Shown here: positions 1-64,000 of the stretch, in pieces
Layout: each line of letters starts with the position of its first letter
How positions within the stretch are numbered: position 1 is the stretch's first letter
NCBI GenBank assembly: GCA_018003015.1
Contig: JAGNEZ010000031.1
Span: 1-64,000, forward strand
DNA length: 64,000 nt
Source of the DNA: Phycisphaerae bacterium
GTDB taxonomy: Bacteria; Planctomycetota; Phycisphaerae; UBA1845; PWPN01
Direction of reading: 5' to 3'
The notes under the pieces: model-generated
Database searches by the model: none
What the model saw: only the letters and a program-made list of their open reading frames with translations
What the model was told of the DNA's origin: nothing
Program-made: the position numbers and the translations under genes

Positions 1-51
1 GCCGGCCTTATCCGGAGAATCGTGTCGGCGTCCATGCCCAGGGCCTCCTGT

Positions 52-70
52 GTTCGAGTTCCACTCGAAC
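52..70. repeat. Perfect 8-bp inverted repeat with 3-base loop
   Basis: GTTCGAGT (52-59) and ACTCGAAC (63-70) are exact reverse complements around TCC. It lies just downstream of the truncated helicase gene on the minus strand. No T-run follows on either strand, so a terminator role is not supported; it could be a recombination or protein-binding site. Confidence 0.45.
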
Positions 71-108
71 TACCCATCGGCTGGTCGCATGAGGTTTCTT
101 GAGCTTTC

Positions 109-504
109 TTAGCGTTGTAGTACTAGTCGGCGCAGGCCGGTCTCATCCTCTGCCGTAGGGATGCCCACGGTGAGCTGGTCCCGAAACTCCTCGGCAAGCC
201 GCTTCTTCAGACGAAGGGCCGTCGCGTTGTCGATTTCCGTGTCCCGCTTGGTCAGGCTCATGGCCAGCCGGAGTTCTTCTTCCGGCAGCCGCTGCATCCC
301 CACGAGGAGTCGGCAGCAGTGGTCGTCACCACCAGCCCACCGCTCGACATAGGAGTCGATCAGCTTCCAGCCGCGCAGGTTGAAGTAGCCGACGCAGAAA
401 TCCGCCCGTTCAGAAACGCCCAGCGTGTCTCGCAACGCGGGCAGGAGATGCTCCTCGATGTTGTCCAGGATTCGTGGCAAGCGGGTAACCCTCTGGCGCC
501 CCAA
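109..504 (-). pseudogene. Truncated N-terminus of a PLD-type nuclease/helicase protein
   Basis: The 131-residue product has the opening typical of large SNF2/DEAD-type helicases with an N-terminal phospholipase-D-like domain: an [13 protein letters not shown] start, then [11 protein letters not shown] and a LLVGMQ strand. Those proteins are usually around 1000 residues; here the frame stops right after [11 protein letters not shown], before the first HxK catalytic motif could appear. The 108 bases to its left carry an open minus frame (ending in ADTILRIRP at the window edge) that does not resemble the missing part. I read this as a broken defence or repair helicase gene. The family assignment rests on remembered motif similarity and should be confirmed by a profile search. 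Confidence 0.55.
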
Positions 505-606
505 TCTTTACATCGCCGTCTGCAGTGGCCATTGTAGCCGCAGCCCAGAAGCGTTCCAATGGCTGTGGAGTGGAAACTCGAGTGTACCGGAAAGAGGCAC
601 AAGGTT

Positions 607-915
607 CTAACGGCCGGTTACCTCGTTTCTATGCAGCCGTCGGTTGCGGGCCCATGCAGCAGAAGCAATCCGTGAGGTCATAGGCCGGAAGAAGGACGCA
701 AGCCTTTGACGAACAGGCGTTTCCGTGCGATAGGTGGCCTTGGCAGCGAGACCCGGAGAGGCCCCTAGTGGATTGTCGATCCTTAGTGGCGTCGTGAAGC
801 GGGCAGCCGGATGCGGGTCGAGGAGTCCAACCCCAGCGAGGAGGCGGCTCAGGCCCCGCCGCCCGATGAGGACGGGGAACATCGCCGCTGAGAGCCGCAG
901 TTCACAGATCTTCAC
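607..915 (-). CDS. Doubtful 102-residue hypothetical
   Basis: This open frame begins inside the end of the zinc protein at 902-1258 (14-base overlap) and would be its downstream partner. The product is basic, starts MKICELRLSAAMFPVLIG and has no motif I recognise. Base composition does not separate it from a chance open frame in high-GC DNA. The rest of 505-901 shows nothing else coding-like. Confidence 0.2.
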   Translation of the reverse strand: MKICELRLSAAMFPVLIGRRGLSRLLAGVGLLDPHPAARFTTPLRIDNPLGASPGLAAKATYRTETPVRQRLASFFRPMTSRIASAAWARNRRLHRNEVTGR

Positions 916-1258
916 ACGCGGTCAGCGTATCCAGGATGCCGCTCAGTTCGCCAGTCTGGCCGCACCATGGGCAGGTCACGATGCGGCTCTTGCCATCCCA
1001 GCAAAACACCTTACCGCAGCCACATCGGAAGATGTTGGGATTGCCGCAATACGGGCATCCCTGGAAGGGGGAATCCAGCACGATCGACCCGGTGATTGCG
1101 GCCTGACCGTAGCCGCCGCGGTTCGTCACCGCCTCCGCCAGCGGGAAGGCTTCTATCGCCACCCACTTATTCCACCACTTCCGCTTGAACTTCAAGCCAA
1201 AGCCCTGTTTCGAGCCGGCACACCTGGCCATCACCATCATGACGTTCGGGGTACGCAC
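902..1258 (-). CDS. Stand-alone TerY-C type zinc-binding protein
   Basis: The 118-residue product carries two CxxC pairs, CPYCGN and CPWCGQ, flanking an FRCGCGKVFCW segment, preceded by a GYGQAAITGSIVLD stretch. This order matches the TerY-C metal-binding domain normally fused behind the vWA domain of TerY-like proteins in tellurium-resistance (Ter) type systems. Here it stands alone, while the vWA protein of the neighbouring operon (7635-8291) lacks such a tail, so the two may work together as split halves. The frame opens with GTG at 1258 behind a GAGAGG; ATG codons seven and eight codons further in (MMVM) are alternative starts. It is transcribed divergently from the main operon. Family call by eye. 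Confidence 0.6.
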   Translation of the reverse strand: MRTPNVMMVMARCAGSKQGFGLKFKRKWWNKWVAIEAFPLAEAVTNRGGYGQAAITGSIVLDSPFQGCPYCGNPNIFRCGCGKVFCWDGKSRIVTCPWCGQTGELSGILDTLTACEDL

Positions 1259-1428
1259 GGATCATCCTCTCGATCATTGCCTCGTGGCACGTTCGACGTC
1301 CCCCGGGCAGTCCGGCAGGACTGCTCCTCCCCAATAGCCTTCTCGCCAGAAACATCCAGCAGAAACATTCCCGACCTCTTCTGGTGTGGTTCCATAACCA
1401 ATCTGCGCGCCTTCAGAGGAGAACGTCC
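1259..1428. promoter_or_regulatory. Divergent intergenic region upstream of the cargo operon
   Basis: This 170-base gap separates the minus-strand zinc protein from the first plus-strand gene and must hold the promoters of both. I see no convincing -35/-10 pair or operator palindrome. The only clear signal is the ribosome site CAGAGGAG at 1414-1421, before the ATG at 1429. Confidence 0.3.
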
Positions 1429-1848
1429 ATGCCCCGCAAGCCCTCGTCACTCATGATCATGCAAGAATACCCCCCGCTCCCGACGCGAGGATGGCTCATT
1501 CTCGTCGTCCTGGCTGTCCGCCGGTTGAGCCGAATCGTCGTGCGGTTCGAGCTGGGCGTCATCGAGGATGTCCGCCAGGCCGGCCGCATCCTGAACTACG
1601 ACCTGCCGGCGGTGCTGACCCCGAACAGTCCGTTGTGCCGGTTTTTGGCCGACGGGTTCCGGGTGCGCGTGGCCGACGGCCAGTCCTTCGAACTGAAATC
1701 CTTGGTCGGCCGCCGATTTCAGGCACGCTTCGACCAGGGCGCTGATGGCTGCCTGCAGGCGATCGTGGCAGCTCGGCCCTTTGAGCACAGGACTATTGCC
1801 CCGGCGGAGCCCGCAAGCAATTCTGACGGGAAGGAGGGGGCAAAGTGA
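1429..1848 (+). CDS. Hypothetical protein, first gene of the cargo operon
   Basis: 139 residues. The ATG at 1429 is preferred over an upstream ATG at 1384 because AGAGGAG lies about 8 bases before it. A hydrophobic stretch (GWLILVVLAV, about residues 22-31) is followed by a compact alpha/beta region (FELGVIEDVRQAGRILNYDL, then FRVRVADGQSFELKSLVGRRF) and a low-complexity tail. I do not recognise a family. Its stop overlaps the start of the next gene by one base (TGATG at 1846-1850), so the two are translationally coupled and probably act in the same complex. Confidence 0.6.
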   Translation: MPRKPSSLMIMQEYPPLPTRGWLILVVLAVRRLSRIVVRFELGVIEDVRQAGRILNYDLPAVLTPNSPLCRFLADGFRVRVADGQSFELKSLVGRRFQARFDQGADGCLQAIVAARPFEHRTIAPAEPASNSDGKEGAK

Positions 1849-2012
1849 TGGACTGGGACAAGACCATCAACAGCGTCAGTGAAGTTGCCCGCAAGACTTT
1901 CGTCCTGGCGGTCTCGATCATCATGGTGATGGCGTCGTTCGGCCTCGTGTACATCGCCGGCATCGCCCTGTTGTGGCTGGTCAAGCACGCCCAGGCCATT
2001 CTCGGGCAATAG
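1848..2012 (+). CDS. Small single-pass membrane protein (54 residues)
   Basis: The frame starts at the ATG of TGATG (1846-1850), sharing a base with the previous stop, and has a strong AAGGAGGGGG ribosome site at 1831-1840. The product has a short polar start (MDWDKTINSVSEVARK), one long hydrophobic helix of about 28 residues (VLAVSIIMVMASFGLVYIAG and on), and a short LVKHAQAILGQ tail. Such small membrane proteins are often overlooked. Coupling to both neighbours suggests it anchors or signals for the proteins of this operon at the membrane. Function unknown. Confidence 0.65.
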   Translation: MDWDKTINSVSEVARKTFVLAVSIIMVMASFGLVYIAGIALLWLVKHAQAILGQ

Positions 2013-2023
2013 CGGAGGGAACC

Positions 2024-2470
2024 ATGCCGTATTCACCACCACCAGTTCGCCGCGTTCCCGTGACCCGGGAGACCGTCATCTCCGAGTTCACTCGTGGAGA
2101 CGGCAGCCAGAACACGCAAGGCAGTTTCACCAAGCAGACCGGCCCGGGCCCCGGCGTTGACGTGGATGTCGTGGTCGTGAATCAGAAGATCGAACTGGCC
2201 TGCGGCTGCTACTGGCCCGACGCCGAGGTTGCGGGCGTCTGCGCGGAATGTGCCAAGGAAGGCGATCGCCCGAACGTCTGCAAGACCCATTACTTCGTCT
2301 GCGCGTGCGGCACGGCTTGCTGCTGGAAGCACTCCTCACCTTGCGATGACGGAAAGACTCGGATCTGCACCCGCTGTCACCTTCGGGAACAAAACAAGGC
2401 GTTCAAGGCCGCCGTCACCGGCAAGCTGGCTCACGCAGCCCGCTGGCTCTTCTGGCAAGAAACTGGGTAA
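2024..2470 (+). CDS. Cys/His-rich zinc-binding protein
   Basis: 148 residues, start ATG 2024 behind GCGGAGGGA. The first 55 residues are polar and probably flexible. The core from about residue 58 to 122 is packed with ligands: ACGCYW, VCAEC, VCKTHYF, CACGTACCWKH and ICTRCH, enough for two or three zinc sites, reminiscent of B-box or treble-clef cross-brace modules. The C-terminal 25 residues (FKAAVTGKLAHAARWLFWQ) form an amphipathic helix that could touch the membrane. No named family is recognised. It precedes the HerA-type ATPase by 21 bases and may be its adaptor; that is inference. Confidence 0.6.
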   Translation: MPYSPPPVRRVPVTRETVISEFTRGDGSQNTQGSFTKQTGPGPGVDVDVVVVNQKIELACGCYWPDAEVAGVCAECAKEGDRPNVCKTHYFVCACGTACCWKHSSPCDDGKTRICTRCHLREQNKAFKAAVTGKLAHAARWLFWQETG

Positions 2471-2491
2471 TCCGGCCGCCGGAGTCAGACG

Positions 2492-4612
2492 ATGGACGTC
2501 ACGGACAACGATTGGCATCGCCTCCTTGGTCTTCAGCGACGTGCCGAGGCACTGGGGGCGCGCCGGGATCCCACCATCGACAGCTACCTCGGGCACCTGG
2601 AATTCGATCCCCGCAACCCTGCGCTGGCTGACCTGATCAGCACCTGGCTGGACGAGCACGAACAGGAGCAGCGTCTGGCCCCCAATCGGCTGGCGCCGCC
2701 GCCGGCCATCGAGGAGCTTTATGATCCCCAGATGCTGCCCGACTTCACCGTCGGTCAGACCACAGAAACAGGGGTGCTGTTCGGCCCGCGCCTAGCCGAC
2801 TGCGGGAGCATGGTGGTGACCGGGATTGCCGGCGGCGGCAAGACCTCGCTGGTTCAGAACATCGTGGCCCGGACCCACCGCTGCCTGCCCGGCGCGACCA
2901 CGCTGGCGTTCGACGTCAAGGGGGATTTCACCAACATGGCCTCCCTGCCGGGGTCGGCCATCCACGTGCACAAGGCCCGCGAGGAACTCAGGTTCCAGAT
3001 TCTCTCGCCGCCGGCGGGCGTGGCCCTGCAGGCCTGGCTGGCCACCGTGGCAGACTACTTCTGCGGATACCGCGGCCTGCAGAAATCCCGCCACCTGTTC
3101 CTGGACGCGACCCTCCGTTTGTGCCGGCACTTCGGTGTGGATCAGGATCCCACCAAACCGTGGCCCAGCTTGTTTAGTGTGCTTGATTACTTCGGACAAA
3201 TGCGCGGCCCCCGGTTCGGCAAGGAGGCCGAGTACAAGGCCAGCCTGGTGAACGAGTTGCGCGGACTGTTGGAGGATACGGGCTCGGTTTTTGACACCTC
3301 CGACGGCATCGACCTGGACACGCATCTGCTGTCACCCGGGGGCATTGCGGTCGTGCAACTGGATACGCTCCCAGTGTCTGCCCAGCAATTCATCATCAGC
3401 CTCTCCATCGAGCGGATTATCCGCACGCGTGCCGCCCGGAACATCCACAATGCCGGACTGGAGGTGCTGGTGGTGCTGGACGAGGCTCAACTGGTGCTGA
3501 GCCAGGCCGCTGACCGGGCCTCAACGAACGGCATCGCCCCCCTGGCCAACCAGTTGCTGCGTGCCCGGGAGACAGGGGTTGCCTTCCTGGTCGTCTCCCA
3601 CCTGCTGCCGGACATTTCCCGGGCAGTCCTCGCGGCGGCCAAGAGCATGTACGTGGTCGGCGGGCTGAGTGACGCCCTCAGCGTCGATGTCGCTGCCCGC
3701 ACACTGAATCTGCCGTACGAGGCCAAAACCATGATTCCCCGGCTGGGGAGAGGGCAGGCCCTGGTCCGCGAGATCGGCAAAGGCGGCACGTACACGGATG
3801 CCTTTCTCGTGGATCTGGATCCGCCCGAGCTGGTCAAGGATGCCATCGACGAGCCCACCCGCCAACGGCTGATGGCCCCCAAAAGGGCCACCTTCCCGGC
3901 GTCCCCTTCCAGGCCTTTGGCGGATTACCCGTCCCTGGTTGCGGAGCTCAACCTGCCCAAGCCGGCCCCGACGAACCCTTCCCCCACGTCGTCGACGGGC
4001 CCGTCGTTGACCCAGGATCAATATGATTTGCTGCTAGACTGCGCTCACCACAGGGATGACTGGATGAAAGAACGCCAGGCCCGGCTGAATATCCACAACT
4101 ACAAGATCCTGGAGAAACTCGCCCAGTCGCTGGCGGCCCAGGGTCTCCTGGTGGTGCACGAGATCCGACTGGGTTCGGCCAAGTACTCTTTCATGGAAGT
4201 AGCGGACTATGGATGGCAGACTCTCCAGCTCGCCAAGCCCCTGCATTACATCGGCCACGGCAGCTTCCTGCACACCGTTCTGATCAACCGGGTCTCGCGA
4301 TACCTCAGTGCACAGAACTGGTCGTATGTCCAGACCGAGTTTCGGATCGGCCAGAACCTTCACGCCGTCGACGTCTATGGCCGCAGTCCGGCCGGCGTCG
4401 CGACCGGTTTCGAGGTCACCCTGTCGCACTCCAACGTGGTGAGCAACGCCCTGAACTCGCTCGCGGTTCCCGGCGGCGTACAGGAGCTGTTCTTCCTGTG
4501 CCCGGTTACCAAGGATTGCAGAGCCGTGGAGGGTCTGCTGCAGCAGGACCCGCGCGTCGCTCCCTACCTCCCGCAGATCAAGACCTGCCGGATTGACCAA
4601 TTCACTTCCTGA
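2492..4612 (+). CDS. HerA/FtsK-type ATPase with C-terminal winged-helix and nuclease-like domain
   Basis: 706 residues. Residues 85-450 form a HerA/FtsK/VirD4-type motor: Walker A GIAGGGKTS at 111-119, a DVKGD strand at 141-145 typical of this superfamily, and Walker B LVVLDEA at 326-332. A Pro-rich linker (about 465-505) leads to a winged-helix-like segment (about 505-580), then a block from HTVLINRVSRYL (about 594) with acidic residues E616, D627 and E641-V-T643 arranged like a PD-(D/E)XK or replication-relaxation type domain. HerA-like motors pump or unwind DNA and often pair with nucleases; fusing both in one chain is notable. It is cytoplasmic. If the ExT triad replaces ExK, cleavage activity is uncertain. 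It sits 21 bases after the zinc protein in the same operon. Confidence 0.8.
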   Translation: MDVTDNDWHRLLGLQRRAEALGARRDPTIDSYLGHLEFDPRNPALADLISTWLDEHEQEQRLAPNRLAPPPAIEELYDPQMLPDFTVGQTTETGVLFGPRLADCGSMVVTGIAGGGKTSLVQNIVARTHRCLPGATTLAFDVKGDFTNMASLPGSAIHVHKAREELRFQILSPPAGVALQAWLATVADYFCGYRGLQKSRHLFLDATLRLCRHFGVDQDPTKPWPSLFSVLDYFGQMRGPRFGKEAEYKASLVNELRGLLEDTGSVFDTSDGIDLDTHLLSPGGIAVVQLDTLPVSAQQFIISLSIERIIRTRAARNIHNAGLEVLVVLDEAQLVLSQAADRASTNGIAPLANQLLRARETGVAFLVVSHLLPDISRAVLAAAKSMYVVGGLSDALSVDVAARTLNLPYEAKTMIPRLGRGQALVREIGKGGTYTDAFLVDLDPPELVKDAIDEPTRQRLMAPKRATFPASPSRPLADYPSLVAELNLPKPAPTNPSPTSSTGPSLTQDQYDLLLDCAHHRDDWMKERQARLNIHNYKILEKLAQSLAAQGLLVVHEIRLGSAKYSFMEVADYGWQTLQLAKPLHYIGHGSFLHTVLINRVSRYLSAQNWSYVQTEFRIGQNLHAVDVYGRSPAGVATGFEVTLSHSNVVSNALNSLAVPGGVQELFFLCPVTKDCRAVEGLLQQDPRVAPYLPQIKTCRIDQFTS

Positions 4613-4649
4613 GAAACTTTCTGTCCTTCTTCCTTGTGAGGGGAATTAC

Positions 4650-5087
4650 ATGCGTAAGGGAGATGCCATGCGAGCGGCGAAGATCGTATTTCTCATTTGG
4701 TTGCTCTGCGAACTTGGTCTTTGGGTCCGCGGTGGCCAGGGCTTCTGCGTCATGGACACGCTGCCATTCGTCCAGAGGCCCCAGTCGCTTTCACCACACT
4801 ATGAGTGGTTGGCCGCGGGCGCCATTCTCATCGGGCTTTGGGGCTTCCTCATGTTGCCCCGCCCACAAGCCGCCGCGCAACAGACCCGTCGGTTCCGGTC
4901 CGAGCTCTTCCTGGTGCCCGCAACCATCATTGCCCTGGCCCTCGTAAGTGAGCGGTTGCACACCACGCTCAGCCTCACGGACCTGACCGGGGATCCGAAC
5001 CGGGCCATCGAGCATCGTCACCTCGCGATCCTGTGTCTGTGCGTCTACGCGGCACTGTTGGCCATCAAGGCCTTGCGGAACCGGTAA
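4650..5087 (+). CDS. Polytopic membrane protein of the cargo operon
   Basis: 145 residues from ATG 4650, chosen for the TGAGGGG ribosome site six bases upstream; an in-frame ATG at 4668 (MRAAKIVFLIWLL) is an alternative. About four hydrophobic segments are visible: IVFLIWLLCELGLWV, LAAGAILIGLWGFLML, LFLVPATIIALALV and LAILCLCVYAALLAIKAL. No catalytic motif and no family recognised. With the 54-residue membrane peptide and the J-like protein it gives this operon three membrane components, so the system probably assembles at the inner membrane. Confidence 0.6.
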   Translation: MRKGDAMRAAKIVFLIWLLCELGLWVRGGQGFCVMDTLPFVQRPQSLSPHYEWLAAGAILIGLWGFLMLPRPQAAAQQTRRFRSELFLVPATIIALALVSERLHTTLSLTDLTGDPNRAIEHRHLAILCLCVYAALLAIKALRNR

Positions 5088-5118
5088 ACCTGTTCCTTTT
5101 TCACTGGAGGACCCCGTT

Positions 5119-6018
5119 ATGCGAAATCCATTCAACGGCAAGAAAAAGCCGGACTCACCCATGGAGGGCAGACCGCCCCCTCGCGGAAGGCCGGCTGACC
5201 ATCCGGCATCTCCAGGCGTACCGGACGGCGCCAAAGCCGGTGATCACCGCGGCCAGGTGGGCTTGCCTGGTGGTGAAACAATGCCCGCGCCGCCGCTCGC
5301 AGACGCCGGCGTGCTGGATGGTCTGGCTGCGCTCGTTGTTCAGCGGCTGGAACAGCACGTTGCCTGCCACGTGCAGCGCGTGGCGGATGAACTCGTCGAA
5401 CTTCTCCTGCAGCATGGGCCTCCAGGGGAGGACCAGATCAGCCTAGCCGCCCAGAAGATAGGAGAGGACCTGGCCCGCTTGATCGACGGGCATGCCTGCG
5501 AGCTGCAGACCGCCATCACCCAACGCCTGGAAGCCCTGCCCGCTCGGCTCAGCGAATGCCTGACCCAGATCTCGGCGGAGCACTGGACCGCAATTGGCTC
5601 CCAGTTGGCCGAGGCGGCTTTGACAGCCAACCGTCAGGCCGCTCTGCGGCCGGTGATCGACCAGTCGCTGGCGCTGCTGGACCGCATTCACGACGAAGGT
5701 GAGTTCCTGGCTACCGGGTATCACCGGAATCCCGAGCTGGCGTTGCACCTGGGGTCCCGTCAGCTCTTCGAGACGTACGACGCGGCGGTCCGGTCGTTCG
5801 TCACCGAGATCTTCATGATCCTGCGTACGCTCGATGTCCACCCGATCCAAGGGTCTGCCGGGCCCTTCAATCCCCAGTTACAGCGCGTCGTGGGAGTCGA
5901 GCGTACGTCCAAACCGGAACTGGACGGGCATGTGGCTCGAATCGTCCGTGTCGGCGTGACCTGGAACGGCGCCGTATTTCGTCACGAGCAGGTCATTGTT
6001 TTCAAGAAGGAGTGCTGA
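5119..6018 (+). CDS. GrpE-like nucleotide exchange factor with long N-terminal extension
   Basis: 299 residues, ATG 5119 with GGAGG 8 bases before it. The first 60 residues are Pro/Gly-rich and likely disordered. Residues about 65-190 are helical and could form the long coiled-coil of GrpE (RPVIDQSLALLDRIHD at 177-192 resembles the GrpE segment before the head). The last 65 residues, with GPFNPQLQRVVGVERT, HVARIVRVGVTWNG and VFRHEQVIVFKK, follow the pattern of the GrpE beta-wing head (F-D/N-P-x-H-x-A-V ... G-Y/W ... R-x-A-x-V-x-V). GrpE drives ADP release from Hsp70. It lies two bases before the Hsp70 start, as expected for a dedicated partner. Sequence is divergent, so the call depends on pattern and context together. 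Confidence 0.65.
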   Translation: MRNPFNGKKKPDSPMEGRPPPRGRPADHPASPGVPDGAKAGDHRGQVGLPGGETMPAPPLADAGVLDGLAALVVQRLEQHVACHVQRVADELVELLLQHGPPGEDQISLAAQKIGEDLARLIDGHACELQTAITQRLEALPARLSECLTQISAEHWTAIGSQLAEAALTANRQAALRPVIDQSLALLDRIHDEGEFLATGYHRNPELALHLGSRQLFETYDAAVRSFVTEIFMILRTLDVHPIQGSAGPFNPQLQRVVGVERTSKPELDGHVARIVRVGVTWNGAVFRHEQVIVFKKEC

Positions 6019-6020
6019 AC

Positions 6021-7562
6021 ATGAAACCGAAAGGAAATGGCGTCGTGATCGGGATCGACCTGGGCACGACGCTCTCGGGCGTTGCGATCTATGAGGCAGA
6101 CACCAAGGTCAGGATGTTGGCCAATGCCGATGGCGAGCTGTTGACGCCCTCGGTGGTCAACCTGCGGGATGAGCAGCGGCCGGTGGTGGGCACCGCGGCA
6201 CTCAATGAGCTGGCCTTCGCGCCGGAGTTCAGCGTTCGCCTGGTGAAGCGCTCCATGGGCAAGCGCGACGCCCAGGGCAACCCGGTCAACGTCCTCATCC
6301 ACCCCACCAGCGGCAAGACCTATGTGCCAGAGGAGATTTCCGCCCTGATCATCCGCTACCTGGTAGACAGCGTCGAGGCCGGCCTCGGCGTCCACGTGGC
6401 CGGTGTGGTCATCACCGTGCCGGCGTACTTCGACGATCCGCCCCGAGTGGCCACTCGCCGGGCTGGGGAGCTGGCCGGCGTCAAGGTCCTCGGCATCATC
6501 AACGAGCCCACTGCGGCGGGGTTGGCTTTCGGCGTCGACCATGGCGAGGACGGGCGGCTCGTGGTGTTTGACTTTGGCGGCGGCACGTTCGACACGACTA
6601 TCCTGGACATTTGCGGGGGCAATTTCCAGGTGATGGCCACTGACGGCGACCGCGATCTGGGAGGCTCTGACATCGATAACCTCCTCATCGAGAAAGTCGC
6701 CCAGGCCTTCAAGGCCGAGCACGGCGTGGAGATCAGCCCGCAGACCGACCTGCCCGCCCACCTGGAGACCCTGGCCAAGTGCGAGATCGCCAAGAAGACT
6801 CTCAGCCAGGCCGAGACAGCCAGCTTCATGGTCTCTGCCTCGGGCAAGCGGCTGGTATTCGACATCACGCGGGCGGAGTTCAACGCACTGATCGCGCCCC
6901 TGGTGGAGCGGACCCGGATGATCACGCAGCGGGCCCTGGACGCGGCCAAGCTTCAGCCCAAGGACATCAAAGATGTGCTGCTGGTGGGCGGCTCCAGCCG
7001 TATCCCACTGGTGCGCGAGATGCTCACCGAGCTGTTCGGCAAGAAGCCGCGCACCGACGCCAAGCCGGACGAGGCGGTGGCCATGGGTGCGGCCATCTTC
7101 GCGGCCCGGCTGGGCGTCGATGCCAAGCTGGCGGTCGTCGACACCGAAGGTAGGAAGGTTCTCCCGCCCGCACCCAAGATAGTGGATGTCAACGCGCACG
7201 GTCTGGGCTGCCTGGCGTTCGTCAAGGACGTGGAACTGAACTGCGTCATCATCCCGCCGAACACACCCCTGCCCGCTGAGCAAGAGGACATGTTCGCGCT
7301 GCAGCAAGAGACGCAGACCGAGGCCCCCGTGGTGATCACGCAGGGCCGGCACCACGTGCCGCCGTCGGAGTGCAACGTCATCGGCGAGATGGTTTTGAAG
7401 GATCTGCCGCCCGGCCCGCTGGTGGACCGGATCCGCGTCAAGTACGGTCTCGCAGCGGACGGGACGCTGCACATCACCGTCACCGACACTGTCAGCAAGA
7501 AGAGCACCAGCGACATCAAACGCGGCCTCGCCCACCTGATCGCGAAGACGCCGCACAACTGA
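6021..7562 (+). CDS. Lidless Hsp70 (DnaK-like) ATPase
   Basis: 513 residues from ATG 6021, with AAGGAG 8 bases upstream; a GTG at 6012 is less likely. The actin-fold nucleotide domain is well kept: phosphate-1 GIDLGTTLSGVA, phosphate-2 VVFDFGGGTFDTT, the EPTAAGLAFG segment and the adenosine motif LLVGGSSRIPLVR. It is followed by a beta-type substrate domain (IIPPNTPLPA ... DGTLHITVTD). The chain ends there: the helical lid, about 100 residues in DnaK, is absent, and the usual interdomain DVxPLxLG linker is replaced by VNAHGLGCLAF. Without a lid, substrate holding is probably transient or limited to fixed partners. It follows a GrpE-like gene and precedes vWA and J-like genes, so it is a dedicated chaperone, not housekeeping DnaK. 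Confidence 0.9.
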   Translation: MKPKGNGVVIGIDLGTTLSGVAIYEADTKVRMLANADGELLTPSVVNLRDEQRPVVGTAALNELAFAPEFSVRLVKRSMGKRDAQGNPVNVLIHPTSGKTYVPEEISALIIRYLVDSVEAGLGVHVAGVVITVPAYFDDPPRVATRRAGELAGVKVLGIINEPTAAGLAFGVDHGEDGRLVVFDFGGGTFDTTILDICGGNFQVMATDGDRDLGGSDIDNLLIEKVAQAFKAEHGVEISPQTDLPAHLETLAKCEIAKKTLSQAETASFMVSASGKRLVFDITRAEFNALIAPLVERTRMITQRALDAAKLQPKDIKDVLLVGGSSRIPLVREMLTELFGKKPRTDAKPDEAVAMGAAIFAARLGVDAKLAVVDTEGRKVLPPAPKIVDVNAHGLGCLAFVKDVELNCVIIPPNTPLPAEQEDMFALQQETQTEAPVVITQGRHHVPPSECNVIGEMVLKDLPPGPLVDRIRVKYGLAADGTLHITVTDTVSKKSTSDIKRGLAHLIAKTPHN

Positions 7563-7574
7563 CCCAACCGGGGC

Positions 7575-7601
7575 GGAGGGCTGCCAAACAGGTGGCCCTC
7601 C
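7575..7601. repeat. Stem-loop between Hsp70 and vWA genes
   Basis: GGAGGGC (7575-7581) pairs with GCCCTCC (7595-7601) around a 13-base loop in which further wobble pairs are possible. No T-run follows, so it is not a standard terminator. In the 72-base gap between two genes of one operon it may tune relative expression or mark an mRNA processing site. Confidence 0.4.
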
Positions 7602-7634
7602 CCCCATTCCTCTGACTTCTCCCGGAGAAAACCC

Positions 7635-8291
7635 ATGATCCTCAAGAACAGTTATCTCGAACAAGTAGCTCGCGGACTGATCAAACTCACGCCTACGCAG
7701 GCGAAATCCACAGCCGCCATCCTGAACGAGTTCCTCCTGGTCCTCCTGGACTGCTCGGGCAGCATGAACGAGGAGTGCGGTCGCACGCACCGCCTGGGTG
7801 CGGCTCAGGACGCCATCCTCCGACTGCTGGACACGCGGCGGGCTCTCAAGGCCGATGACCAGATTGCCGTCATCGCCTTCCACGACGACGCCCACCTCGT
7901 CCTGCCCCCGACGCGATGCAGAGACCATGGTTCGACGATCGAGAAAGCGATCCGATCGATCACCGGCGGGGGCGGCACGAGCCTGGCGGTGCCCCTGATC
8001 CTGGCCGGCACGATCGTACCGGGCAGCGGAGCGGCTCACATCGTGATGCTCTCGGACGGCCATGGCGGCGACCCCACGAGTGCGGCCGACAAGCTCAAGC
8101 GGCGGGGAGCGATTATCGAGACGATCGGCGTGGGCAACGATCCTGCAGAGGTAGCCGAGGATTACTTAAGAGCGGCTGCGAGTGTCCTCAACGGCAAGGT
8201 GCTCTACCGGTTCATCACCGACGCGGACGAGATGTCGCACTATTTCCGCACGGAGATCGCCAATCGGCTGGTGTATCGGAGCAAGTCATGA
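7635..8291 (+). CDS. vWA-domain protein with intact MIDAS
   Basis: 218 residues, essentially one von Willebrand A domain. The metal site is complete: D39-x-S41-x-S43 in LLDCSGSMNE, T115 in GGGGTSLAV and D141 in MLSDGHGG. There is no signal peptide and no C-terminal zinc tail, unlike TerY-type vWA proteins; such a zinc module is encoded separately at 902-1258. MIDAS vWA proteins bind a partner through Mg2+ and a partner acid, and often act as the scaffold of phosphorylation- or chaperone-linked signalling systems. The gene overlaps the J-like gene (ATGA at 8288-8291), so both are made together. Its role as adaptor between the chaperone and the ATPase is inference. Confidence 0.85.
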   Translation: MILKNSYLEQVARGLIKLTPTQAKSTAAILNEFLLVLLDCSGSMNEECGRTHRLGAAQDAILRLLDTRRALKADDQIAVIAFHDDAHLVLPPTRCRDHGSTIEKAIRSITGGGGTSLAVPLILAGTIVPGSGAAHIVMLSDGHGGDPTSAADKLKRRGAIIETIGVGNDPAEVAEDYLRAAASVLNGKVLYRFITDADEMSHYFRTEIANRLVYRSKS

Positions 8292-8731
8292 GCCCGGAAG
8301 AAGCCCGTCAGAACCTGGGACTGCCCCGCAAGTTCACCCAGCAGGACGTTGAGCGGGCCTACGCCGAGCAGTCTCGCCCGTACATGCTCCGGGCTCAGCA
8401 CGACACCAACCCGGATGAGCGCGAGGTCGCCAAGAACGCCCTGGCGGTGCTGCAGGACGCGTATCACAAGCTGACCGGCAAATCGCGGCCGGAGCTGATC
8501 AAGCCCTCGGGCAACATGGGGCAGGCCGCGTCAGAGCTCATTCGCCACCGGTCGCTGAATGGTTCGTGCCCGTCCAGACATGCTTCACCGACCCGTCCGC
8601 GGCGGCAGGAAGGCGCCGTCTGGGGACAACGGGCCGTCACCAAAGAGCGCTTGGTGGCCGCGTTGATCTTCGTCTTGATCTGCCTCGTCAACCTCCTGCT
8701 CCTCAGTACCGCGGTCGGCGGGCTTCCGTGA
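8288..8731 (+). CDS. Membrane-anchored J-like protein lacking a canonical HPD
   Basis: 147 residues, ATG 8288 inside the previous gene's stop. The N-terminal 65 residues read like a J-domain: an EEARQNLGLPRKFTQQDVER start, helix II with AYAEQSRPY, and helix III ending ALAVLQDAYHKLTG, matching the common AYxxL ending. The HPD tripeptide that stimulates Hsp70 ATPase is not present at its position; the region reads QHDTNPDE. A basic linker of about 50 residues leads to one transmembrane helix (LVAALIFVLICLVNLLLL) at the C-terminus, giving an N-in tail-anchored form. Next to a GrpE-like and an Hsp70 gene the J-like reading is strongly favoured, but it may dock without full stimulation. Confidence 0.6.
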   Translation: MSPEEARQNLGLPRKFTQQDVERAYAEQSRPYMLRAQHDTNPDEREVAKNALAVLQDAYHKLTGKSRPELIKPSGNMGQAASELIRHRSLNGSCPSRHASPTRPRRQEGAVWGQRAVTKERLVAALIFVLICLVNLLLLSTAVGGLP

Positions 8732-8791
8732 GGGCGATTCGAGGTTTGCAGGAATGATTTCTGACGAAACTTATCTCACATAGACGAGGTG

Positions 8792-8821
8792 AAGGGTCTC
8801 GGCTCCGACGGCGAGACCCTT
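8792..8821 (+). terminator. Strong hairpin ending the cargo operon
   Basis: AAGGGTCTCG (8792-8801) and CGAGACCCTT (8812-8821) are perfect 10-base complements with a 10-base loop. The following bases TGTTGTAGG are only modestly T-rich, so termination may be partial. It separates the J-like gene from the next gene, whose ribosome site begins 6 bases later, and marks the likely end of the 1429-8731 operon. Confidence 0.5.
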
Positions 8822-8839
8822 GTTGTAGGAGCAATAGAC

Positions 8840-9091
8840 ATGGAACGACCCGTTAACCAGCAACCGCTGGCCAGTAAGCAGTTCGATCGCGTCCACGTTG
8901 CGATCTGGCCTCAGGAAAAGAAGGAGAACGATAACGGGGGCCGGCTCTGGTTCAGCGTCGGCATCACCCGCCGCTACCAGGACGGCAGCGGGCAATGGCA
9001 ATCCTCGAACCACTACACAGCCCGGGACCTCCCGCACCTGCAGCTCGCGGTCCAGTGGGCCATGCGCGAGCTCCTCCTGAAGGAGGAGTAG
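8840..9091 (+). CDS. Small mobile-element accessory protein
   Basis: 83 residues from ATG 8840, with TAGGAG 8 bases upstream. The core has an alternating beta pattern, VHVAIWPQEKKENDNGGRLW then FSVGITRRYQDGSG and SSNHYTARDLPHL, ending in a helix. I recall similar short proteins of the form I-x-A-x-I-W ... F-x-V-x-x-x-R-x-Y-x-D-G upstream of replication genes in planctomycete integrated elements, but no function is known to me. The fold suggests a small nucleic-acid-binding protein. It lies after the hairpin and before the primase-type ATPase, so it belongs to the replication/maintenance module. Confidence 0.6.
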   Translation: MERPVNQQPLASKQFDRVHVAIWPQEKKENDNGGRLWFSVGITRRYQDGSGQWQSSNHYTARDLPHLQLAVQWAMRELLLKEE

Positions 9092-9138
9092 CCAGCCGGA
9101 TGAGCAGGTCCGGGTGGCCATGCTCAGAGAGGTGGGAA

Positions 9139-10854
9139 ATGGCAAGGACAAACCAAGAGGCAGACGCCTCTGGCGGAAACCGTGCGGTGAAAACGGTGCC
9201 GCAGCTTCGCTCCACCGACAGATCGGCTCTCGGCCTGGGGGGCATATCCATCGCACAGGCCACGAGTGATGCCATCGCATCCTCCCCAATCGAGCTCGCA
9301 CAGGTTGCCCGGCCACGATTCCCTGCTGCCGGGGAAGAAGCTGGCGGGACAGAAGTCTGTCGGCCGCAGTTGTTCTTCCATCCCGAGGTGGCTGGCCTGA
9401 CGGAGACAGCCCTCACGCATCTCGGCGGAAAACCCTTCGTGATGTGGTCTCAGTACCTGCAGTGGTCCGATGGCCGGCGCGAGGTCCGGCCGTTGTTGGA
9501 GATGCTGGACCTGCCCAACGGCGGTCGGCTCTGGTTCGAGCCCCGACCCGGTGCACCGCAACCCGGCTTGGCACCGCACTGGAGCACCGTGGGCCGTAAG
9601 CAATGGCTGGAGGGTAAAACCCCAGATGCGGCAGGGCTGTTCCATTGCCTCTCCGAGACGATACGCCGTTTCGTGGTGCTTCCTGATGAGGATGCCGCGG
9701 GCGCCTGTGCCACAGTGGCGTTGTGGACCATGCTCACGTACTGCTTTCCGGCTTGGCCGGCCGTACCCTATCTCCACATCACGGGACCGCTGGGCAGCGG
9801 CAAGACCCGGCTACTGGAGGTCCTTTCGCGGCTGGTCTGGCGTCCCACGCTGGCCAGTTCGCTGACCGCCGGGGTGCTTTACCGAACCCTGCATGAGAGT
9901 GGGGGCACGTTCCTGCTCGATGAGAACGAGCGTCTGGCCGAGAAGGGTTCCCAGGCCTCCGAGCTGCGGACCGCGCTTCTGGCCGGCTACAAAGCCGGGG
10001 GGCATGTCCACCGCCTTCAAAAAGACGGTGATGGTTTTCGCGCCGTCCAGTTCGATGTTTACGGCCCCAAGGCGATGGGGAGCATCGGTGATCTCCCGCC
10101 TGCCCTCGCCAGCCGTTGTATCCAGTTGAGAATGCTGCGGGCCCGTGGGGACCATTCCCAGGTACAGGCACGATTGGATGCTGATCCTGAGGTGTGGCAG
10201 GGGCTCCGCGACGATCTGCACGCCTTTACATTGACCCACGCCGGTGAGATCGTGCGTGTGGCCAGAGCCCAGGACGAGTTGACCCGGACGATGAGTGGCC
10301 GTGACGCGGAACTGTGGCGGCCGCTGTTCGCCCTGGCCGTTATCTGCGAACGAGCCAGCGCTGTGGGTCTCGTTTCCGGCCTGCGTGAATTCGCCGGTCG
10401 AGCCGTCGATATCGGTCTTGAAGACGCTGCCCCCGAGCCGGACGAAACGCTCCTGACCGTGCTGGCCGAGTGCGTCATCTGGCAGCAGACCGACGTGACG
10501 CCGAAAGACGTCCTTGAGCGTGCGAAGAAGACCGATCCTGTGACGTTCTCGCGCTGGACGCCGCACCGCGTGGCCAGCGTACTGAAGCGGTATGGCGTGC
10601 TCACCCACAAGACCGGCGGTGGTCGGCGGTCATACCACCGGGTTACGGTCCAGCAGCTCTCCCGAGTCGCGTCGAGGTACGGTCTGTGCATACCGCTTGA
10701 AAATGCCCCTATCGCCACAAATGCCACCTGGGCCCCTCCGAACGCCCGCCGCAGCGACGTCAGCCCGTCGTCCGCTCTTTCCGCGAGTGGCGATGGTGGC
10801 AATGGTGGCGGCCCTGGAGGAACAGGTGGTGGTGCTCAAGCTGATGTATGTTGA
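9139..10854 (+). CDS. P-loop ATPase of primase/helicase type (element replication)
   Basis: 571 residues from ATG 9139 (GAGGTGGG upstream); an ATG at 9100 behind AAGGAGGAG is an alternative that would add 13 residues. Walker A GPLGSGKT is at 216-223 and a Walker B-like TFLLDENE at about 257-264, followed by SELRTALLAGYKAG, a sensor-like segment (DLPPALASRCIQLRM) and a winged-helix-like C-terminal part (WTPHRVASVLKRYGVL). The layout resembles DUF3631/DUF927-type primase-helicase proteins found in phages and integrated elements. The tail is Gly/Ser-rich. It probably supports replication or excision of the element. No primase polymerase motif is visible in the first 200 residues, so it may act with a separate primase or only as a helicase. 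Confidence 0.7.
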   Translation: MARTNQEADASGGNRAVKTVPQLRSTDRSALGLGGISIAQATSDAIASSPIELAQVARPRFPAAGEEAGGTEVCRPQLFFHPEVAGLTETALTHLGGKPFVMWSQYLQWSDGRREVRPLLEMLDLPNGGRLWFEPRPGAPQPGLAPHWSTVGRKQWLEGKTPDAAGLFHCLSETIRRFVVLPDEDAAGACATVALWTMLTYCFPAWPAVPYLHITGPLGSGKTRLLEVLSRLVWRPTLASSLTAGVLYRTLHESGGTFLLDENERLAEKGSQASELRTALLAGYKAGGHVHRLQKDGDGFRAVQFDVYGPKAMGSIGDLPPALASRCIQLRMLRARGDHSQVQARLDADPEVWQGLRDDLHAFTLTHAGEIVRVARAQDELTRTMSGRDAELWRPLFALAVICERASAVGLVSGLREFAGRAVDIGLEDAAPEPDETLLTVLAECVIWQQTDVTPKDVLERAKKTDPVTFSRWTPHRVASVLKRYGVLTHKTGGGRRSYHRVTVQQLSRVASRYGLCIPLENAPIATNATWAPPNARRSDVSPSSALSASGDGGNGGGPGGTGGGAQADVC

Positions 10855-11043
10855 CATGCCCTCGTGATGATCATGTCACCGACCTAGCGTTTTGGTTTCG
10901 AAGCTGGAAGTGTGGTTTCTGTGAAAACATTCTCTCACTCTTATGAGGGAGGGAAGCGTATCGAAGTAGCGGCAGGTTGGCCTGGAGGCAACTGCGGTCA
11001 GCACGACGGCGCGTGCCTGCGCCGAGACGAATGTACGTGATTC

Positions 11044-11343
11044 ATGACTGACTCTGTTACCATCAAGGTCTCCGAGGCCGCCAAGCGAATCGGGTGCAGC
11101 ACGCGCACAATTCTCAGGCTGATCGAAGCTGGGAAGTTGCGTGCCGTCCAGCTTTGTGGCGAGCGGGGGCCTTACTATGTCTTTGTCGAGTCCATCGATC
11201 GGCTTCTTGGGATTCAGGAAGCGCGGCGGCGGAAGTCTCAGGAATACTACTGTCGACAGGCGGAGCTTGCAGCGGCGAGGGCAGGGCTCGGGCCACCCGG
11301 GCGGCCTGGGGATCGCGCACCTGAGCGTACACTTGGGTCGTAG
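11044..11343 (+). CDS. xis: Excisionase-like MerR/HTH_17 protein
   Basis: 99 residues. The first 60 residues form a classic excisionase winged helix: TIKVSEAAKRIGCSTRTILR, LIEAGKLRAVQL, then YYVFVESIDRLL. Such proteins bind att-arm DNA and steer the integrase toward excision. The gene converges on and overlaps the 3' part of the integrase gene by 230 bases (11114-11343) on opposite strands. The well-formed HTH lies in 11044-11220 and the overlapping part is low-complexity on both strands, so one of the two tails may be an extension without function. The symbol is given for role only. Confidence 0.75.
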   Translation: MTDSVTIKVSEAAKRIGCSTRTILRLIEAGKLRAVQLCGERGPYYVFVESIDRLLGIQEARRRKSQEYYCRQAELAAARAGLGPPGRPGDRAPERTLGS

Positions 11344-12310
11344 AAAGGTGTTTGTGTCCGAGGTGTTTCTGCAACACATCCAGTTCGACACCTGCCTCGC
11401 GAGCACTCTGGGCGTAAGTGTGTCGCAATGCGTACCCTCCTGTGATGCCTCGACGGCGGAGAATGGACCGCAAGCCGTTCGGTTTGTAGGGGCGGCCGAA
11501 CCGGTTGAGGAAAACGTACACGCCGACTCGCGGCTGATCCCGCAAGATCTCGACTGCGGCGGGGGTGAGGTAGAGGATACGGTCCTGGCCCGTAGACTCC
11601 TCTGTCTTGTGTTCGGCCAAGCGGCAGGTCCATCCCTCCAGGTCAACGTGCGACCATTTGAGCTGACACGCCTCCCCGGGTCGGCAACCAACGTTCACGA
11701 TGAATCGGCAGATTGGTGATGATCGCTTCGGCAGATCGGCAAAGGCTTCACGGAGTCTCGGCCGTGCCACGTCTCGATACAGTTTCCTCGGGGGAGGAAT
11801 GTCGTCCGGACGTCTTGGAATCACGTCCAGCCACCGACGGGGGGGCTCCGCTGCCCAGACGAGAACGGCGTGGGCGAGGCCGATCATCGTCCGCAGGTTC
11901 TTTGCCGAGTACTCAAACTTCTTCTTCCGAGCGTTCGGGATCTTGCCGTGCTGATCTGGCGTGCGCTTCTGGTAGACCCTCGTGTATCCCGTCTTGCGGA
12001 GGTGGGCGAGGAAGTCAACGAGATGCTCTTCGTTCAGTTCAGCGAGCCGCATGCCTCCAGCGAACCGGTTCCACGGGATCAACCGCTCTCGCTTCCAGTC
12101 GGTTCCGTTCTTGACGAGCCACTGCTCGATCGCTTGGGCGATGGTCTCGGCTTCGCCCAGGTGAGCGGGCTTCCCCAGGAACTGCTCAGCCCTTCTTGCC
12201 GCTTCGGCCCAATTTCCTTTCCCACTGCACAGGTATTTCTTCTCGTAGTTGACGTAGATGTACCACTGGTTCCGCTTCTCCTCGTAGTGGGGTTGGGCCT
12301 GTCGTGGCAT
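11114..12310 (-). CDS. int: Tyrosine recombinase (element integrase)
   Basis: 398 residues, ATG 12310 with AGGAGG upstream. An N-terminal SAM-like core-binding region (about 55-150) is followed by the catalytic domain: R210 in GCRPGEACQLKW, K235 in EHKTE, Y293-A-L-R296 where most family members have HxxR, H319 in LGHKH, and the nucleophile Y328 in TTQVYAQV. All catalytic residues except the first His of HxxR are present. The last 60 residues after the nucleophile are low-complexity and lie over the opposing excisionase gene. The gene reads away from tRNA-Pro, 108 bases from its 3' end, which identifies that tRNA as the attachment site. Confidence 0.92.
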   Translation of the reverse strand: MPRQAQPHYEEKRNQWYIYVNYEKKYLCSGKGNWAEAARRAEQFLGKPAHLGEAETIAQAIEQWLVKNGTDWKRERLIPWNRFAGGMRLAELNEEHLVDFLAHLRKTGYTRVYQKRTPDQHGKIPNARKKKFEYSAKNLRTMIGLAHAVLVWAAEPPRRWLDVIPRRPDDIPPPRKLYRDVARPRLREAFADLPKRSSPICRFIVNVGCRPGEACQLKWSHVDLEGWTCRLAEHKTEESTGQDRILYLTPAAVEILRDQPRVGVYVFLNRFGRPYKPNGLRSILRRRGITGGYALRHTYAQSAREAGVELDVLQKHLGHKHLSTTQVYAQVRDPQAARVARALPSPLQAPPVDSSIPETSAAALPESQEADRWTRQRHSKAPARHKAGRHATSQLRSA

Positions 12311-12326
12311 GCTGGCATCCTCCTCG

Positions 12327-12356
12327 TATCATCAGAGATGCCATTTTATCATCAGA
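12327..12356. repeat. Two direct repeats TATCATCAGA, 20 bases apart
   Basis: TATCATCAGA occurs at 12327-12336 and again at 12347-12356, start to start exactly 20 bases, close to two helical turns. They lie between the integrase start and the tRNA. Helical phasing next to an att site is what arm-type integrase or excisionase binding sites look like; the role is inferred. Confidence 0.5.
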
Positions 12357-12389
12357 AACGGGGAAATCCAAGAGAAGGGCATGTTGCCG

Positions 12390-12414
12390 TAAGTGGCCAT
12401 AGAAAAGCCACTTA
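12390..12414. repeat. Inverted repeat flanking the tRNA 3' end
   Basis: TAAGTGGC (12390-12397) and GCCACTTA (12407-12414) are perfect 8-base complements with a 9-base loop, ending five bases before the tRNA-Pro discriminator base. No T-run follows on the minus strand, so a tRNA terminator is unlikely; an att-site element is the better guess. Confidence 0.45.
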
Positions 12415-12418
12415 AGAA

Positions 12419-12493
12419 TCGGGGCGACTGGATTTGAACCAGCGGCCTCCTGGTCCCAAACCAGGCGCTCTAGCCAGGCTGAGCTACGCCCCG
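12419..12493 (-). tRNA. tRNA-Pro (anticodon TGG)
   Basis: Read on the minus strand the 75-base sequence folds as a complete cloverleaf: acceptor CGGGGCG / CGCCCCG, T8-A9, D stem GCTC/GAGC, anticodon stem CCTGG/CCAGG with loop TTTGGGA (anticodon TGG), five-base variable loop and T stem GCTGG/CCAGT with loop TTCAAAT. Discriminator is A. The 3' CCA is not encoded. Insertion of the element has left the gene intact, so the element must carry a copy of the tRNA 3' end. Confidence 0.96.
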
Positions 12494-12564
12494 GTACACA
12501 CTGATGCCCAGTATAACGAATGCATCAACGAGTGACAATTCACCCAAACACTGGCCTCTCGACG

Positions 12565-14376
12565 CTACCGGCCACAATCCGGATCAGCCTTGATGCCCGC
12601 CCCGGACATGCATCCGACCAGCTTGCGCAGATCCTCACCGTCCACGTCGCCATCGTTGCCTTCAATCAGACACTCGGCACAGGCGGCATCACCCTGGTTG
12701 ACGCCAGAACCAGTTAGGCATCGCTGCATGATCGCCAGATCATCCAGATCAACGTCGTTGTCGTCATCCAGATCACCAGGTGAAGGAGGCAACATCACCT
12801 GGATCTGACGGCTTACCGTGGGACCAAACCAGGCCACGGCTTCACGGACCATGCGCCAATCCGTAGTGTACCGGCCAGCCGCCGCAGGGGCGGTCAGCGC
12901 GAAACTGAAGGCGAAAGCCTGCCCCGGCCGCACTTCACCCGCCACCGGCGACCGCGTGCTGACCGTGAACGGATCGCTGTCACCCACCGCTCCCAGCTTG
13001 AAGCCGCGCTCGACCGACCAGACCACGCCCCGATTGCGAAACGTGACCGAAACGTCGTAGACCCCACCGGCCGCCATCGTCGCCGGGATCGTGTCGCTGA
13101 CGTACTCGCATGAGTACCGGTCCCAGGTGGGGGCGACACCGAAGTAGCTGCAGACGCCTTTGTAGACGCCCCACTCGGCGGTCGACCGGAAAAAGTTGTC
13201 CGTCAGGTAAGCAGCGTCCTTGTTGCAGTTGTCGTGAAACGCCAGCTCGATCAGGCACGCCGGCCGGTTCGGAATCCGGATCTCGCCAAAACCGCCGGCC
13301 GAGTCACGCGGCTGGCCACCGTTGCGAATCGGCCACGTGCTGTCGTAAACGTCGCGGATCGCGGACTCAATGTTCGTCTTGATCGCCAGAGCCAGGTTGT
13401 AGCTGTTGGTTTCGTGAGCAGGGTGCTCCATCTCCGTATCCCGATAGACCTCGGTACCACTGGCCTGGTTCACCTTATACGCGTTCGTGTGATGGGCAAT
13501 GTAGATGTCCGAACCCCGATAGTCGGCAAACAACGGGCGAGCGCGGATGTCGTCATTGAGATGAGTGTCCGAGCTGTCCCACACCGCGGACGGAAGCCCG
13601 CTGTGCTCGAGCCAGTAGCGGGCGGCCATCTTCCACCACGCCAGACCGGTGGCCGAGTGACAGCAGTCGCTCTCGTCCAGCTGCCGCGGAACGTGCACCG
13701 TGGCCCCATCCTGGTTCAGATACTGATATAGAAACTGCATCAGCCGGATCGAGTTGGTGTCCTCCAACACCGCCTCCCCGAGACCGCACGGATCACTCCG
13801 CTGCCAGTACCAGCCCGACCCGTTGTGGAACCGACCGTGCGACGGACCAATGGTGATGATCTTGCCGGCCAGTCCCGTCGCCGCCTCGCCGCACCCCTTG
13901 CCCCCCAACACTGGAAACGACGCGGGCGGAACAGACTCCAACTTCGTCGGAGGCAGGTAGGCTGACAACACGCTGCCGCAGCAGGTCAGACGAACACTCA
14001 GGATCTCCGGAAACGAATCAAGGGCCAGCCGCAACCGCGAAAACACCTCCGTCAGCGAAGACTCTCCAAGCCCGCTAAGCACTTCCGGAGACAGGTCAAT
14101 GGTAACCCCCTCCCCTGAAGACACGAACTCCACCAGCTGGACATCCGGCAGAATCGGCGAGGTCAACCCTCTGGCTGCCTCCTCTGGGGAGGGACCGGCC
14201 AGAAGCTCCCGGACCACCACTTCCTGTGCCAGCACACCGGGCAACAATGGCCGGCTGACGAAAACAACCCCCTCGGGAGCATCAAACGGGATCTGAACAG
14301 TCTGCCCAAGCCCAACGGCAGTGACGCTCAGCCACAAGGCCGAGATTGCAGCCAGGGCTGGGGACAACCACCTCAT
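12565..14376 (-). CDS. Exported GerMN - amidase_3 - NBR1-like - dockerin protein
   Basis: 603 residues. A signal peptide (MRWLSPALAAISALWLSVTA, cleavage near VGLG) is followed by a GerMN-like region (about 50-140: VVRELLAGPSPEEAARGL, then a fpeilSVRL strand), an N-acetylmuramoyl-L-alanine amidase-like domain (about 170-410) with ligand candidates in IGPSHGRF, IAHHTNAY and CLIELAFHDN, an NBR1-like beta domain (about 420-520, ending TTDWRMVREAVAWFG) and a C-terminal dockerin with two EF-hand-like loops (DLDDDNDVDLDDLAIMQRCL and GNDGDVDGEDLRKLVGCM). The set suggests peptidoglycan remodelling or binding outside the inner membrane. GerMN-amidase fusions are known from spore formers; here the dockerin tail is the unusual part. 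Confidence 0.8.
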   Translation of the reverse strand: MRWLSPALAAISALWLSVTAVGLGQTVQIPFDAPEGVVFVSRPLLPGVLAQEVVVRELLAGPSPEEAARGLTSPILPDVQLVEFVSSGEGVTIDLSPEVLSGLGESSLTEVFSRLRLALDSFPEILSVRLTCCGSVLSAYLPPTKLESVPPASFPVLGGKGCGEAATGLAGKIITIGPSHGRFHNGSGWYWQRSDPCGLGEAVLEDTNSIRLMQFLYQYLNQDGATVHVPRQLDESDCCHSATGLAWWKMAARYWLEHSGLPSAVWDSSDTHLNDDIRARPLFADYRGSDIYIAHHTNAYKVNQASGTEVYRDTEMEHPAHETNSYNLALAIKTNIESAIRDVYDSTWPIRNGGQPRDSAGGFGEIRIPNRPACLIELAFHDNCNKDAAYLTDNFFRSTAEWGVYKGVCSYFGVAPTWDRYSCEYVSDTIPATMAAGGVYDVSVTFRNRGVVWSVERGFKLGAVGDSDPFTVSTRSPVAGEVRPGQAFAFSFALTAPAAAGRYTTDWRMVREAVAWFGPTVSRQIQVMLPPSPGDLDDDNDVDLDDLAIMQRCLTGSGVNQGDAACAECLIEGNDGDVDGEDLRKLVGCMSGAGIKADPDCGR

Positions 14377-14533
14377 CCCTCCACCTCCACCGGGTCAAAC
14401 CAAGTCACCGCGACTCTTCGCTCTATCTCATTGTGATGTAACAGGACCGCAGAATCAACCTCGCGGCAAGCCCGATAACCCCGGAACCCACACCCGCATC
14501 CCCGGGTCCGCGGCGGCGTGCGAACCCAGGCGG

Positions 14534-14568
14534 ACACAAGAAAAGAGCCAAGCGGATTCGCTTGGCTC
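14534..14568 (-). terminator. Rho-independent terminator of the SUMF1-type gene
   Basis: GAGCCAAGCG (14545-14554) and CGCTTGGCTC (14559-14568) form a perfect 10-base stem with a GATT loop (AATC on the minus strand). On the minus strand the stem is followed directly by TTTTCTTGTG. It lies 76 bases beyond the stop at 14644 and is a textbook intrinsic terminator. Confidence 0.85.
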
Positions 14569-14643
14569 CCTGTCTTCCGTCTCGGTGATGCCCGACGTCC
14601 ACGTGTCAGCGCCACCCGGCGGAACGTCGGCTCAAAAGGCTCA

Positions 14644-15783
14644 TCACTGAGCCGAGGCGAGTGGCAGAATGCAACGGAACCCGACGTCATTCAGGTGGGC
14701 GTCGGGACGAGCGGCCTCCCGGGTCTCTACCCGGCAGCTGTCAATCGGGTCGGCAAAAGAACCGCCTCGAATCGCCCTCTGATCGCCGCGAAGCGGACCT
14801 ACACGCGCATTGCGGTTATCCTTGTCCTGCGGATTCGGGTAGTTCCGGTCGCTAAACAGCTTCGGGCCGCGAATGACATCCGACGGCGGATCCTCCAGGC
14901 TGGGATAGGCGTAACGACCAGGGTCGTACCAGTCCGAGCACCATTCAGCCACATTGCCGGCCATCTGATAAACCCCGAACGGGCTCACGCCGCCGGCGAA
15001 GCTCTCCACCGGGGCGGTGTACTCATAGCCGTCGTAGTTGGCCTTCTGCGTCTTGCTGTTGCACAGGTAGCGCGTCACCTCACTCGTGCTCTGGTTACCC
15101 CACGGGTACTTGCGCCGGTCGGAACCACGGGCCGCAGCTTCCCATTGAGCCTCGGTCGGGAGCTGCTTGCCCGTCCAGCGGCTGTAACTGTTGGCCTCCC
15201 ACCAGGACACATTCCTGACCGGGTGCAGATTGTTGACGTTCGGCCTCCAAAAGTCCTTGAAAGCCCGAGTCACCTGCCACGGACGCCCCATCGCTCCGCA
15301 ATAGTCAGGATCGTTCGCCAGCAACGGATGCTCCGGACTCCACGACGAATCCTTCTCGTCCTGCCGAACCGCGAGGCGATAGAACCGGTTGAACTGGGCG
15401 TTGCTGACCTCGTGCAGGTCAATGTAGAAGTGGCTGACGCTGACCGTCCGCGCCGGCACCTCGTCCAGACCCGCTCCCCCGCCCATCACCATGGCCTGAG
15501 CGGGAACGTAAACCATGATCATGTCGTCCTTCTCCGACACGATGTATCGGGGCCAGCCGTTGTAGTCGTCATCCTGGCTGTTCGGCTGGTAGTGACCCGC
15601 CAGCGGGTAGAACCCGGCAGGCAGACTAACCCCCTCGGGAAGCACCGCCGCCGTGTCTGCCAGGGGCGACGGGAGGATGGTCATGCTCTTGTTCTTGCAG
15701 TGGCAGCCGAATCCGGATGCCAGAACCACGGCCAGGGCACACGCCATCAGGCCACCTGTCCAAACACGATTGACTGCCGCCAT
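14644..15783 (-). CDS. SUMF1 / formylglycine-generating-enzyme-like lipoprotein
   Basis: 379 residues from ATG 15783, set by GGGAGGA 8 bases upstream; a longer frame to 15837 lacks such a site. The N-terminus (MAAVNRVWTGG, then ACALAVVLASGFGC) is a signal peptide with a possible but atypical lipobox. The body is an FGE-sulfatase fold: EVPARTVSVSHFYIDLHEVS, VRNVSWWEANSYSRWTGKQL, LPTEAQWEAAARG, GNVAEWCSDWYD and RAIRGGSFAD ... GFRCIL. The two Cys that oxidise sulfatase Cys in true FGE are not evident, so it is more likely a structural or ligand-binding member, common in planctomycetes. It is followed by a strong terminator and lies next to another lipoprotein gene. Confidence 0.85.
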   Translation of the reverse strand: MAAVNRVWTGGLMACALAVVLASGFGCHCKNKSMTILPSPLADTAAVLPEGVSLPAGFYPLAGHYQPNSQDDDYNGWPRYIVSEKDDMIMVYVPAQAMVMGGGAGLDEVPARTVSVSHFYIDLHEVSNAQFNRFYRLAVRQDEKDSSWSPEHPLLANDPDYCGAMGRPWQVTRAFKDFWRPNVNNLHPVRNVSWWEANSYSRWTGKQLPTEAQWEAAARGSDRRKYPWGNQSTSEVTRYLCNSKTQKANYDGYEYTAPVESFAGGVSPFGVYQMAGNVAEWCSDWYDPGRYAYPSLEDPPSDVIRGPKLFSDRNYPNPQDKDNRNARVGPLRGDQRAIRGGSFADPIDSCRVETREAARPDAHLNDVGFRCILPLASAQ

Positions 15784-15846
15784 TCGAAGTATCCTCCCTA
15801 ACCACCGGCCATCCGGGCCGGGGAGCTGCTCCGGCAACCTTGCGAC

Positions 15847-16857
15847 TCAGTACTTCTTCCCCCCCGCCAGTTCGCGGTTCGGGTCGCTCCACTTCATGTG
15901 CCGCCCGCCGATTCGCATCACCAGCAGCACCTCGCCAACTTCTCCCGAGGCTCTGGCCACGTCCTTGTGCGAAGCCACGACCTCTTCAGTCGCCAGGGCA
16001 AGCATCCCCTTGCGGGTCAACACGGTGTCACCCTTGAGCAGAGCGTTCATCCGCCGTAGCCGGGATTCAAGCTTCTCCTGCTTCTGCAGGGCCTCCTGCC
16101 GTTCCTTCTCCCAGCGAATAAACTCCCGGTCCGTCCGCCAGAAGTTCGCGCTCGGGTCACTCACGTCAATCCGGAAGTCGTAGTAGCTGTTGCGGAACCG
16201 GGCCTCGATGTACTCCAGCTTCCGCTCCAAAACCTTCAGGTCCTCCACCGTCTGGTCCTTCTGCCGAGCCACCGCCTCCATGTCGGCTACGAAGAAAACC
16301 TTCTCAACTACGTCGCCTTCCCTGAGCCGCCGGATGTCATTCTCGTCGATCGCGGTGCGATAGGCTTCCCCACGATAGGGGAAAACCTCGTTCCCGGTGA
16401 TCTCGGCCTTCTTGTAGGCCTCCGAAGGAAGCGAGACAGGAATGAACGCCCGCCGCTGGAACATCGCCGCCTCCGAGCTGTTGGCCCACATGACCTCCAG
16501 CTCCCCGTAAATGCTCGCCCCCGGCAAACCATCCACCGAGGTGTACTTGAACTCATACCTGCCCGGCCGCAGATTGAACACCGCAAACTCCTCGGGAGTC
16601 TGCTCAAGCCGGTTCTCAAACGGACCATAATCGGCAACCTCATGGCTGCGAATCGAACAAGCCCGCACCGTCACGTTCGTCCCCGGGGGAGAGAAAAACT
16701 GGATCTGGGTCTTCCCCTGGTTGAAATAACCGTGCTCCCGCGGGGTCTGGCTGCAGCCGATCGCCCCCGCCAGCACCAACCCCGCCGACATTGTCATCCA
16801 GGCGGCCCGCCTGGAACGGCTGGACCGGCGGCCATACTCTCGCTCGGCTCTCACCAC
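15847..16857 (-). CDS. Lipoprotein with coiled-coil, function unknown
   Basis: 336 residues from GTG 16857, chosen because AAAGGAG lies 7 bases before it. A basic stretch (RRSSRSRRA) and hydrophobic run end in GLVLAGAIGC, a lipobox. Then follows a beta-rich part (about 45-190, FNLRPGRYEFKYTSVDG resembling a PEGA/carboxypeptidase-regulatory type fold) and a charged helical part (about 200-300, with DQTVEDLKVLERKLEYIEAR and REFIRWEKERQEALQKQEKL) likely to form a coiled-coil. The C-terminus has a short beta segment. No family recognised. It lies 63 bases upstream of the SUMF1-type gene on the same strand, so the two may be co-transcribed envelope proteins. Confidence 0.7.
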   Translation of the reverse strand: MVRAEREYGRRSSRSRRAAWMTMSAGLVLAGAIGCSQTPREHGYFNQGKTQIQFFSPPGTNVTVRACSIRSHEVADYGPFENRLEQTPEEFAVFNLRPGRYEFKYTSVDGLPGASIYGELEVMWANSSEAAMFQRRAFIPVSLPSEAYKKAEITGNEVFPYRGEAYRTAIDENDIRRLREGDVVEKVFFVADMEAVARQKDQTVEDLKVLERKLEYIEARFRNSYYDFRIDVSDPSANFWRTDREFIRWEKERQEALQKQEKLESRLRRMNALLKGDTVLTRKGMLALATEEVVASHKDVARASGEVGEVLLVMRIGGRHMKWSDPNRELAGGKKY

Positions 16858-17062
16858 GTCTTTGCTCCTTTGCTGGGACTTTCGCGGCCGTTCCGCCACC
16901 CGGGCCGGGCAGCGCGAGGCTCGCACAACACTGTACTTATCCGCTCCGCCCTGTCAACCCCGGCTCCACCCCCCCGCGAAGTCCCACTGCACCAAAACCC
17001 GGACAGAAAACACCACCCCGGCACACCACTCCCACATACGCCACCGGCCTCGGCCACCTCAA

Positions 17063-18343
17063 TCAGCTGTCCTCGGTCGCTCGATTCAACCGCTCAATGT
17101 CCGCCCCCAGCGGCCGCAGTTTCCGCTCGATCCGCTCGTACCCGCGGTCAATATGATACACCCGGTTCACCGTCGTCTCCCCCTTGGCCACCAGACCGGC
17201 CAGAACCAGAGCCGCCGAAGCCCTTAAATCCGACGCCATCACCGGAGCCCCAATCAGCCGCTTCACTCCTTCCACAATCACCGTCGGCCCTTCCTTACGC
17301 AAAATCGCCCCCAGACGGTTCAGCTCGGCCACATGCATGAACCGGTCCGGGTAAATCTTCTCGGTAATGATGCTGTTGCCGTCCGCCAAGCAGAGCAACG
17401 CCATGATCTGAGCCTGCAAATCCGTCGGGAAACCAGGATAAGGCTGCGAGGTCACCGTGGTCGGCTCCAGCCGTCGGGAACTCGACACCACCACTTCCTC
17501 ACCTTCCCGCTCAATGTTCACCCCGATCTGGCGGAGCCGGTCAACCACCGCTAAAAGGTGCTCCAGCCTGCAGTTACGCAAACGAATGTCACCGTTGGTA
17601 ATGGCCCCGGCGATCATGAACGTCCCAGCCTCAATCCGGTCCGGAATGATCGTGTACTCGCACCCCTTCAGCTGCTTGACCCCGTCCACCGTGATCCGCG
17701 GGGAGCCCTCACCCGAAATCTGAGCCCCACATACCTTCAAGAAACTGGCCAGATCGGTCACCTCCGGCTCACAAGCGGCCGATTCGATCACCGTCCGACC
17801 CTCGGCCAGCGTGGCCGCCATCAGAATGTTCGCCGTACCCGTCACTGTCGATCCAAACGGGCCACCCAAAAACAACTCCGCCCCCGTCAGCCGCTTGGCC
17901 TTCAGTAGAATGTCGCCACTCATCAGGTCGGTGTCCGCTCCCAGCCCCGTCAAACCGGCAATGTGCAGGTTGATCGGCCGGTCGCCAATATTGCAGCCAC
18001 CAGGCATGCTCACCTGAGCCTTGTGCCGCTTGGCCAGCAACGGCCCCATGACGCAAACACTCGCCCGCATCTTGCGAACCAGCTCATAGTCCGCATGGCA
18101 GTTCATCTCGTCCTGAACCTTGAGCCGGACCGTCCCCCCAGACTCCCGCGAGGTGGCCACACCTAACTTGTTGAGCAGAACCTCCATACTCCGCACGTCG
18201 GCCAGGTCGGGCACGTTGTGCAGAACAACCTCCCCCTCGCACAGAATCGACGCAGCCATGATCGGCAACGCCGCATTCTTCGAACCGCTGATCTCAACCG
18301 TCCCGCGAAGGCGCTTGCCTCCGGCGATCTGAAAGTAGTCCAC
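17063..18343 (-). CDS. murA: UDP-N-acetylglucosamine 1-carboxyvinyltransferase
   Basis: 426 residues from GTG 18343 (E. coli MurA has 419); the frame is open to 18397. It catalyses enolpyruvyl transfer from PEP to UDP-GlcNAc, the first committed step of peptidoglycan synthesis, in the cytoplasm. Diagnostic segments are ISGSKNAALPIMAASIL near the N-terminus, the catalytic Cys117 in MPGGCNIGDRP (Cys115 in E. coli, so Cys rather than the fosfomycin-resistant Asp), GTFMIAGAI, and PYPGFPTDLQAQIMAL. A complete MurA shows that this organism keeps the peptidoglycan pathway, as now known for planctomycetes. The gene is single; neighbours are not cell-wall genes. Confidence 0.96.
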   Translation of the reverse strand: MDYFQIAGGKRLRGTVEISGSKNAALPIMAASILCEGEVVLHNVPDLADVRSMEVLLNKLGVATSRESGGTVRLKVQDEMNCHADYELVRKMRASVCVMGPLLAKRHKAQVSMPGGCNIGDRPINLHIAGLTGLGADTDLMSGDILLKAKRLTGAELFLGGPFGSTVTGTANILMAATLAEGRTVIESAACEPEVTDLASFLKVCGAQISGEGSPRITVDGVKQLKGCEYTIIPDRIEAGTFMIAGAITNGDIRLRNCRLEHLLAVVDRLRQIGVNIEREGEEVVVSSSRRLEPTTVTSQPYPGFPTDLQAQIMALLCLADGNSIITEKIYPDRFMHVAELNRLGAILRKEGPTVIVEGVKRLIGAPVMASDLRASAALVLAGLVAKGETTVNRVYHIDRGYERIERKLRPLGADIERLNRATEDS

Positions 18344-18723
18344 GAATCCGTCCCTCGTATGCCGTCCGCCGCGGCGGGATAGGCCCGCTTCCGTCAAACC
18401 AGCCCAGTCGGTCCCACCCGACTATCCCAGGGGCATCCCCCCCATGCCTCCATGCCCCGCACACCGCTACCCCACAAAAGGCTATCATCCTCGCAACAAC
18501 ACGGCCTGACAAGACCGGCCCCCGCTGTCGAAAGAACGACTCGCCCCCAAACGCAGCGTCTCCAACAGCCAGCCCCGGGCAACCGGGGCGGCACGCGCCA
18601 ACGAGATCCCCGGCTGGACAACCCAGCCGTACGACACACCGCAGCGACCTGGGCCACCAGTCTCCAGCAACAACCACGAACCGGCCATTTGCCCGCCAGG
18701 TCACCCGACGGCACAATACCCGG
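18344..18723. other. Non-coding gap between murA and the hydrolase pair
   Basis: 380 bases between divergently read genes, so both promoters should lie here. Open frames across it are chance frames without motifs. No clear hairpin, repeat or promoter box seen. Confidence 0.5.
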
Positions 18724-19425
18724 ATGTCTTCCAATACCGCATCCCTGGACCGCCGGGCCAATCCCCAGCTGGCCTTGAGCCTCGACCGGCCCTTCCGCAG
18801 GCGGGCCCAATGCCGCTACTTGCTCCATCTGCCTTCCACCTGCCAACCTCAGGGTCACTTCTGGCCACTGATCCTCTACCTGCACGGCGCCGGCGAGCGG
18901 GGCGACGACCTCGAAATGGTGAAAAAACATGGCCCCCCCAAACTCATCGCCGCCGGCCGCGATCTGCCCTTCATCGTCCTATCACCCTTGTGCCCCAAGG
19001 ACCAAACCTGGTACCCCCACCTGCTCACCGAACTCCTCGACGAGGTAGAAGAACACCACAACATCGACAAGGACCGCGTTTACCTCACCGGACTCAGCAT
19101 GGGCGGATTCGGTGCCTGGGCTCTCGGGATCGAAACCCCGGAACGATTCGCGGCCATCGCCCCGATCTGCGGCGGCGGCCCCCCCTATATCGCCTACCGG
19201 CTCAGACGCGTGCCCGTCTGGGCCTTCCACGGCGACCGGGACGAAGTCGTGCCACTGTATGAGTCCCAGCGAATGGTCCAGGCCGTTCAGCGAGCCGGCG
19301 GTAATGCCCGCTTGACCGTCTATCCCGGTGTCGGCCATGATGCCTGGACCCGCACCTACGAGGGTCACGAACTGTACGACTGGCTGTTGAGCCACAAGCG
19401 AGCGGCCCGAGCCGCGGGCACGTGA
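18724..19425 (+). CDS. Alpha/beta hydrolase (prolyl oligopeptidase/esterase type), cytoplasmic copy
   Basis: 233 residues. The fold is clear: oxyanion segment LILYLHGAGERGDD, nucleophile elbow GLSMGGFGAW with Ser in G-x-S-x-G, acid in WAFHGDRDEVVP, and His in GVGHDAWTRTY near the end. Similar proteins are predicted phospholipase/carboxylesterase or PHB-depolymerase-like enzymes. There is no signal peptide. It is about 60% similar by eye to the next gene, sharing KHGPPKLIAAGR and AAIAPICGGG, so the pair is a tandem duplication whose second copy became exported. Confidence 0.88.
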   Translation: MSSNTASLDRRANPQLALSLDRPFRRRAQCRYLLHLPSTCQPQGHFWPLILYLHGAGERGDDLEMVKKHGPPKLIAAGRDLPFIVLSPLCPKDQTWYPHLLTELLDEVEEHHNIDKDRVYLTGLSMGGFGAWALGIETPERFAAIAPICGGGPPYIAYRLRRVPVWAFHGDRDEVVPLYESQRMVQAVQRAGGNARLTVYPGVGHDAWTRTYEGHELYDWLLSHKRAARAAGT

Positions 19426-19521
19426 CCGGCGATCTCGTGATCGGGTCCCGCCCACCGCTCGCCCAATGGCCCTTACTGGCTAGGCCCCATGCCCCGGGCC
19501 TCATTCAATAGGAGAAAACCG

Positions 19522-20259
19522 ATGAGACGGGTCACGTATCTCGTGTCTCCCATGATCACCTGGCTGATGCTCTCCGGCTGCGCTGCTTTCGGACAAGGCC
19601 CCACCAGCCGCCCGGCCCAAACCGTCCAAACCTTCAAAAAGGAGGTCACCAAAGCGTTCGAGTACCGGTATCTCCTCTATCTGCCCAAGGAATACGGAAC
19701 TCCTGACAAGAAGTGGCCGTTGGTCCTGTTCCTCCATGGCGCCGGCGAACGCGGCACGCATATCGAGGCCGTCAAACGGCACGGCCCACCCAAGCTCATC
19801 GCCGCCGGCCGCGAGTTCCCCTTCATCGTCGCATCCCCCCAGTGCCCGGCCAAGAGATGGTGGGACCCCGCCGCCCTCGACGCCCTGATCGATGAAATCG
19901 TCGCCAAGTACGCGGTCGACGAGTCACGCATCTACCTCACCGGCCTGAGCATGGGCGGCTATGGCACCTGGAACCTGGCCTGCCACCACCCAGAGCGGTT
20001 CGCGGCCATCGCCCCCATCTGCGGCGGCGGAATCCCCTACCTCGCCCGCGAACAGCTCGCCAAGACGCCTACCTGGGTGTTCCACGGAGCTAAGGACCCC
20101 GTGGTCGCACCCAGCGAGTCCACCCGCATGGTCGACATGCTCAAGCAGACCAACCCCAACGTCAAGCTTACCATGTACCCCAACGCCGATCACGACTCCT
20201 GGACCCGAACCTACGATAACCCCGAGTTCTACAGTTGGCTCCTCAGCCATAAGCGGTAG
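19522..20259 (+). CDS. Alpha/beta hydrolase, exported lipoprotein copy
   Basis: 245 residues from ATG 19522 behind AATAGGAG. The N-terminus MRRVTYLVSPMITWLMLSGC has a lipobox (L-S-G-C), so the enzyme should be lipid-anchored. Catalytic segments match its upstream neighbour: LFLHGAGERGTH, GLSMGGYGTW, VFHGAKDPVVAPS and NADHDSWTRTY. Substrate is unknown; the family includes feruloyl and xylan esterases and peptidase-like forms. Tandem cytoplasmic plus exported copies suggest sequential processing of the same ester substrate, which is inference. Confidence 0.9.
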   Translation: MRRVTYLVSPMITWLMLSGCAAFGQGPTSRPAQTVQTFKKEVTKAFEYRYLLYLPKEYGTPDKKWPLVLFLHGAGERGTHIEAVKRHGPPKLIAAGREFPFIVASPQCPAKRWWDPAALDALIDEIVAKYAVDESRIYLTGLSMGGYGTWNLACHHPERFAAIAPICGGGIPYLAREQLAKTPTWVFHGAKDPVVAPSESTRMVDMLKQTNPNVKLTMYPNADHDSWTRTYDNPEFYSWLLSHKR

Positions 20260-20753
20260 GCCGGATCTGACATCATGCTCGCTCGGGCACGGAGAGTTGG
20301 CGGCTCTCGCCAAGAGCCAGGTTCGCCTGCCGTATGGGCGGCCGGAACGCCTGCGGTGTTATTCCGGCAGAGGCTCGGCCCAAACCCCCAACCCCCCGTC
20401 CGCACCCCCCAAATTGGGTTCGTTTGGCGCAAACAGTCGGCATTCAACCACCGGTCAATCCCGTCTGGCTGATCGCTGACCCCTCAATTGGCTTCGTTCA
20501 GTCGAAAAAACGACCGCGATCACGCTCGGAGGCGACCGGCCATCGCACCAATCAAGACCAGCGAACAAGCCACCCGACCATGCCCCGCCGCCTGGCCTCG
20601 GGCGCAGCCCACCCAACCAGCGACCGAAAACGGAGTCCGTGGATGGACAAACGGTAGCTCGCCGTCGGGCCCACCGCAGCAACAGACCACGCTCGCCCGC
20701 CGGCGCCCTGTATGGTAAGGCACTCCTTTACGTCACAAAATGTGAGCTGGACG
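20260..20753. other. Non-coding gap with two degenerate repeat copies
   Basis: 494 bases without a supportable gene. Two related 23-base units lie at 20412-20434 and 20486-20508, both starting AATTGG and containing TTCGTT. Surrounding sequence is C-rich. I recall short repeats of this TTGGGTTCGTTT type scattered between genes in Phycisphaerae-like genomes, but cannot verify that here. Confidence 0.5.
20412..20508. repeat. Pair of TTGGGTTCGTTT-type repeat units
   Basis: AATTGGGTTCGTTTGGCG (from 20412) and AATTGGCTTCGTTCAGTC (from 20486) agree at most positions and are 74 bases apart start to start. They look like decayed copies of one dispersed unit; no transposase is nearby. Confidence 0.4.
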
Positions 20754-21379
20754 ATGTCGCCACCGGTCTCAGCCTTCCTTGGAATGACCATCCTGCTCGG
20801 CTCCGTCTCCGTCACCGCCCAAGAAACCCAACCCGCAAGGCAGTACTTCGCCCACCCCGTCGCCGAGGATCGCTACGGCGTCATCGCTCCCTGGTTCCGC
20901 GGACAGAACGGACAGTGCGACCTCCGCGTCCGCGTCACCGAGGAAACACTCAAACGCTACCCCTGGACCCAGCCCCGGCCGAACGTCAAGGCCGACGTCA
21001 AGGACGCGGAACTGTACCGCTACGGCGTCCACGGGAAGGACTTCACCGCCTACTTTGCCGTAGATCCTAAAACCACCTACTGGGCCCGGATCAGGTTCTG
21101 CCAGACGGACGCCCCCGCCCAGCCCAACCAGCTGCCACCAGCATCGACATCCAGGACAGAACCGCGGCCGCCGACGTGGATATCGCCGCCAGGGCCGGCG
21201 GGCTGGGCCATCCGCTGGACCTCGCCTTCAAGGACATCAGACCAGAACACGGAATCATCGCCATCCGGTTCTGGAACCGCTTCTCCGGCGAGGCCATGGT
21301 CCAGGCGATCGAGATCGCTCCGGCCGACGCCACACCCGCCACCCGGCCGGTCTCCACCCAACCGCCCAGGACACCGTGA
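20754..21379 (+). pseudogene. Decayed exported protein with malectin-like C-terminus
   Basis: The frame from ATG 20754 gives a signal peptide (AFLGMTILLGSVSVTAQ) and a segment GVIAPWFRGQNGQCDLRVRV known to me from large planctomycete secreted proteins, in which several hundred residues normally follow RYPW. Here the text jumps at once to a malectin-like start (VKDAELYRYGVHGKDFTAYF ... KTTYWARIRFCQ), so an internal deletion is likely. At about 21120-21150 the frame breaks, and the malectin domain continues in another frame: DRTAAADVDIAARAGG, then IIAIRFWNRFSGEAMVQAIE, with a stop at 21379. Two lesions in one gene make a pseudogene certain enough; a sequencing error could explain only the frameshift. 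Confidence 0.65.
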
Positions 21380-21450
21380 GCGCCGCAGCCACCACTTGCC
21401 CCACCGGGCCTTGTCGCCCCGAACCGTCCGCGGCCTTCGATGAGCCCCGC

Positions 21451-23217
21451 TCACGGGCTCACGACGATGAAACGCGACAGGGTGTTGTTCGTCTCGCTGG
21501 TCTCCACCACGACACCGTCCGCATCCGCCTTCGCAATCAGGTAGTACACCGCCCGGACGCTGACCTGCGGCACGGTCACCGCAAAGGTGCAGGTCGTGGA
21601 TGCATTCGGACCCAGCTCGGCAATACTGCAGCTTCCGATCTCGACATCGCTCGCGTCAAGCGCCGAATTGGTGGACCAGTACAGCCGGGTGAAGAACGCC
21701 TCGGCCGGGCTCGCGGTCGCACCGTTCTTGGTGGTCGCCGTGACCGTGATGGCCTGCCCCGCAACGACGGAGTTCGGGTTGGTCATGGCCGAGATCGTCA
21801 GCTCGGCCCCGATCTTGATCGAAGCGTACTTGGTGTTGTTGGACTCGCTGGTCTCGGAAACAACCGCGTCGTCAGCGTCCGCCTTGGCAATCAGATAGTA
21901 CGAACCGGCGACAATGTCCGAAGTGATGGCCACCGACAGCGAACATGGCGTTGACTGGCCGGCTTGCAGATCGGCCGTGCTGCAGCTGCCGATCTCGGAA
22001 TCACCCGCGTCGATCGTGGTGTTGGTCGACAGGTACACCCGGGTCACAAACGGGCCCGTGGGACTGCTGGTCACGCCGTTCTTCACCGTCGCCGTGACGG
22101 TGATGACCTGACCCATGCCACTGGTACTTGGAGCCGCCAGGGTGGGAATCGTCAGGTCGGCGCCGATCTTGATCGGTGCGTACCTGATGTTGTTGGTCTC
22201 GCTGACCTCCGAAAGGACCGCATCACCATCGTCCGTCCTGGCAATCACGTAGTAGGTCGCGGAGGCGGTACCGAGAGGAATGGTCAACGCCGTCTGAAAA
22301 CTGGTCGACTCGCCGGCCCCCAGGCCGTCTACGCTCCAGCTTGCGATCTCAGTGTCGCCGATCTCCAGCGTGCTGTTGGTCGACCAGTAGAGTCGCGTGA
22401 AGAACGGCCCCGCGGGACTCGAGGTCGAGCCGTTCTTGACCGTCGCACTGATCGCGATCGTCTGGCCCGCCCCGCTCGTGCTCGGAACCGTCAGGGCCGA
22501 GACGCTCAGGTCCGGGCCGACCTTGATCGACCTGTACCGGGTGTTGTTGGTCTCGCTCGTCTCCGCCACCGCGTCGTCGGCATCCGCCTTCGCGAAGACG
22601 TAGTATGTGGCCGGAACGATGTCCGTGGGAATGTCAAGTTGGATAGAGCACGGCGCCCCGGACTGGTTCGCGGCCAGGGCGGCGACCCCGCAGCTGGCGA
22701 TCTCGGCGTCTCCCCCGTCCAGCGTCGTGTTGGTGGACCAGTAGAACCGCAGGGTCGAGGCCGCAGCCGGGCTCGCGGTCGTGCCGTTCTTGACGATGGC
22801 CGTCAGGGTCACCACTTGGCCCGCCCCACTGGTCGACGGACCGGTCAGGGTCGACACCGTCAAGTCCGGGCCGACCTTGACGGTCAGGGTCCTGGTGTTG
22901 TTGGCCTCGTTGGTTTCGGTCACGTCGTTGTCCGCGTCGGCCTGGGCAATCACGTAGTAGGTGCCGGTCGCGGTATCGGGGGCAATGGTCGCCGTGACCG
23001 TGCCCGAGCTCGACTGACTTGCCTCCAGCGAGGAAATGCTGCAGCTCCCAATCTCGATGTCGTCACCGTCCACGGTGGTATTGGTGGACCAGTAGAGCCG
23101 GGTCACCGAGGCCCCGGCCAGCGTGGAGGTCGTGCCGTTCCGGGTCGTGGCGACAAGGCTGATGGTCTGACCCGCGCCGCTGGTGCTCGGGCCGGTCAAG
23201 GACTGGACGGTCAGGTC
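21451..23217 (-). repeat. Five tandem CARDB-coding units of about 354 bases
   Basis: The 3' part of the subtilase gene consists of five in-frame units, each coding about 118 residues with conserved Y/F-W-S-T-N and E-T-N-N-T blocks. Similarity at DNA level invites slippage or recombination, so copy number may vary between strains. Confidence 0.8.
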
Positions 23218-25386
23218 TCCGCTGATCACGGCCACCTCAACCGAGCAGCAGGTGCTGCCCACACACCCTGCCGCCGGATTCGCCGAGCGCGCGTAGTAGA
23301 TCGTCGTCTGGGTGGGCGCAACCGTGGGCGTGGCCCCCCCCTCGATAGGCGTACCCCCGCAGCTGTCAGTGAACCACTCGACCGTGTCGCTGCCGCCGGG
23401 GAGGGCATGGAGGCTCGTCGATTGTCCGGCCAGAACCGCCTCCGAGGCTGCCTGGCAGCCGGTGAGCGGTTGGCAACTCGCGCAATCCACGTGTACCGGA
23501 ATCGCGATCGCCGGCTGACCCGGATCGTTGCTGTAGATCACCATCGAGCCGTCCATGCCGGACCCCGAGCACTGGGCGCAGGCGGTCACGGAGACCGGCT
23601 GGCTGGCTCCGGCCGGGATGCTGAACGCAGCCGCCGGCGACACGTGTGCCCAGGCCGGTGCCTCAATGGCATTGATCTGAACCGGCGACGAGCCGGAATT
23701 CCTGATCGTCAGGCAGTGCCCGCCGTCGCGCGCGCATTGCGCCGCGGCAGCCGCATCGATCAGGCCGTAACCGTGGTAGGCGTCGCGCCCCGCGATGTCT
23801 TCCTCAGGAGCGCCCACCCGGTCGCGAGCGGTGGATTCGATGCAGCTCCGAATCTGGCTGCCGGTCAGGGCCGGGTTGATGTGCTTGAGCAGGGCCGCGA
23901 GGCCGGCCACATGCGGCGTCGCCGCACTGGTGCCGTTGAAGTAGTTGACGTAGGCAGTGTTGGTGAGGTTGCCCAGCGTCAGAATGGAGTCCCACAGGCC
24001 AACGTCCCCCTGGCCCGGGGCACAGACATCCAGGGTGGAGCCGTAGTTGCTCCCCCAATACCACCTCGACGGGCGGACGCGGATGCCGTCCTGGTCCACC
24101 GCACCCACCTGGATGCAGTAGGGCAGGGCGCTCGGGAAGGTCTGCTCCGCCGGACCATCGTCGTTGCCGGCGGCCGCACACACCACCACGTCGTGGGCTT
24201 GAGCGTAGTTGATGGCATCAACTTCTTCAGGGTAGGGATCGGAGTGAGTCCCGCCGAGACTCAGGCTGACCACGCTCGCCCCATGGTCCACACCCCAGTA
24301 AATGCCGTCAGTGTAGTTGGCGATGTAGGTGTTGCCGTTCTCCGTGTAGGACCCGTTGACCGGGATGATGGTGACCGGGGCAATCCCGGCCACCAGCAGG
24401 CCGTTGCCCCGAATCGATGCCATGATGCCGGCGCAGGCCGTCCCGTGGCCGTCCGGATCGTCGTTGCTGGGGTCGGCGTCCGCAAAGGCGTCTCCGTTGT
24501 CGAGATAGACGTCGGTCGGATCGGCGATCCGGCCGGCCAGTTCGGAATGGGTGATGCGCACGCCGCTGTCCACCAGGCAAACGCGAACCGTGCCGAGCGT
24601 GTTCCCGCTCACGTCCCAGGCCGCAGGCATGTTGATCATCGGCAGATTCCACATGCGCGGATACAGGGGATCGTTTGGGGTGACCATCGGCCGGCAGACC
24701 GGGCTCGGGCTGGCGTAGACGACCTCCGGGTGCCTCATGAGTTCCAGACACAGCGCCCGCAGGTCCGTGCCCGGGACGACCTTGGCATGGAAGATGCCCA
24801 TCGGGTCGGCGGGCTGGAAAGCGCCGGCCAAAGCGCGGGACACGGCCGCCGAGCGATGAGCGGCCAGCGTCTTGCCACCCGCGAGGGTGGCCGCTTCGGC
24901 GCGCAGCTGGGCGTGGGTGTTCAAGGTCCGCAACGCCTTGGCATGACCGGACGCCTGAGGACGCAAGCCCTGAACCGCGATCGGCAACCGTGCCGGCCGG
25001 GCGGCCGCCGCGTGGTCCATCCACCGTCCGCGATCGTGCGGCGCGACCGTCATTCGGTCCGCGTGAAGCGCGGCCGCCCTGGCAGTCCTGAAACGGATCG
25101 TGATCTGGTCAGGCCGAATCGGTCCCAGAACGGCCTGCGGATTGGACAGATCGAGCGTCCCCTGGGGAGGAACGTCGAGCGCATTCATCGCACCACTCGC
25201 GGCAGACGCTCCGCCCGCCGTGCCCGTGCAGTCGATGATCAGAGACGACGGTTGAACCTCCAGATTGCCACTGGCGAAAGCCCACTCGGCGCCGCTCAAC
25301 GCCCCTAACCCGGCGAACAGCAAGCCTAGCCTGCGGACACAACGAGCGTTGCACGACACGAACCTGAGCCTCTTGAAACCTCTCAT
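21451..25386 (-). CDS. Secreted subtilase with five CARDB repeats
   Basis: 1311 residues from ATG 25386 (CCGGAGAA upstream; an ATG five codons earlier has no site). After a signal peptide (LLFAGLGALSGAEWAFA) comes a propeptide-like region, then an S8 peptidase domain (about 240-560) with the triad Asp in CLVDSGVRITHSE, His in DGHGTACAGI and Ser in NGTSAATPHVAG, and the oxyanion Asn in CAAAGND. An Ig-like segment rich in Cys follows, then five tandem CARDB modules of about 118 residues, each with PSTSGAGQ-type openings, WSTNTT and ADADxxVxETxExNNT. CARDB repeats act as adhesive spacers. The protein ends directly after the fifth repeat, without dockerin or sorting tail. All catalytic residues are present. 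Confidence 0.93.
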   Translation of the reverse strand: MRGFKRLRFVSCNARCVRRLGLLFAGLGALSGAEWAFASGNLEVQPSSLIIDCTGTAGGASAASGAMNALDVPPQGTLDLSNPQAVLGPIRPDQITIRFRTARAAALHADRMTVAPHDRGRWMDHAAAARPARLPIAVQGLRPQASGHAKALRTLNTHAQLRAEAATLAGGKTLAAHRSAAVSRALAGAFQPADPMGIFHAKVVPGTDLRALCLELMRHPEVVYASPSPVCRPMVTPNDPLYPRMWNLPMINMPAAWDVSGNTLGTVRVCLVDSGVRITHSELAGRIADPTDVYLDNGDAFADADPSNDDPDGHGTACAGIMASIRGNGLLVAGIAPVTIIPVNGSYTENGNTYIANYTDGIYWGVDHGASVVSLSLGGTHSDPYPEEVDAINYAQAHDVVVCAAAGNDDGPAEQTFPSALPYCIQVGAVDQDGIRVRPSRWYWGSNYGSTLDVCAPGQGDVGLWDSILTLGNLTNTAYVNYFNGTSAATPHVAGLAALLKHINPALTGSQIRSCIESTARDRVGAPEEDIAGRDAYHGYGLIDAAAAAQCARDGGHCLTIRNSGSSPVQINAIEAPAWAHVSPAAAFSIPAGASQPVSVTACAQCSGSGMDGSMVIYSNDPGQPAIAIPVHVDCASCQPLTGCQAASEAVLAGQSTSLHALPGGSDTVEWFTDSCGGTPIEGGATPTVAPTQTTIYYARSANPAAGCVGSTCCSVEVAVISGDLTVQSLTGPSTSGAGQTISLVATTRNGTTSTLAGASVTRLYWSTNTTVDGDDIEIGSCSISSLEASQSSSGTVTATIAPDTATGTYYVIAQADADNDVTETNEANNTRTLTVKVGPDLTVSTLTGPSTSGAGQVVTLTAIVKNGTTASPAAASTLRFYWSTNTTLDGGDAEIASCGVAALAANQSGAPCSIQLDIPTDIVPATYYVFAKADADDAVAETSETNNTRYRSIKVGPDLSVSALTVPSTSGAGQTIAISATVKNGSTSSPAGPFFTRLYWSTNSTLEIGDTEIASWSVDGLGAGESTSFQTALTIPLGTASATYYVIARTDDGDAVLSEVSETNNIRYAPIKIGADLTIPTLAAPSTSGMGQVITVTATVKNGVTSSPTGPFVTRVYLSTNTTIDAGDSEIGSCSTADLQAGQSTPCSLSVAITSDIVAGSYYLIAKADADDAVVSETSESNNTKYASIKIGAELTISAMTNPNSVVAGQAITVTATTKNGATASPAEAFFTRLYWSTNSALDASDVEIGSCSIAELGPNASTTCTFAVTVPQVSVRAVYYLIAKADADGVVVETSETNNTLSRFIVVSP

Positions 25387-26139
25387 GATGTTCTCCGGCA
25401 TTCGGAAAGCGGACTACGTCGCAGGCGAAACGGAAGTGGCGGCCCTCGCCTGCGTCTCTGCCTTCAAGGCTGACAGCGCCTCTCGGCATCGGGCAACTCA
25501 CTTACTCCAAATAACATACATGAGAGCCCCGGTCAATTCGTTCCGCGAGAACTCGACGGTTATCGGGCCAGGAACGGCAAATAACCGTCGTTCGCGTCCG
25601 CAAGCGGCAGAGCGGTCGGCCTTCAAGGGGAAGGCGGATTGCAGACGGCCTGCCGGCTCTCATCGCCTCTACTCCCATGCAAGCTCCGCGGTCCCATGCA
25701 GATAACCGGGAATAGAGCGTTCGGATGGCAACATGGGGCGGCTGATACTCGGGGGGCTGCGTGGATCGCGATGGCCACGAGGGCGTGCCCACGTGCAGCC
25801 TGCGAGGCGTCGGCAGTCAACGGATCGATGAGTACACCATGCTGACACTCGGAATCCGGACTTGTCCGAACCGAGCAAGGCGGGCCCGCTTTCGGCATTG
25901 GAAAGGTCGAGAGCACGGAGGTACAATGCGTCCCGTTCCCGTGGACGGTCCCCGGGATCCTGTCGCGCCGGGAGGAAGCCGCGAAGCAGGCTGACCGCCT
26001 CTGACCGTCGGCAGGAATGGGCCCGATGGAGGGTTGACATGCGTGGCGGTGCATCCTCCTGTCCCCGCCCCTCGGGGTTATCTCGCCGCCTCGCGAAGCC
26101 CCCTGTTTCCTTTCCCTACTCCATCCCTCTGGAATCATC
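25387..26139. other. Long intergenic region upstream of malic enzyme
   Basis: 753 bases between divergently read genes. Several open frames cross it on both strands but none has a motif, a good ribosome site or a domain pattern. TTGACA occurs at 26034-26039 but no matching -10 is evident. Nothing further seen. Confidence 0.5.
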
Positions 26140-27591
26140 ATGAAACGTCAAAGCCCCTCCTACAGTCTCACGGTTCGTCTGCGATATCCCGACAAGACCG
26201 GTCAACTCGGCCGCATTACCTCCGCCATCGGCGAAGTCGAGGGCATGATCGGCTCGGTTGATCTTGTGGAAGTCCGCAAGGAGATGATCGTCCGCGACAT
26301 CACCTTCAACGCCCGGGACGTCGAGCACGGCCAGCACATCGTCGATCGGCTTCATGCGATGAACGACGTCGAGGTGCTGCGGGTTTCGGACCGCACCTAC
26401 CTGCTGCACATCGGTGGGAAGATCCAGGTCCAGCCGAGAATGGCCATCAAGAACCGTGACGATCTCTCGATGGCCTACACGCCCGGGGTCGCACGAGTGT
26501 GCCGATCGATCCAGGCCGATCCGAACGCGGCCTTCTCGTTGACCATTCGGCGTAACACGGTGGCCGTCGTCACCGACGGGACGGCGGTGTTGGGCCTGGG
26601 CGACATCGGTCCGCTGGCCGCGATGCCAGTGATGGAGGGCAAGGCGATGCTCTTCAAGGAGTTCGGCGGGGTCGATGCCTTTCCGATCTGTCTCGATACC
26701 AAGGACGCGGAGAAGATCATCGAGACCGTCACCTACCTTGCTCCGACCTTCGGCGGAATCAACCTGGAAGACATCTCCTCGCCCCGCTGTGTGGAGATCG
26801 AGGAACGACTCGCCGGGCGGCTCGACATCCCGGTCTTCCACGACGACCAGCACGGCACCGCGATCGTGGTGCTCGCCGCCCTGCAGAACGCCCTGACCAT
26901 CGTCCAGAAGCCGATGCCGGACCTCTGCGTCACCGTCTGCGGAGCCGGAGCGGCCGGCCAGGCGATCGTCAAACTGCTCCAGTCGGTGGGCGTCGGTTCG
27001 GTGGTCGTCTGCGACCGGCAAGGGGCGTTGAACAGAGATCGCGACACCTCAGGCAACCCCGTCAAAAGGTGGCTGGTGGAGCACACCAACCCGGACCAGG
27101 TGAGCGGGTCCATCGGCCAAGCGATGGCGGGCACCGACGTGTTCATCGGCGTCGCCTCCGCCGACCTGATCACCGCCGACGACATCAAGCGTATGGCCCC
27201 CCGGCCGATCGTCTTTGCATTGGCCAACCCCGATCCGGAGATCGATCCCGACCTCGCGGCGACCTGTGCGGCGGTCGTGGCTTCCGGCCGTTCGGACTAT
27301 GCGAACCAGATCAACAACGTGCTCTGCTTTCCGGGGCTGTTCCGAGGCATGCTCGATGTCCGCGCTCGGCGGGTCACGCAGGAGATGAAGATCGCCGCTG
27401 CCCGGGCCATTGCTGGTGTAATCTCCCCCCGAGAACTAACGCCCGACTACATCATTCCCAGCGTCTTTGACCGTCGCGTGGCCCCGGTCGTTGCCGAGGC
27501 GGTCTCGAAGGCCGCCCAGGAATGCGGCGTGGCCTCACGCGACCGCCGCCCGCCCTACACGCTGCAAGCCGACGGCGGCCACGCGTTCTGA
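26140..27591 (+). CDS. NAD(P)-dependent malic enzyme with N-terminal ACT domain
   Basis: 483 residues. Residues 1-80 form an ACT-type regulatory domain ([20 protein letters not shown], a typical ACT opening). The rest is a bacterial malic enzyme: [37 protein letters not shown], the metal-binding [20 protein letters not shown], and a Rossmann motif [15 protein letters not shown]; it lacks the phosphotransacetylase-like C-terminus of MaeB. It converts malate to pyruvate and CO2 in the cytoplasm, linking the TCA cycle to pyruvate. The ACT domain suggests allosteric control by an amino acid. The gene is monocistronic. The immediate upstream bases show no strong ribosome site. Confidence 0.93.
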
Positions 27592-27624
27592 GAAACGCAG
27601 GTGGCAGCGACCGGTCGCCGCTCT

Positions 27625-28155
27625 CTACCGCTTGTCACGGCACTGCTTCCGGTACGTCACGGCGAGCGAGAAGATCATGCATAGGACGGCGACCACGATG
27701 ACCCAGAAGTCGCCGCCTCGCCTGCCCTGGGTCAGCATGACCGCGGCCATGACGCAGAAAGAGACCAAGCCGATTGCGGCGGAGACGAGAGTCAGCCGTC
27801 CCCGCGAACGCCGCATCTCCTCCGGATGCGGCTGACCTTCCCTCACCACGTTCGCCTCTAGCAACGGCTCGCCGCATTCCGGGCATCTCACCTGGGACTC
27901 GCCGATCACCGCCTTGTGCCCGGTGAGGTTGTACCCGCACGCCCCACATCGCAGATGATCGGCGATAGCCCTGCGCCGAATCCGCTTCTGCAGCCACAAG
28001 CCGAGCAGCAGCGAGCTGCCCAGGAACACGGTCATCAGGGCCATCGCCCCGGCGTTCAGTGTTCGCGCCATGGCCAAGCACACGACGGTATAGGCGGCGA
28101 CGGTAATGGCCAGCATGAGGAGGAACATCAAGATGGCCTTGGGCTTGGGATTCAT
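27625..28155 (-). CDS. Membrane protein with double-Cys zinc ribbon
   Basis: 176 residues from ATG 28155, eleven bases after the prmC stop. Two transmembrane helices (AILMFLLMLAITVAAYTVV and AMALMTVFLGSSLLLGLWL) precede a zinc ribbon CGACGYNLTG ... RCPECGEPL, and two more helices follow (LVSAAIGLVSFCVMAAVM and FWVIVVAVLCMIFSLAV). The CGYNLTG / CPECG ribbon beside membrane helices is very common in planctomycetes, without known function. Close spacing suggests an operon with prmC. Confidence 0.75.
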   Translation of the reverse strand: MNPKPKAILMFLLMLAITVAAYTVVCLAMARTLNAGAMALMTVFLGSSLLLGLWLQKRIRRRAIADHLRCGACGYNLTGHKAVIGESQVRCPECGEPLLEANVVREGQPHPEEMRRSRGRLTLVSAAIGLVSFCVMAAVMLTQGRRGGDFWVIVVAVLCMIFSLAVTYRKQCRDKR

Positions 28156-28165
28156 GACCACGATC

Positions 28166-29092
28166 TCAATCAAGAAGAAACTCGACCACTCGTTCGTGCG
28201 GATCGGTCGGATCGCGGTGGGCACCCAGATAGCTCCAGCCGCCAGCGGCCTGGAAGGTCTCCACGACCGAGGTCAGTTGCCCGGAGCCGATTTCCGCCAG
28301 CAGACGCCCCTGCTGGCGCAGCACGGCCGGGGCCTCGGCCGCCAGCCGGCGGTACATGACCAGCCCGTCGCTGCCGTCCAAGGCCAGGGCGATCTTCGGT
28401 TCGTGGTCGCGAATGTGCGGCGGAAGTGTGCGGTACAGCTCCTCGCTGATGTACGGCGGATTGGAGACGACCAGATCGAAGCCGCCTGCCGGGGTGATCT
28501 CGGCCGGCAGCGCGGTGCAATCGGCCTCAACCACCTGGACCCGCTCGTCCAGGCCGTGCCGCTCGACGTTCCTTCTCGCGACGGCCGCCGCCTCGCCGGA
28601 TATGTCCCCGGCCACGACCGATGCGTTCTTGGCGTACTTGGCGATCGCGACGGCCACGCAACCGGAACCGGTACCGACGTCGAGGATTCGCCACGACTGA
28701 TCCGGCATCTCCCGACACAGGTCGATGGCTCGCTGAACCAGGGCCTCGGTCTCCGGGCGGGGGACGAGCACCGCGGGGGTCACCTCGAATTCAAGCGAGA
28801 AGAACTCCCGAAACCCCAGCAGATACGCAATGGGCGTGTGAGCACCGGCACTGCGGACCAGCTCGCGGAACGCTGCCCGCTGCTCCTCGGTCGGCTCCTG
28901 GTCGTACCGGGTGTAGAGCTCGATCTTCTTGCAGTTCATCGCCCGGGCGAGGAGCAGCTCGGCAGCCAGCCGCCCGCCCTCGACCTGCTTCTGCTGGAAC
29001 CACCCCGTCGTCCACTGAAGCAGCCGTCCGACCGTCCAGACTCCCTGCTGTGTCGTAGAAGAGCCGCCCGCCTGGGGGTTCACGTCAGCCAT
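28166..29092 (-). CDS. prmC: Peptide chain release factor N5-glutamine methyltransferase
   Basis: 308 residues from ATG 29092 (MADVNPQ); the frame is open to 29167. It methylates the Gln of the GGQ motif in release factors, using SAM. N-terminal helical domain about 20-100 (LLQWTTGWFQQKQVEG, AYLLGFREFFSLEF), then the Rossmann-type methyltransferase with VPRPETEALV, motif I ILDVGTGSGCVAVAIA and the catalytic NPPY in LVVSNPPYISEE. Length fits the family (about 280-300). No release-factor gene is adjacent, unlike the prfA-prmC pair of many bacteria. Confidence 0.94.
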   Translation of the reverse strand: MADVNPQAGGSSTTQQGVWTVGRLLQWTTGWFQQKQVEGGRLAAELLLARAMNCKKIELYTRYDQEPTEEQRAAFRELVRSAGAHTPIAYLLGFREFFSLEFEVTPAVLVPRPETEALVQRAIDLCREMPDQSWRILDVGTGSGCVAVAIAKYAKNASVVAGDISGEAAAVARRNVERHGLDERVQVVEADCTALPAEITPAGGFDLVVSNPPYISEELYRTLPPHIRDHEPKIALALDGSDGLVMYRRLAAEAPAVLRQQGRLLAEIGSGQLTSVVETFQAAGGWSYLGAHRDPTDPHERVVEFLLD

Positions 29093-29178
29093 GGCCGCAC
29101 TATACGACCAGGTGCGGCCTGGGCACAACACCGGCGCCCCGGCTTGTCGCCTGTGTTTCCGGTTCAACCGTTCCCTGC

Positions 29179-29280
29179 TTGGGCGACTGCACCGTGACAG
29201 ACTGTGACAAGGATGGCGACGTCGGCCGAAACGACTTCGGTCTTCTGAAGCAATACGTCACAGAATGGCGGAATGGGCGC
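29179..29280 (+). pseudogene. Orphan dockerin-like fragment
   Basis: The plus frame reads GDCTVTDCDKDGDVGRNDFG then LLKQYVTEW, with the D-x-D-x-D-x-G-x-x-x-x-D pattern of one dockerin EF-hand loop. There is no gene in front of it; upstream in frame is only CVSGSTVPCL. It looks like the surviving tail of a deleted dockerin gene on the plus strand, where all other dockerin genes in the window are on the minus strand. The longer open frame to 29685 is only the antisense of the next gene. Confidence 0.4.
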
Positions 29281-29328
29281 CAAGGATGTCGCCCGACCGG
29301 TGTTCGCCGGCGCGCGGGTGAGCGGCGT

Positions 29329-30357
29329 CTATTCGGCCGTCCAGGGGAACTTGTGCTTGAAATGGCGGTAGTACAGGCCGATGGCCCGCATCGCGACGAT
29401 AAAGGCGTAGACATTCAAGGTGGAGGTGACCAGGCTGCCGACGAGGCCCGCCTGGGCGACGTAACGCCTGACCTGCGGGAGTTCGGGGATGATCAGGATG
29501 CCCATGGCCACGAGAATGGTGGCACAGATGGCCAGATACGCCACAGGTGCTGCCAAGGGGGTGAGCACCACATGGTGCGGCATGAGGCTGCCCACGCCGC
29601 CGCCCAGAGCGACGGTCAGGATGATGGCCGGCCACAAGAGACAACCGAGGACCGCAACCAGCCAGATCACCGCCGGCGGAATTGACAGGGAGTAGTAGTA
29701 GTCCAGAAACACGAGAATGAGGGCAGGCATGAACGCCGCCAGGAAAGTGCACAGGAACTCGAGCAGGGGCACGATGAGATCGTCCAGAATGCGTGTGAAC
29801 CAGACGGTCGGCAGGTCATCTTCACCGGAGGCGGTCTCCCGGATGATCGCGAAGTAGAAGGCACAGAGGAATCCGGCGAGGAGGACATAGGCCGCGAAAT
29901 GAAGGAACCAGATGAACGGAAGGTAGCCCAGGGCGTCGAGCCCGAACTGAGCCGCGGTGATGACCAGCAAGGTAATGAGGTTCCCCGGGTCGATGAAGAA
30001 GGTGAAGGAACCGAGCAGGTCGGCCCAGAAAGGCGACTGCGGCCCGGAGATCTCGTCGTGGAATTCCATCCGTCCGGGCAGGCTGTAGATGCTCTCGGAT
30101 TCCTCCCGGGGCATGTGGCTTTTCCGGGACTCGTCTTCCTGCTCGCTCTGCTCCTCTTCCGCTTCGGTCGGCGGGACGGATGCTGGCGGCGGCCGACGGA
30201 TCACGGGGACGTCGCCGGGGACCACGAACACCAGATGGCACGCCTTGCAGCGAGCCTTCTTTCCCGCCGCCGCGTCGGGGAGACGTATGTTCTGACCGCA
30301 GGAGCAATGGTAAAAGATGGCCATAGGAGGAATGGTCGGTCGTTGACCCTCAGTCAT
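29329..30357 (-). CDS. Polytopic membrane protein with N-terminal zinc finger
   Basis: 342 residues; a start at 30324 (MAIFYHCSCGQNIRLPD) is an attractive alternative because many planctomycete proteins begin with this finger (F-x-C-x-C-G-Q ... A-x-C-K-A-C). A charged linker (about 55-95, EAEEEQSEQEDESRK) leads to a domain with six or seven hydrophobic segments, among them LGYLPFIWFLHFAAYVLLAG, VIWLVAVLGCLLWPAIIL and YLAICATILVAMGILII. Family resembles the DUF4013/Yip1-like membrane proteins in pattern but I cannot name it. Function unknown. Confidence 0.7.
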   Translation of the reverse strand: MTEGQRPTIPPMAIFYHCSCGQNIRLPDAAAGKKARCKACHLVFVVPGDVPVIRRPPPASVPPTEAEEEQSEQEDESRKSHMPREESESIYSLPGRMEFHDEISGPQSPFWADLLGSFTFFIDPGNLITLLVITAAQFGLDALGYLPFIWFLHFAAYVLLAGFLCAFYFAIIRETASGEDDLPTVWFTRILDDLIVPLLEFLCTFLAAFMPALILVFLDYYYSLSIPPAVIWLVAVLGCLLWPAIILTVALGGGVGSLMPHHVVLTPLAAPVAYLAICATILVAMGILIIPELPQVRRYVAQAGLVGSLVTSTLNVYAFIVAMRAIGLYYRHFKHKFPWTAE

Positions 30358-30471
30358 CGGTCCGTCGTGCCTGCATGCGAAATCGGGCCTTCAGCGAGCA
30401 GCGATCAGCAGTCAGCCACGCCTTCGCTCACATTCTTCGCTTTGACCTGGTCCCCCATCTATCACGGCATC

Positions 30472-31746
30472 TCATTCGAGGGGGTTGATCACGAGTCCGG
30501 TCGCCAGCTTGGGATAGAAATACGTACTCTTCTGGGGCATCAGATCGCCCGCTTCGCTGACCGCCTTCAGCTCGGCCATGGTGCACGGTTTGCACAGCAG
30601 GGCGATCCCGTGGCACTGCCGGGCCGCGTCGATCGCCTGGTCCGCCGCCTTAAGGTACTGAATCGTGGGGGCCGTCCCGCCGAGTGCTGCCTTGGTCACC
30701 AATTCGTCGATCAGGTATCGGTGCAGGTACGCGAGATCGAGCTTGCGCCAGGCCGCACTCCGTTCCGGAGCCAGCGTCGCCAGAACCTCGCGGCGGGTGA
30801 ATCGGGCGGTATATGCTTGGCCCTTCCCGGTCACGTAGACGCACAGATCGTCGGCCGAATTCCAGGGCAGCAGCTTCTCGGGCTCGTTCACGCCGCCGGC
30901 CGGCTTCATCATCAGTCCCTGGGCCAGTGACTCGATCACCCTCGCCGGCGCGACCTTGCCGAAGCCCGACAGCACCCGGTGAGTAGGCATGATCACTGCC
31001 CCGGGATCCTCCATGGCGCACAAGCCGATCAGGGTAAAGTGTGCGGGGTGGTCCGCGGGCAGGGCCTGCTCGCCCCGCAGCTGGTCGCGGTAGTTCAGGG
31101 CGGTGCCGTACCGATGATGCCCGTCGGCGATGAACACCGGCCGGCGAGCCAGATGCTCGGCCACCGCACGGGCGATCTTGGCGTCCCGCAACACCCACAG
31201 CCGATTGACCACTCCCTCCATCGTCGCGGTCACGTCGGCCGGTCGGCTGCGGGGGTCGAGCAGCTTGCTCACCGCGTGATCCGGATCACTATACAGGCCA
31301 AAAACCGCCGAGAGCTGGCAGCGGGTGGCCTGCATCAGCTTGAGCCGGTCGGCTTTCGGGCCGCCGAAGGTCTGCTCGTGGGGGAACACCGTTCCGGTCC
31401 CGAACGGCTCCAAGCGCATGCGAGCGAAGAACTTGCGGCGTAGGAAGCGCTTGCCGCCGAAGCTGTATTCCTGGTGATACACGTACAGCGCGGGCTGGTC
31501 GTCGAGAGCGAGGGTACCGTCCTGCCGCCATTGCTGGAGCGTCCCGGCGGCCTGGGCATAGACCTCATCGGGGCCGGCCTCCTTGGGCGGCACGTGCGGC
31601 AGGTCGATGGCCACGATGTTGCGGTCGTGCCCACGCAACAGGGCGGCCTTGTCGTCCGCGCTGAGCACGTCATAGGGCGGAGCGATCAGGCGGTCCCACT
31701 GGCCGACGCAACGACTCGGGCTGTAACGCAACGCTCGAAACGGCAT
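30472..31746 (-). CDS. DUF1015 family protein
   Basis: 424 residues from ATG 31746 (MPFRALRYSPS), the usual family start; ten more codons are open upstream. Diagnostic segments are LIAPPYDVLS, NIVAIDLPHVPP, VFPHEQTFGGPKADRLKLM, FIADGHHRYGTALNYRD and the LLCKPCTMAELKAVSEAGDL, MPQKSTYFYPKLATGLVINP end. Members are about 400-420 residues, cytoplasmic and lie near serine biosynthesis genes in several bacteria; the function is not established. Divergent from the GH3-family gene with a 243-base gap that should contain both promoters. Confidence 0.92.
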   Translation of the reverse strand: MPFRALRYSPSRCVGQWDRLIAPPYDVLSADDKAALLRGHDRNIVAIDLPHVPPKEAGPDEVYAQAAGTLQQWRQDGTLALDDQPALYVYHQEYSFGGKRFLRRKFFARMRLEPFGTGTVFPHEQTFGGPKADRLKLMQATRCQLSAVFGLYSDPDHAVSKLLDPRSRPADVTATMEGVVNRLWVLRDAKIARAVAEHLARRPVFIADGHHRYGTALNYRDQLRGEQALPADHPAHFTLIGLCAMEDPGAVIMPTHRVLSGFGKVAPARVIESLAQGLMMKPAGGVNEPEKLLPWNSADDLCVYVTGKGQAYTARFTRREVLATLAPERSAAWRKLDLAYLHRYLIDELVTKAALGGTAPTIQYLKAADQAIDAARQCHGIALLCKPCTMAELKAVSEAGDLMPQKSTYFYPKLATGLVINPLE

Positions 31747-31989
31747 GATCTCTGGCACGGTTCGCCCTCGGTACACGGCGACGTCAACTCAACACGGTCA
31801 GGCTAACCTGCTTGCAGAGGAGCATCAAGGGGGGGCGAAGACGTCGGGGCGAACACGCCGAATGGAGGATTGGGATGTATGCACCCTGCGGGGATTTCCG
31901 GAGCGCATCCGCACTGTCTCCGCTCTCCATGCTCTACGCTCACTTGCCCAGCGTTGCGGTATGCAATGCCGGGGTTATCATGCCCCACG

Positions 31990-33711
31990 ATGAGACGCCG
32001 CCCCAGTTTCTTCGACCGCATCGCCGCCTTGGTGGCCGGCAACCACGCCCGGCGGGTTTACGAAGGCCTCCAAGCCGCCACCCGCCGGGCAACGGCCGTA
32101 CAGGAACAAGTTCTGTTGGCCAAGATTCGCCGCAACGCGGACAGCGACTTCGGCCGCAAGTACCATTTCGATCGCATCCGCTCGGCCGCGGATTTCACCC
32201 GCGAGGTGCCTATCCTGCGATACGAGGACTTCCACCCCTACATCGAGCGGGTCAAGGCGGGCGAATGGAGTGCCCTGTTCGGCGGACGGCAGCGCGTGCA
32301 CATGTTCGCGATGAGCAGTGGCACCACCGAGCAACCCAAGTACATCCCCGTCACCGACGCCTTCCTGAACGAGTACCGCCAGGGGTGGAACGCATTCGGC
32401 ATCAAAGCCCTGCTCGATCATCCGGTGGCCATGCTCCGCGGTATCGTTCAAGTCAGCTCGCGGATGGATGAAGCCCGCACCCAGACCGGCATCCCCTGCG
32501 GCGCGATCACCGGGCTGATGGCCGCCACGCAGAAGTGGCTGGTCCGCAAGTACTACATCACCCCGAGATGCCTGGCTGAGATCGACGATGCCGCCGCCAA
32601 GCACTACACCATCATGCGGCTCGCGGTCCCGGCCGACGCCGCCTTTGTCATCACCGCCAGCCCGGCCACCCAGCTCAAGCTCGCCCGCACGGCCGACCAC
32701 TGCCGCGAGCAGATCATCCGCGACGTTCATGATGGAACGCTCCGCGCCGACCTGCCCGTGCCGTCGAGCGTCCGAGAGGCGCTCCGCCCACGGCTCAAGG
32801 CCGATCCCCAAACCGCCCGGCGTCTGGAAGCGATCGTCAGGCAGCACGGGCGGCTGCTGCCCAGGCACTACTGGGATCTCGCCTTTCTCGCCAATTGGAC
32901 AGGCGGGACCATGGGCCTCTACCTGCAGGAGTTCCCCGAGTATTTCGGCGATGTGCCGGTCCGCGACGTGGGCCTGCTCGCCAGCGAGGGGCGAGTCTCG
33001 ATCCCGGTGGACGACGGAACGCCGGCCGGCATCCTCGAGGTGACCAGCAACTTCTTCGAGTTCGTACCCCGCGACCGGATGGAGGAGACCTCCCTGCGCG
33101 CGTTCCGCAGCCACGAAGTCGAGGTCGGCCAGGAGTATTTCGTCCTGCTGACCACGTCGTCCGGGCTGTACCGCTACGACCTCGGCGATCTAGTCCGCGT
33201 GGTCGGTTTTGCCGGACAGGCTCCGATCATCGAGTTCCTCAACAAGGGCGCCCATATCTCGTCGATGGCTGGTGAGAAGCTGACCGAACACCAGGTCATC
33301 CTGGCGATGGAGAAGGCGACGACCGCACTGGGGCTGCCGATCGCGAGCTTCGTTCTTGCTCCGCAGTGGGCCGACCCGCCGTACTACCTTCTCCATGTGG
33401 AGCCTCACTCGCACCCAACGGCCGTGGCGGGGGAAGCGCAGCCCACTGGCCACACCGCTGGGGCCGCCCCGGCCGACTGGCTGGACCGGCTGGCGAACGT
33501 GCTCGACGCCCAGCTCCACGCGGTCAACGTGGAGTACGCCGGCAAGCGGCAGAGCGCCCGCCTGGCTCCGGTTCGAAGCCACCTCCTGCGGCCGGGCGTG
33601 TTGGCTGAGCTGGACCGCTGCGAGGCCGACCGGTACCGCAAAGGCAACGAGCAGTACAAGCACCGCTATCTCTATGTTCGACCGGGTGAAGATGCCGCGT
33701 TCTCGGGATGA
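31990..33711 (+). CDS. GH3-family adenylating enzyme-like protein
   Basis: 573 residues from ATG 31990 (MRRRPSFFDRI); upstream in-frame ATGs at 31966 and 31870 are less likely, and no start has a clear ribosome site. GH3 signs are the nucleotide-binding MSSGTTEQPKYIPVT, the central GLLASEGRVSIPVD, LEVTSNFFEFVP, YRYDLGDLVRVVGF and GAHISSMAGEKLTEHQV. In plants GH3 enzymes couple amino acids to jasmonate or auxin through an acyl-adenylate; bacterial homologues are uncharacterised. All adenylation motifs are present, so an acyl-acid amido synthetase activity is likely, substrate unknown. Confidence 0.9.
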   Translation: MRRRPSFFDRIAALVAGNHARRVYEGLQAATRRATAVQEQVLLAKIRRNADSDFGRKYHFDRIRSAADFTREVPILRYEDFHPYIERVKAGEWSALFGGRQRVHMFAMSSGTTEQPKYIPVTDAFLNEYRQGWNAFGIKALLDHPVAMLRGIVQVSSRMDEARTQTGIPCGAITGLMAATQKWLVRKYYITPRCLAEIDDAAAKHYTIMRLAVPADAAFVITASPATQLKLARTADHCREQIIRDVHDGTLRADLPVPSSVREALRPRLKADPQTARRLEAIVRQHGRLLPRHYWDLAFLANWTGGTMGLYLQEFPEYFGDVPVRDVGLLASEGRVSIPVDDGTPAGILEVTSNFFEFVPRDRMEETSLRAFRSHEVEVGQEYFVLLTTSSGLYRYDLGDLVRVVGFAGQAPIIEFLNKGAHISSMAGEKLTEHQVILAMEKATTALGLPIASFVLAPQWADPPYYLLHVEPHSHPTAVAGEAQPTGHTAGAAPADWLDRLANVLDAQLHAVNVEYAGKRQSARLAPVRSHLLRPGVLAELDRCEADRYRKGNEQYKHRYLYVRPGEDAAFSG

Positions 33712-33797
33712 GAAGGCCGCCGTCCGGGACGGGGCGAAAGAGCCTGCCATTCGATTTGACAGCTCTCCAGACTTGGTGTAGGTTTGCGTGTCTCGAC

Positions 33798-33870
<73 letters not shown>

Positions 33871-33949
33871 ATGGGCGTAAGCCCAGCCGAATGCGCGACT
33901 TACGCGTACCTGCCTGAGTCGGGCAGTGCGACCCTGAGAGCCCCACAAA

Positions 33950-33964
33950 CCGGTAGTCTACCGG
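33950..33964. repeat. Near-perfect palindrome upstream of the integrase remnant
   Basis: CCGGTAG (33950-33956) and CTACCGG (33958-33964) are exact complements around a single T. It ends 12 bases before the GGAGG ribosome site of the integrase remnant, so it fits an operator or att-arm site of the former element. Confidence 0.45.
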
Positions 33965-33986
33965 ATTGGGCTCATGGAGGCTGCAC

Positions 33987-34409
33987 ATGCCCGCCAATAA
34001 CCCAAGCTATCGCCACCACAAACCGTCCGGTCAAGCCATCGTTACCATCGATGGAAAGGACTTCTATCTCCGGCCATATGACACGCCCGAAAGCCAGTCG
34101 AAATATGATCGCCTGATCGCCATGTGGCTTGCGGGGGGACGGTGCTTGCCTGAAGGGAAGGACGGTATGCCCCATCTTACGGTCGACCAGTTGATCGCCG
34201 CTTACTGGAAGGTCACGCAGGCGCGTGACACAGCCCGCCAAATCATCGAGGAGTTCGAGGAGGTGCTGAGCTACCACCGCATCACGGTGCCCTCGGATGA
34301 TGCGCAGCGGGCGACGACTCAAGTGCCCCTCTGCATGCCTGAGTGGGACAAACTGCGGGATGGGATTGTCCGGCTGCTGCGGCGGGAAACGACGGTTGGG
34401 AAGAGGTGA
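33987..34409 (+). pseudogene. N-terminal remnant of a planctomycete-type integrase
   Basis: ATG 33987 has GGAGG six bases upstream. The product begins YRHHKPSGQAIVTIDGKDFY, LRPYDTPESQSKYDRLIAMW and LAGGRCLPEGKD, then LTVDQLIAAYW: this opening is characteristic of a large set of planctomycete tyrosine recombinases as I know them. After about 90 residues the text drifts and ends at residue 140 without core-binding or catalytic domain. Together with the adjacent initiator tRNA this marks an old integration site. A small DNA-binding derivative that is still functional cannot be excluded, since the frame itself is intact. Confidence 0.6.
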
Positions 34410-34414
34410 TCGGT

Positions 34415-34513
34415 ATGATCATCGACTTCGTCATCATCGGCGACAACGGCAGATACTGGAGCCCGGGGAGCAGGGCATGGCAGGTGAAGCCGGCGGGCAC
34501 TGCCCAGGATTGA
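34415..34513 (+). CDS. Short hypothetical, possibly broken (32 residues)
   Basis: Starts 5 bases after the integrase remnant, behind AAGAGGTG. The product MIIDFVIIGDNGRYWSPGSR then AWQ resembles the first strand of small planctomycete element proteins of the F-V-I-x-x-x-x-G-R-Y-W type, but stops early. It overlaps the next small frame. Treat as part of the decayed element. Confidence 0.3.
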   Translation: MIIDFVIIGDNGRYWSPGSRAWQVKPAGTAQD

Positions 34514-34701
34514 GCAGTACCCTTGGCACGGAGGTTGAGAACGTGGTTCAGGTGATACAGGTGGTCTCCCGGCGAGAACTCGAGAGGAGGATTCGCCAGG
34601 CTGTCCGGGAGCAACGGGCATCGGAGCGGAGGTTCCGAAAAGCGTGGCGTAAGATGGCCGGCGAGAGCACGTGGCGGGATCGGTTGGTGGAGTGGATGTG
34701 A
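34477..34701 (+). CDS. Small charged helical hypothetical (74 residues)
   Basis: ATG 34477 behind GGGGAG. The C-terminal half is strongly basic and helical (VSRRELERRIRQAVREQRAS, then RRFRKAWRKMAGE). It may be a nucleic-acid-binding protein of the old element or the frameshifted continuation of the 32-residue frame it overlaps. No family recognised. Confidence 0.35.
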   Translation: MAGEAGGHCPGLSSTLGTEVENVVQVIQVVSRRELERRIRQAVREQRASERRFRKAWRKMAGESTWRDRLVEWM

Positions 34702-34802
34702 AGACGGGGCTGATGGCCTGGTCGACATCACTGTCGCAGCCTGCATCCAGTCCTTCCAGGTGAGGCCTGGCCGCGATGGCTAACGAGGTTGCGGTGGCCA
34801 AT

Positions 34803-36161
34803 TCACTTCACGCAGTTCGGATCGGCCGGCTTGTTCGCCCCGCTCCAACACCGCTGAAAGACACCGAAGTCGGACTGGTCGACGTCGTTGTCGTGATCGA
34901 AGTCGGCGGCGACGACGCCTTGGCCGTCCGGCAGAAGCGCACAACCAGATCTATATGGCATGGCCGGGCCGCTGGCACACGCCTCGAGCATAACGAGGTC
35001 CGTTCGGTCCACACGGCAGTCGTGGTTCAAGTCAGCATAGTTGACCCCGCGCCAGGTCGTCCAATCGATGCAAAACGAGAGAAAAGGCCATTCCGGGTAA
35101 GGCACAATGATAAACTCGCCTGCCATCAACTCGCTTTCATAGACGGCCAGACTGCGCACCGGCATGTTCCAACTGTCGAGTGCCCGCCACTGTCTACCGT
35201 TCCAGCGGGCAAATCCCCGTGCCTCCGCACCTCCAGCTGCGCTGAACCCCCCGCTGGCGATCAGCTCACAGTTGTACACCGTCAGGGCATAGACCGGGCC
35301 GTTCAGCCCGTTTCCCAGGGGCCTCCACGTCGAGCCGTCCCAGCTCGCGATGTTGCATGCCTCCTCGCTGCCGGCGAAGGCAAAGGCTCCCCCCGCGATC
35401 AACTCGCCGTTGTAGACGGTGAGAGCACTTATCTGACACAATTGGCAATGCTCACTGCTCAGACCGCTTCCCAAGGGTACCCAGTTCGCGCCATCCCATC
35501 GCGCAACACCGGGAGCCTTGGAGGGCTCAGGAGAATTGAGATTGATGAACTGATTTCCCCCTGCGATCAACTCACCCTTGTAGACTGTCAGGGTGGTAAC
35601 CCCCCATACAGTACCCCCTAGTATGCTCCCTAATCGCTCCCACGTCGGACCGCTCCAACGGGCGACGCAGTACGGCTCTGCGCCACCGGTGGGCCCGAAA
35701 AAAAAGCCCCCGGCGATCAGCTCCCCGTTGTATACCGTCAAGGCATCCACCGAGCCGCGCACCTCGCCGCTGAGCGGTTTCCAGGTTGAGCCATCCCAAT
35801 AAGCATCCCCCGAGATCAGCTGGCCATCATAGACACCAAGGGCGCCCGTGTGCGACTCGCCACCATCCATCGCTCTCCAATTCCCCCAGCCACCATAAGC
35901 CCACAAAGCAGCAAAAGGACGATCAAAAAAACCATCTTGAAAGGCAAACCTCAGCACTAGGAGTGGCGGCTGGGGCCCGGGGCCGTCCGGGTCCCAAACT
36001 GTGCTTGCATCAACCACACCCGAGCCGTTTTCGCGATAGACTTGTAGGGGCAGACACTCGCCGCCACCGTAGCGCGTCTCCCAGTCTCCACACTGTCCAT
36101 GGGACGACGCTTCCATTCCCAGCATAAGGATAACCAGCAAACCCTCCGTCCATTGCACCAT
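34803..36161 (-). CDS. Exported kelch-like repeat protein with dockerin
   Basis: 452 residues. After a signal peptide (LLVILMLGMEASSHGQ) the body consists of about six to seven blades of the form (W/R)W-D-G-x-x-W-x-P-L-G-x-G ... L-T-V-Y-N-G-E-L-I-A-G-G; the phrase LTVYNGELIAGG recurs almost unchanged. This predicts a kelch-type beta-propeller. The end has a dockerin with NHDCRVDRTDLVMLEACASG and DHDNDVDQSDFGVFQRCWSG, closing in KPADPNC. Such proteins bind carbohydrate or partner proteins at the cell surface. It is alone, with no cohesin gene nearby. Confidence 0.82.
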   Translation of the reverse strand: MVQWTEGLLVILMLGMEASSHGQCGDWETRYGGGECLPLQVYRENGSGVVDASTVWDPDGPGPQPPLLVLRFAFQDGFFDRPFAALWAYGGWGNWRAMDGGESHTGALGVYDGQLISGDAYWDGSTWKPLSGEVRGSVDALTVYNGELIAGGFFFGPTGGAEPYCVARWSGPTWERLGSILGGTVWGVTTLTVYKGELIAGGNQFINLNSPEPSKAPGVARWDGANWVPLGSGLSSEHCQLCQISALTVYNGELIAGGAFAFAGSEEACNIASWDGSTWRPLGNGLNGPVYALTVYNCELIASGGFSAAGGAEARGFARWNGRQWRALDSWNMPVRSLAVYESELMAGEFIIVPYPEWPFLSFCIDWTTWRGVNYADLNHDCRVDRTDLVMLEACASGPAMPYRSGCALLPDGQGVVAADFDHDNDVDQSDFGVFQRCWSGANKPADPNCVK

Positions 36162-36594
36162 GGGTGACCTCCTCAGCTCTCAACGCCGCCAGTATCCACA
36201 GACCCGAAGTCAACATGCACATCTCCCGGCTAACTCACCAACTCGGCCGGCGTGCCTTCTTTCACTCCAAGCAATGGGAATCAGCGAGTTGGCCGTGGCC
36301 GTCTGCATACGCCGGGTTTCGAAAGCTCCCGCCAGCAACGGCGCAGTTGGGCCTGTTCCTCGGCCAGCAACTGAGTCTCGCGGGCGGTCTCTGTCCGCAT
36401 GTCCATGTCTCGTAACACCCTTCTGGCCCTCGCTGTGAGTTCCGGTCTGATGCCGAATGTGAGAAGCTCAGCAATGTGACCCACTCTCACAGCCACGGGC
36501 ATCCTGAGCGCCACGCCTTCGAACCGACTACCAGCACCGGCCCGAGCGATGCTGTTTTCGACCGCCATTCACACAGGCAGGTCTGTTTCGGCCG
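36162..36594. other. Gap between two dockerin genes
   Basis: 433 bases. A minus open frame at 36281-36568 (95 residues, with ARETQLLAEEQAQLRRCWRE) has no motif and no convincing start; I leave it uncalled. No terminator hairpin with T-run is visible. Confidence 0.4.
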
Positions 36595-39500
36595 CTACGG
36601 TGCAGCGCAGTCCGGGTCGGCTGGCTTGTCTGAGCCGCTGTAGCACCGCTGGAAGATACCGAAGTCGGATTGGTCGACGTCGCCGTCTCCGTCGAGGTCG
36701 GCGTCCTGGCAGGTTGTCGCCTGGAGCAGGGGAACCTGCGGCCCACTGACGCAGTCCGCCAGATGCCTGTAATCGTCCATGTCTACGTCCTTGTCCCCAT
36801 TGAAGTCGGCCGGGCAACCTCGCGGGCAAACCAGCTCCGCCTTGAAGGCCGGGCATTGCTTGATCTGCACGGTCTGTCGGCCGCTCAGACCCGTGAAGGC
36901 GATTTTGGCTTCGCCCTTGCAGTCCATGGTCGCCAACTTCTGCTCGCCGTTCCTGTCGATGGTCAACGTCGTATCCTTCGGCAGGTTGGACCGGACTGTG
37001 GCCACCAGCTTAGGATTGGCTGGATCGGACTCCTCGTCACACTGGACGTCGAACGAGGTGATCTCCCAGCAGGCCGCCTCAGATTGATCCTGAACGACGA
37101 CGGACTTGTCGGGACACTCTGCAATGGAGACGGTCTGCGTCAGTTCCCGGCGGTCGAGCATCACAGAACCGGAACCTTGACTGTCCAGGGTCATGTACTC
37201 CTGCTGGCCGTTACTGAGAATGCTCAGTATCGTGCCCGATGGTAACGTCGAGGTAACCGTCGCCGTGATCTGGCTGCCGGTGATCGTCGCCGACAGGTTG
37301 ATCTGGTCGCACTTCACCGCCTGGCAGCCGGTGTGATCCACCACAAAGCACGCGGGCGTACCCGGGCAGTCATCCTGGCTGTCCGGAACACCGTCGTCAT
37401 CCGAATCCGGGCTGGCCGTGGCTGAGGCAGGCATGAACAAGGCCGAGACCGGCAAGGCCAGATCGCACTGCGGACAGCCGGCGATCTTCTGGGCAGTGAT
37501 CCGGGTCACCGTGGCCGGTGGCAGTACCCATGGCGTGGCCGGCGACACCTCTGCCAAGGACGGAGTGGTGAAGATACGATCCACCGAGGTGGGCAACCAT
37601 TCTTCCTTCTCGAAGGTCGGGGCGCTGTAGCCCATCACGTACAGCTCGCCCCCAGGACCTTCGTCGATCGACGTGATCGCCGAGGCGAATCCGTTGCAGG
37701 TTGTCCCGCTACGAGCTTCCGGCATCGGCTGCTGAATCTCGAGCACGCCTGTCAGCTGGAGCCAGGCAGCTTGCTCATTGAGCGCTGGACAAGGGTAGTT
37801 GGCATCACCCAACGCGAAGCGATACAGGCGTGTGAGCGGGTCTTGAGGGTTCTTGATCAGGTTCCGGGAATCCATCAAGGAAGTCAGATACAAGGTGCCG
37901 GGGTTAGTGGCCGACAGAATAAGCGATGCAGGGCTGCGGGGAGCCTGGTAGTCATCGGGCAGGCCGCAACCGGCGGTAAGATTGGCCCGGCCGAGTTCCG
38001 CCCCGGTATTGGCGAACAGGAGCAGCCAGTCGTTCTGGTTGTACTCGGTGGCGGTGAGAAGATAGACTTTGCCCGCGGCATCCACCTCGATCTCACGCAT
38101 ACCGCTGAAGTCGCAGCTGGGCCGACAGGTCGCGCCTGGCGACGGCGTGCAGTTCAGACATGGGTTAGCGGCTTGAGTGGCAGGATCACCTGGGTCGAGG
38201 CCGTAGAGCGTCTCCACAGCGAAGCTGCCGCCTGCACCGAGCACCAGCTTGGCTGCGGCCCGGTAGGTGTGCTCGGGAAAGTAAGTGTGGTCAGAGACGG
38301 TTCCGGTCGCTGGCACGTTTACCTGGACCGGCACCACGTAGACATACGCCGGACCGGCGTCGCTGCGCTCGAACGCAGCGTCGGACAAGGGAACACCCTG
38401 ACCGGCGTTGGGATCGATACCCACGCTGACAGTCACGCCAGGACGAGGAGTGTACGCAGCGGCAAGATTTGGACTAACGACCGCCTGGCCGGTGTCGGCA
38501 TCCAGCAGGCCGTGGATACTGTGGACCACGTACACCTTGCCGTTGCCGTCGCGGACCAGTCGGCTGGCTCCGTGGGTACAATCAGTCGCGCCCGGTGGGC
38601 AAACCACTAACTGACCGGCAGTCTTGCAGGTACCGCGCTGGCTGAGGCCGTACAAGCGGTCATCCTGCCGTACCGGGTCGTCGGGCTTGCCCAGGACGAT
38701 CAGTGAGTCCGTCGGCAGTTGCGTCAGCTTTCGCGATACCGCGGCCACACGAACCTTGTCCGCCGGTCCCGCGGAAGGACTTACGCACGAGACCGATCCG
38801 CAGGACGAACCGTCTCCCTTGTACGCGCCTCCTGCGGTCAGGCAATCGCCTTCAGTCCCTTCTGCACATGTGCCATCTTTGCAGCAGGCGCCAGTCTTCC
38901 GATTCGAGCAGAAGTTGAAACTTGAGTTGGCTATCATCTCCCAAGCAGCCACATCGCCCAGGCTCAGGTAGCCGTCGTCGCTGAGGTCCAGGCAGAACTT
39001 GCCGAACGGCACCGCTTGACCTGTCTCCGCCAAAAGAACCAGCAAGTCGAAGATCGTCGCCGTCGAATCCTTATCGAAGGTCGAACACACCGTCTGGCAG
39101 TAGACCCGCGGATCAAAATCGTCGATCCAGACCGTCGCCGACAGCGGCTCGTTCGCGCCATCCTGCCCGCCCACCAGCTCCAATTCGACGAATGTGCCCT
39201 TGATGAAATCGAGGTCGTAAGCCTGGCCATCGAGATCCACGCCTCGTCGCGGGAAGCGACCGGTGAAGAACGCGAGAGCAGTACTTCCTACGCCGCCCGG
39301 TTGACCTGCCGGCGGCGGGTATAGCTCGGCGATCTTGACGTTCTCCTTGCTTACCTCCGAGTTGCTGCTGAGATACACGTTGATCTTCGTTCCCGGTGAC
39401 ACCTCACAGAACAGGTACTTGAAGAAGACTACGAGCGTCGGCTCGCTCATCTTGGCAAAGGAGGCCTTGGCGGCCACCGAGCGCGTCGGTATCTTCAGCG

Positions 39501-42500
39501 GCAGTCCGGTGGTCATATCCACCTTTCTCGTGGTCATGGCCATGACCCCGCTACCCGTGAAGTTGCCAGCCTCCTCCTTGGGCATACGCCGGACTTCACC
39601 GCCCCTGCATTGGGTCGGATCGGGACCACCGCAACTGCCGGTGCACAGGCAATTGGGCTTCGGATCGGCAGCATCCACGTTCCGGAATCGCACCCGCGGA
39701 ACGTTATAGAATTCCGTGTCGTCTTCCATCGTGACGATGCCCAGCGAAAAGCCCAGCAGAGGCCAATCCACGATGCGGGCGCCGTTGTTGAAGTAGCCGG
39801 GCTTCTGCGGGTCCGGTCGCAACGGCTGGCCGCCAGGGTCTGTCAGATTGCGGTAGTAGAGCTTCTGCAAGCCGGTGTTCAAGGTCGCCCCATCTGCCAC
39901 TACAAGATCCTTGACATACAGAACTTCGGAAGGATCAGGGTTATCCTGGTCCAAATACCTGTCCTGGAAGTTGAAGCGGTTGGTCAGGTTCAGCTTGGCA
40001 CCGCTGGTGCACTTAGGCTCCCGGACCAGTTCCAGTCGCTCCAGCGTCCAAGACTGCGGGCTGAACTCCGGAACGCCGTCTATCTGGTACGGACCGGAGC
40101 CTGCCGAAGGATTGGTCACGTCCTTACCGCGGCATTCGAACAGCCCTCCGCGCTCCAGGCCCTGGCCCTCAGTGACGGTGACACACAGCCAGTTGCAGCC
40201 GATCTGATTCTGATCAAACAACCGTGGGTCAAAATCCAGATAGCGGTCGCCGTAAGCGTGGATCACGTTGCCGCTCACCTGCACGGATCCTTCAACAAAG
40301 AACTGGCCGACGGGCGTGCCTGCTTCCGCCACGATTACACTGTTGTAGATCTCCGCGCTATCGTTGAAACTCCCTCGAGTAATGGTAATCCGGGTGTTCT
40401 GAATCTTGGCTGAGTCCTTGGCGATGAGAGACCCATGACTCGTTAGAGAACCACGGCACAAATCCACACCAGCGGTCCCCGCCGCGTCGCAGACGTGCTC
40501 CGGCGGAGTGCAGCCGCCGGTGGATTGGCACCCAGGGGCGAGCAGGTCAATAGTCGCCTGATCCTGTACGTACAGCGCCGCGGCCTCCTCCACTGTGAGC
40601 CGTCCGTTGCCGATTATCTCGGAGGAATTCCCCAGGAGTAGCGAACTGTCTACGGTGACCGAGTTGTCCGATCCCAAATAAATAACACTATTCGCGACTA
40701 TCGCGCCGCTGATTTTATCTACCGTGCTATTGTGCATCGCCAGCGAGGTTGAGTCCAAGTAGAGACCGCCACCCTCCCTTGCTAAGTTCTGGCTGAAAGC
40801 ACAGTTGGTCAGTATCGTTGGACCAGGCCCATTGTACATTCCTCCACCAACCGACTGAGCGACGACATCGGCTCCAGCTACGTTGTCTGCAAAGGTGCAG
40901 TACTCTAGTGTTGCGCTGCCAGCATTGTATAACCCTCCACCAGCAGAGAAAGCCGAGTTCTCGATCGTCCAGTTTCCATTAAAGGTGCAGGCGGTTAACA
41001 TCGCACTTCCCTGGCTGTACATTCCGCCGCCGTAGGACGTCATATGAGTGGCTGTATTCCTGGAAAACGTGCAGCGTCTCAGTACCGGGCTACCGCGACT
41101 ATATAGCCCGCCGCCCTGCCCCCCCGAGTTACTCTCGAAAACACAGTCGGTCAACGTAGGGCTACCTGCCTCGCTGGACATTCCTCCGCCCGCAGCCTCG
41201 CCATCTGCAACATTGCTAAAGAAGGCGCAGTCGGTCAACGCTGGGTTGCCAGATGCGTTGTACATTCCACCGCCCTCCCCGTCACGTGCATGGTTGCCAG
41301 TAAACGTGCAGGCGACTAGCGTCGGACTTCCGGAGCCGTTGTGAAAGCCCCCCCCGTAAACACCATAAAGACCTTGGCCATTCCGATCAAAAGTGCAGTT
41401 GCGCAACACTGGTTTCCCAGAATCATTGTACATCCCACCACCCCGCCACGATGTGTTTTCGTTGCATAGGCAGTCCGTCAACACTGGGTTACCAGATCCG
41501 TTGTACATTCCACCACCCTGCCCAGGCCCCACGTTGTTGCTGATGAACATGCACTGCATGAGCTCCGGGTTACCGGAGTCGTTATAGACCCCTCCACCAG
41601 TAGCGCCGTCGACCCCGTTGGCGATGAATGTGCAAGCCACTAACGTCGGGCTGGATGATTGAATGTGGAGTCCGCCACCACCCCCATTGAAATCAGGCAA
41701 GTTGCCGGCGAAAACACAGCCGGTCGCACTCAAGCTGCAAGACAATACGTACACGCCGCCACCACGAATAGCCTGGTTCTCGCTGAACGTGCATCCATCG
41801 AGAACCACAGAACCGAACTCGCAGAACAGTCCGCCGCCTTCTGCGGCGAAGTTGCCCACAACCATGCATTTTCTGATCATGACGGTGCTTGATCCGCAGT
41901 ACAGGCCGGCGCCATCTGGAGCACAACCGTGTGTTATGGTCACGCCTTCGATGGCAGCTCCAGGTTCAGGAATTGACTGGAGGATGAAGCCGCGGCGCCA
42001 GCCCTGGGTTGTCCCCTGACAGTCGATCACTGTTCCGGCAACAACGGTCGGGTTCTCAGGTCTAGTGCTACGCACGGTGATTGCTTTGCCCTTGAAGTCG
42101 ATGTCGCGATTCCCCTCTCCCGTGTACGTTCCCGGGCTGAGCACGATCTCGTCGCCAGCGTTAGCGGCGTCGATGGCGGATTGAATGGTGCAGTAGATTG
42201 AGCCTGTTCTGAGATTCATGACAGATGGCTGTTCAGGTGTGCAAGAGCTCTCCTCGAAACACGCGAAGTGGAACGTCCTGTCGTAGCTGGTTGTCCAGCT
42301 CTGGGCCGTGAAGTCGTCCTCCATGGCGTACGCCTCGAACTCGAGTGGCTCGCCGGACTCGACGGTTACCTCCGCCAACTGAGTCTGAGGTCCCACCTCC
42401 GTGAGGAGCACCCCGTTTCTCTTGATTCTGAAGTAGTAGTCCTCGGCATTGCCGATGGGGCTGCCCGTAATCGACACGCTGAGTTGCAGGGCCACCCACG

Positions 42501-42855
42501 ATCCGGCGGGGTATTGGGTCGGTGTCCAGATACCCGTGATCCTGCCATACGCCTGGCCGCAGGAGAACTGCGGGTAGTCCGGCGGCGCGTCCCATTCTCC
42601 GTCGGCCCCAAACAGCTTGATCTTGGGATTCAGATCGGGACAGCCGGGAGGAATCACCTCGGCAGACTGAAAGCCCGTATCGCCAACCCAGCCCTGCGTG
42701 TAGGCCGGTCCGTTCTGAACGGTCTGGGGCTGAAGCCAATCTCCATCCACCGTCGCCGACCAGGTGCACTGGGCCAGGACCACATCATAACTCATCAGGA
42801 GCATCGCTAGAAAGGCGGGGATCAGCAAGATCCTCTCTTCTTTCAACCTTCCCAT
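36595..42855 (-). CDS. Giant secreted beta-helix protein with dockerin (2086 residues)
   Basis: Start ATG 42855 follows GGAGAAAAGACG. A signal peptide (LLIPAFLAMLLMSYDVVLA) precedes a beta-rich domain, then from about residue 218 (IQSAIDAANAGDEIVLSPG) a right-handed parallel beta-helix of some 20 coils with repeated GGGMYN-S/G-G-x-P-x-L-x-x-C-x-F-x-x-N units, like the polymorphic outer-membrane repeats. The middle and later parts hold Cys-rich beta segments, a propeller-like region, a calcium-type stretch (DSDDDGVPDSQDDCPG) and a dockerin (NGDKDVDMDDYRHLADCVSG, DLDGDGDVDQSDFGIFQRCY). Many motifs match polysaccharide lyases or adhesins, but no active site can be named. It is the largest gene in the window. 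Confidence 0.88.
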   Translation of the reverse strand: MGRLKEERILLIPAFLAMLLMSYDVVLAQCTWSATVDGDWLQPQTVQNGPAYTQGWVGDTGFQSAEVIPPGCPDLNPKIKLFGADGEWDAPPDYPQFSCGQAYGRITGIWTPTQYPAGSWVALQLSVSITGSPIGNAEDYYFRIKRNGVLLTEVGPQTQLAEVTVESGEPLEFEAYAMEDDFTAQSWTTSYDRTFHFACFEESSCTPEQPSVMNLRTGSIYCTIQSAIDAANAGDEIVLSPGTYTGEGNRDIDFKGKAITVRSTRPENPTVVAGTVIDCQGTTQGWRRGFILQSIPEPGAAIEGVTITHGCAPDGAGLYCGSSTVMIRKCMVVGNFAAEGGGLFCEFGSVVLDGCTFSENQAIRGGGVYVLSCSLSATGCVFAGNLPDFNGGGGGLHIQSSSPTLVACTFIANGVDGATGGGVYNDSGNPELMQCMFISNNVGPGQGGGMYNGSGNPVLTDCLCNENTSWRGGGMYNDSGKPVLRNCTFDRNGQGLYGVYGGGFHNGSGSPTLVACTFTGNHARDGEGGGMYNASGNPALTDCAFFSNVADGEAAGGGMSSEAGSPTLTDCVFESNSGGQGGGLYSRGSPVLRRCTFSRNTATHMTSYGGGMYSQGSAMLTACTFNGNWTIENSAFSAGGGLYNAGSATLEYCTFADNVAGADVVAQSVGGGMYNGPGPTILTNCAFSQNLAREGGGLYLDSTSLAMHNSTVDKISGAIVANSVIYLGSDNSVTVDSSLLLGNSSEIIGNGRLTVEEAAALYVQDQATIDLLAPGCQSTGGCTPPEHVCDAAGTAGVDLCRGSLTSHGSLIAKDSAKIQNTRITITRGSFNDSAEIYNSVIVAEAGTPVGQFFVEGSVQVSGNVIHAYGDRYLDFDPRLFDQNQIGCNWLCVTVTEGQGLERGGLFECRGKDVTNPSAGSGPYQIDGVPEFSPQSWTLERLELVREPKCTSGAKLNLTNRFNFQDRYLDQDNPDPSEVLYVKDLVVADGATLNTGLQKLYYRNLTDPGGQPLRPDPQKPGYFNNGARIVDWPLLGFSLGIVTMEDDTEFYNVPRVRFRNVDAADPKPNCLCTGSCGGPDPTQCRGGEVRRMPKEEAGNFTGSGVMAMTTRKVDMTTGLPLKIPTRSVAAKASFAKMSEPTLVVFFKYLFCEVSPGTKINVYLSSNSEVSKENVKIAELYPPPAGQPGGVGSTALAFFTGRFPRRGVDLDGQAYDLDFIKGTFVELELVGGQDGANEPLSATVWIDDFDPRVYCQTVCSTFDKDSTATIFDLLVLLAETGQAVPFGKFCLDLSDDGYLSLGDVAAWEMIANSSFNFCSNRKTGACCKDGTCAEGTEGDCLTAGGAYKGDGSSCGSVSCVSPSAGPADKVRVAAVSRKLTQLPTDSLIVLGKPDDPVRQDDRLYGLSQRGTCKTAGQLVVCPPGATDCTHGASRLVRDGNGKVYVVHSIHGLLDADTGQAVVSPNLAAAYTPRPGVTVSVGIDPNAGQGVPLSDAAFERSDAGPAYVYVVPVQVNVPATGTVSDHTYFPEHTYRAAAKLVLGAGGSFAVETLYGLDPGDPATQAANPCLNCTPSPGATCRPSCDFSGMREIEVDAAGKVYLLTATEYNQNDWLLLFANTGAELGRANLTAGCGLPDDYQAPRSPASLILSATNPGTLYLTSLMDSRNLIKNPQDPLTRLYRFALGDANYPCPALNEQAAWLQLTGVLEIQQPMPEARSGTTCNGFASAITSIDEGPGGELYVMGYSAPTFEKEEWLPTSVDRIFTTPSLAEVSPATPWVLPPATVTRITAQKIAGCPQCDLALPVSALFMPASATASPDSDDDGVPDSQDDCPGTPACFVVDHTGCQAVKCDQINLSATITGSQITATVTSTLPSGTILSILSNGQQEYMTLDSQGSGSVMLDRRELTQTVSIAECPDKSVVVQDQSEAACWEITSFDVQCDEESDPANPKLVATVRSNLPKDTTLTIDRNGEQKLATMDCKGEAKIAFTGLSGRQTVQIKQCPAFKAELVCPRGCPADFNGDKDVDMDDYRHLADCVSGPQVPLLQATTCQDADLDGDGDVDQSDFGIFQRCYSGSDKPADPDCAAP

Positions 42856-42993
42856 CGTCTTTTCTCCGTCGATCAGTTACTCACCAACTGCAAGAAAGAG
42901 CTCAGTCCGGTCACGATCGGCTTCCATTTCCTCACAAACGTGCCAGTTCGCGGGTCTCGTGATCCGTCCCACATCGCGCACGCCCATTTGCCT

Positions 42994-43113
42994 TCACCTT
43001 GCACAGGAGCGATCCGCCGCAAAGCCTGCTCTGCTGCGGCATCGCTGGAGCAGGCCGAAGTCGATCTGATCGACATCGTTATCGGTCGACCCGTGGTTAG
43101 CATCCGCCAAATC
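42994..43113 (-). pseudogene. Orphan dockerin tail behind a pseudopilin gene
   Basis: On the minus strand, overlapping the pseudopilin stop codon by two bases, a frame reads DLADANHGSTDNDVDQIDFG, LLQRCRSRAGFAADRSCAR and stop. The VDQIDFGLLQRC core equals the second dockerin loop of the other dockerins in this window (VDQSDFGIFQRC). It is out of frame with the pseudopilin and has no start. It is a leftover of a dockerin gene removed by deletion or recombination. Confidence 0.55.
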
Positions 43114-43984
43114 ATGGGAGCTTTGCCTCCGTCTGATACTCACATACCGGCGGAATCAGATCAGCGAACGGAATGAGCGTGTACTGATCGTCCACATGAA
43201 TGCCCTTACGGATTTTCACGAGCCGCACGTGGCCGTCCATGAAGGCGATGTTGTGAAAACCGGCCGGCGTATGCCAGTTGACCTGATCGGCTGACTCGTA
43301 GCTTCGCTCCCAGGCGTTGTACCAACCCAGATCGCCCACGAGCAGAAGCCGTGATTCACCCTTGATCTGCGACAGGGATAGGTCGGCCGCTCGCTCGAAC
43401 ACCCGCTTGAGAACGTCGCCGCAGGGATCTCCCGGCGGAACCTGCAAACCGGGCGGGCCGGGTGGACCGACCAAGATATGGTTCATGTGGTAGCTGTTGC
43501 CTCGGTAATCGTAACTCGTGGGCAGCTCACGGCCGAAGCCGACGTCGAACGGACAGCGGAACAACTCGGCTCCCGACCAGACCACCGGCGGAAGGCCCAC
43601 ATAGCGGTTAAGCGGCCTGGGGCCCTGGTAGGCTGCAATCGCTCCCTGCTTGCCGCCAAAGTTCGCCTGCACATTGTCCGTGGCCTTGACCGATTTCAGG
43701 AATTTGCCCTTCGAATCACCCAGATAGGCATGCCAGCCCTTGGCAATGGTAGCCAGATTCGTCTGACATAGGAGCTGCTTGCTTTGTCGACGGGCCGCGG
43801 CCAGGGTCGGCATCAGCACAGCGATCAAAAGGGCAATGATCGCGACGACTACGAGTATCTCGAGCAAGGAGAATCCCTTCACGCTGCGAAGGCAGCCAGG
43901 CACGCCCCGAACCGGCGACACACCGCGACGTGTCTCGCGACCTCGATATGGCGGATATGCGGACAATGAGAGCATCGTCCACAT
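43112..43984 (-). CDS. Type IV pilin-like / type II pseudopilin (FSLLE)
   Basis: 290 residues; ATG 43984 behind GGAGG. The prepilin cleavage site is unusually far in: KGFSLLEILVVVAIIALLIA at about 36-55, so the leader is 36 residues and basic. Behind the hydrophobic helix are the usual segments QLLCQTNLATIAKGWHAYL and, near the end, FHNIAFMDGHVRLVK, the H-x-G-G/D-x-x-N pattern shared by planctomycete DUF1559-like pilins. It begins 13 bases after the kinase stop, so it is the third gene of an ECF sigma / kinase / pilin operon. Role in a secretion pseudopilus or as a surface protein is unknown. Confidence 0.85.
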   Translation of the reverse strand: MWTMLSLSAYPPYRGRETRRGVSPVRGVPGCLRSVKGFSLLEILVVVAIIALLIAVLMPTLAAARRQSKQLLCQTNLATIAKGWHAYLGDSKGKFLKSVKATDNVQANFGGKQGAIAAYQGPRPLNRYVGLPPVVWSGAELFRCPFDVGFGRELPTSYDYRGNSYHMNHILVGPPGPPGLQVPPGDPCGDVLKRVFERAADLSLSQIKGESRLLLVGDLGWYNAWERSYESADQVNWHTPAGFHNIAFMDGHVRLVKIRKGIHVDDQYTLIPFADLIPPVCEYQTEAKLP

Positions 43985-43997
43985 AGGGTGGCCTCCA

Positions 43998-45707
43998 CTA
44001 CGGCTTCAAACGACGATCGATCTCCTCCAAACGCGATTGAACCAGGGGCAACAGATACCCCTTGTACCGCTCGGCGTACTGCTCGAAAGCCGTCCTGGCC
44101 TGGGCCCATCGCCCGGCCTTCATGTGCCGCTCTCCCACAGCGAAAAGCACGAGGGACTCTCCAATCTGCGGAGCCTGAGCCCGGAGATCCTCAACCGAAC
44201 GCGACTCGTCCAGTAGAAACTCCGTCACCGCGTATTCGGGCGAATCTTTCGGCATCGATCCCTGGATCGCCTCGGCGGCATCTTTCCGGCCAGCATGCCA
44301 CTCCAGTAGAAAGTAGCCCAACTCGTCCTGATGAGCTTTGGCGGTGTACTGGGCGACCTGGTGTTGCAGGTCGTCGATGTGGACGGCAAAGCCCCGGTTG
44401 ATCTCGCTCAGGTGGGCCTCCGATGCTTGGGTTCGTCGTAGCAGTTGAAACGATATCAGCCCGAACCCGAGCATGGACAGCACGAGCGCTACAATCACGG
44501 ATGTGTGGAAGTAGTGCTTGAAGGCCAGCTTGCGCAGGACGTACCATGAGCTGTCGAACTTGGCCGTCACTGCATCACCGCCAAGCCACGCCTTCAGATC
44601 AGATTCCAACTCGCGGGCGGAACCGTATCGACGGTCGGGCTCCTTGGCCATGGCACGCAGAACAATAGCATCCAGCTCCGAGTTGACTCCCCCGGCGAGC
44701 TTCGAGGGACGAGGCGGGTCGGTGTCCCGAATGTTGCTGAATGCTTCTGCAACATCGCCGTCGGTTTTGTACGGCACCGTGCCGGTGAGCAGTTCGAAAA
44801 GAACCACGCCTAACGAATACACGTCCATCCGCGTGTCGGCCGCATCAGCACCACCCCGGGTCTGCTCCGGCGACATGTACCGCACGGTGCCCATCACCCG
44901 GCCCGGCGTAGTGGTGTACTCGGGATGTGTTTCTCGCATCTCATCGCGTACCGCCTTGGCCAGCCCGAAGTCGAGCAGGTACGGCCTCCCCTCGGTGTCC
45001 ACCAGGATGTTGAGCGGCTTGAGGTCGCGGTGGATAACGCCCCTGCTATGGGCATAGCCAACTGCCTCGCACACCTGGTGGAAAAGACCCACAATCTCCC
45101 GGATAGGCAGCCGGCGGTCACGAACGTACTTGTCCAGCGGCTGGCCCTGGATGAAGTCCATCGCAAAGAAGTGACGCTTCTCCGCGACGCCGCTATCGTG
45201 AGCGACCACGATATTCGGATGCCGAAGGGACGCGACCAGCTTGATTTCTCGCTCGAACCGCCACTGCGACCTCTCGCTGGCAAACGCGCCTTCGAGCATG
45301 ACCTTGACAGCCACCTTGCGTTTGGTTGAGAGCTGGATGGCCTCATAGACAACGCCCTGCCCGCCACGGTGCAGTTCGTGAAGAATCGTGTAGCCGGGCA
45401 ATGAATCGGGCGGGGAAACAGGTTGCGAATGGCCTGCAGCCTGAGGCGACTCAGCATGCTGCTTCCTTAGCTTCTCGATGGCATCGGGCGATAGTAGTAC
45501 GGTCGAAGGCTTGTCGTTTCCGCGAACCACCGCCAGCAAATCGGCGCCTACCTCTTTCTCGAAGGACTGATTTGCTTGGTACTCGGCCAACGCCTCTTGA
45601 CAGATGGCACACTCCTGGGCGTGAACTCTCAGTCCGGCCGCCTCCTCCGAATCGAGTCGCCCTGCGATCAGATCCTCAAGCTCTTGCTCCGTCAGGCAGG
45701 TACTCAT
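43998..45707 (-). CDS. Membrane Ser/Thr protein kinase with N-terminal zinc anti-sigma-like domain
   Basis: 569 residues from ATG 45707, set by GAGGG six bases upstream; an ATG two codons earlier is too close to that site. Residues 29-36 (HAQECAIC) form the H-x3-C-x2-C of zf-HC2 anti-sigma domains. The kinase domain (about 105-385) has the Gly loop RGGQGVVYEA, Lys135 in VAVKVML, Asp228 in VIHRDLKPLN, DFG at 246-248 and the MSPEQTRGGADAADTRMDVY segment. One transmembrane helix (VIVALVLSMLGFGLISFQLL) is followed by an exported helical part with TPR-like repeats. It lies 9 bases after an ECF sigma gene, so the zinc domain may hold that sigma factor and release it on phosphorylation. Confidence 0.9.
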   Translation of the reverse strand: MSTCLTEQELEDLIAGRLDSEEAAGLRVHAQECAICQEALAEYQANQSFEKEVGADLLAVVRGNDKPSTVLLSPDAIEKLRKQHAESPQAAGHSQPVSPPDSLPGYTILHELHRGGQGVVYEAIQLSTKRKVAVKVMLEGAFASERSQWRFEREIKLVASLRHPNIVVAHDSGVAEKRHFFAMDFIQGQPLDKYVRDRRLPIREIVGLFHQVCEAVGYAHSRGVIHRDLKPLNILVDTEGRPYLLDFGLAKAVRDEMRETHPEYTTTPGRVMGTVRYMSPEQTRGGADAADTRMDVYSLGVVLFELLTGTVPYKTDGDVAEAFSNIRDTDPPRPSKLAGGVNSELDAIVLRAMAKEPDRRYGSARELESDLKAWLGGDAVTAKFDSSWYVLRKLAFKHYFHTSVIVALVLSMLGFGLISFQLLRRTQASEAHLSEINRGFAVHIDDLQHQVAQYTAKAHQDELGYFLLEWHAGRKDAAEAIQGSMPKDSPEYAVTEFLLDESRSVEDLRAQAPQIGESLVLFAVGERHMKAGRWAQARTAFEQYAERYKGYLLPLVQSRLEEIDRRLKP

Positions 45708-45716
45708 GGCCATCCC

Positions 45717-46307
45717 TCACCAATCGGCTTCCATCTGACGGTACACTTCTCGCATTCGGGCCAGCACGCGGCGCTTGGCCTTCATCGCTGCGTTGACGGT
45801 CATTCCGAGCTGGGCGGCAGCTTCTTCCGAAGACACCTCTCCTGAAGTCATCAGCTCAAAGGCACGGATGGTCTCGGGGCTCATCTCCGGTTTGACCTGG
45901 TCCAGGCAGGCCCGCAGCACGGCCTGACGCCACTGGGCTTCCCACAACTTACTCATGCTCGCGTCATCAGGCACATTGAGCAGCAGATCGGTCTTGCTGC
46001 CGTCCGGGCTCACGACGTGCTGAGCCGCCCGGCTGCGGAGTACATGTAGGACTTTGTTCCGGGCGAAGCCGAACAACCAGTGCCTGAGCCGGCCACGGCT
46101 CCGATCGTACTGACCCTTGCGGTAGGCCTCGGCGAAAGCCAGCAGAGCATCCTGGGCGGCATCTGCGGCGTCTTCCCGGCCGAGCCCCAGTTTCAAACCG
46201 AAGGCAATCAACACCGCCAAGTACCGCTGGACGAACTCAGACCAAGCCTTGTCGTTGCGGACATCCTTCAAGTCGTTCAGCAGCATCGTGTTGGTTGTGC
46301 TGTCCAC
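45717..46307 (-). CDS. ECF-type RNA polymerase sigma factor
   Basis: 196 residues. Region 2 is visible as KAWSEFVQRYLAVLIAFGLK, then EDAADAAQDALLAFAEAYRK and LRHWLFGFARNKVLHVLR (the core-binding and -10 segments); region 4 as MSPETIRAFELMTSGEVSSE, then AAAQLGMTVNAAMKAKRRVL (HTH for -35). It starts the operon that continues into the kinase and the pseudopilin. This pairing is typical of planctomycete ECF groups regulated by a linked kinase. Upstream promoter not identified. Confidence 0.92.
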   Translation of the reverse strand: MDSTTNTMLLNDLKDVRNDKAWSEFVQRYLAVLIAFGLKLGLGREDAADAAQDALLAFAEAYRKGQYDRSRGRLRHWLFGFARNKVLHVLRSRAAQHVVSPDGSKTDLLLNVPDDASMSKLWEAQWRQAVLRACLDQVKPEMSPETIRAFELMTSGEVSSEEAAAQLGMTVNAAMKAKRRVLARMREVYRQMEADW

Positions 46308-46410
46308 GCGACAACTCCCGGCGGCTGAAGCTACCCTCGAATGCCGATATCCTGCCCTGAGATGGCAAGTGCCATTCTACCCATTTCACGTGCCCTTTAA
46401 CAACGATGAA

Positions 46411-46857
46411 TCAGAAGTCGGGCAACTCACCAAACAAGCCGTCGGCTACAGCCTGAGCGAGATGGCTACACAGCTCGTCCACAGCCGACATCTCGCCGCC
46501 AAGCCGCCGGCTACAGTGCGACTGCAACTCGCAGCGCGCTCGAGTCATCAGCCGACGGCATTCGGGTGGGCTCAGGTGCTCATATTCGCGGCCCATCGCG
46601 ACTTTGAGCAATTCATGCACGCGGTGCAGAGCGTATTGACGAAGAGCGAAATCCACGTGGGAAGAGTTGATCAGTTCGTCCAGCAGCGCCACGCTCCAAT
46701 CGCACACCATTCGGCAGAGCAGATCGACTCCACGCAAACGGAGCCGTGATGGAGCGTTGTCCAGGACATAATGATGCCCGATGGCCGCCGCGGAAGCTCG
46801 CGACGGCTTCATGGCCAGCGTGCTCAGAACAACCTCGGAAGAAACGGGGGCTACCAT
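46411..46857 (-). CDS. Hypothetical helical protein, 148 residues
   Basis: ATG 46857 has AAGGAG 8 bases before it; the much longer open frame upstream has no start with such a site. The product is mostly helical with LCRMVCDWSVALLDELINSS, FALRQYALHRVHELLKVAMG and RRLMTRARCELQSHC, and is rich in Cys and His without a clear zinc pattern. No family recognised. It lies 103 bases upstream of the sigma factor gene on the same strand. Confidence 0.5.
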   Translation of the reverse strand: MVAPVSSEVVLSTLAMKPSRASAAAIGHHYVLDNAPSRLRLRGVDLLCRMVCDWSVALLDELINSSHVDFALRQYALHRVHELLKVAMGREYEHLSPPECRRLMTRARCELQSHCSRRLGGEMSAVDELCSHLAQAVADGLFGELPDF

Positions 46858-47456
46858 GGGGTGATCTCCTTCCATCAATGCTTGGTGACGGCTTCTGTCC
46901 GTTTGGCCATCGCCTGCTCTTGTTTTCCAGCTACAGGGGTGACAGTTCCGGCGCATCGCTTGATGCTCGGGATCCACGCACCAAACAACCGGCGATCTCG
47001 CGACTACCCCGTCCCAATCCACCTTCCGCTGTCCAGTCGGGCTTTGGACTGGACATCTGAGGTCCGTCTTTCGCCGGAGGCTGTTCATATAGGGTGTTTC
47101 CGGCAGCGGTCTGGAAACGGCCACAGCTCTCCCTTTCTTCTCGCGGAAAGCACCAATGTGGGGTCTGACCCCGGGCAACCAAGCGGGTCTGTCGTGTTCC
47201 AGGCCCCCGATTTCTTCGGCGGAGTATGTTCTCGGCTGAGGTGACTATTTCGCAGTGTACACATACGGCAATCGCCGGTGGCGGAGTATTTCTCTACGCC
47301 ATGAAGAACAATCCGAACGCGGGGGCCAGCCTCTTCCTTCGCCCGAGAAGAGGCTGGTCGCCGCCGGGCCATCTGGAACATGGGCCGAAGCGCGATTCAG
47401 AACGCCAAGGCCTGGGCCAAACCCCTGGGCAAGACTACCGGAGGTTCGGAACAAAG
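46858..47456. other. Non-coding gap with a GGGGTCTGACCCC palindrome
   Basis: 599 bases without a supportable gene. GGGGTC (47160-47165) and GACCCC (47167-47172) form a palindrome around one T; similar 13-base palindromes are scattered in many bacterial genomes. A few open frames lack motifs. Confidence 0.4.
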
Positions 47457-48114
47457 TCATGAACGGCGTGGAGTCGCTTGGCCCGACGTGGCCTGATCGC
47501 TCGACCTGGTTGGTGGCGGCGGGAGAGGAATGCCTGAAGTGCCTGCCACGCGGCCGATCACTCCGCCCACGGATTCCACTCGCCCTCTGTTAGTGATGGT
47601 GAGTGTACCGCTGGACCGCCACCCGACTCCAAGCTTTCCGTCCTGCTGCCATAGGGAGCCGGAACCGCTGACGACCACCTCGCCTGAGCCGTTGGTCTGT
47701 TGGCCAATGATGCCACTGGTTCCGGATGCCGAGCTGCCCTTCTTGCTGGTAACCACGCCACCGTCCATAATCGACAGTGTGCAGGAACCGCTTGCTCCAA
47801 CCCATAGAACAGCTCGAACCGGTCATGTTGAGCACGCCTCGGGCCATGGTCTCCTTTCCAAGGACCGTCGCCGGCGTGGTGAGCGTGGAGCCTGCCATCG
47901 CGTTGAGCACACCTCCATCCGCACGGTGACTGTCAGCGTTAGGCGTCGTCGATGATCGCCTTCTGCCCGAAGCAAGGACGCGACGCGAGCGGGAACTGAT
48001 GTGTTGACAGCTGGTTACGTCGCACCGCCTTGGCCTTGTGAACGGAAGACCCAAACGACGCTCGGCGACTACTATGGCCTCTCCGTCCGCGCTAACCAGC
48101 GTCGATCCTGGCAC
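47457..48114 (-). pseudogene. Broken gene of PEP-CTERM-associated repeats
   Basis: Two minus frames carry pieces of one protein. The upstream frame has MPGSTLVSADGEAIVVAE and GGVLNAMAGSTLTTPATVLG, then GVLNMTGSS; then the frame changes, and the downstream frame (stop at 47457) has GGVVTSKKGSS, SGIIGQQTNGSGEVVVSGSG, LWQQDGKLGVGWRSSGTLTI and TNRGRVESVGGVIGRVAG. These G-x-L-x-V-x-x-G-x-x-x-x units match the beta-strand repeats of T5SS/PEP-CTERM-associated proteins. Full-length members have a signal peptide and many repeats; here there is neither start nor sorting tail, and at least one frameshift at about 47750-47830. Confidence 0.6.
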
Positions 48115-48343
48115 TTGTCTATGTTGGCTTCTGCGGCGGCCAAGCGGCGGATCCTGGTTTGAGCCCTGGTCAGGTGATTCTGCCCTGGTCCAACCCCCCT
48201 TTGGCGGGTCCAGCCTGTTGTAACGTTACAGCCACTTCTGGGGTTTGTTAGGGCTATCTGCGTCTTCCGGTTGCAGGGGTGACCAAATGGAAAAACCACT
48301 CAATTCCTTAGGGGAAACGCATTCTTAAGGTCTATTGGTGTAT

Positions 48344-48416
<73 letters not shown>

Positions 48417-49018
48417 GGGGGTTACCCCGTCCGAATGGGGAAGTATAGCCGATCCGGCCGGCGGTCTCAAGGGCCGGCGACGCAGGTTCAGACGAGGGGT
48501 GGCACGCCGGGATGATGGACGGCCGGCGCTGGTCGGAGCGCGGTGCTGCGGTTCCCGGCCTGTCCGGCTGGAGTGTCGACCTCCGTCTTCGGACTCCACC
48601 GCTCTGGGTGCTTTTGGCTCTGTCAAGGATGGCAGCCCTTCTCGAGAACCGGCGTTTCAGGGGGGCAGTGCCAAGAATGACTCCCTCGAAGACGATGGTG
48701 ATCCGTGGCCGCGCCCACGGTAGCCGCTACCAGCGGTGTCATCTCCGAGCAGAGTTCTGGGTCGGTATGGATCTCAGGTTGCACCAGCCGCGGCTCACGT
48801 CCACCAGGCAGTTCATGATGGAGCGACGAAGGCGATGATGCCCACTCGCCATGGCCTGCGCTTAAGACAGAGTCTCTGCGGACCGGCCCGTCATGATCGG
48901 CTTACGACCAGCGACCTCGGTTGACCCTGATCGAGTGGCTCCCCTTGCCCAAATCGTGTTCTTGCGTCAGAGTATTTATGCGTTGTTGTGGCTGGCTCAT
49001 TTTGTGGAGAGGATCCTC
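48417..49018. other. Gap between tRNA-Lys and the isomerase gene
   Basis: 602 bases. Open frames are chance frames without motifs. The promoters of tRNA-Lys (minus) and of the isomerase gene (plus) must lie here, but no clear boxes are visible. Confidence 0.45.
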
Positions 49019-49843
<825 letters not shown>

Positions 49844-49913
49844 CGATAAGGTGGCCGATCGGGTCATTGGCACGTCAGGCGGGGAACAGGTCGCTGCAGG
49901 AAGGTCTGAGGTC

Positions 49914-51869
49914 ATGGTTCAGGAGCATCCGGCAGTCCAGGAGTCTCCTTCGGGTAACGGCAAGCACATCGCCCCGTACCTCTTCGAACTCTCGTGGGAA
50001 GTCTGTTCGCAGGCTGGAGGGATTTACACCGTCTTGCGAAGCAAGGCCCCGGCCGCGATTCGCCGCTGGGGCGATCACTACTTCCTGATCGGGCCGTACC
50101 GGGAGCACACCGCCGCGGTCGAGTTTGAGCTGGAGACTCCGGACGGCCCGGTGGCTCAAGTGCTCGAGAAGCTCCGCGAGCGGGGGGTGGTTTTCCATCA
50201 TGGGCGTTGGCTGATCACCGGCCGGCCGCACGTCCTGCTCGCGGACCTGCGGGGCATGCACGATCGGCTCGGCGAGATGAAGTACTACCTCTGGAAGGAC
50301 CTCGGAATCGGCACACCCGACAACGACTCGGAGCTGAACGACCTGATCGTTTTTGGCTTCATGGTGGCCGAGCTGCTTCAAGCCGTCCACGAGGCTCTGG
50401 GCGATTACCCGATGCTCGCCCACTTCCACGAGTGGCAGGCGGCGGTGGCCCTGCCTCTGCTCAAGCGCCGCAAGGTCGAGTTTCCGACCGTATTCACCAC
50501 CCACGCGACGCTGGTTGGCCGCAGCCTCAGTGCCGCCAACGCCAACCTGTACGATCATCTCCACGAGATCGATGGTGCCGCGGTGGCTTACGAGCACGGC
50601 TTCAGCCACCGCTACAACATTGAACGGGCCGCGGCCCACTCCGCCGACGTATTCACCACCGTGTCGGGCATCACCGCCATGGAGGCCAAGCAGTTTCTCG
50701 GCCGCCAGCCGGAGGTGCTTGTGCCGAACGGCCTCAACGTGGAGCGGTTCTCTGCGCCCTACGAGTTCCAGAATCTGCATCGCAAGTGCAAGCAGCTCAT
50801 CCATGAGTTCGTGATGGGCCATTTCTTCTCCAGCTACACGTTTGATCTCGACCGGACACTGTATCTCTTCTCTGCCGGCCGCTACGAGTACCGCAACAAG
50901 GGCTTCGACATGTTCATCGAGGCCCTGTTTCAGCTCAACCAGTGGCTCAAGAGCGAGCCGTCGGAAGTGACGGTGGTGGCGTTCCTCATCGCTCCGGCCT
51001 CTTACCGGGCGCTCAACGTGGACACGCTGAACCGCCAGGCGATGTTCCACGAACTCCGCGATACCTGCGAGTCGATCCAGGAGGACATGGGTCACCGCCT
51101 GTTTCAGACCGTGGCCCAGGGCCGCATGCCCACCCTGGACGATCTTCTGGACGAGTACGCTCGCGTGCGGGTCAAGCGAATGATGCATGCCTGGCGGAAG
51201 TACGCCCAGCCGACGATCGTGACCCATGACCTCTGGGACGACGGTAACGACGCGATTCTGCGGCACCTACGGCATCGCCATCTGCTGAACGCGGCCGACG
51301 ACCCGGTCAAGGTGGTGTTCCACCCGGAATTCATCACCTCGACCAGCCCTGTCCTCGGCCTGGAATACGATCAGTTTGTCCGCGGCTGTAATCTTGGGGT
51401 GTTTCCTTCGTACTACGAACCATGGGGCTATACGCCGATGGAATGTGTCGTCCGGGGCATCCCGACCATCACCAGCGATCTGAGCGGCTTTGGGGCCTAC
51501 GTGATGAGCCACTTCCCGGACCACGACGAGAATGGGATCTTCGTCGCCCGCCGGCGGGGCCAGCCGTTTCACGAGACGGTAAGTCAGATCACCGCCTGGC
51601 TGCACGGCTTCACCCAGATGGGCCGGCGGGACCGCATTCAGCTTCGCAACCGAGTCGAGACGTACGCCACCCACTTCGACTGGAGCGAGATGGGCCGGTA
51701 CTACCGCGTCGCTCGCCGCTGGGCCTTCCAGAAGCACTATCCACAGCTGGACATCCTGCCGGTCGAGGTGACCCAGGTCCCAGAGGTGAGCCCGCGGTCC
51801 AAAACCGGTTCGCGGGTCAGCAAGGCCAAGCGTGGTCGTGGATCCAAGGGCGAATCACGGAAGCTGTAG
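49914..51869 (+). CDS. Glycogen synthase, GT3 (animal/fungal) type
   Basis: 651 residues from ATG 49914 (MVQEHPAVQES); the frame is open to 49824. GT3 features: FELSWEVCSQAGGIYTVLRS at the donor site, HEWQAAVALPLLKRR, TTHATLVGRSL, FTTVSGITAMEAKQFLGRQP, VLVPNGLNVERF, FSAGRYEYRNKGFDMFIEAL and the C-terminal PSYYEPWGYTPMECVVRGIP. GT3 enzymes use UDP-glucose and are typical of animals and fungi, whereas most bacteria use GT5 (GlgA, about 480 residues). The last 40 residues are basic and low-complexity (KTGSRVSKAKRGRGSKGE). No branching enzyme or phosphorylase gene is adjacent. Cytoplasmic. Confidence 0.92.
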   Translation: MVQEHPAVQESPSGNGKHIAPYLFELSWEVCSQAGGIYTVLRSKAPAAIRRWGDHYFLIGPYREHTAAVEFELETPDGPVAQVLEKLRERGVVFHHGRWLITGRPHVLLADLRGMHDRLGEMKYYLWKDLGIGTPDNDSELNDLIVFGFMVAELLQAVHEALGDYPMLAHFHEWQAAVALPLLKRRKVEFPTVFTTHATLVGRSLSAANANLYDHLHEIDGAAVAYEHGFSHRYNIERAAAHSADVFTTVSGITAMEAKQFLGRQPEVLVPNGLNVERFSAPYEFQNLHRKCKQLIHEFVMGHFFSSYTFDLDRTLYLFSAGRYEYRNKGFDMFIEALFQLNQWLKSEPSEVTVVAFLIAPASYRALNVDTLNRQAMFHELRDTCESIQEDMGHRLFQTVAQGRMPTLDDLLDEYARVRVKRMMHAWRKYAQPTIVTHDLWDDGNDAILRHLRHRHLLNAADDPVKVVFHPEFITSTSPVLGLEYDQFVRGCNLGVFPSYYEPWGYTPMECVVRGIPTITSDLSGFGAYVMSHFPDHDENGIFVARRRGQPFHETVSQITAWLHGFTQMGRRDRIQLRNRVETYATHFDWSEMGRYYRVARRWAFQKHYPQLDILPVEVTQVPEVSPRSKTGSRVSKAKRGRGSKGESRKL

Positions 51870-51927
51870 CCGCCAGTCGGCCGATCTGGGCGATGCCTGA
51901 ACCGCCCACAGGGGTGGAGATGCCGTC

Positions 51928-52791
51928 ATGTTCGCGAGAGTGACCAACGGACTGTCATTGGCCCGGGCCAGTTGGGAAGTCCTCAAGCTCGACAAGGAAC
52001 TGCTGGTTTTTCCGCTTCTCAGCGGTATCGCTTGCCTGATGGTCGTAGCCAGTTTTGCCGTTCCACTCATCGGCAGCGACTACGTGCAGACCATCGTGGA
52101 CGACGAGTCCGTTCGTGCCGAGGTGCGATCCGATCCGCTGCTGTGGGTGGTGCTGTTCGCGTTCTACTTCGCCAACTACTTCGTGATCGTGTTCTTCAAC
52201 TCGGCCCTGGTCGGCTGCGCGATGATTCGGTTCCAAGGCGCCGATCCCACGGTGGCGGACGGCTTCCGGATCGCCTTTGCCCGGCTTCCTCAGATCGCCT
52301 CCTGGGCACTAGTCAGCGCGACGGTGGGTGTGATCCTCAAGGCCATCGAGTCTCGGTCGGAGCGGATCGGGAAATTCGTGGCCGGCCTGTTGGGTATGGC
52401 CTGGGGGGTTACCACCTATTTCGTCGTGCCCGTCCTGGTCGTTGAGAAGGTCGGTCCGTTCGAGGCGATCAAGCGAAGCGTCAGCATCCTGCGGCGGGCT
52501 TGGGGCGAAGCGCTGGTCTCCAACATCGGCATCGGCCTGGTCGTCTTCTTCGCCACACTGATCTGCTTCATCCCCGGCATCCTGGGCGTGGTGGCAGGCC
52601 TCGTTTACGGCCAGATGGTCCTGACGGTGGTGGGGATCGCTGTCAGCGTCGTCCTCGTCATCCTGGTCTCGTTGATTTCGTCCGCTCTTCACGCCGTCAT
52701 CGTTGGGGCACTCTACCGGTACGCCTCCGACGGGAAGGTGCCGGGTGGGTTCGATTCCGACGCCCTTCGAGGCGCATTCTCCAGCCGCTGA
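51928..52791 (+). CDS. DUF6159-like integral membrane protein
   Basis: 287 residues, 58 bases after the glycogen synthase. Five to six transmembrane helices: LLVFPLLSGIACLMVVASFA, VVLFAFYFANYFVIVFFNSA, FVAGLLGMAWGVTTYFVVPV, IGIGLVVFFATLICFIPGIL and IAVSVVLVILVSLISSALHA. Motifs LVGCAMIRFQG, the paired FEAIKRSVSILRRAWGE and ALYRYASDGKVPGGFD fit the DUF6159 family. Function unknown. The ATG at 51928 has GGTGGAGATGCC before it. Confidence 0.82.
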   Translation: MFARVTNGLSLARASWEVLKLDKELLVFPLLSGIACLMVVASFAVPLIGSDYVQTIVDDESVRAEVRSDPLLWVVLFAFYFANYFVIVFFNSALVGCAMIRFQGADPTVADGFRIAFARLPQIASWALVSATVGVILKAIESRSERIGKFVAGLLGMAWGVTTYFVVPVLVVEKVGPFEAIKRSVSILRRAWGEALVSNIGIGLVVFFATLICFIPGILGVVAGLVYGQMVLTVVGIAVSVVLVILVSLISSALHAVIVGALYRYASDGKVPGGFDSDALRGAFSSR

Positions 52792-53003
52792 CGAGCCTTG
52801 ACGACGGCATCTTCGTTCATCCGGCTTCGGGTGGCCTGGACCGTGATCGACGCCACCGTGGTCGCGGCGGTGCTCTTTGCCCGGATGCCGGTCGGCAAGG
52901 AGTCGAGGTCAGGGGGCCACGAGTGTCGTCGCGTTACCGGCTTGTCGCGTTCTCGATCTTGGTTGCAGCCCTACTACCTTCTGCATATCCTGGCCACTCA
53001 ATC

Positions 53004-54218
53004 ATGAAAGCAACCTCCTTCTTCTTTGCGTCGTGGCTTTGTGCCGTCTTGTTGTTGGGCTCGTCCGTGCTGGCGGGGAGCGGCGATACGTCTGCCGCTT
53101 CGGCTCTGGGGAAACGAGTCGCGATCTCGCCTGGACCGGCCAAGTTCCGGGTCTATGTCGGGACGTACACCGGGCCCAAGAGCAAGGGAATCTACTCGCT
53201 GGTCATGGATACAGCCGACGGGAAGCTCAAGCCGGAAGGCCTCGCCGGCGAAGCGGCCAACCCTTCGTATCTGTCCGTGCACCCCAACGGGCGATTCCTC
53301 TTTGCGGCGGGCGAGCTGGACGCTTTCGCAGGCAAGCGGACCGGCGCGGTCAGTGCTTTCTCCATTGCGGCCGACTCCGGCAAGCTGAACCTGCTTAACC
53401 AACAGCCCTCCGGCGGGCGCGGGCCCTGCCATCTGACCGTGGACCGGACGGGCAGGTACGTCCTGGTCGCCAACTATTCGAGCGGCAGTGTGGCCGTGCT
53501 CCCCGTCGCCGCCGACGGCATGCTGGGCGAACCGACGGCTACGGTTCAACACCAGGGTTCGGGTCCCAACCGCGGGCGCCAGGAAGGCCCGCATGCCCAC
53601 TCCATCAACCTCTCTGCCGACGGCCGCTTCGCCGTTGCCGCCGATCTCGGTGTGGACAAGCTCTTCGTGTATCGGTTCGATCCCGCCCGGGGTTCCTTGA
53701 CCGCCAATGAGCCCCCCGCCGGTTTGGTCGCGCCTGGCTCCGGGCCGCGCCATTTCGCGTTTCACCCCGACGGTCGGCACGCCTACGTGATCAACGAGTT
53801 GACCTCGACGGTCGCCGCCTTCGACTACGATCCCAAAGCCGGCACACTCCGCGAGATCCAGACCCTCTCCGCACTGCCCGCCGGCTGGTCGGGCAGGAGC
53901 TTCGCCGCCCACATCCTGGTTCATCCTTCCGGAAGGTCGCTTTATGCCTCTAACCGCGGCCACGACAGCATCGCCGTCTTTGCTGTCGACGAGAAGACGG
54001 GCCGGCTGACCGTCGTCGGCCACGAGTCCACCCAGGGCAAGAACCCGCGCAATTTCGGTATTGACCCCTTCGGCGCATGGCTGCTGGCGGCCAATCAGAA
54101 CTCCGACTCGCTGGTTCTCTTTCGGGTTGACCCCAGGACCGGCCGGCTCGAGGACCGCGGAATCAAGGCCGAAGTTCCCTCGCCGGTCTGCGTGGGCTTC
54201 GTGCCGCTTGGTGGTTGA
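53004..54218 (+). CDS. Exported lactonase (6-phosphogluconolactonase/YbhE family)
   Basis: 404 residues from ATG 53004, which opens a signal peptide (MKATSFFFASWLCAVLLLGS, cleavage near LAG). The body is a seven-bladed propeller: FRVYVGTYTGPKSKGIYSLV, NPSYLSVHPNGRFLFAAGE, GPCHLTVDRTGRYVLVANYS, PHAHSINLSADGRFAVAADL, GPRHFAFHPDGRHAYVINEL, FAAHILVHPSGRSLYASNRG and NPRNFGIDPFGAWLLAANQN. The family hydrolyses sugar lactones (YbhE). An exported copy probably acts on external lactones or only binds ligands. A GTG at 52923 could start an upstream extension but lacks a ribosome site. Confidence 0.92.
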   Translation: MKATSFFFASWLCAVLLLGSSVLAGSGDTSAASALGKRVAISPGPAKFRVYVGTYTGPKSKGIYSLVMDTADGKLKPEGLAGEAANPSYLSVHPNGRFLFAAGELDAFAGKRTGAVSAFSIAADSGKLNLLNQQPSGGRGPCHLTVDRTGRYVLVANYSSGSVAVLPVAADGMLGEPTATVQHQGSGPNRGRQEGPHAHSINLSADGRFAVAADLGVDKLFVYRFDPARGSLTANEPPAGLVAPGSGPRHFAFHPDGRHAYVINELTSTVAAFDYDPKAGTLREIQTLSALPAGWSGRSFAAHILVHPSGRSLYASNRGHDSIAVFAVDEKTGRLTVVGHESTQGKNPRNFGIDPFGAWLLAANQNSDSLVLFRVDPRTGRLEDRGIKAEVPSPVCVGFVPLGG

Positions 54219-54237
54219 GCGCCTGTCTCACTTGGGA

Positions 54238-54291
54238 GTGTGGGATAGGCTTCCAGCCTGTCACCTGACCGGCAAGATGCCGTTCCCACAC
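54238..54291. repeat. Three-stem palindromic repeat (REP-like)
   Basis: Outer arms GTGTGGGA (54238-54245) and TCCCACAC (54284-54291) enclose two hairpins: AGGCT-TCC-AGCCT (54247-54259) and CGGCA-AGA-TGCCG (54270-54282). All arms are perfect. It begins 20 bases after the lactonase stop. This cloverleaf-like design fits REP/REPIN-type dispersed repeats; I recall similar AGGCTTCCAGCCT units in planctomycete intergenic DNA but cannot count copies here. Confidence 0.6.
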
Positions 54292-54409
54292 CTTGCGGGA
54301 CAGGCTCCAAGGACGCTCGGCGGCCAGGTTCTCCACGCCGTCACCCCTTTATCGGGTGACGGCTCTGTGGCCATCCAGGGCCACCTCTCGACGTGGTTCC
54401 GCCGCGGCC

Positions 54410-56440
54410 CTACCGCTCCGTCGAGACCTTCTCCGGTTTGGCGGAATTACCTGACATCGTCACCGGAAGACGGAAGATATCGCCAGCCTGGTTGCAGAAG
54501 TACAGCCGCGAGTCGGAAGGCTGACGAGCGTGCCCGTCGGCCCAGAAGCCGTAGAAGTCCGGATTCGCGTTCACTGGCCGGCGAAGGTAGGTGTGATTGT
54601 ACTTGCTGCCGGTGGTCATCTGGCGAGTCAGCTTCCAACTCTTCCCCTGATCGCGGCTGATCCACATCGCGACTTCTCCACCGGTGTTGAACGCTTGCGG
54701 ACCGTCCTGGCTGGGGCCAATGATTCGCCACAGGTCCGGCGCCTCGATATAAATCGAACCGGTGTCGTAGTTGTTGTCGGCCAGGATATCCCCGCCGCGA
54801 ATCTCCCACGCTGAGCCGGTCCAATGGGCCGTGGTCCAATGCCGAGGTCCATTCTTGGGTCCCGATTCGTAGCCCTTGCTGGTCGTGTACAAGATCAGCG
54901 GGCGCCCCTCGGCGTCGTGAGTAATGTCCTGGATGTAGACCAGCAGCCCCTGGCTCTCATACTCCTGCACCAGGGCGGGGTTCACGATCTCGGTCAGTGG
55001 AAGCTGCAGCGCTTCGCCGCCGGCCGTCCGCCAGGTCTTCCCGAAGTCAGACGATTCCATGTAATAGAGGTTCGTTCGCCAGTTGACGCCCTTGCCTTTG
55101 GGGTGATACATGAAGCTGGTGCCGATCCTGCCGCCACCCATCGGCCCACTCACCTGGTAATGTCCTTCTCCGATGCTCGAGAGCAGGCGCCGCTCCGACC
55201 AGTTCACGCCGTCGGGGCTGGTGAACATGCAGACCGTGCGGCCGGGGTTGTAGTAGGTGTGCAGAAAGAGGAAGCCGTGTCCTGGCAAGTATGCCGGCTG
55301 AGGGTACGAGAAGTTGCCGGTCCAAATCAGTTCGAATTCATCGATGCGGTGAGGCTCCTTGCTGCGTGAGATGTACGACGGGCGCCCCCGGCCATGGCTG
55401 CTCGAGAACACCCAGAGGTATCCTCTCTCGTCGATGCTGAGAACGGGATTGTCGTGGGCGTCGGAGGTCTTCTTGTCCAGTAGAATCGTGGGACGGGGCA
55501 CCGTGCCGGTCTGGTGGTCGTAGAAGGAGACCATGTGGATCAATCGCTGGTTGGAGTCCCTGGTCGTTCCGCCGTAGACAAAGAAGGTCTTCTTGACCGC
55601 AGGCGCGTGCCAGGCAAAGGGAAGGTGATTGGCGCAATAGGTGCCCAATCCACCACTGTACTTGTAGACGTACTCGTCGTTAGACGGCTGATTCATGTAC
55701 CAGATGCCGCGATAGCCGTCATCCTTGCCGTTGATCAGCACCTGCGGCTCGCTTCGCTCGACGCGCGTGGCGGCGGTAACGGACGCAGGCTCGGTCTTCC
55801 ACGCATCGCCGGCCAGGCTCCCGCCCGTCCATCGCCCGGCCAGATCACGATTCAGGCTGGCGGACGTCTCGCCCCGGGCAACGGCCATGACCTCCTCTCC
55901 GCTGAGCACCCGGCGCCAGATGCAAAGATCGTCCATCCGCCCGCTGACAAACCGTTCATGGTCGTCGAGCGAGCCGATGTAGACCTTGCCCGTTCCAAAG
56001 TGTATTTGCCCTTTCGCCGGTGTGGTCTTGACCAGCCGGCCGTTCATGAAGACCTGGATCGACTCCCCGTCGTAGGTTCCCGCGTAATGCGTCCACTCGC
56101 CGGGCTTCGGTGGCGGGGCGTCGGCGTGAGCGTAGCCGCCGCGCTGATGGCCGATCAACATTCGGACCTGTTTGTCAAACAGATAAAAGGTGAACGACTC
56201 GCTGACCGGCCCGCGGTTGAGGAAGACCTGCGATTCCACTGTGGCATCCAGCTTCACCCACGCGGACACGCTCAGGGCTTTCGGCTTGAGTGCCAGAGCC
56301 TCAACAGGAACGGCGTAGGCGGTCCGGCCGTTGAACGCGACACCGTCGGCCGGCGGTTTCAGGCCGGATTGCTCGACTCCAACGGCGGGTGTAACGACAG
56401 CCAGTATCCATACAATCGCAAACCGGTGACCTGATCGCAT
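54410..56440 (-). CDS. Exported LamG + BNR-4 protein
   Basis: 676 residues from ATG 56440 behind GGAAGG; the frame is open to 56491. After the signal peptide (FAIVWILAVVTPAVGVE) a LamG/concanavalin-like domain (about 25-210, SVSAWVKLDATVESQVFLNR, WTHYAGTYDGESIQVFMNGR) leads to a BNR-4 domain (about 240-660): KDDGYRGIWYMNQPSNDEY, YKYSGGLGTYCANHLPFAW, KKTFFVYGGTTRDSN, HDNPVLSIDERGYLWVFSSS and YNHTYLRRPVNANPDFYGFW. BNR-4 proteins include candidate polysaccharide lyases or hydrolases of rhamnose-rich sugars; the activity here is not proven. It starts a three-gene block of related proteins on the minus strand. Confidence 0.88.
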   Translation of the reverse strand: MRSGHRFAIVWILAVVTPAVGVEQSGLKPPADGVAFNGRTAYAVPVEALALKPKALSVSAWVKLDATVESQVFLNRGPVSESFTFYLFDKQVRMLIGHQRGGYAHADAPPPKPGEWTHYAGTYDGESIQVFMNGRLVKTTPAKGQIHFGTGKVYIGSLDDHERFVSGRMDDLCIWRRVLSGEEVMAVARGETSASLNRDLAGRWTGGSLAGDAWKTEPASVTAATRVERSEPQVLINGKDDGYRGIWYMNQPSNDEYVYKYSGGLGTYCANHLPFAWHAPAVKKTFFVYGGTTRDSNQRLIHMVSFYDHQTGTVPRPTILLDKKTSDAHDNPVLSIDERGYLWVFSSSHGRGRPSYISRSKEPHRIDEFELIWTGNFSYPQPAYLPGHGFLFLHTYYNPGRTVCMFTSPDGVNWSERRLLSSIGEGHYQVSGPMGGGRIGTSFMYHPKGKGVNWRTNLYYMESSDFGKTWRTAGGEALQLPLTEIVNPALVQEYESQGLLVYIQDITHDAEGRPLILYTTSKGYESGPKNGPRHWTTAHWTGSAWEIRGGDILADNNYDTGSIYIEAPDLWRIIGPSQDGPQAFNTGGEVAMWISRDQGKSWKLTRQMTTGSKYNHTYLRRPVNANPDFYGFWADGHARQPSDSRLYFCNQAGDIFRLPVTMSGNSAKPEKVSTER

Positions 56441-56569
56441 GTTTCCATTCCTTCCACCCGGCGGTGGGCAAGCCAAGCCATGTGTCCGCACATGACGGCC
56501 TGATCGTCCGGCGCATGCATGCCCTTGTCAACCAACGCAGGCAAATGCTCGAAGAGAAGTCTTGGCGCG

Positions 56570-59500
56570 CTACGGCAGACAGCTCGGCGTCTGCTGCGGG
56601 GTCCAGGCAACGTCCGGCCCGGTGATACACTCCAGGAACGAGGCAACGTCGATTTGGCCGATCGCCCCATTGCCATCGCGGTCGAAGCAGAGGCACTCGG
56701 GCAAGATCCACTGTCCTCCGGTGTCGTCGCCCGTAAAACACGCCTGCAACTTGCCGAAGTCGGACTGGTCGACATCGGCGTCTGCGTCTGCATCCGCGAA
56801 CGGCAACGGGCAGGCGGGGTAGCACGGCTCTTCTCCGGGAGTGGTCGAGGGCAGGATGAAGTCTTTCGGACTCAGGGCCGCGTCCACGATACGGACCTCG
56901 TCAATCAAGCCGAAGAAGCCTCGCTCGCCGAGTCCTGTCGCCAGATCGTTGCCGATGACGATTGGGTCGTCGCTGGCGGATGCCAGGGCGACGCCGGTCA
57001 GCGCGCCCTCCTCTTGGCCGTCCAGATACCACCGAAGACCCCCGTCGTAAACGAGCGCGAAATGATGCCAGGCACCCGGTTGGATCGGCGTCTGGCCGAA
57101 CGTCGTGTGCCCGGCCTGGTCCGCACCGAGCCAGTACACCGCAAGGACATTGTGGCCGTTCACGGCGTGAAGCCCGATGGCCAGACGGGAACCGCCGGTC
57201 GTTCCGCCTGCTCTCTGGCTGACCAACCGCCGGCCGACCGCCGAGGGCATGGTGATGGGTTGTGTGTCGGCACTGCTGAAGAGACCCTCGAAAGTCAGGT
57301 TCGTTCGCAGGTGGCCGGCATTGCCCCGCAGGCAGGTGCTGACCGCCACGCCCTGGCCGTTCGGCCATGAAAGGGCAAAGGAACCGGCCATGGATGCCGG
57401 CGCGTCGCCTACGCCTGTCTGGCCGTAGGCGGCGTACGAAGGCTTCGGGGCTCCGGCCGATGTCCCGCATGGCCCGAAAGTGTTGTCGATCGTGCCGTCG
57501 GCCCCGGAATCCGGGAGCCCGTGGCTGACCGCGGTTCCCGGCTCCATCTCGAAGCCGGAGCACCAGAGGACGTCGGCCGCCGGCTGTTGACCGCATGAGA
57601 GCTCACAGTGGCCGCCGTTGATCAGCAGTTCCGAGGAGTCCAAGGCCCGGTCACTGATTCGGATGTTGTCCAGCAAACCGTAGAAACCGCGGTCGGACGA
57701 GCCGTCCAGCCGCAGATTGCCGACGGCCAGCGTGCCGGCTCCCGGTGCAGCCATGTCCGCGTCGAGGATGTCGCCTTCCTGATGGGAATTGAGGAACCAG
57801 CGGAGATGCGACCCCTCGCCGATCAGGGCGAAGTAGTACCAAGTGTTGGGTAGCACCGGCGTCGTGCCAAGCTGCATCACGTTGGTGCCGTCGGGCGTCT
57901 TGTAGAACACGGCCAGGACGTTGTTGGTGCCGTTTGTGTGCAGCCCGATCGCCAAGCGGGTCGTGCCGTCGGCCGACTGCTTCTGTGTGACCAGACGACG
58001 CCCGATGTAAGTTGGGGAGCTGATCGCCGCACTCTCCGGCGTCCTGAAGTACCCTTCGAAGGTGAGTGAGCGGGGGAGGTTGCCCACATCGCTGGCAATT
58101 CCGGTGGAGATGCCGTTGGTCCTGCTGTTGGGCATTGAAAGGGCGAACGCGCCGGCACCCGCCGAAGGTGCCGCCCCGACGCCGCTCTGATTGTACGCCG
58201 CATACGTCAACGCCTGCGTCCCCGTCGGCCGGCCGAGTGTACCGGTGGAATTGGCGATCCTGGCTGCCGCCTGACCGTGCGTGACCACCGCCGAGCGAGT
58301 CTCGAAGGACGACAACCACAGTGGGGGCGCGGAGATTGAGGCACTGAAATCGGTCACCCGTTCCGGGCGGGCCGTATCGCCGTACATGAGCGTGGGGAGG
58401 CGCCAGACGTGCGTGCCGGCCCGGTTGCAGAAGTAGAGCCGGGATTGGCTCTTCGCGAGGGGATCGCCGTCGGCCCAGTAGGCGTAGAACGGGTCCTGAA
58501 CATGGCGGGGCCGGCGAACGTAGGAGTGGTTGTACTGACTTGCGGTGGTCACGTCTCGGGTCTTCGTCCAGCTCTCGCCAAGGTCACGGCTGAGCCAGAC
58601 GGCGACCTCGCCGCCGGTGCCATACCCTTGCGGCCCGTTCTCGGTCGGGCCCACGATGCGCAGCAGACCACCTTCGATGTAAAGGCTGCCCATGTCGTAG
58701 TTGTGATCGGAGCCGGTGATGTGACTGTACACCCACTGTTGCCCCGTCCAGCGAGCCAGGTGCCACGTCCGGGGTTCTCCCGCGGGGCCCGCCGCGTAGT
58801 TGCCGGATGTGATGTAGAGGATGCAGGGGTTGCCATTTTCGTCGAGGTTCGTGTCATTGATGTAGCAGAGCCGACTCTGCGCTTGGTAATCCACCAGGAG
58901 GGCCGGGTTACTGACCTGGCTCAGTGGCACCGTGACCGGCGTGCCGTTGGCGGTCGTCCAGGTCTGGCCTCGATCGGTGGTCTGGAGGTAGTAGAGATTG
59001 GTTCGCTTGTCGACATTGCCGCCCGGGTGGTAGTTGAAAGCAGTCGCGATCTTCCCGTCGCGCTCACAACTGGTCTGATAGTGGCCGCCGAAGCCCGCCA
59101 TCTTGTGGTGCGGTGACCAGTGGATGCCGTCGCTGCTGGTTGCCCAGTAGAGCTCGCGGCCGGCGGTATACTTGGTGAACGTGTGCAGGAACAGCGGTTG
59201 CCCTATTCCATCGTCCAGATACCACGGCTGCGGATATGTGCGTTCGTCGGCGAGTTGGTATTCCCAGGTATCAATCGAGTACGGGTGCGCGCTGCGGTAG
59301 ACCAAGCCGGGCCGCACCGTACCTCGCCCGCTGATGAAGACCCACAAGTGTCCTTCGCGGTCGATGAGCAGGGCCCCGTTGTCGTGAGGGTCGCTGATGC
59401 CGACCTTGTGGTAGACGACCACCGGTCGAGGCACTTCGCAGCTGGTGTGGTCGTAGCTCGAGGCCACGATCAGCAGATCGCCACTCTCATCGTCCACGCC

Positions 59501-59809
59501 GCCGTAGACAAAGAAGGTCTTGTTCACCGCTGGCGCAAAGATGGCCGTGGGTACGTGGTTGGCCGTGTAGGTACCGAGCCCGCCGGAGTACTTCGGCCCC
59601 CACTCGTTGTCCTGGCCGATCGTAAACCAGATGCCCCGGTAGCCGTCCAGTCGGGTGTTGGTCTCGACGCCCCGGGCCGAGTCGGCAACGGGGATGATCG
59701 CCACGGCCATCGCGAGGATCAGAACCCGGCGAACGTGCTTCCCGGGTCGCATCCCTGGCACGCCTGCACGTCCGGCGTTTGAGGAGCCGGCTATCCGTCG
59801 TTGACGCAT
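56570..59809 (-). CDS. Exported BNR-4 + two LamG + dockerin protein
   Basis: 1079 residues from ATG 59809; the open frame runs to 59995, inside the next gene's end, so the shorter start avoids overlap. A signal peptide is formed by VLILAMAVAIIPVADSARG. The BNR-4 domain (about 45-490, RLDGYRGIWFTIGQDNEWGP, KYSGGLGTYTANHVPTAIFA, YNHSYVRRPRHVQDPFYAYW) parallels the downstream paralogue at 54410. Two LamG-type domains follow (each with FEGYFRT / FEGLFSS, RRLVTQK / RRLVSQR, WYLDGQEEG and RGFYGLLDNIR / RGFFGLIDEVR), and a dockerin (DADADVDQSDFGKLQACFTG, DRDGNGAIGQIDVASFLECI). It is a likely extracellular glycan-binding or -degrading enzyme. Confidence 0.88.
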   Translation of the reverse strand: MRQRRIAGSSNAGRAGVPGMRPGKHVRRVLILAMAVAIIPVADSARGVETNTRLDGYRGIWFTIGQDNEWGPKYSGGLGTYTANHVPTAIFAPAVNKTFFVYGGVDDESGDLLIVASSYDHTSCEVPRPVVVYHKVGISDPHDNGALLIDREGHLWVFISGRGTVRPGLVYRSAHPYSIDTWEYQLADERTYPQPWYLDDGIGQPLFLHTFTKYTAGRELYWATSSDGIHWSPHHKMAGFGGHYQTSCERDGKIATAFNYHPGGNVDKRTNLYYLQTTDRGQTWTTANGTPVTVPLSQVSNPALLVDYQAQSRLCYINDTNLDENGNPCILYITSGNYAAGPAGEPRTWHLARWTGQQWVYSHITGSDHNYDMGSLYIEGGLLRIVGPTENGPQGYGTGGEVAVWLSRDLGESWTKTRDVTTASQYNHSYVRRPRHVQDPFYAYWADGDPLAKSQSRLYFCNRAGTHVWRLPTLMYGDTARPERVTDFSASISAPPLWLSSFETRSAVVTHGQAAARIANSTGTLGRPTGTQALTYAAYNQSGVGAAPSAGAGAFALSMPNSRTNGISTGIASDVGNLPRSLTFEGYFRTPESAAISSPTYIGRRLVTQKQSADGTTRLAIGLHTNGTNNVLAVFYKTPDGTNVMQLGTTPVLPNTWYYFALIGEGSHLRWFLNSHQEGDILDADMAAPGAGTLAVGNLRLDGSSDRGFYGLLDNIRISDRALDSSELLINGGHCELSCGQQPAADVLWCSGFEMEPGTAVSHGLPDSGADGTIDNTFGPCGTSAGAPKPSYAAYGQTGVGDAPASMAGSFALSWPNGQGVAVSTCLRGNAGHLRTNLTFEGLFSSADTQPITMPSAVGRRLVSQRAGGTTGGSRLAIGLHAVNGHNVLAVYWLGADQAGHTTFGQTPIQPGAWHHFALVYDGGLRWYLDGQEEGALTGVALASASDDPIVIGNDLATGLGERGFFGLIDEVRIVDAALSPKDFILPSTTPGEEPCYPACPLPFADADADADVDQSDFGKLQACFTGDDTGGQWILPECLCFDRDGNGAIGQIDVASFLECITGPDVAWTPQQTPSCLP

Positions 59810-59934
59810 GTCAGACGTCCCCCCTGAATCCCATCCGAGCCGGTCCGCACTTCGCCCCGGTGGGAGCCTCCGCGGCACCACACATCTTGGGTCCATTCCG
59901 CCCGGCGGCTTCGAGCCAACCGGCTGCCGGGTCA

Positions 59935-62529
59935 TCACGGTGAGCAGTCCGGGGTCAGGTCCGAATTCCAGGAAACCGCCGGGCCGGTCACGCACTTCGC
60001 GAACTCCGCGAGATCGGTCGCATCAACCTTGTTGTCGCCGGTCTTGTCCAGGCAGAGACACGGATTCCCCTCGACCAGGACCTCGGCAAAGCAGAGTTGA
60101 TACTGGCTGAAGTCGATCTGATCCACGTCGCCGTCGTCGTCCATATCGGCGAACGGCCGGTTGCACCATTTGCCCAGACACGGGTCGAGCCCCACGGTCA
60201 TGAAGTCCGCTGGAGCGATAGCATGGTCGCTGACGACGATCTTATCCAGCAGACCGTAGAAGCCGCGGCCTCCGGTGCCGGTCGTGCGGTCGTTCCCGAT
60301 GACGATCGCGGCGGAGCCGGGACTTGCCAAGGCCGGAGCCAGAACCTCGCCCTGCAGCTGCCCGTCGAGGTACCAGCGGATGTCCGTGCCGTCGTAAACC
60401 AAGGCGAAGTGGTACCAGGTGTTGGGTTGGATCTGAGCCGTGCCTCGCACGGGCGTAACCACGCCGCTGGTGTCGGCCCAAGCCACGGATAGTACGTTGT
60501 GGGTCGGAGCGGCATCGTCGTTGGCGGCCAGCCCGATTGCCAGCCGCGACTGGCCTTCAGACGCCGAGCGCATCATGCTGACCAGGCGGCTGCCCACGTG
60601 CGACGCCGTGACCGGAGTGGTCCGGAAGGTGTTGAAATAACCCTGGATCGTGACCGCGTTGGCCACATTGCCGGTGTCGCTGGGTACGTTCGTGTTGACC
60701 GCCACGTTCGGCAGATCCGGCAGAGACAGTACAAACGAACTGGTGAGCTGGGCGGGATCTATAGTCGCCGGCACCGCCGGAACACCTGTCTGGCCGAAAG
60801 CGGTATAGAAGCTCGCGAGAACGCCTGCTGGCGTGCCGTTCGGCGGTCCGACCAGGTTGTCAATGCAGTTCATGGTCTCCGCCGCTTGACCATCGGTCAC
60901 CGGCTGGCCCTTGCTGGTCTCGAACGTGGACCGCCACAGCAAACCGCTGCCCGTGCCGCCGCCCTTGACCAGCATCTGGTCGGTCGCGAGCACCTTGTCC
61001 CAGATCCGGATCTCGTCCAGCAAGCCGTAGAATCCGCGATCGTTGGTCGCCGCCGTGCTCCGGTTATTCGCTAGGACGATCTTGCCCGTCCCGACGCCAA
61101 CTACGCTTGGGCTGAGTACCTCGCCCTCCTGATTGCCATCCAGATACCAGCGCAGGGCGGTGCTGTCGTATGTCACCGCGAAGTGGTACCACCGGTTCGC
61201 TTCGAGGGGTGTTGTTCCATACTCGATGTGGTTGATGACCCCTGTGGCTGTTCCGTCTGACTCCGCCCAGTACGTGGCCAGCAGGTTCTTATCCTCCCCC
61301 GGATCGCCGTCCGGAGCAAGCGGATCGGTAACTGATGCATACGTCGATCCTACCCGAATCTCGTCGATCTCCCCCTTGTCCAGATTCGCTCCGCTGACGA
61401 TCCGCAGATAGCTCAGCATCACTGTGCCGCTGAGGGTATTCGTCAACATCCAGGTCGTCGGCTCGGTAGTCGGCGTGGTATCGGTGGGGCCGTAGATACT
61501 CATGTAGCATTCATCAGCCGTCGCGGCGTGGCTGACGATCTTGGCAATCACGAAGTAGGTGTCGCCTGCGACCACCGCGCCCGTCGCATTGGCCGCCTGA
61601 TTCAGGAAGAACGCGTCGCCGCTGGTCATGCCGATGCGGATCGTCTGGTTGGTCGTGCTGTTGCCCAGAGTGATCTCCAGGTTGTCGGCGGAAGTGGCGG
61701 CGGTGGACGTCTTCCGCATCAGCGTGCTCACGTACATCACCTCGCCTTCCGTGGTCAGGTCGAGAGACCGGCTGAGCTGCCGGGCCGCTGCGCCGCTCTT
61801 GACGCTGACCCGGGCTCCCGCCGGATCGTAGGGGAACGCTCCCGAGTCCAGACTGGTCAAGTCGTCCGACAGGGTGGCCGCGGCCGTGGTCCCGCTGGTG
61901 ACCCACGCCTGAGCCCAGCCCTTGCCGCCCGCCTGGCCAACCAACGTCGTCCCGGCGTAGTCAAAGCCCTCATAGTCGAACAGCCCGGCCACAACCCCGA
62001 CTCGAGCGGCATGAACCCCGATCGCCAGGCGCGACTGCCCGTCGTCCGCCGATCGCTTCTGCGTGACCAGCCGGCGGGCAATGTAGGTCGGCGAAGTCAC
62101 CGGATCCGCGTTCGGCATGTAGAAATACCCCTCGAACGTCAGGCTACTCCCCAGGTTCCCGGCATCGCTCCGCAGGTTGGTGTTAATCCCTGTCCGGCGG
62201 TCATCCGGCGTGGACAACGCGAATGAGGCCGCCTGCCCTCCTGGATCGATCGTCGACGGAATCAGCCCGGCATACAGGCCGTGCTTCACATACAGCAGCG
62301 CCGGCAGGCTGGTTACACTGCCGGTCGCTAGCCCGGCGGCACCGACGGCGTTGTCCACGACCTCGGCGATCTGATCCTGGCTCACGGCCTCGCCCTGCTC
62401 GGTTTCAAACGGAGAACACCAGATCGGCTTCGCAGATACCCCGGGGCCGAGCATCAGCATCGCTGCCCACACGATCACGGCCAGACATGGACCCCGGCCG
62501 AACCCTCTTGCCTTCAGATCGCCTCGCAT
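59935..62529 (-). CDS. Exported LamG protein with inserted domain and dockerin
   Basis: 864 residues, ATG 62529 behind AAGGAGGA. Signal peptide (CLAVIVWAAMLMLGPGVSA). Two LamG-type domains like those of the neighbouring gene. The first is interrupted: the strand SRLAIGVHAARVG is followed not by the expected NVLAVFY-type strand but by about 230 residues of a separate jelly-roll-like domain (YEGFDYAGTTLVGQAGGKGW ... LSYLRIVSGANLDKGEIDEI), after which LamG resumes with NLLATYWAESDG and WYHFAVTYDSTALRWYLDGN. The end carries a dockerin (DMDDDGDVDQIDFSQYQLCF, DKTGDNKVDATDLAEFAKCV). No catalytic domain is seen, so it may be a binding or scaffolding protein. Confidence 0.88.
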   Translation of the reverse strand: MRGDLKARGFGRGPCLAVIVWAAMLMLGPGVSAKPIWCSPFETEQGEAVSQDQIAEVVDNAVGAAGLATGSVTSLPALLYVKHGLYAGLIPSTIDPGGQAASFALSTPDDRRTGINTNLRSDAGNLGSSLTFEGYFYMPNADPVTSPTYIARRLVTQKRSADDGQSRLAIGVHAARVGVVAGLFDYEGFDYAGTTLVGQAGGKGWAQAWVTSGTTAAATLSDDLTSLDSGAFPYDPAGARVSVKSGAAARQLSRSLDLTTEGEVMYVSTLMRKTSTAATSADNLEITLGNSTTNQTIRIGMTSGDAFFLNQAANATGAVVAGDTYFVIAKIVSHAATADECYMSIYGPTDTTPTTEPTTWMLTNTLSGTVMLSYLRIVSGANLDKGEIDEIRVGSTYASVTDPLAPDGDPGEDKNLLATYWAESDGTATGVINHIEYGTTPLEANRWYHFAVTYDSTALRWYLDGNQEGEVLSPSVVGVGTGKIVLANNRSTAATNDRGFYGLLDEIRIWDKVLATDQMLVKGGGTGSGLLWRSTFETSKGQPVTDGQAAETMNCIDNLVGPPNGTPAGVLASFYTAFGQTGVPAVPATIDPAQLTSSFVLSLPDLPNVAVNTNVPSDTGNVANAVTIQGYFNTFRTTPVTASHVGSRLVSMMRSASEGQSRLAIGLAANDDAAPTHNVLSVAWADTSGVVTPVRGTAQIQPNTWYHFALVYDGTDIRWYLDGQLQGEVLAPALASPGSAAIVIGNDRTTGTGGRGFYGLLDKIVVSDHAIAPADFMTVGLDPCLGKWCNRPFADMDDDGDVDQIDFSQYQLCFAEVLVEGNPCLCLDKTGDNKVDATDLAEFAKCVTGPAVSWNSDLTPDCSP

Positions 62530-62715
62530 ACTTTCCTCCTTCTCTTGATTCGATCCAATTGAAGCATCTTCGTTCTCGGCGTGGCGTCAAGCGGGAAATG
62601 CGCTCCTGCCCCCTCCTGCTGGGCCGTGCTGTTTCCCCCCGTCGCTCACTCGTTCCTCTCCTTCTGTTCCGGATACTACGGTTATCAACCAGCCGGCAGT
62701 TATCCAGGCCGACGG

Positions 62716-63531
62716 TCACGGAAGATGGTCAAGCAGCTTGTAGTACGCGACATGCTCCTCCGGCGTCGGAGCCTCCGAAGTGATCGGCCGCAGGCGGTCG
62801 ACCAGGTCGGGTTTCGCCCATCGCACCGCACTGTCGCTGAACAGGCGGTTGAAGCCTTTCCGGGCATGCGGGGAGGACACCAGCCCCTCCACGATGCCGC
62901 CGCCCTTGAACTTGTTCACCCCGGTGAAGTCGGAGTAGATGACCTTGTTCGAGTAACGCCCTATTTTCCAGCCGGTCAGGACTCCGGCTGGCATCGGTTC
63001 CATCTGCGTCGAGGACCCGATCTGCGAGTTGGCCTTCGGGACTTCGATCAACCGAGCCGGATAGGAGGAACGCACCGGTACCTTGGACTCCAATGCCGCC
63101 CACCCGGCGTCGCTGTACCAGGTGTTGTCCGGGCCGTTGTAGACAAGGCTGGCGCAGTCCCCGGGACTCTGGCCAGAGCAGTAGAACAGCTTGGGTTCGG
63201 TCACATAACGCCGGTTGGCCAACAGGCCGAGGTTCACTGTGCCCGGTCCCGCCGTGCGCATGTAGTACGTGGTGAAGGCCGTGGTCGTGCGATAGAGCGG
63301 CGGCAGTTGCTCCCGATACTCGTTCGCGTAGGCGTTCAGGGCCACGCCTACCTGGTGCAGGTTGCTGGCACAGTCGGATCGCAAGGCCATGTCTTTGGCG
63401 GCCTTAAGACTCGGGATCAGAATCGAGATCAGCAAGGCGATGACGGCGACGACCACCAGCACTTCGATCAGGGTAAACGCACCAATCGTCCGCCGCGCGG
63501 CTCGTGAACGTCTGCTAGCTTGGAACCCCAT
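62716..63531 (-). CDS. Type IV pilin-like / pseudopilin (FTLIE)
   Basis: 271 residues, ATG 63531 behind GGAGCACCGCCC. A basic leader of about 18 residues ends at the cleavage site AFTLIEVLVVVAVIALLISI, giving the classic Phe-1 / Glu+5 prepilin. It continues SDCASNLHQVGVALNAYANE, an internal CSGQSPGDC loop, and a C-terminal KVIYSDFTGVN ... FNRLFSDSAVRWAK segment replacing the usual H-x-G-x-x-N box. Similar to the pseudopilin at 43112. It is placed upstream of three dockerin/LamG proteins on the same strand, 186 bases before them, and may help export them; that is inference. Confidence 0.88.
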   Translation of the reverse strand: MGFQASRRSRAARRTIGAFTLIEVLVVVAVIALLISILIPSLKAAKDMALRSDCASNLHQVGVALNAYANEYREQLPPLYRTTTAFTTYYMRTAGPGTVNLGLLANRRYVTEPKLFYCSGQSPGDCASLVYNGPDNTWYSDAGWAALESKVPVRSSYPARLIEVPKANSQIGSSTQMEPMPAGVLTGWKIGRYSNKVIYSDFTGVNKFKGGGIVEGLVSSPHARKGFNRLFSDSAVRWAKPDLVDRLRPITSEAPTPEEHVAYYKLLDHLP

Positions 63532-63864
63532 GGGCGGTGCTCCTTGAACAAGAGACCCCGCGATGATGATGCGCTCGCACTCAGCCCCAATCGACCTGGC
63601 ACGAGTACGATCCCCCCTGGTTCCCGTTCAGCGGTTTATGATATTGGTCAAGATATCGCTTTGTTGGGGGCAATGCAAGATCCTGGGTGAGTCCCCTGGG
63701 AGGGGCCGTCTGCCGCGTTGACCTTCCTGTCCGGTCCCTCCAGGACACGGGCCGATGTTTGCCGTTGTGATGGGCATTCCCTGAGCGTAGTCCTCTGGCG
63801 ATCGAGGAGATGCCCTACCGTTCGGGAACCGGGATGAGCGGCAACACTGCCGGGCAGCGCCGAT
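63532..63864. other. Gap between pseudopilin gene and PEP-CTERM gene
   Basis: 333 bases, no gene. It must carry the promoter of the pseudopilin gene; an AT-rich patch (TTTATGATATTGGTCAAGAT at about 63635) is the only candidate. Nothing else seen. Confidence 0.4.
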
Positions 63865-64000
63865 TCACCCTTGAGAGCGCCGGAGCAGAAGCAGTCCTCC
63901 AAGCCCCAGCAGGCACAACGATGCGGGCTCAGGTACCAATTCGATCTCGAAATTGAGTCCGACGAAGGTACCGACGGTACCCTGCTTGGGTCCAATGACC
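63865..64000 (-). CDS. C-terminus of a PEP-CTERM sorted protein (partial)
   Basis: The last 44 codons of a gene that continues past the right edge. The minus frame reads GTFVGLNFEIEL then VPEPASLCLLGLGGLLLLRR, SQG and stop (TGA at 63865-63867). VPEP, a hydrophobic helix and a short basic tail are the three parts of the PEP-CTERM sorting signal, recognised by an exosortase. It shows that this organism has the PEP-CTERM/exosortase system, although no exosortase gene lies in the window. The rest of the protein cannot be seen. Confidence 0.85.
   Translation of the reverse strand, partial: VIGPKQGTVGTFVGLNFEIELVPEPASLCLLGLGGLLLLRRSQG

Follow-up and report, generated by a model that had tools for sequence, protein, structure and literature searches.

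The protein encoded at positions 2492-4612 of the window, the stretch of 64,000 nucleotides from a Phycisphaerae bacterium contig (JAGNEZ010000031.1) that was analysed here, combines in a single chain of 706 amino acids an FtsK/HerA-superfamily ATPase, a MarR-like winged helix and a domain with the PD-(D/E)XK nuclease fold. Many Phycisphaerae elements share a modular operon centred on its gene, a context that the initial annotation of this DNA could not see. It is somewhat probable that this protein serves as the core that handles DNA in a predicted anti-invader (conflict) system on an integrated mobile element, a reading suggested by module types like those of published conflict systems (PMC7159879, PMC11090510) and by neighbours of immune type. 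The features of the locus are gathered in Table 1.

Table 1. Features of the motor gene and of its surroundings, in window coordinates.
Feature	Position	Strand	Evidence
706-aa protein: FtsK/HerA-superfamily ATPase, linker, MarR-like winged helix (wHTH), PD-(D/E)XK-fold domain	2492..4612	+	ORF, Pfam DUF87, family alignment, AlphaFold2 (AF2) model of C-terminus
Walker A GIAGGGKT (aa 111-118)	2822..2845	+	translation; Lys invariant in 27 aligned relatives
Walker B strand VLVVLDEAQ (aa 325-333; D330/E331)	3464..3490	+	translation, family alignment
Pro-rich low-confidence linker (aa ~456-504)	3857..4003	+	sequence; full-length model pLDDT <50 at 417-502
MarR-like winged helix (aa ~506-583)	4007..4240	+	AF2 pLDDT mostly >90; VIA Z 11.8 to 3bpx
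PD-(D/E)XK-fold domain (aa 590-706): H594, E616, D627, E641; T643 at the Lys position	4259..4609	+	AF2, 1y88, 2vld/5gke, conservation
TerY_C metal-binding domain protein, stand-alone, upstream of motor operon	902..1258	-	Pfam TerY_C 5.3e-11
Small conserved gene of the element family, ~130 aa	1429..1848	+	homologues upstream in L051, L052, L054, L055, L069
Zinc-finger-like gene, CxxC..CxxCGxxxCxxH..CxxC-type pattern; start 2024 or 2060	2024..2470	+	aligned in 12 loci
Small membrane-protein gene downstream of motor; position common to relatives' small TM genes	4650..5087	+	gene call, phmmer grouping
GrpE-like protein	5281..6018	+	Pfam GrpE 1e-4, below cut-off; relative L056 1e-10
Hsp70, DnaK-like, 513 aa	6021..7562	+	Pfam HSP70 1.3e-109
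von Willebrand factor A (vWA) protein, MIDAS start DCSGS	7635..8291	+	Pfam VWA_2 8e-17; motif
J-domain-like protein, predicted C-terminal TM segment	8288..8731	+	gene call; phmmer groups it with same-position L059, L068 genes
Tyrosine integrase beside tRNA-Pro	11114..12310	-	sequence; groups with relatives' integrases
tRNA-Pro (tgg)	12419-12493	-	tRNA prediction

The frame of the motor gene, read from an ATG start, is open as annotated initially, and its codon-usage score of 188, obtained with the simple script used for the gene calls, is the highest of the first 20 kb, the overlapping frames scoring far lower. Pfam, the translation and the AF2 model agree with the Walker A/B domains, Pro-rich linker and winged-helix-like segment that had been read in one chain, and their fusion to a PD-(D/E)XK-like domain is borne out by the DUF87 profile, the AF2 model and the matches to MarR proteins, 1y88 and 2vld. 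Regarding the motor, amino acids 108-308 match the Pfam family DUF87, 'HerA central domain', with 32.4 bits over a cut-off of 23.2, both GIAGGGKT and LDE being intact; in the family alignment the Walker A/B motifs and R359 are conserved, and the Walker motif is kept in 27 aligned relatives. The NCBIfam HerA equivalog gave 14.3 bits for a cut-off of 800 and no HAS-barrel was matched by Pfam in the 706-aa protein at E up to 1, thus membership of the FtsK/HerA superfamily is correct and the strict name HerA is not. Similarly, Pfam scans of the neighbouring genes in the window gave no NurA match with E up to 1. The full-length AF2 model is poor, with a pLDDT of 63 that is too weak for a fold search and with the Pro-rich stretch modelled at low confidence (disordered). 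By its type, the ATPase would be expected to form a ring and to translocate double-stranded DNA.

The C-terminal part (aa 501-706), modelled by AF2 with four relatives, reached a pLDDT of 90.7. In a VIA structure search, the first ~80 residues of this model matched the MarR protein 3bpx (Z 11.8, 79 residues, rmsd 2.5), possessing the three helices and beta wing of MarR-like winged helices, and MarR proteins were also matched by profile. The last domain follows in the AF2 model the alpha-beta-beta-beta-alpha-beta order of the PD-(D/E)XK core, matching AF1548 (1y88) over aa 593-706 (VIA; Z 10.3, 103 residues, rmsd 2.8) and, by structure search, NucS/EndoMS (2vld with E 8.5e-4, and also 5gke). 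As the VIA list is filled by MarR matches to model residues 1-82, other matches to the nuclease part are under-sampled. At the level of sequence, searching the PDB with the window protein or with a C-terminal profile of five rows gave no match; a profile of 24 C-termini matched 1y88 (E 0.002), MarR proteins, Cas4 and Hjc, and a profile of eight proteins from the stand-alone relatives (see below) matched 1y88 and Cas4, the EIKTG of Cas4 being aligned under the EIETG of the family. Sequence and structure agree on a PD-(D/E)XK fold, although the sequence E-values are modest.

When 397 genomes from the class of the window were searched at E 1e-25 with a family profile built from the window protein and four relatives, 52 were matched, many of them over the whole three-domain protein; at the stricter E 1e-40, the profile matched 10 of 392 genomes across the phylum, a value not directly comparable with the former. 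The weaker matches may be confined to the motor. The three-domain fusion is a family and not a one-off, and the named records of the relatives are Phycisphaerae or Planctomycetota assemblies. Most genomes of the relatives are drafts, and their locus contexts (labelled L here) are often cut by contig ends, as is the left end of the window itself. Close relatives were found neither by a single-protein scan of genome contigs nor by tblastn of the window protein in plasmids and phages, and scans of viral contigs gave none, therefore there is no evidence of carriage by phages. Weak plasmid matches to the motor were not counted as examples of the same architecture, the three records inspected showing proteins of ~1000 aa in other contexts. 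In a tree of 27 proteins, the stand-alone group forms one clade (100/100), and the window motor joins the clade of the PP2C-kinase and tubulin loci (100/99) yet carries the Hsp70 module of a separate clade, so that at least one module exchange on the motor backbone is likely; L066 and L067 have long branches and an unsure placement. Comparing independent profiles, the C-terminus of the window clade aligned over nearly its whole length with that of the stand-alone clade (hhalign 99.2%, E 1.8e-19) and with that of the Hsp70 clade (E 3.8e-15). L019 and L057 encode the motor and the nuclease-fold domain in two genes lying side by side, suggesting that both work together. Meanwhile, a second copy in the window's own genome (L002/L020) lacks the last domain, and the motor gene at L073:10001-11814 (= L069) is spread over three frames, being a decayed copy or a product of sequence errors.

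The zinc-finger-like gene lies directly upstream of the motor gene in the window, as it does in most relatives, and two neighbour proteins match the FYVE zinc finger of Pfam. The TerY_C domain, which stands alone upstream of the operon, is as a rule joined to a vWA protein in Ter systems. Beyond the J-domain-like gene, an 83-aa protein (8840-9091, +) belongs to a small family of ~88 aa that recurs in many related elements, and a 571-aa protein (9139-10854, +) with a Walker-A-like GPLGSGKT and no Pfam match at E 0.01 may serve the element as an ATPase of replication or primase type. The tRNA-Pro next to the tyrosine integrase is likely the insertion site; attachment sites were not found, because the contig begins inside the element and the only near genome copy of the tRNA-Pro 3' end is another tRNA-Pro gene. 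Near the contig edge, a short frame at 109-504 (-), with its stop at 109 and no Pfam match, is possibly a broken gene, which we take to resemble the N-terminus of a PLD/SNF2-type protein. PADLOC reported no complete defence system, its matches being only at the level of the motor (mad8, HerA) or of the kinase, and holds no model for this set of genes.

Outside the stand-alone clade, the motor genes belong to elements, an integrase or recombinase being close by in most cases, and are combined with exchangeable modules of the types GrpE-Hsp70-vWA(-DnaJ), present in the window, PP2C-kinase(-vWA), vWA-tubulin-E1, or E2-based. A vWA, Hsp70, GrpE, PP2C or tubulin module is present close to the motor in 16 of the 18 non-stand-alone loci vs none of the nine stand-alone loci (Fisher p 1.2e-5, a descriptive value, the loci having been gathered by similarity), and in the remaining two, L052 and L069, there is a prokaryotic E2 gene. 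Among the 16, the stretch read shows GrpE alone for L060 and just PP2C with kinase for L051; the lone kinase gene near L017 and L062 was not counted as a module. When Pfam was applied to 104 neighbours, VWA (8), HSP70 (7), GrpE (6), ThiF (4), FHA (4), PP2C_2 (4), kinase (2) and Prok-E2_E (2) were obtained, while Tubulin_2 in L054 and L019 falls just under the cut-off and the L016 gene is joined to both only by phmmer. The full vWA-PP2C-kinase module is seen in L013, L055 and L066. In L069 (11197-11810) the E2-family gene is next to a short frame that looks beta-grasp-like by eye, and in L052 (7733-9601) the E2 gene is accompanied by a ThiF/E1 gene beside the motor gene; both sets are a ubiquitin-type module. 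Regarding neighbours of immune type, for which the module-linked loci alone were searched, STAND/NACHT-type NTPase genes are found near the operons of L014, L051, L053, L054, L055 and L069, a TPR-S protein in L059 and an HD-CE in L016. In addition, cas3, cas5, cas7 and further cas-like genes lie directly beside the Hsp70-type motor locus L068 (13481-19702).

The positions of the putative active site are preserved beyond chance, as D627 never varies among 24 relatives, most of which share 15-40% identity, and as the same set conserves E616 and H594 at ≥90%. The translation and the alignment place E616, D627, E641 and T643 exactly where they had been reported, and the Thr in place of Lys is confirmed, T643 falling in the catalytic-Lys column of Cas4 and AF1548 in the profile alignments. 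Thus, neither of the findings that had been named as fatal to a nuclease-like domain was encountered, the acidic cluster being present and the last domain matching nucleases. Nevertheless, the triad of active PD-(D/E)XK enzymes, D and (D/E)-x-K, is incomplete in the window, where D627 and E641 are followed by Thr instead of Lys. At this site the motif reads E-x-[T/C/V/I] in all eight proteins of the window clade, Lys occurring in none; the T643 column holds Glu in the eight stand-alone proteins that retain the domain, giving a D...E-x-E arrangement that resembles BamHI, and in the Hsp70 clade, of the same architecture, the motif is Q/N-x-G in 6/6, with E641 lost. Module-linked proteins outside those clades show E-x-E (L016), Q-x-E (L019) and, in the split gene of L057, E-V-E, so site loss and module presence do not strictly go together. 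As no window-clade protein has Lys at the T643 column, the window copy is, judging from its sequence, most likely a pseudonuclease that kept the acidic residues and lost catalysis. In the stand-alone relatives, the last domain probably acts as a nuclease, its site being D...E-x-E.

A working fused motor-nuclease, as initially considered, would require the last domain of the window protein to cut through E616, D627 and E641 together with a displaced lysine, K674, or another group. All three acidic residues are retained, K674 is one column off a K/R found in all seven clade relatives, the stand-alone relatives keep their D...E-x-E, and the HerA ATPase and nuclease of HerA-DUF4297 act as one anti-phage complex (PMC11291478); however, the substitutions at the Lys position throughout the clade, the Gly that replaces E616 in clade member L053 and the absence of E641 from the whole sister clade make cleavage by the window protein improbable. 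Even less credit, to the point of being very improbable, is given to a relative of the replication-relaxation proteins (wHTH plus nuclease-like domain) acting in replication of the element and fused to a motor, the other fold that had been considered for this region. The best viral fold matches are Bacillus phage proteins of 274-283 aa with a winged helix and a nuclease-like domain (A7KUX4, G3MBL2, S5M4M0; E down to 5e-7, TMq up to 0.53), which we take to be members of that family. Against this likeness of fold, none of the 24 C-termini matched the replication-relaxation family of Pfam at E up to 0.1, and the profile matches go to Mrr/AF1548, Cas4 and Hjc.

Since an integrase or recombinase is present at the majority of loci, the main rival is a motor for transfer or segregation, pumping the element's own double-stranded DNA between cells or at division, as TraB does in Streptomyces and TdtA in Thermus, the winged helix recognising element-specific repeats and the chaperone/vWA and STAND genes being cargo. 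The tRNA-Pro adjoining the window's integrase fits this proposal, and an element that has an integrase as well as a DNA pump could employ the latter to transfer itself; TdtA itself is an FtsK-HerA-family ATPase of an integrated element, found with a NurA-like nuclease and needed for DNA donation (PMC5365140). Small TM genes come after the motor gene, and one of the weaker plasmid motor matches (L088) is beside relaxase and coupling-protein genes. Transfer is still regarded as rather unlikely, since the module genes are located inside the motor operon and are swapped one for another, which would be odd for random cargo, since no relaxase or type IV secretion family is among the 25 of 40 families listed for the 104 neighbours, and since the STAND, HD-CE, TPR-S and cas genes nearby speak for immunity.

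For the anti-invader core that is preferred here, the two C-terminal domains, winged helix and PD-(D/E)XK fold, would engage DNA or DNA ends, and the latter domain, having lost its Lys/Glu position in the window, would most likely bind DNA without cutting it. The motor core may then report to the co-encoded GrpE-Hsp70-vWA-DnaJ module, which would act or signal, the action step being performed in sister loci by a PP2C-kinase(-vWA), vWA-tubulin-E1 or E2-based module instead. It is more tentatively proposed that these loci form a class of immune system, carried by elements of Phycisphaerae and so far undescribed, in which the core of motor, winged helix and (pseudo)nuclease plays the part of the GAP1-N2 GTPase and swaps chaperone, phospho-signalling, tubulin-E1 or E2 modules, its nuclease domain possibly having turned into a DNA sensor once the modules took over the output. 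If this is true, one core protein would link the HerA/FtsK DNA-capture systems with the vWA-chaperone, tubulin and kinase systems, so far described apart, and would offer a natural series of one nuclease fold, from intact (E-x-E) through degenerate (E-x-T) to dead (Q/N-x-G), under a constant architecture. With such a series one could test which of the two, cleavage of DNA by the core or action of the module, is the output.

Pairs of HerA and nuclease as separate proteins, HerA-NurA and HerA-DUF4297 (PMC11291478), are already known, as are HerA/FtsK capture systems (PMC12839542), while the literature search, of partial coverage and thus a weak negative, gave no description of a fused three-domain core with exchangeable vWA/chaperone modules. 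The pairs (PMC11291478, PMC12977600) share with the present family an ATPase of the HerA family and a nuclease; unlike them, the components are here in one chain, apart from the split genes of L019 and L057, with a winged helix in between and no HAS-barrel detected. In the HerA/FtsK anti-invader and BREX-related capture systems, a motor, a fast-evolving wHTH and a nuclease have been proposed to capture and process invading DNA (PMC12839542). The same three components are found here, but the nuclease fold belongs to the motor chain and is often degenerate, the partners are modules of chaperone/vWA type, and no PglZ, DUF4007 or DUF6079 was seen at the present loci.

TerY-P triads of vWA, PP2C and kinase accompany restriction systems, and some CoCoNuTs carry FtsK/HerA ATPases and inactivated PD-(D/E)XK folds (PMC11090510). 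The three loci with a full vWA-PP2C-kinase module and the TerY_C protein of the window are reminiscent of them; in contrast, no McrB/McrC was seen here, and the motor is of DUF87 type with fused wHTH and nuclease fold. Regarding the last domain, the fold is shared with AF1548 (1y88), NucS/EndoMS (2vld, 5gke), Cas4 and Hjc, differing in the replacement of the catalytic Lys by Thr in the window and by Glu in the stand-alone relatives. As described by Kaur et al. (2020; PMC7159879), tubulin plus vWA, Hsp70 plus GrpE plus DnaJ, and kinase plus PP2C plus vWA alternate around GAP1-N2 GTPases. The present loci have an E2-based module besides, and no GAP1 or GTPase is among the 25 of 40 families listed for their 104 neighbours, the position of the core being held by a HerA-type motor with wHTH and PD-(D/E)XK fold; in both, the same three kinds of module are exchanged around a conserved core, with STAND-type genes nearby.
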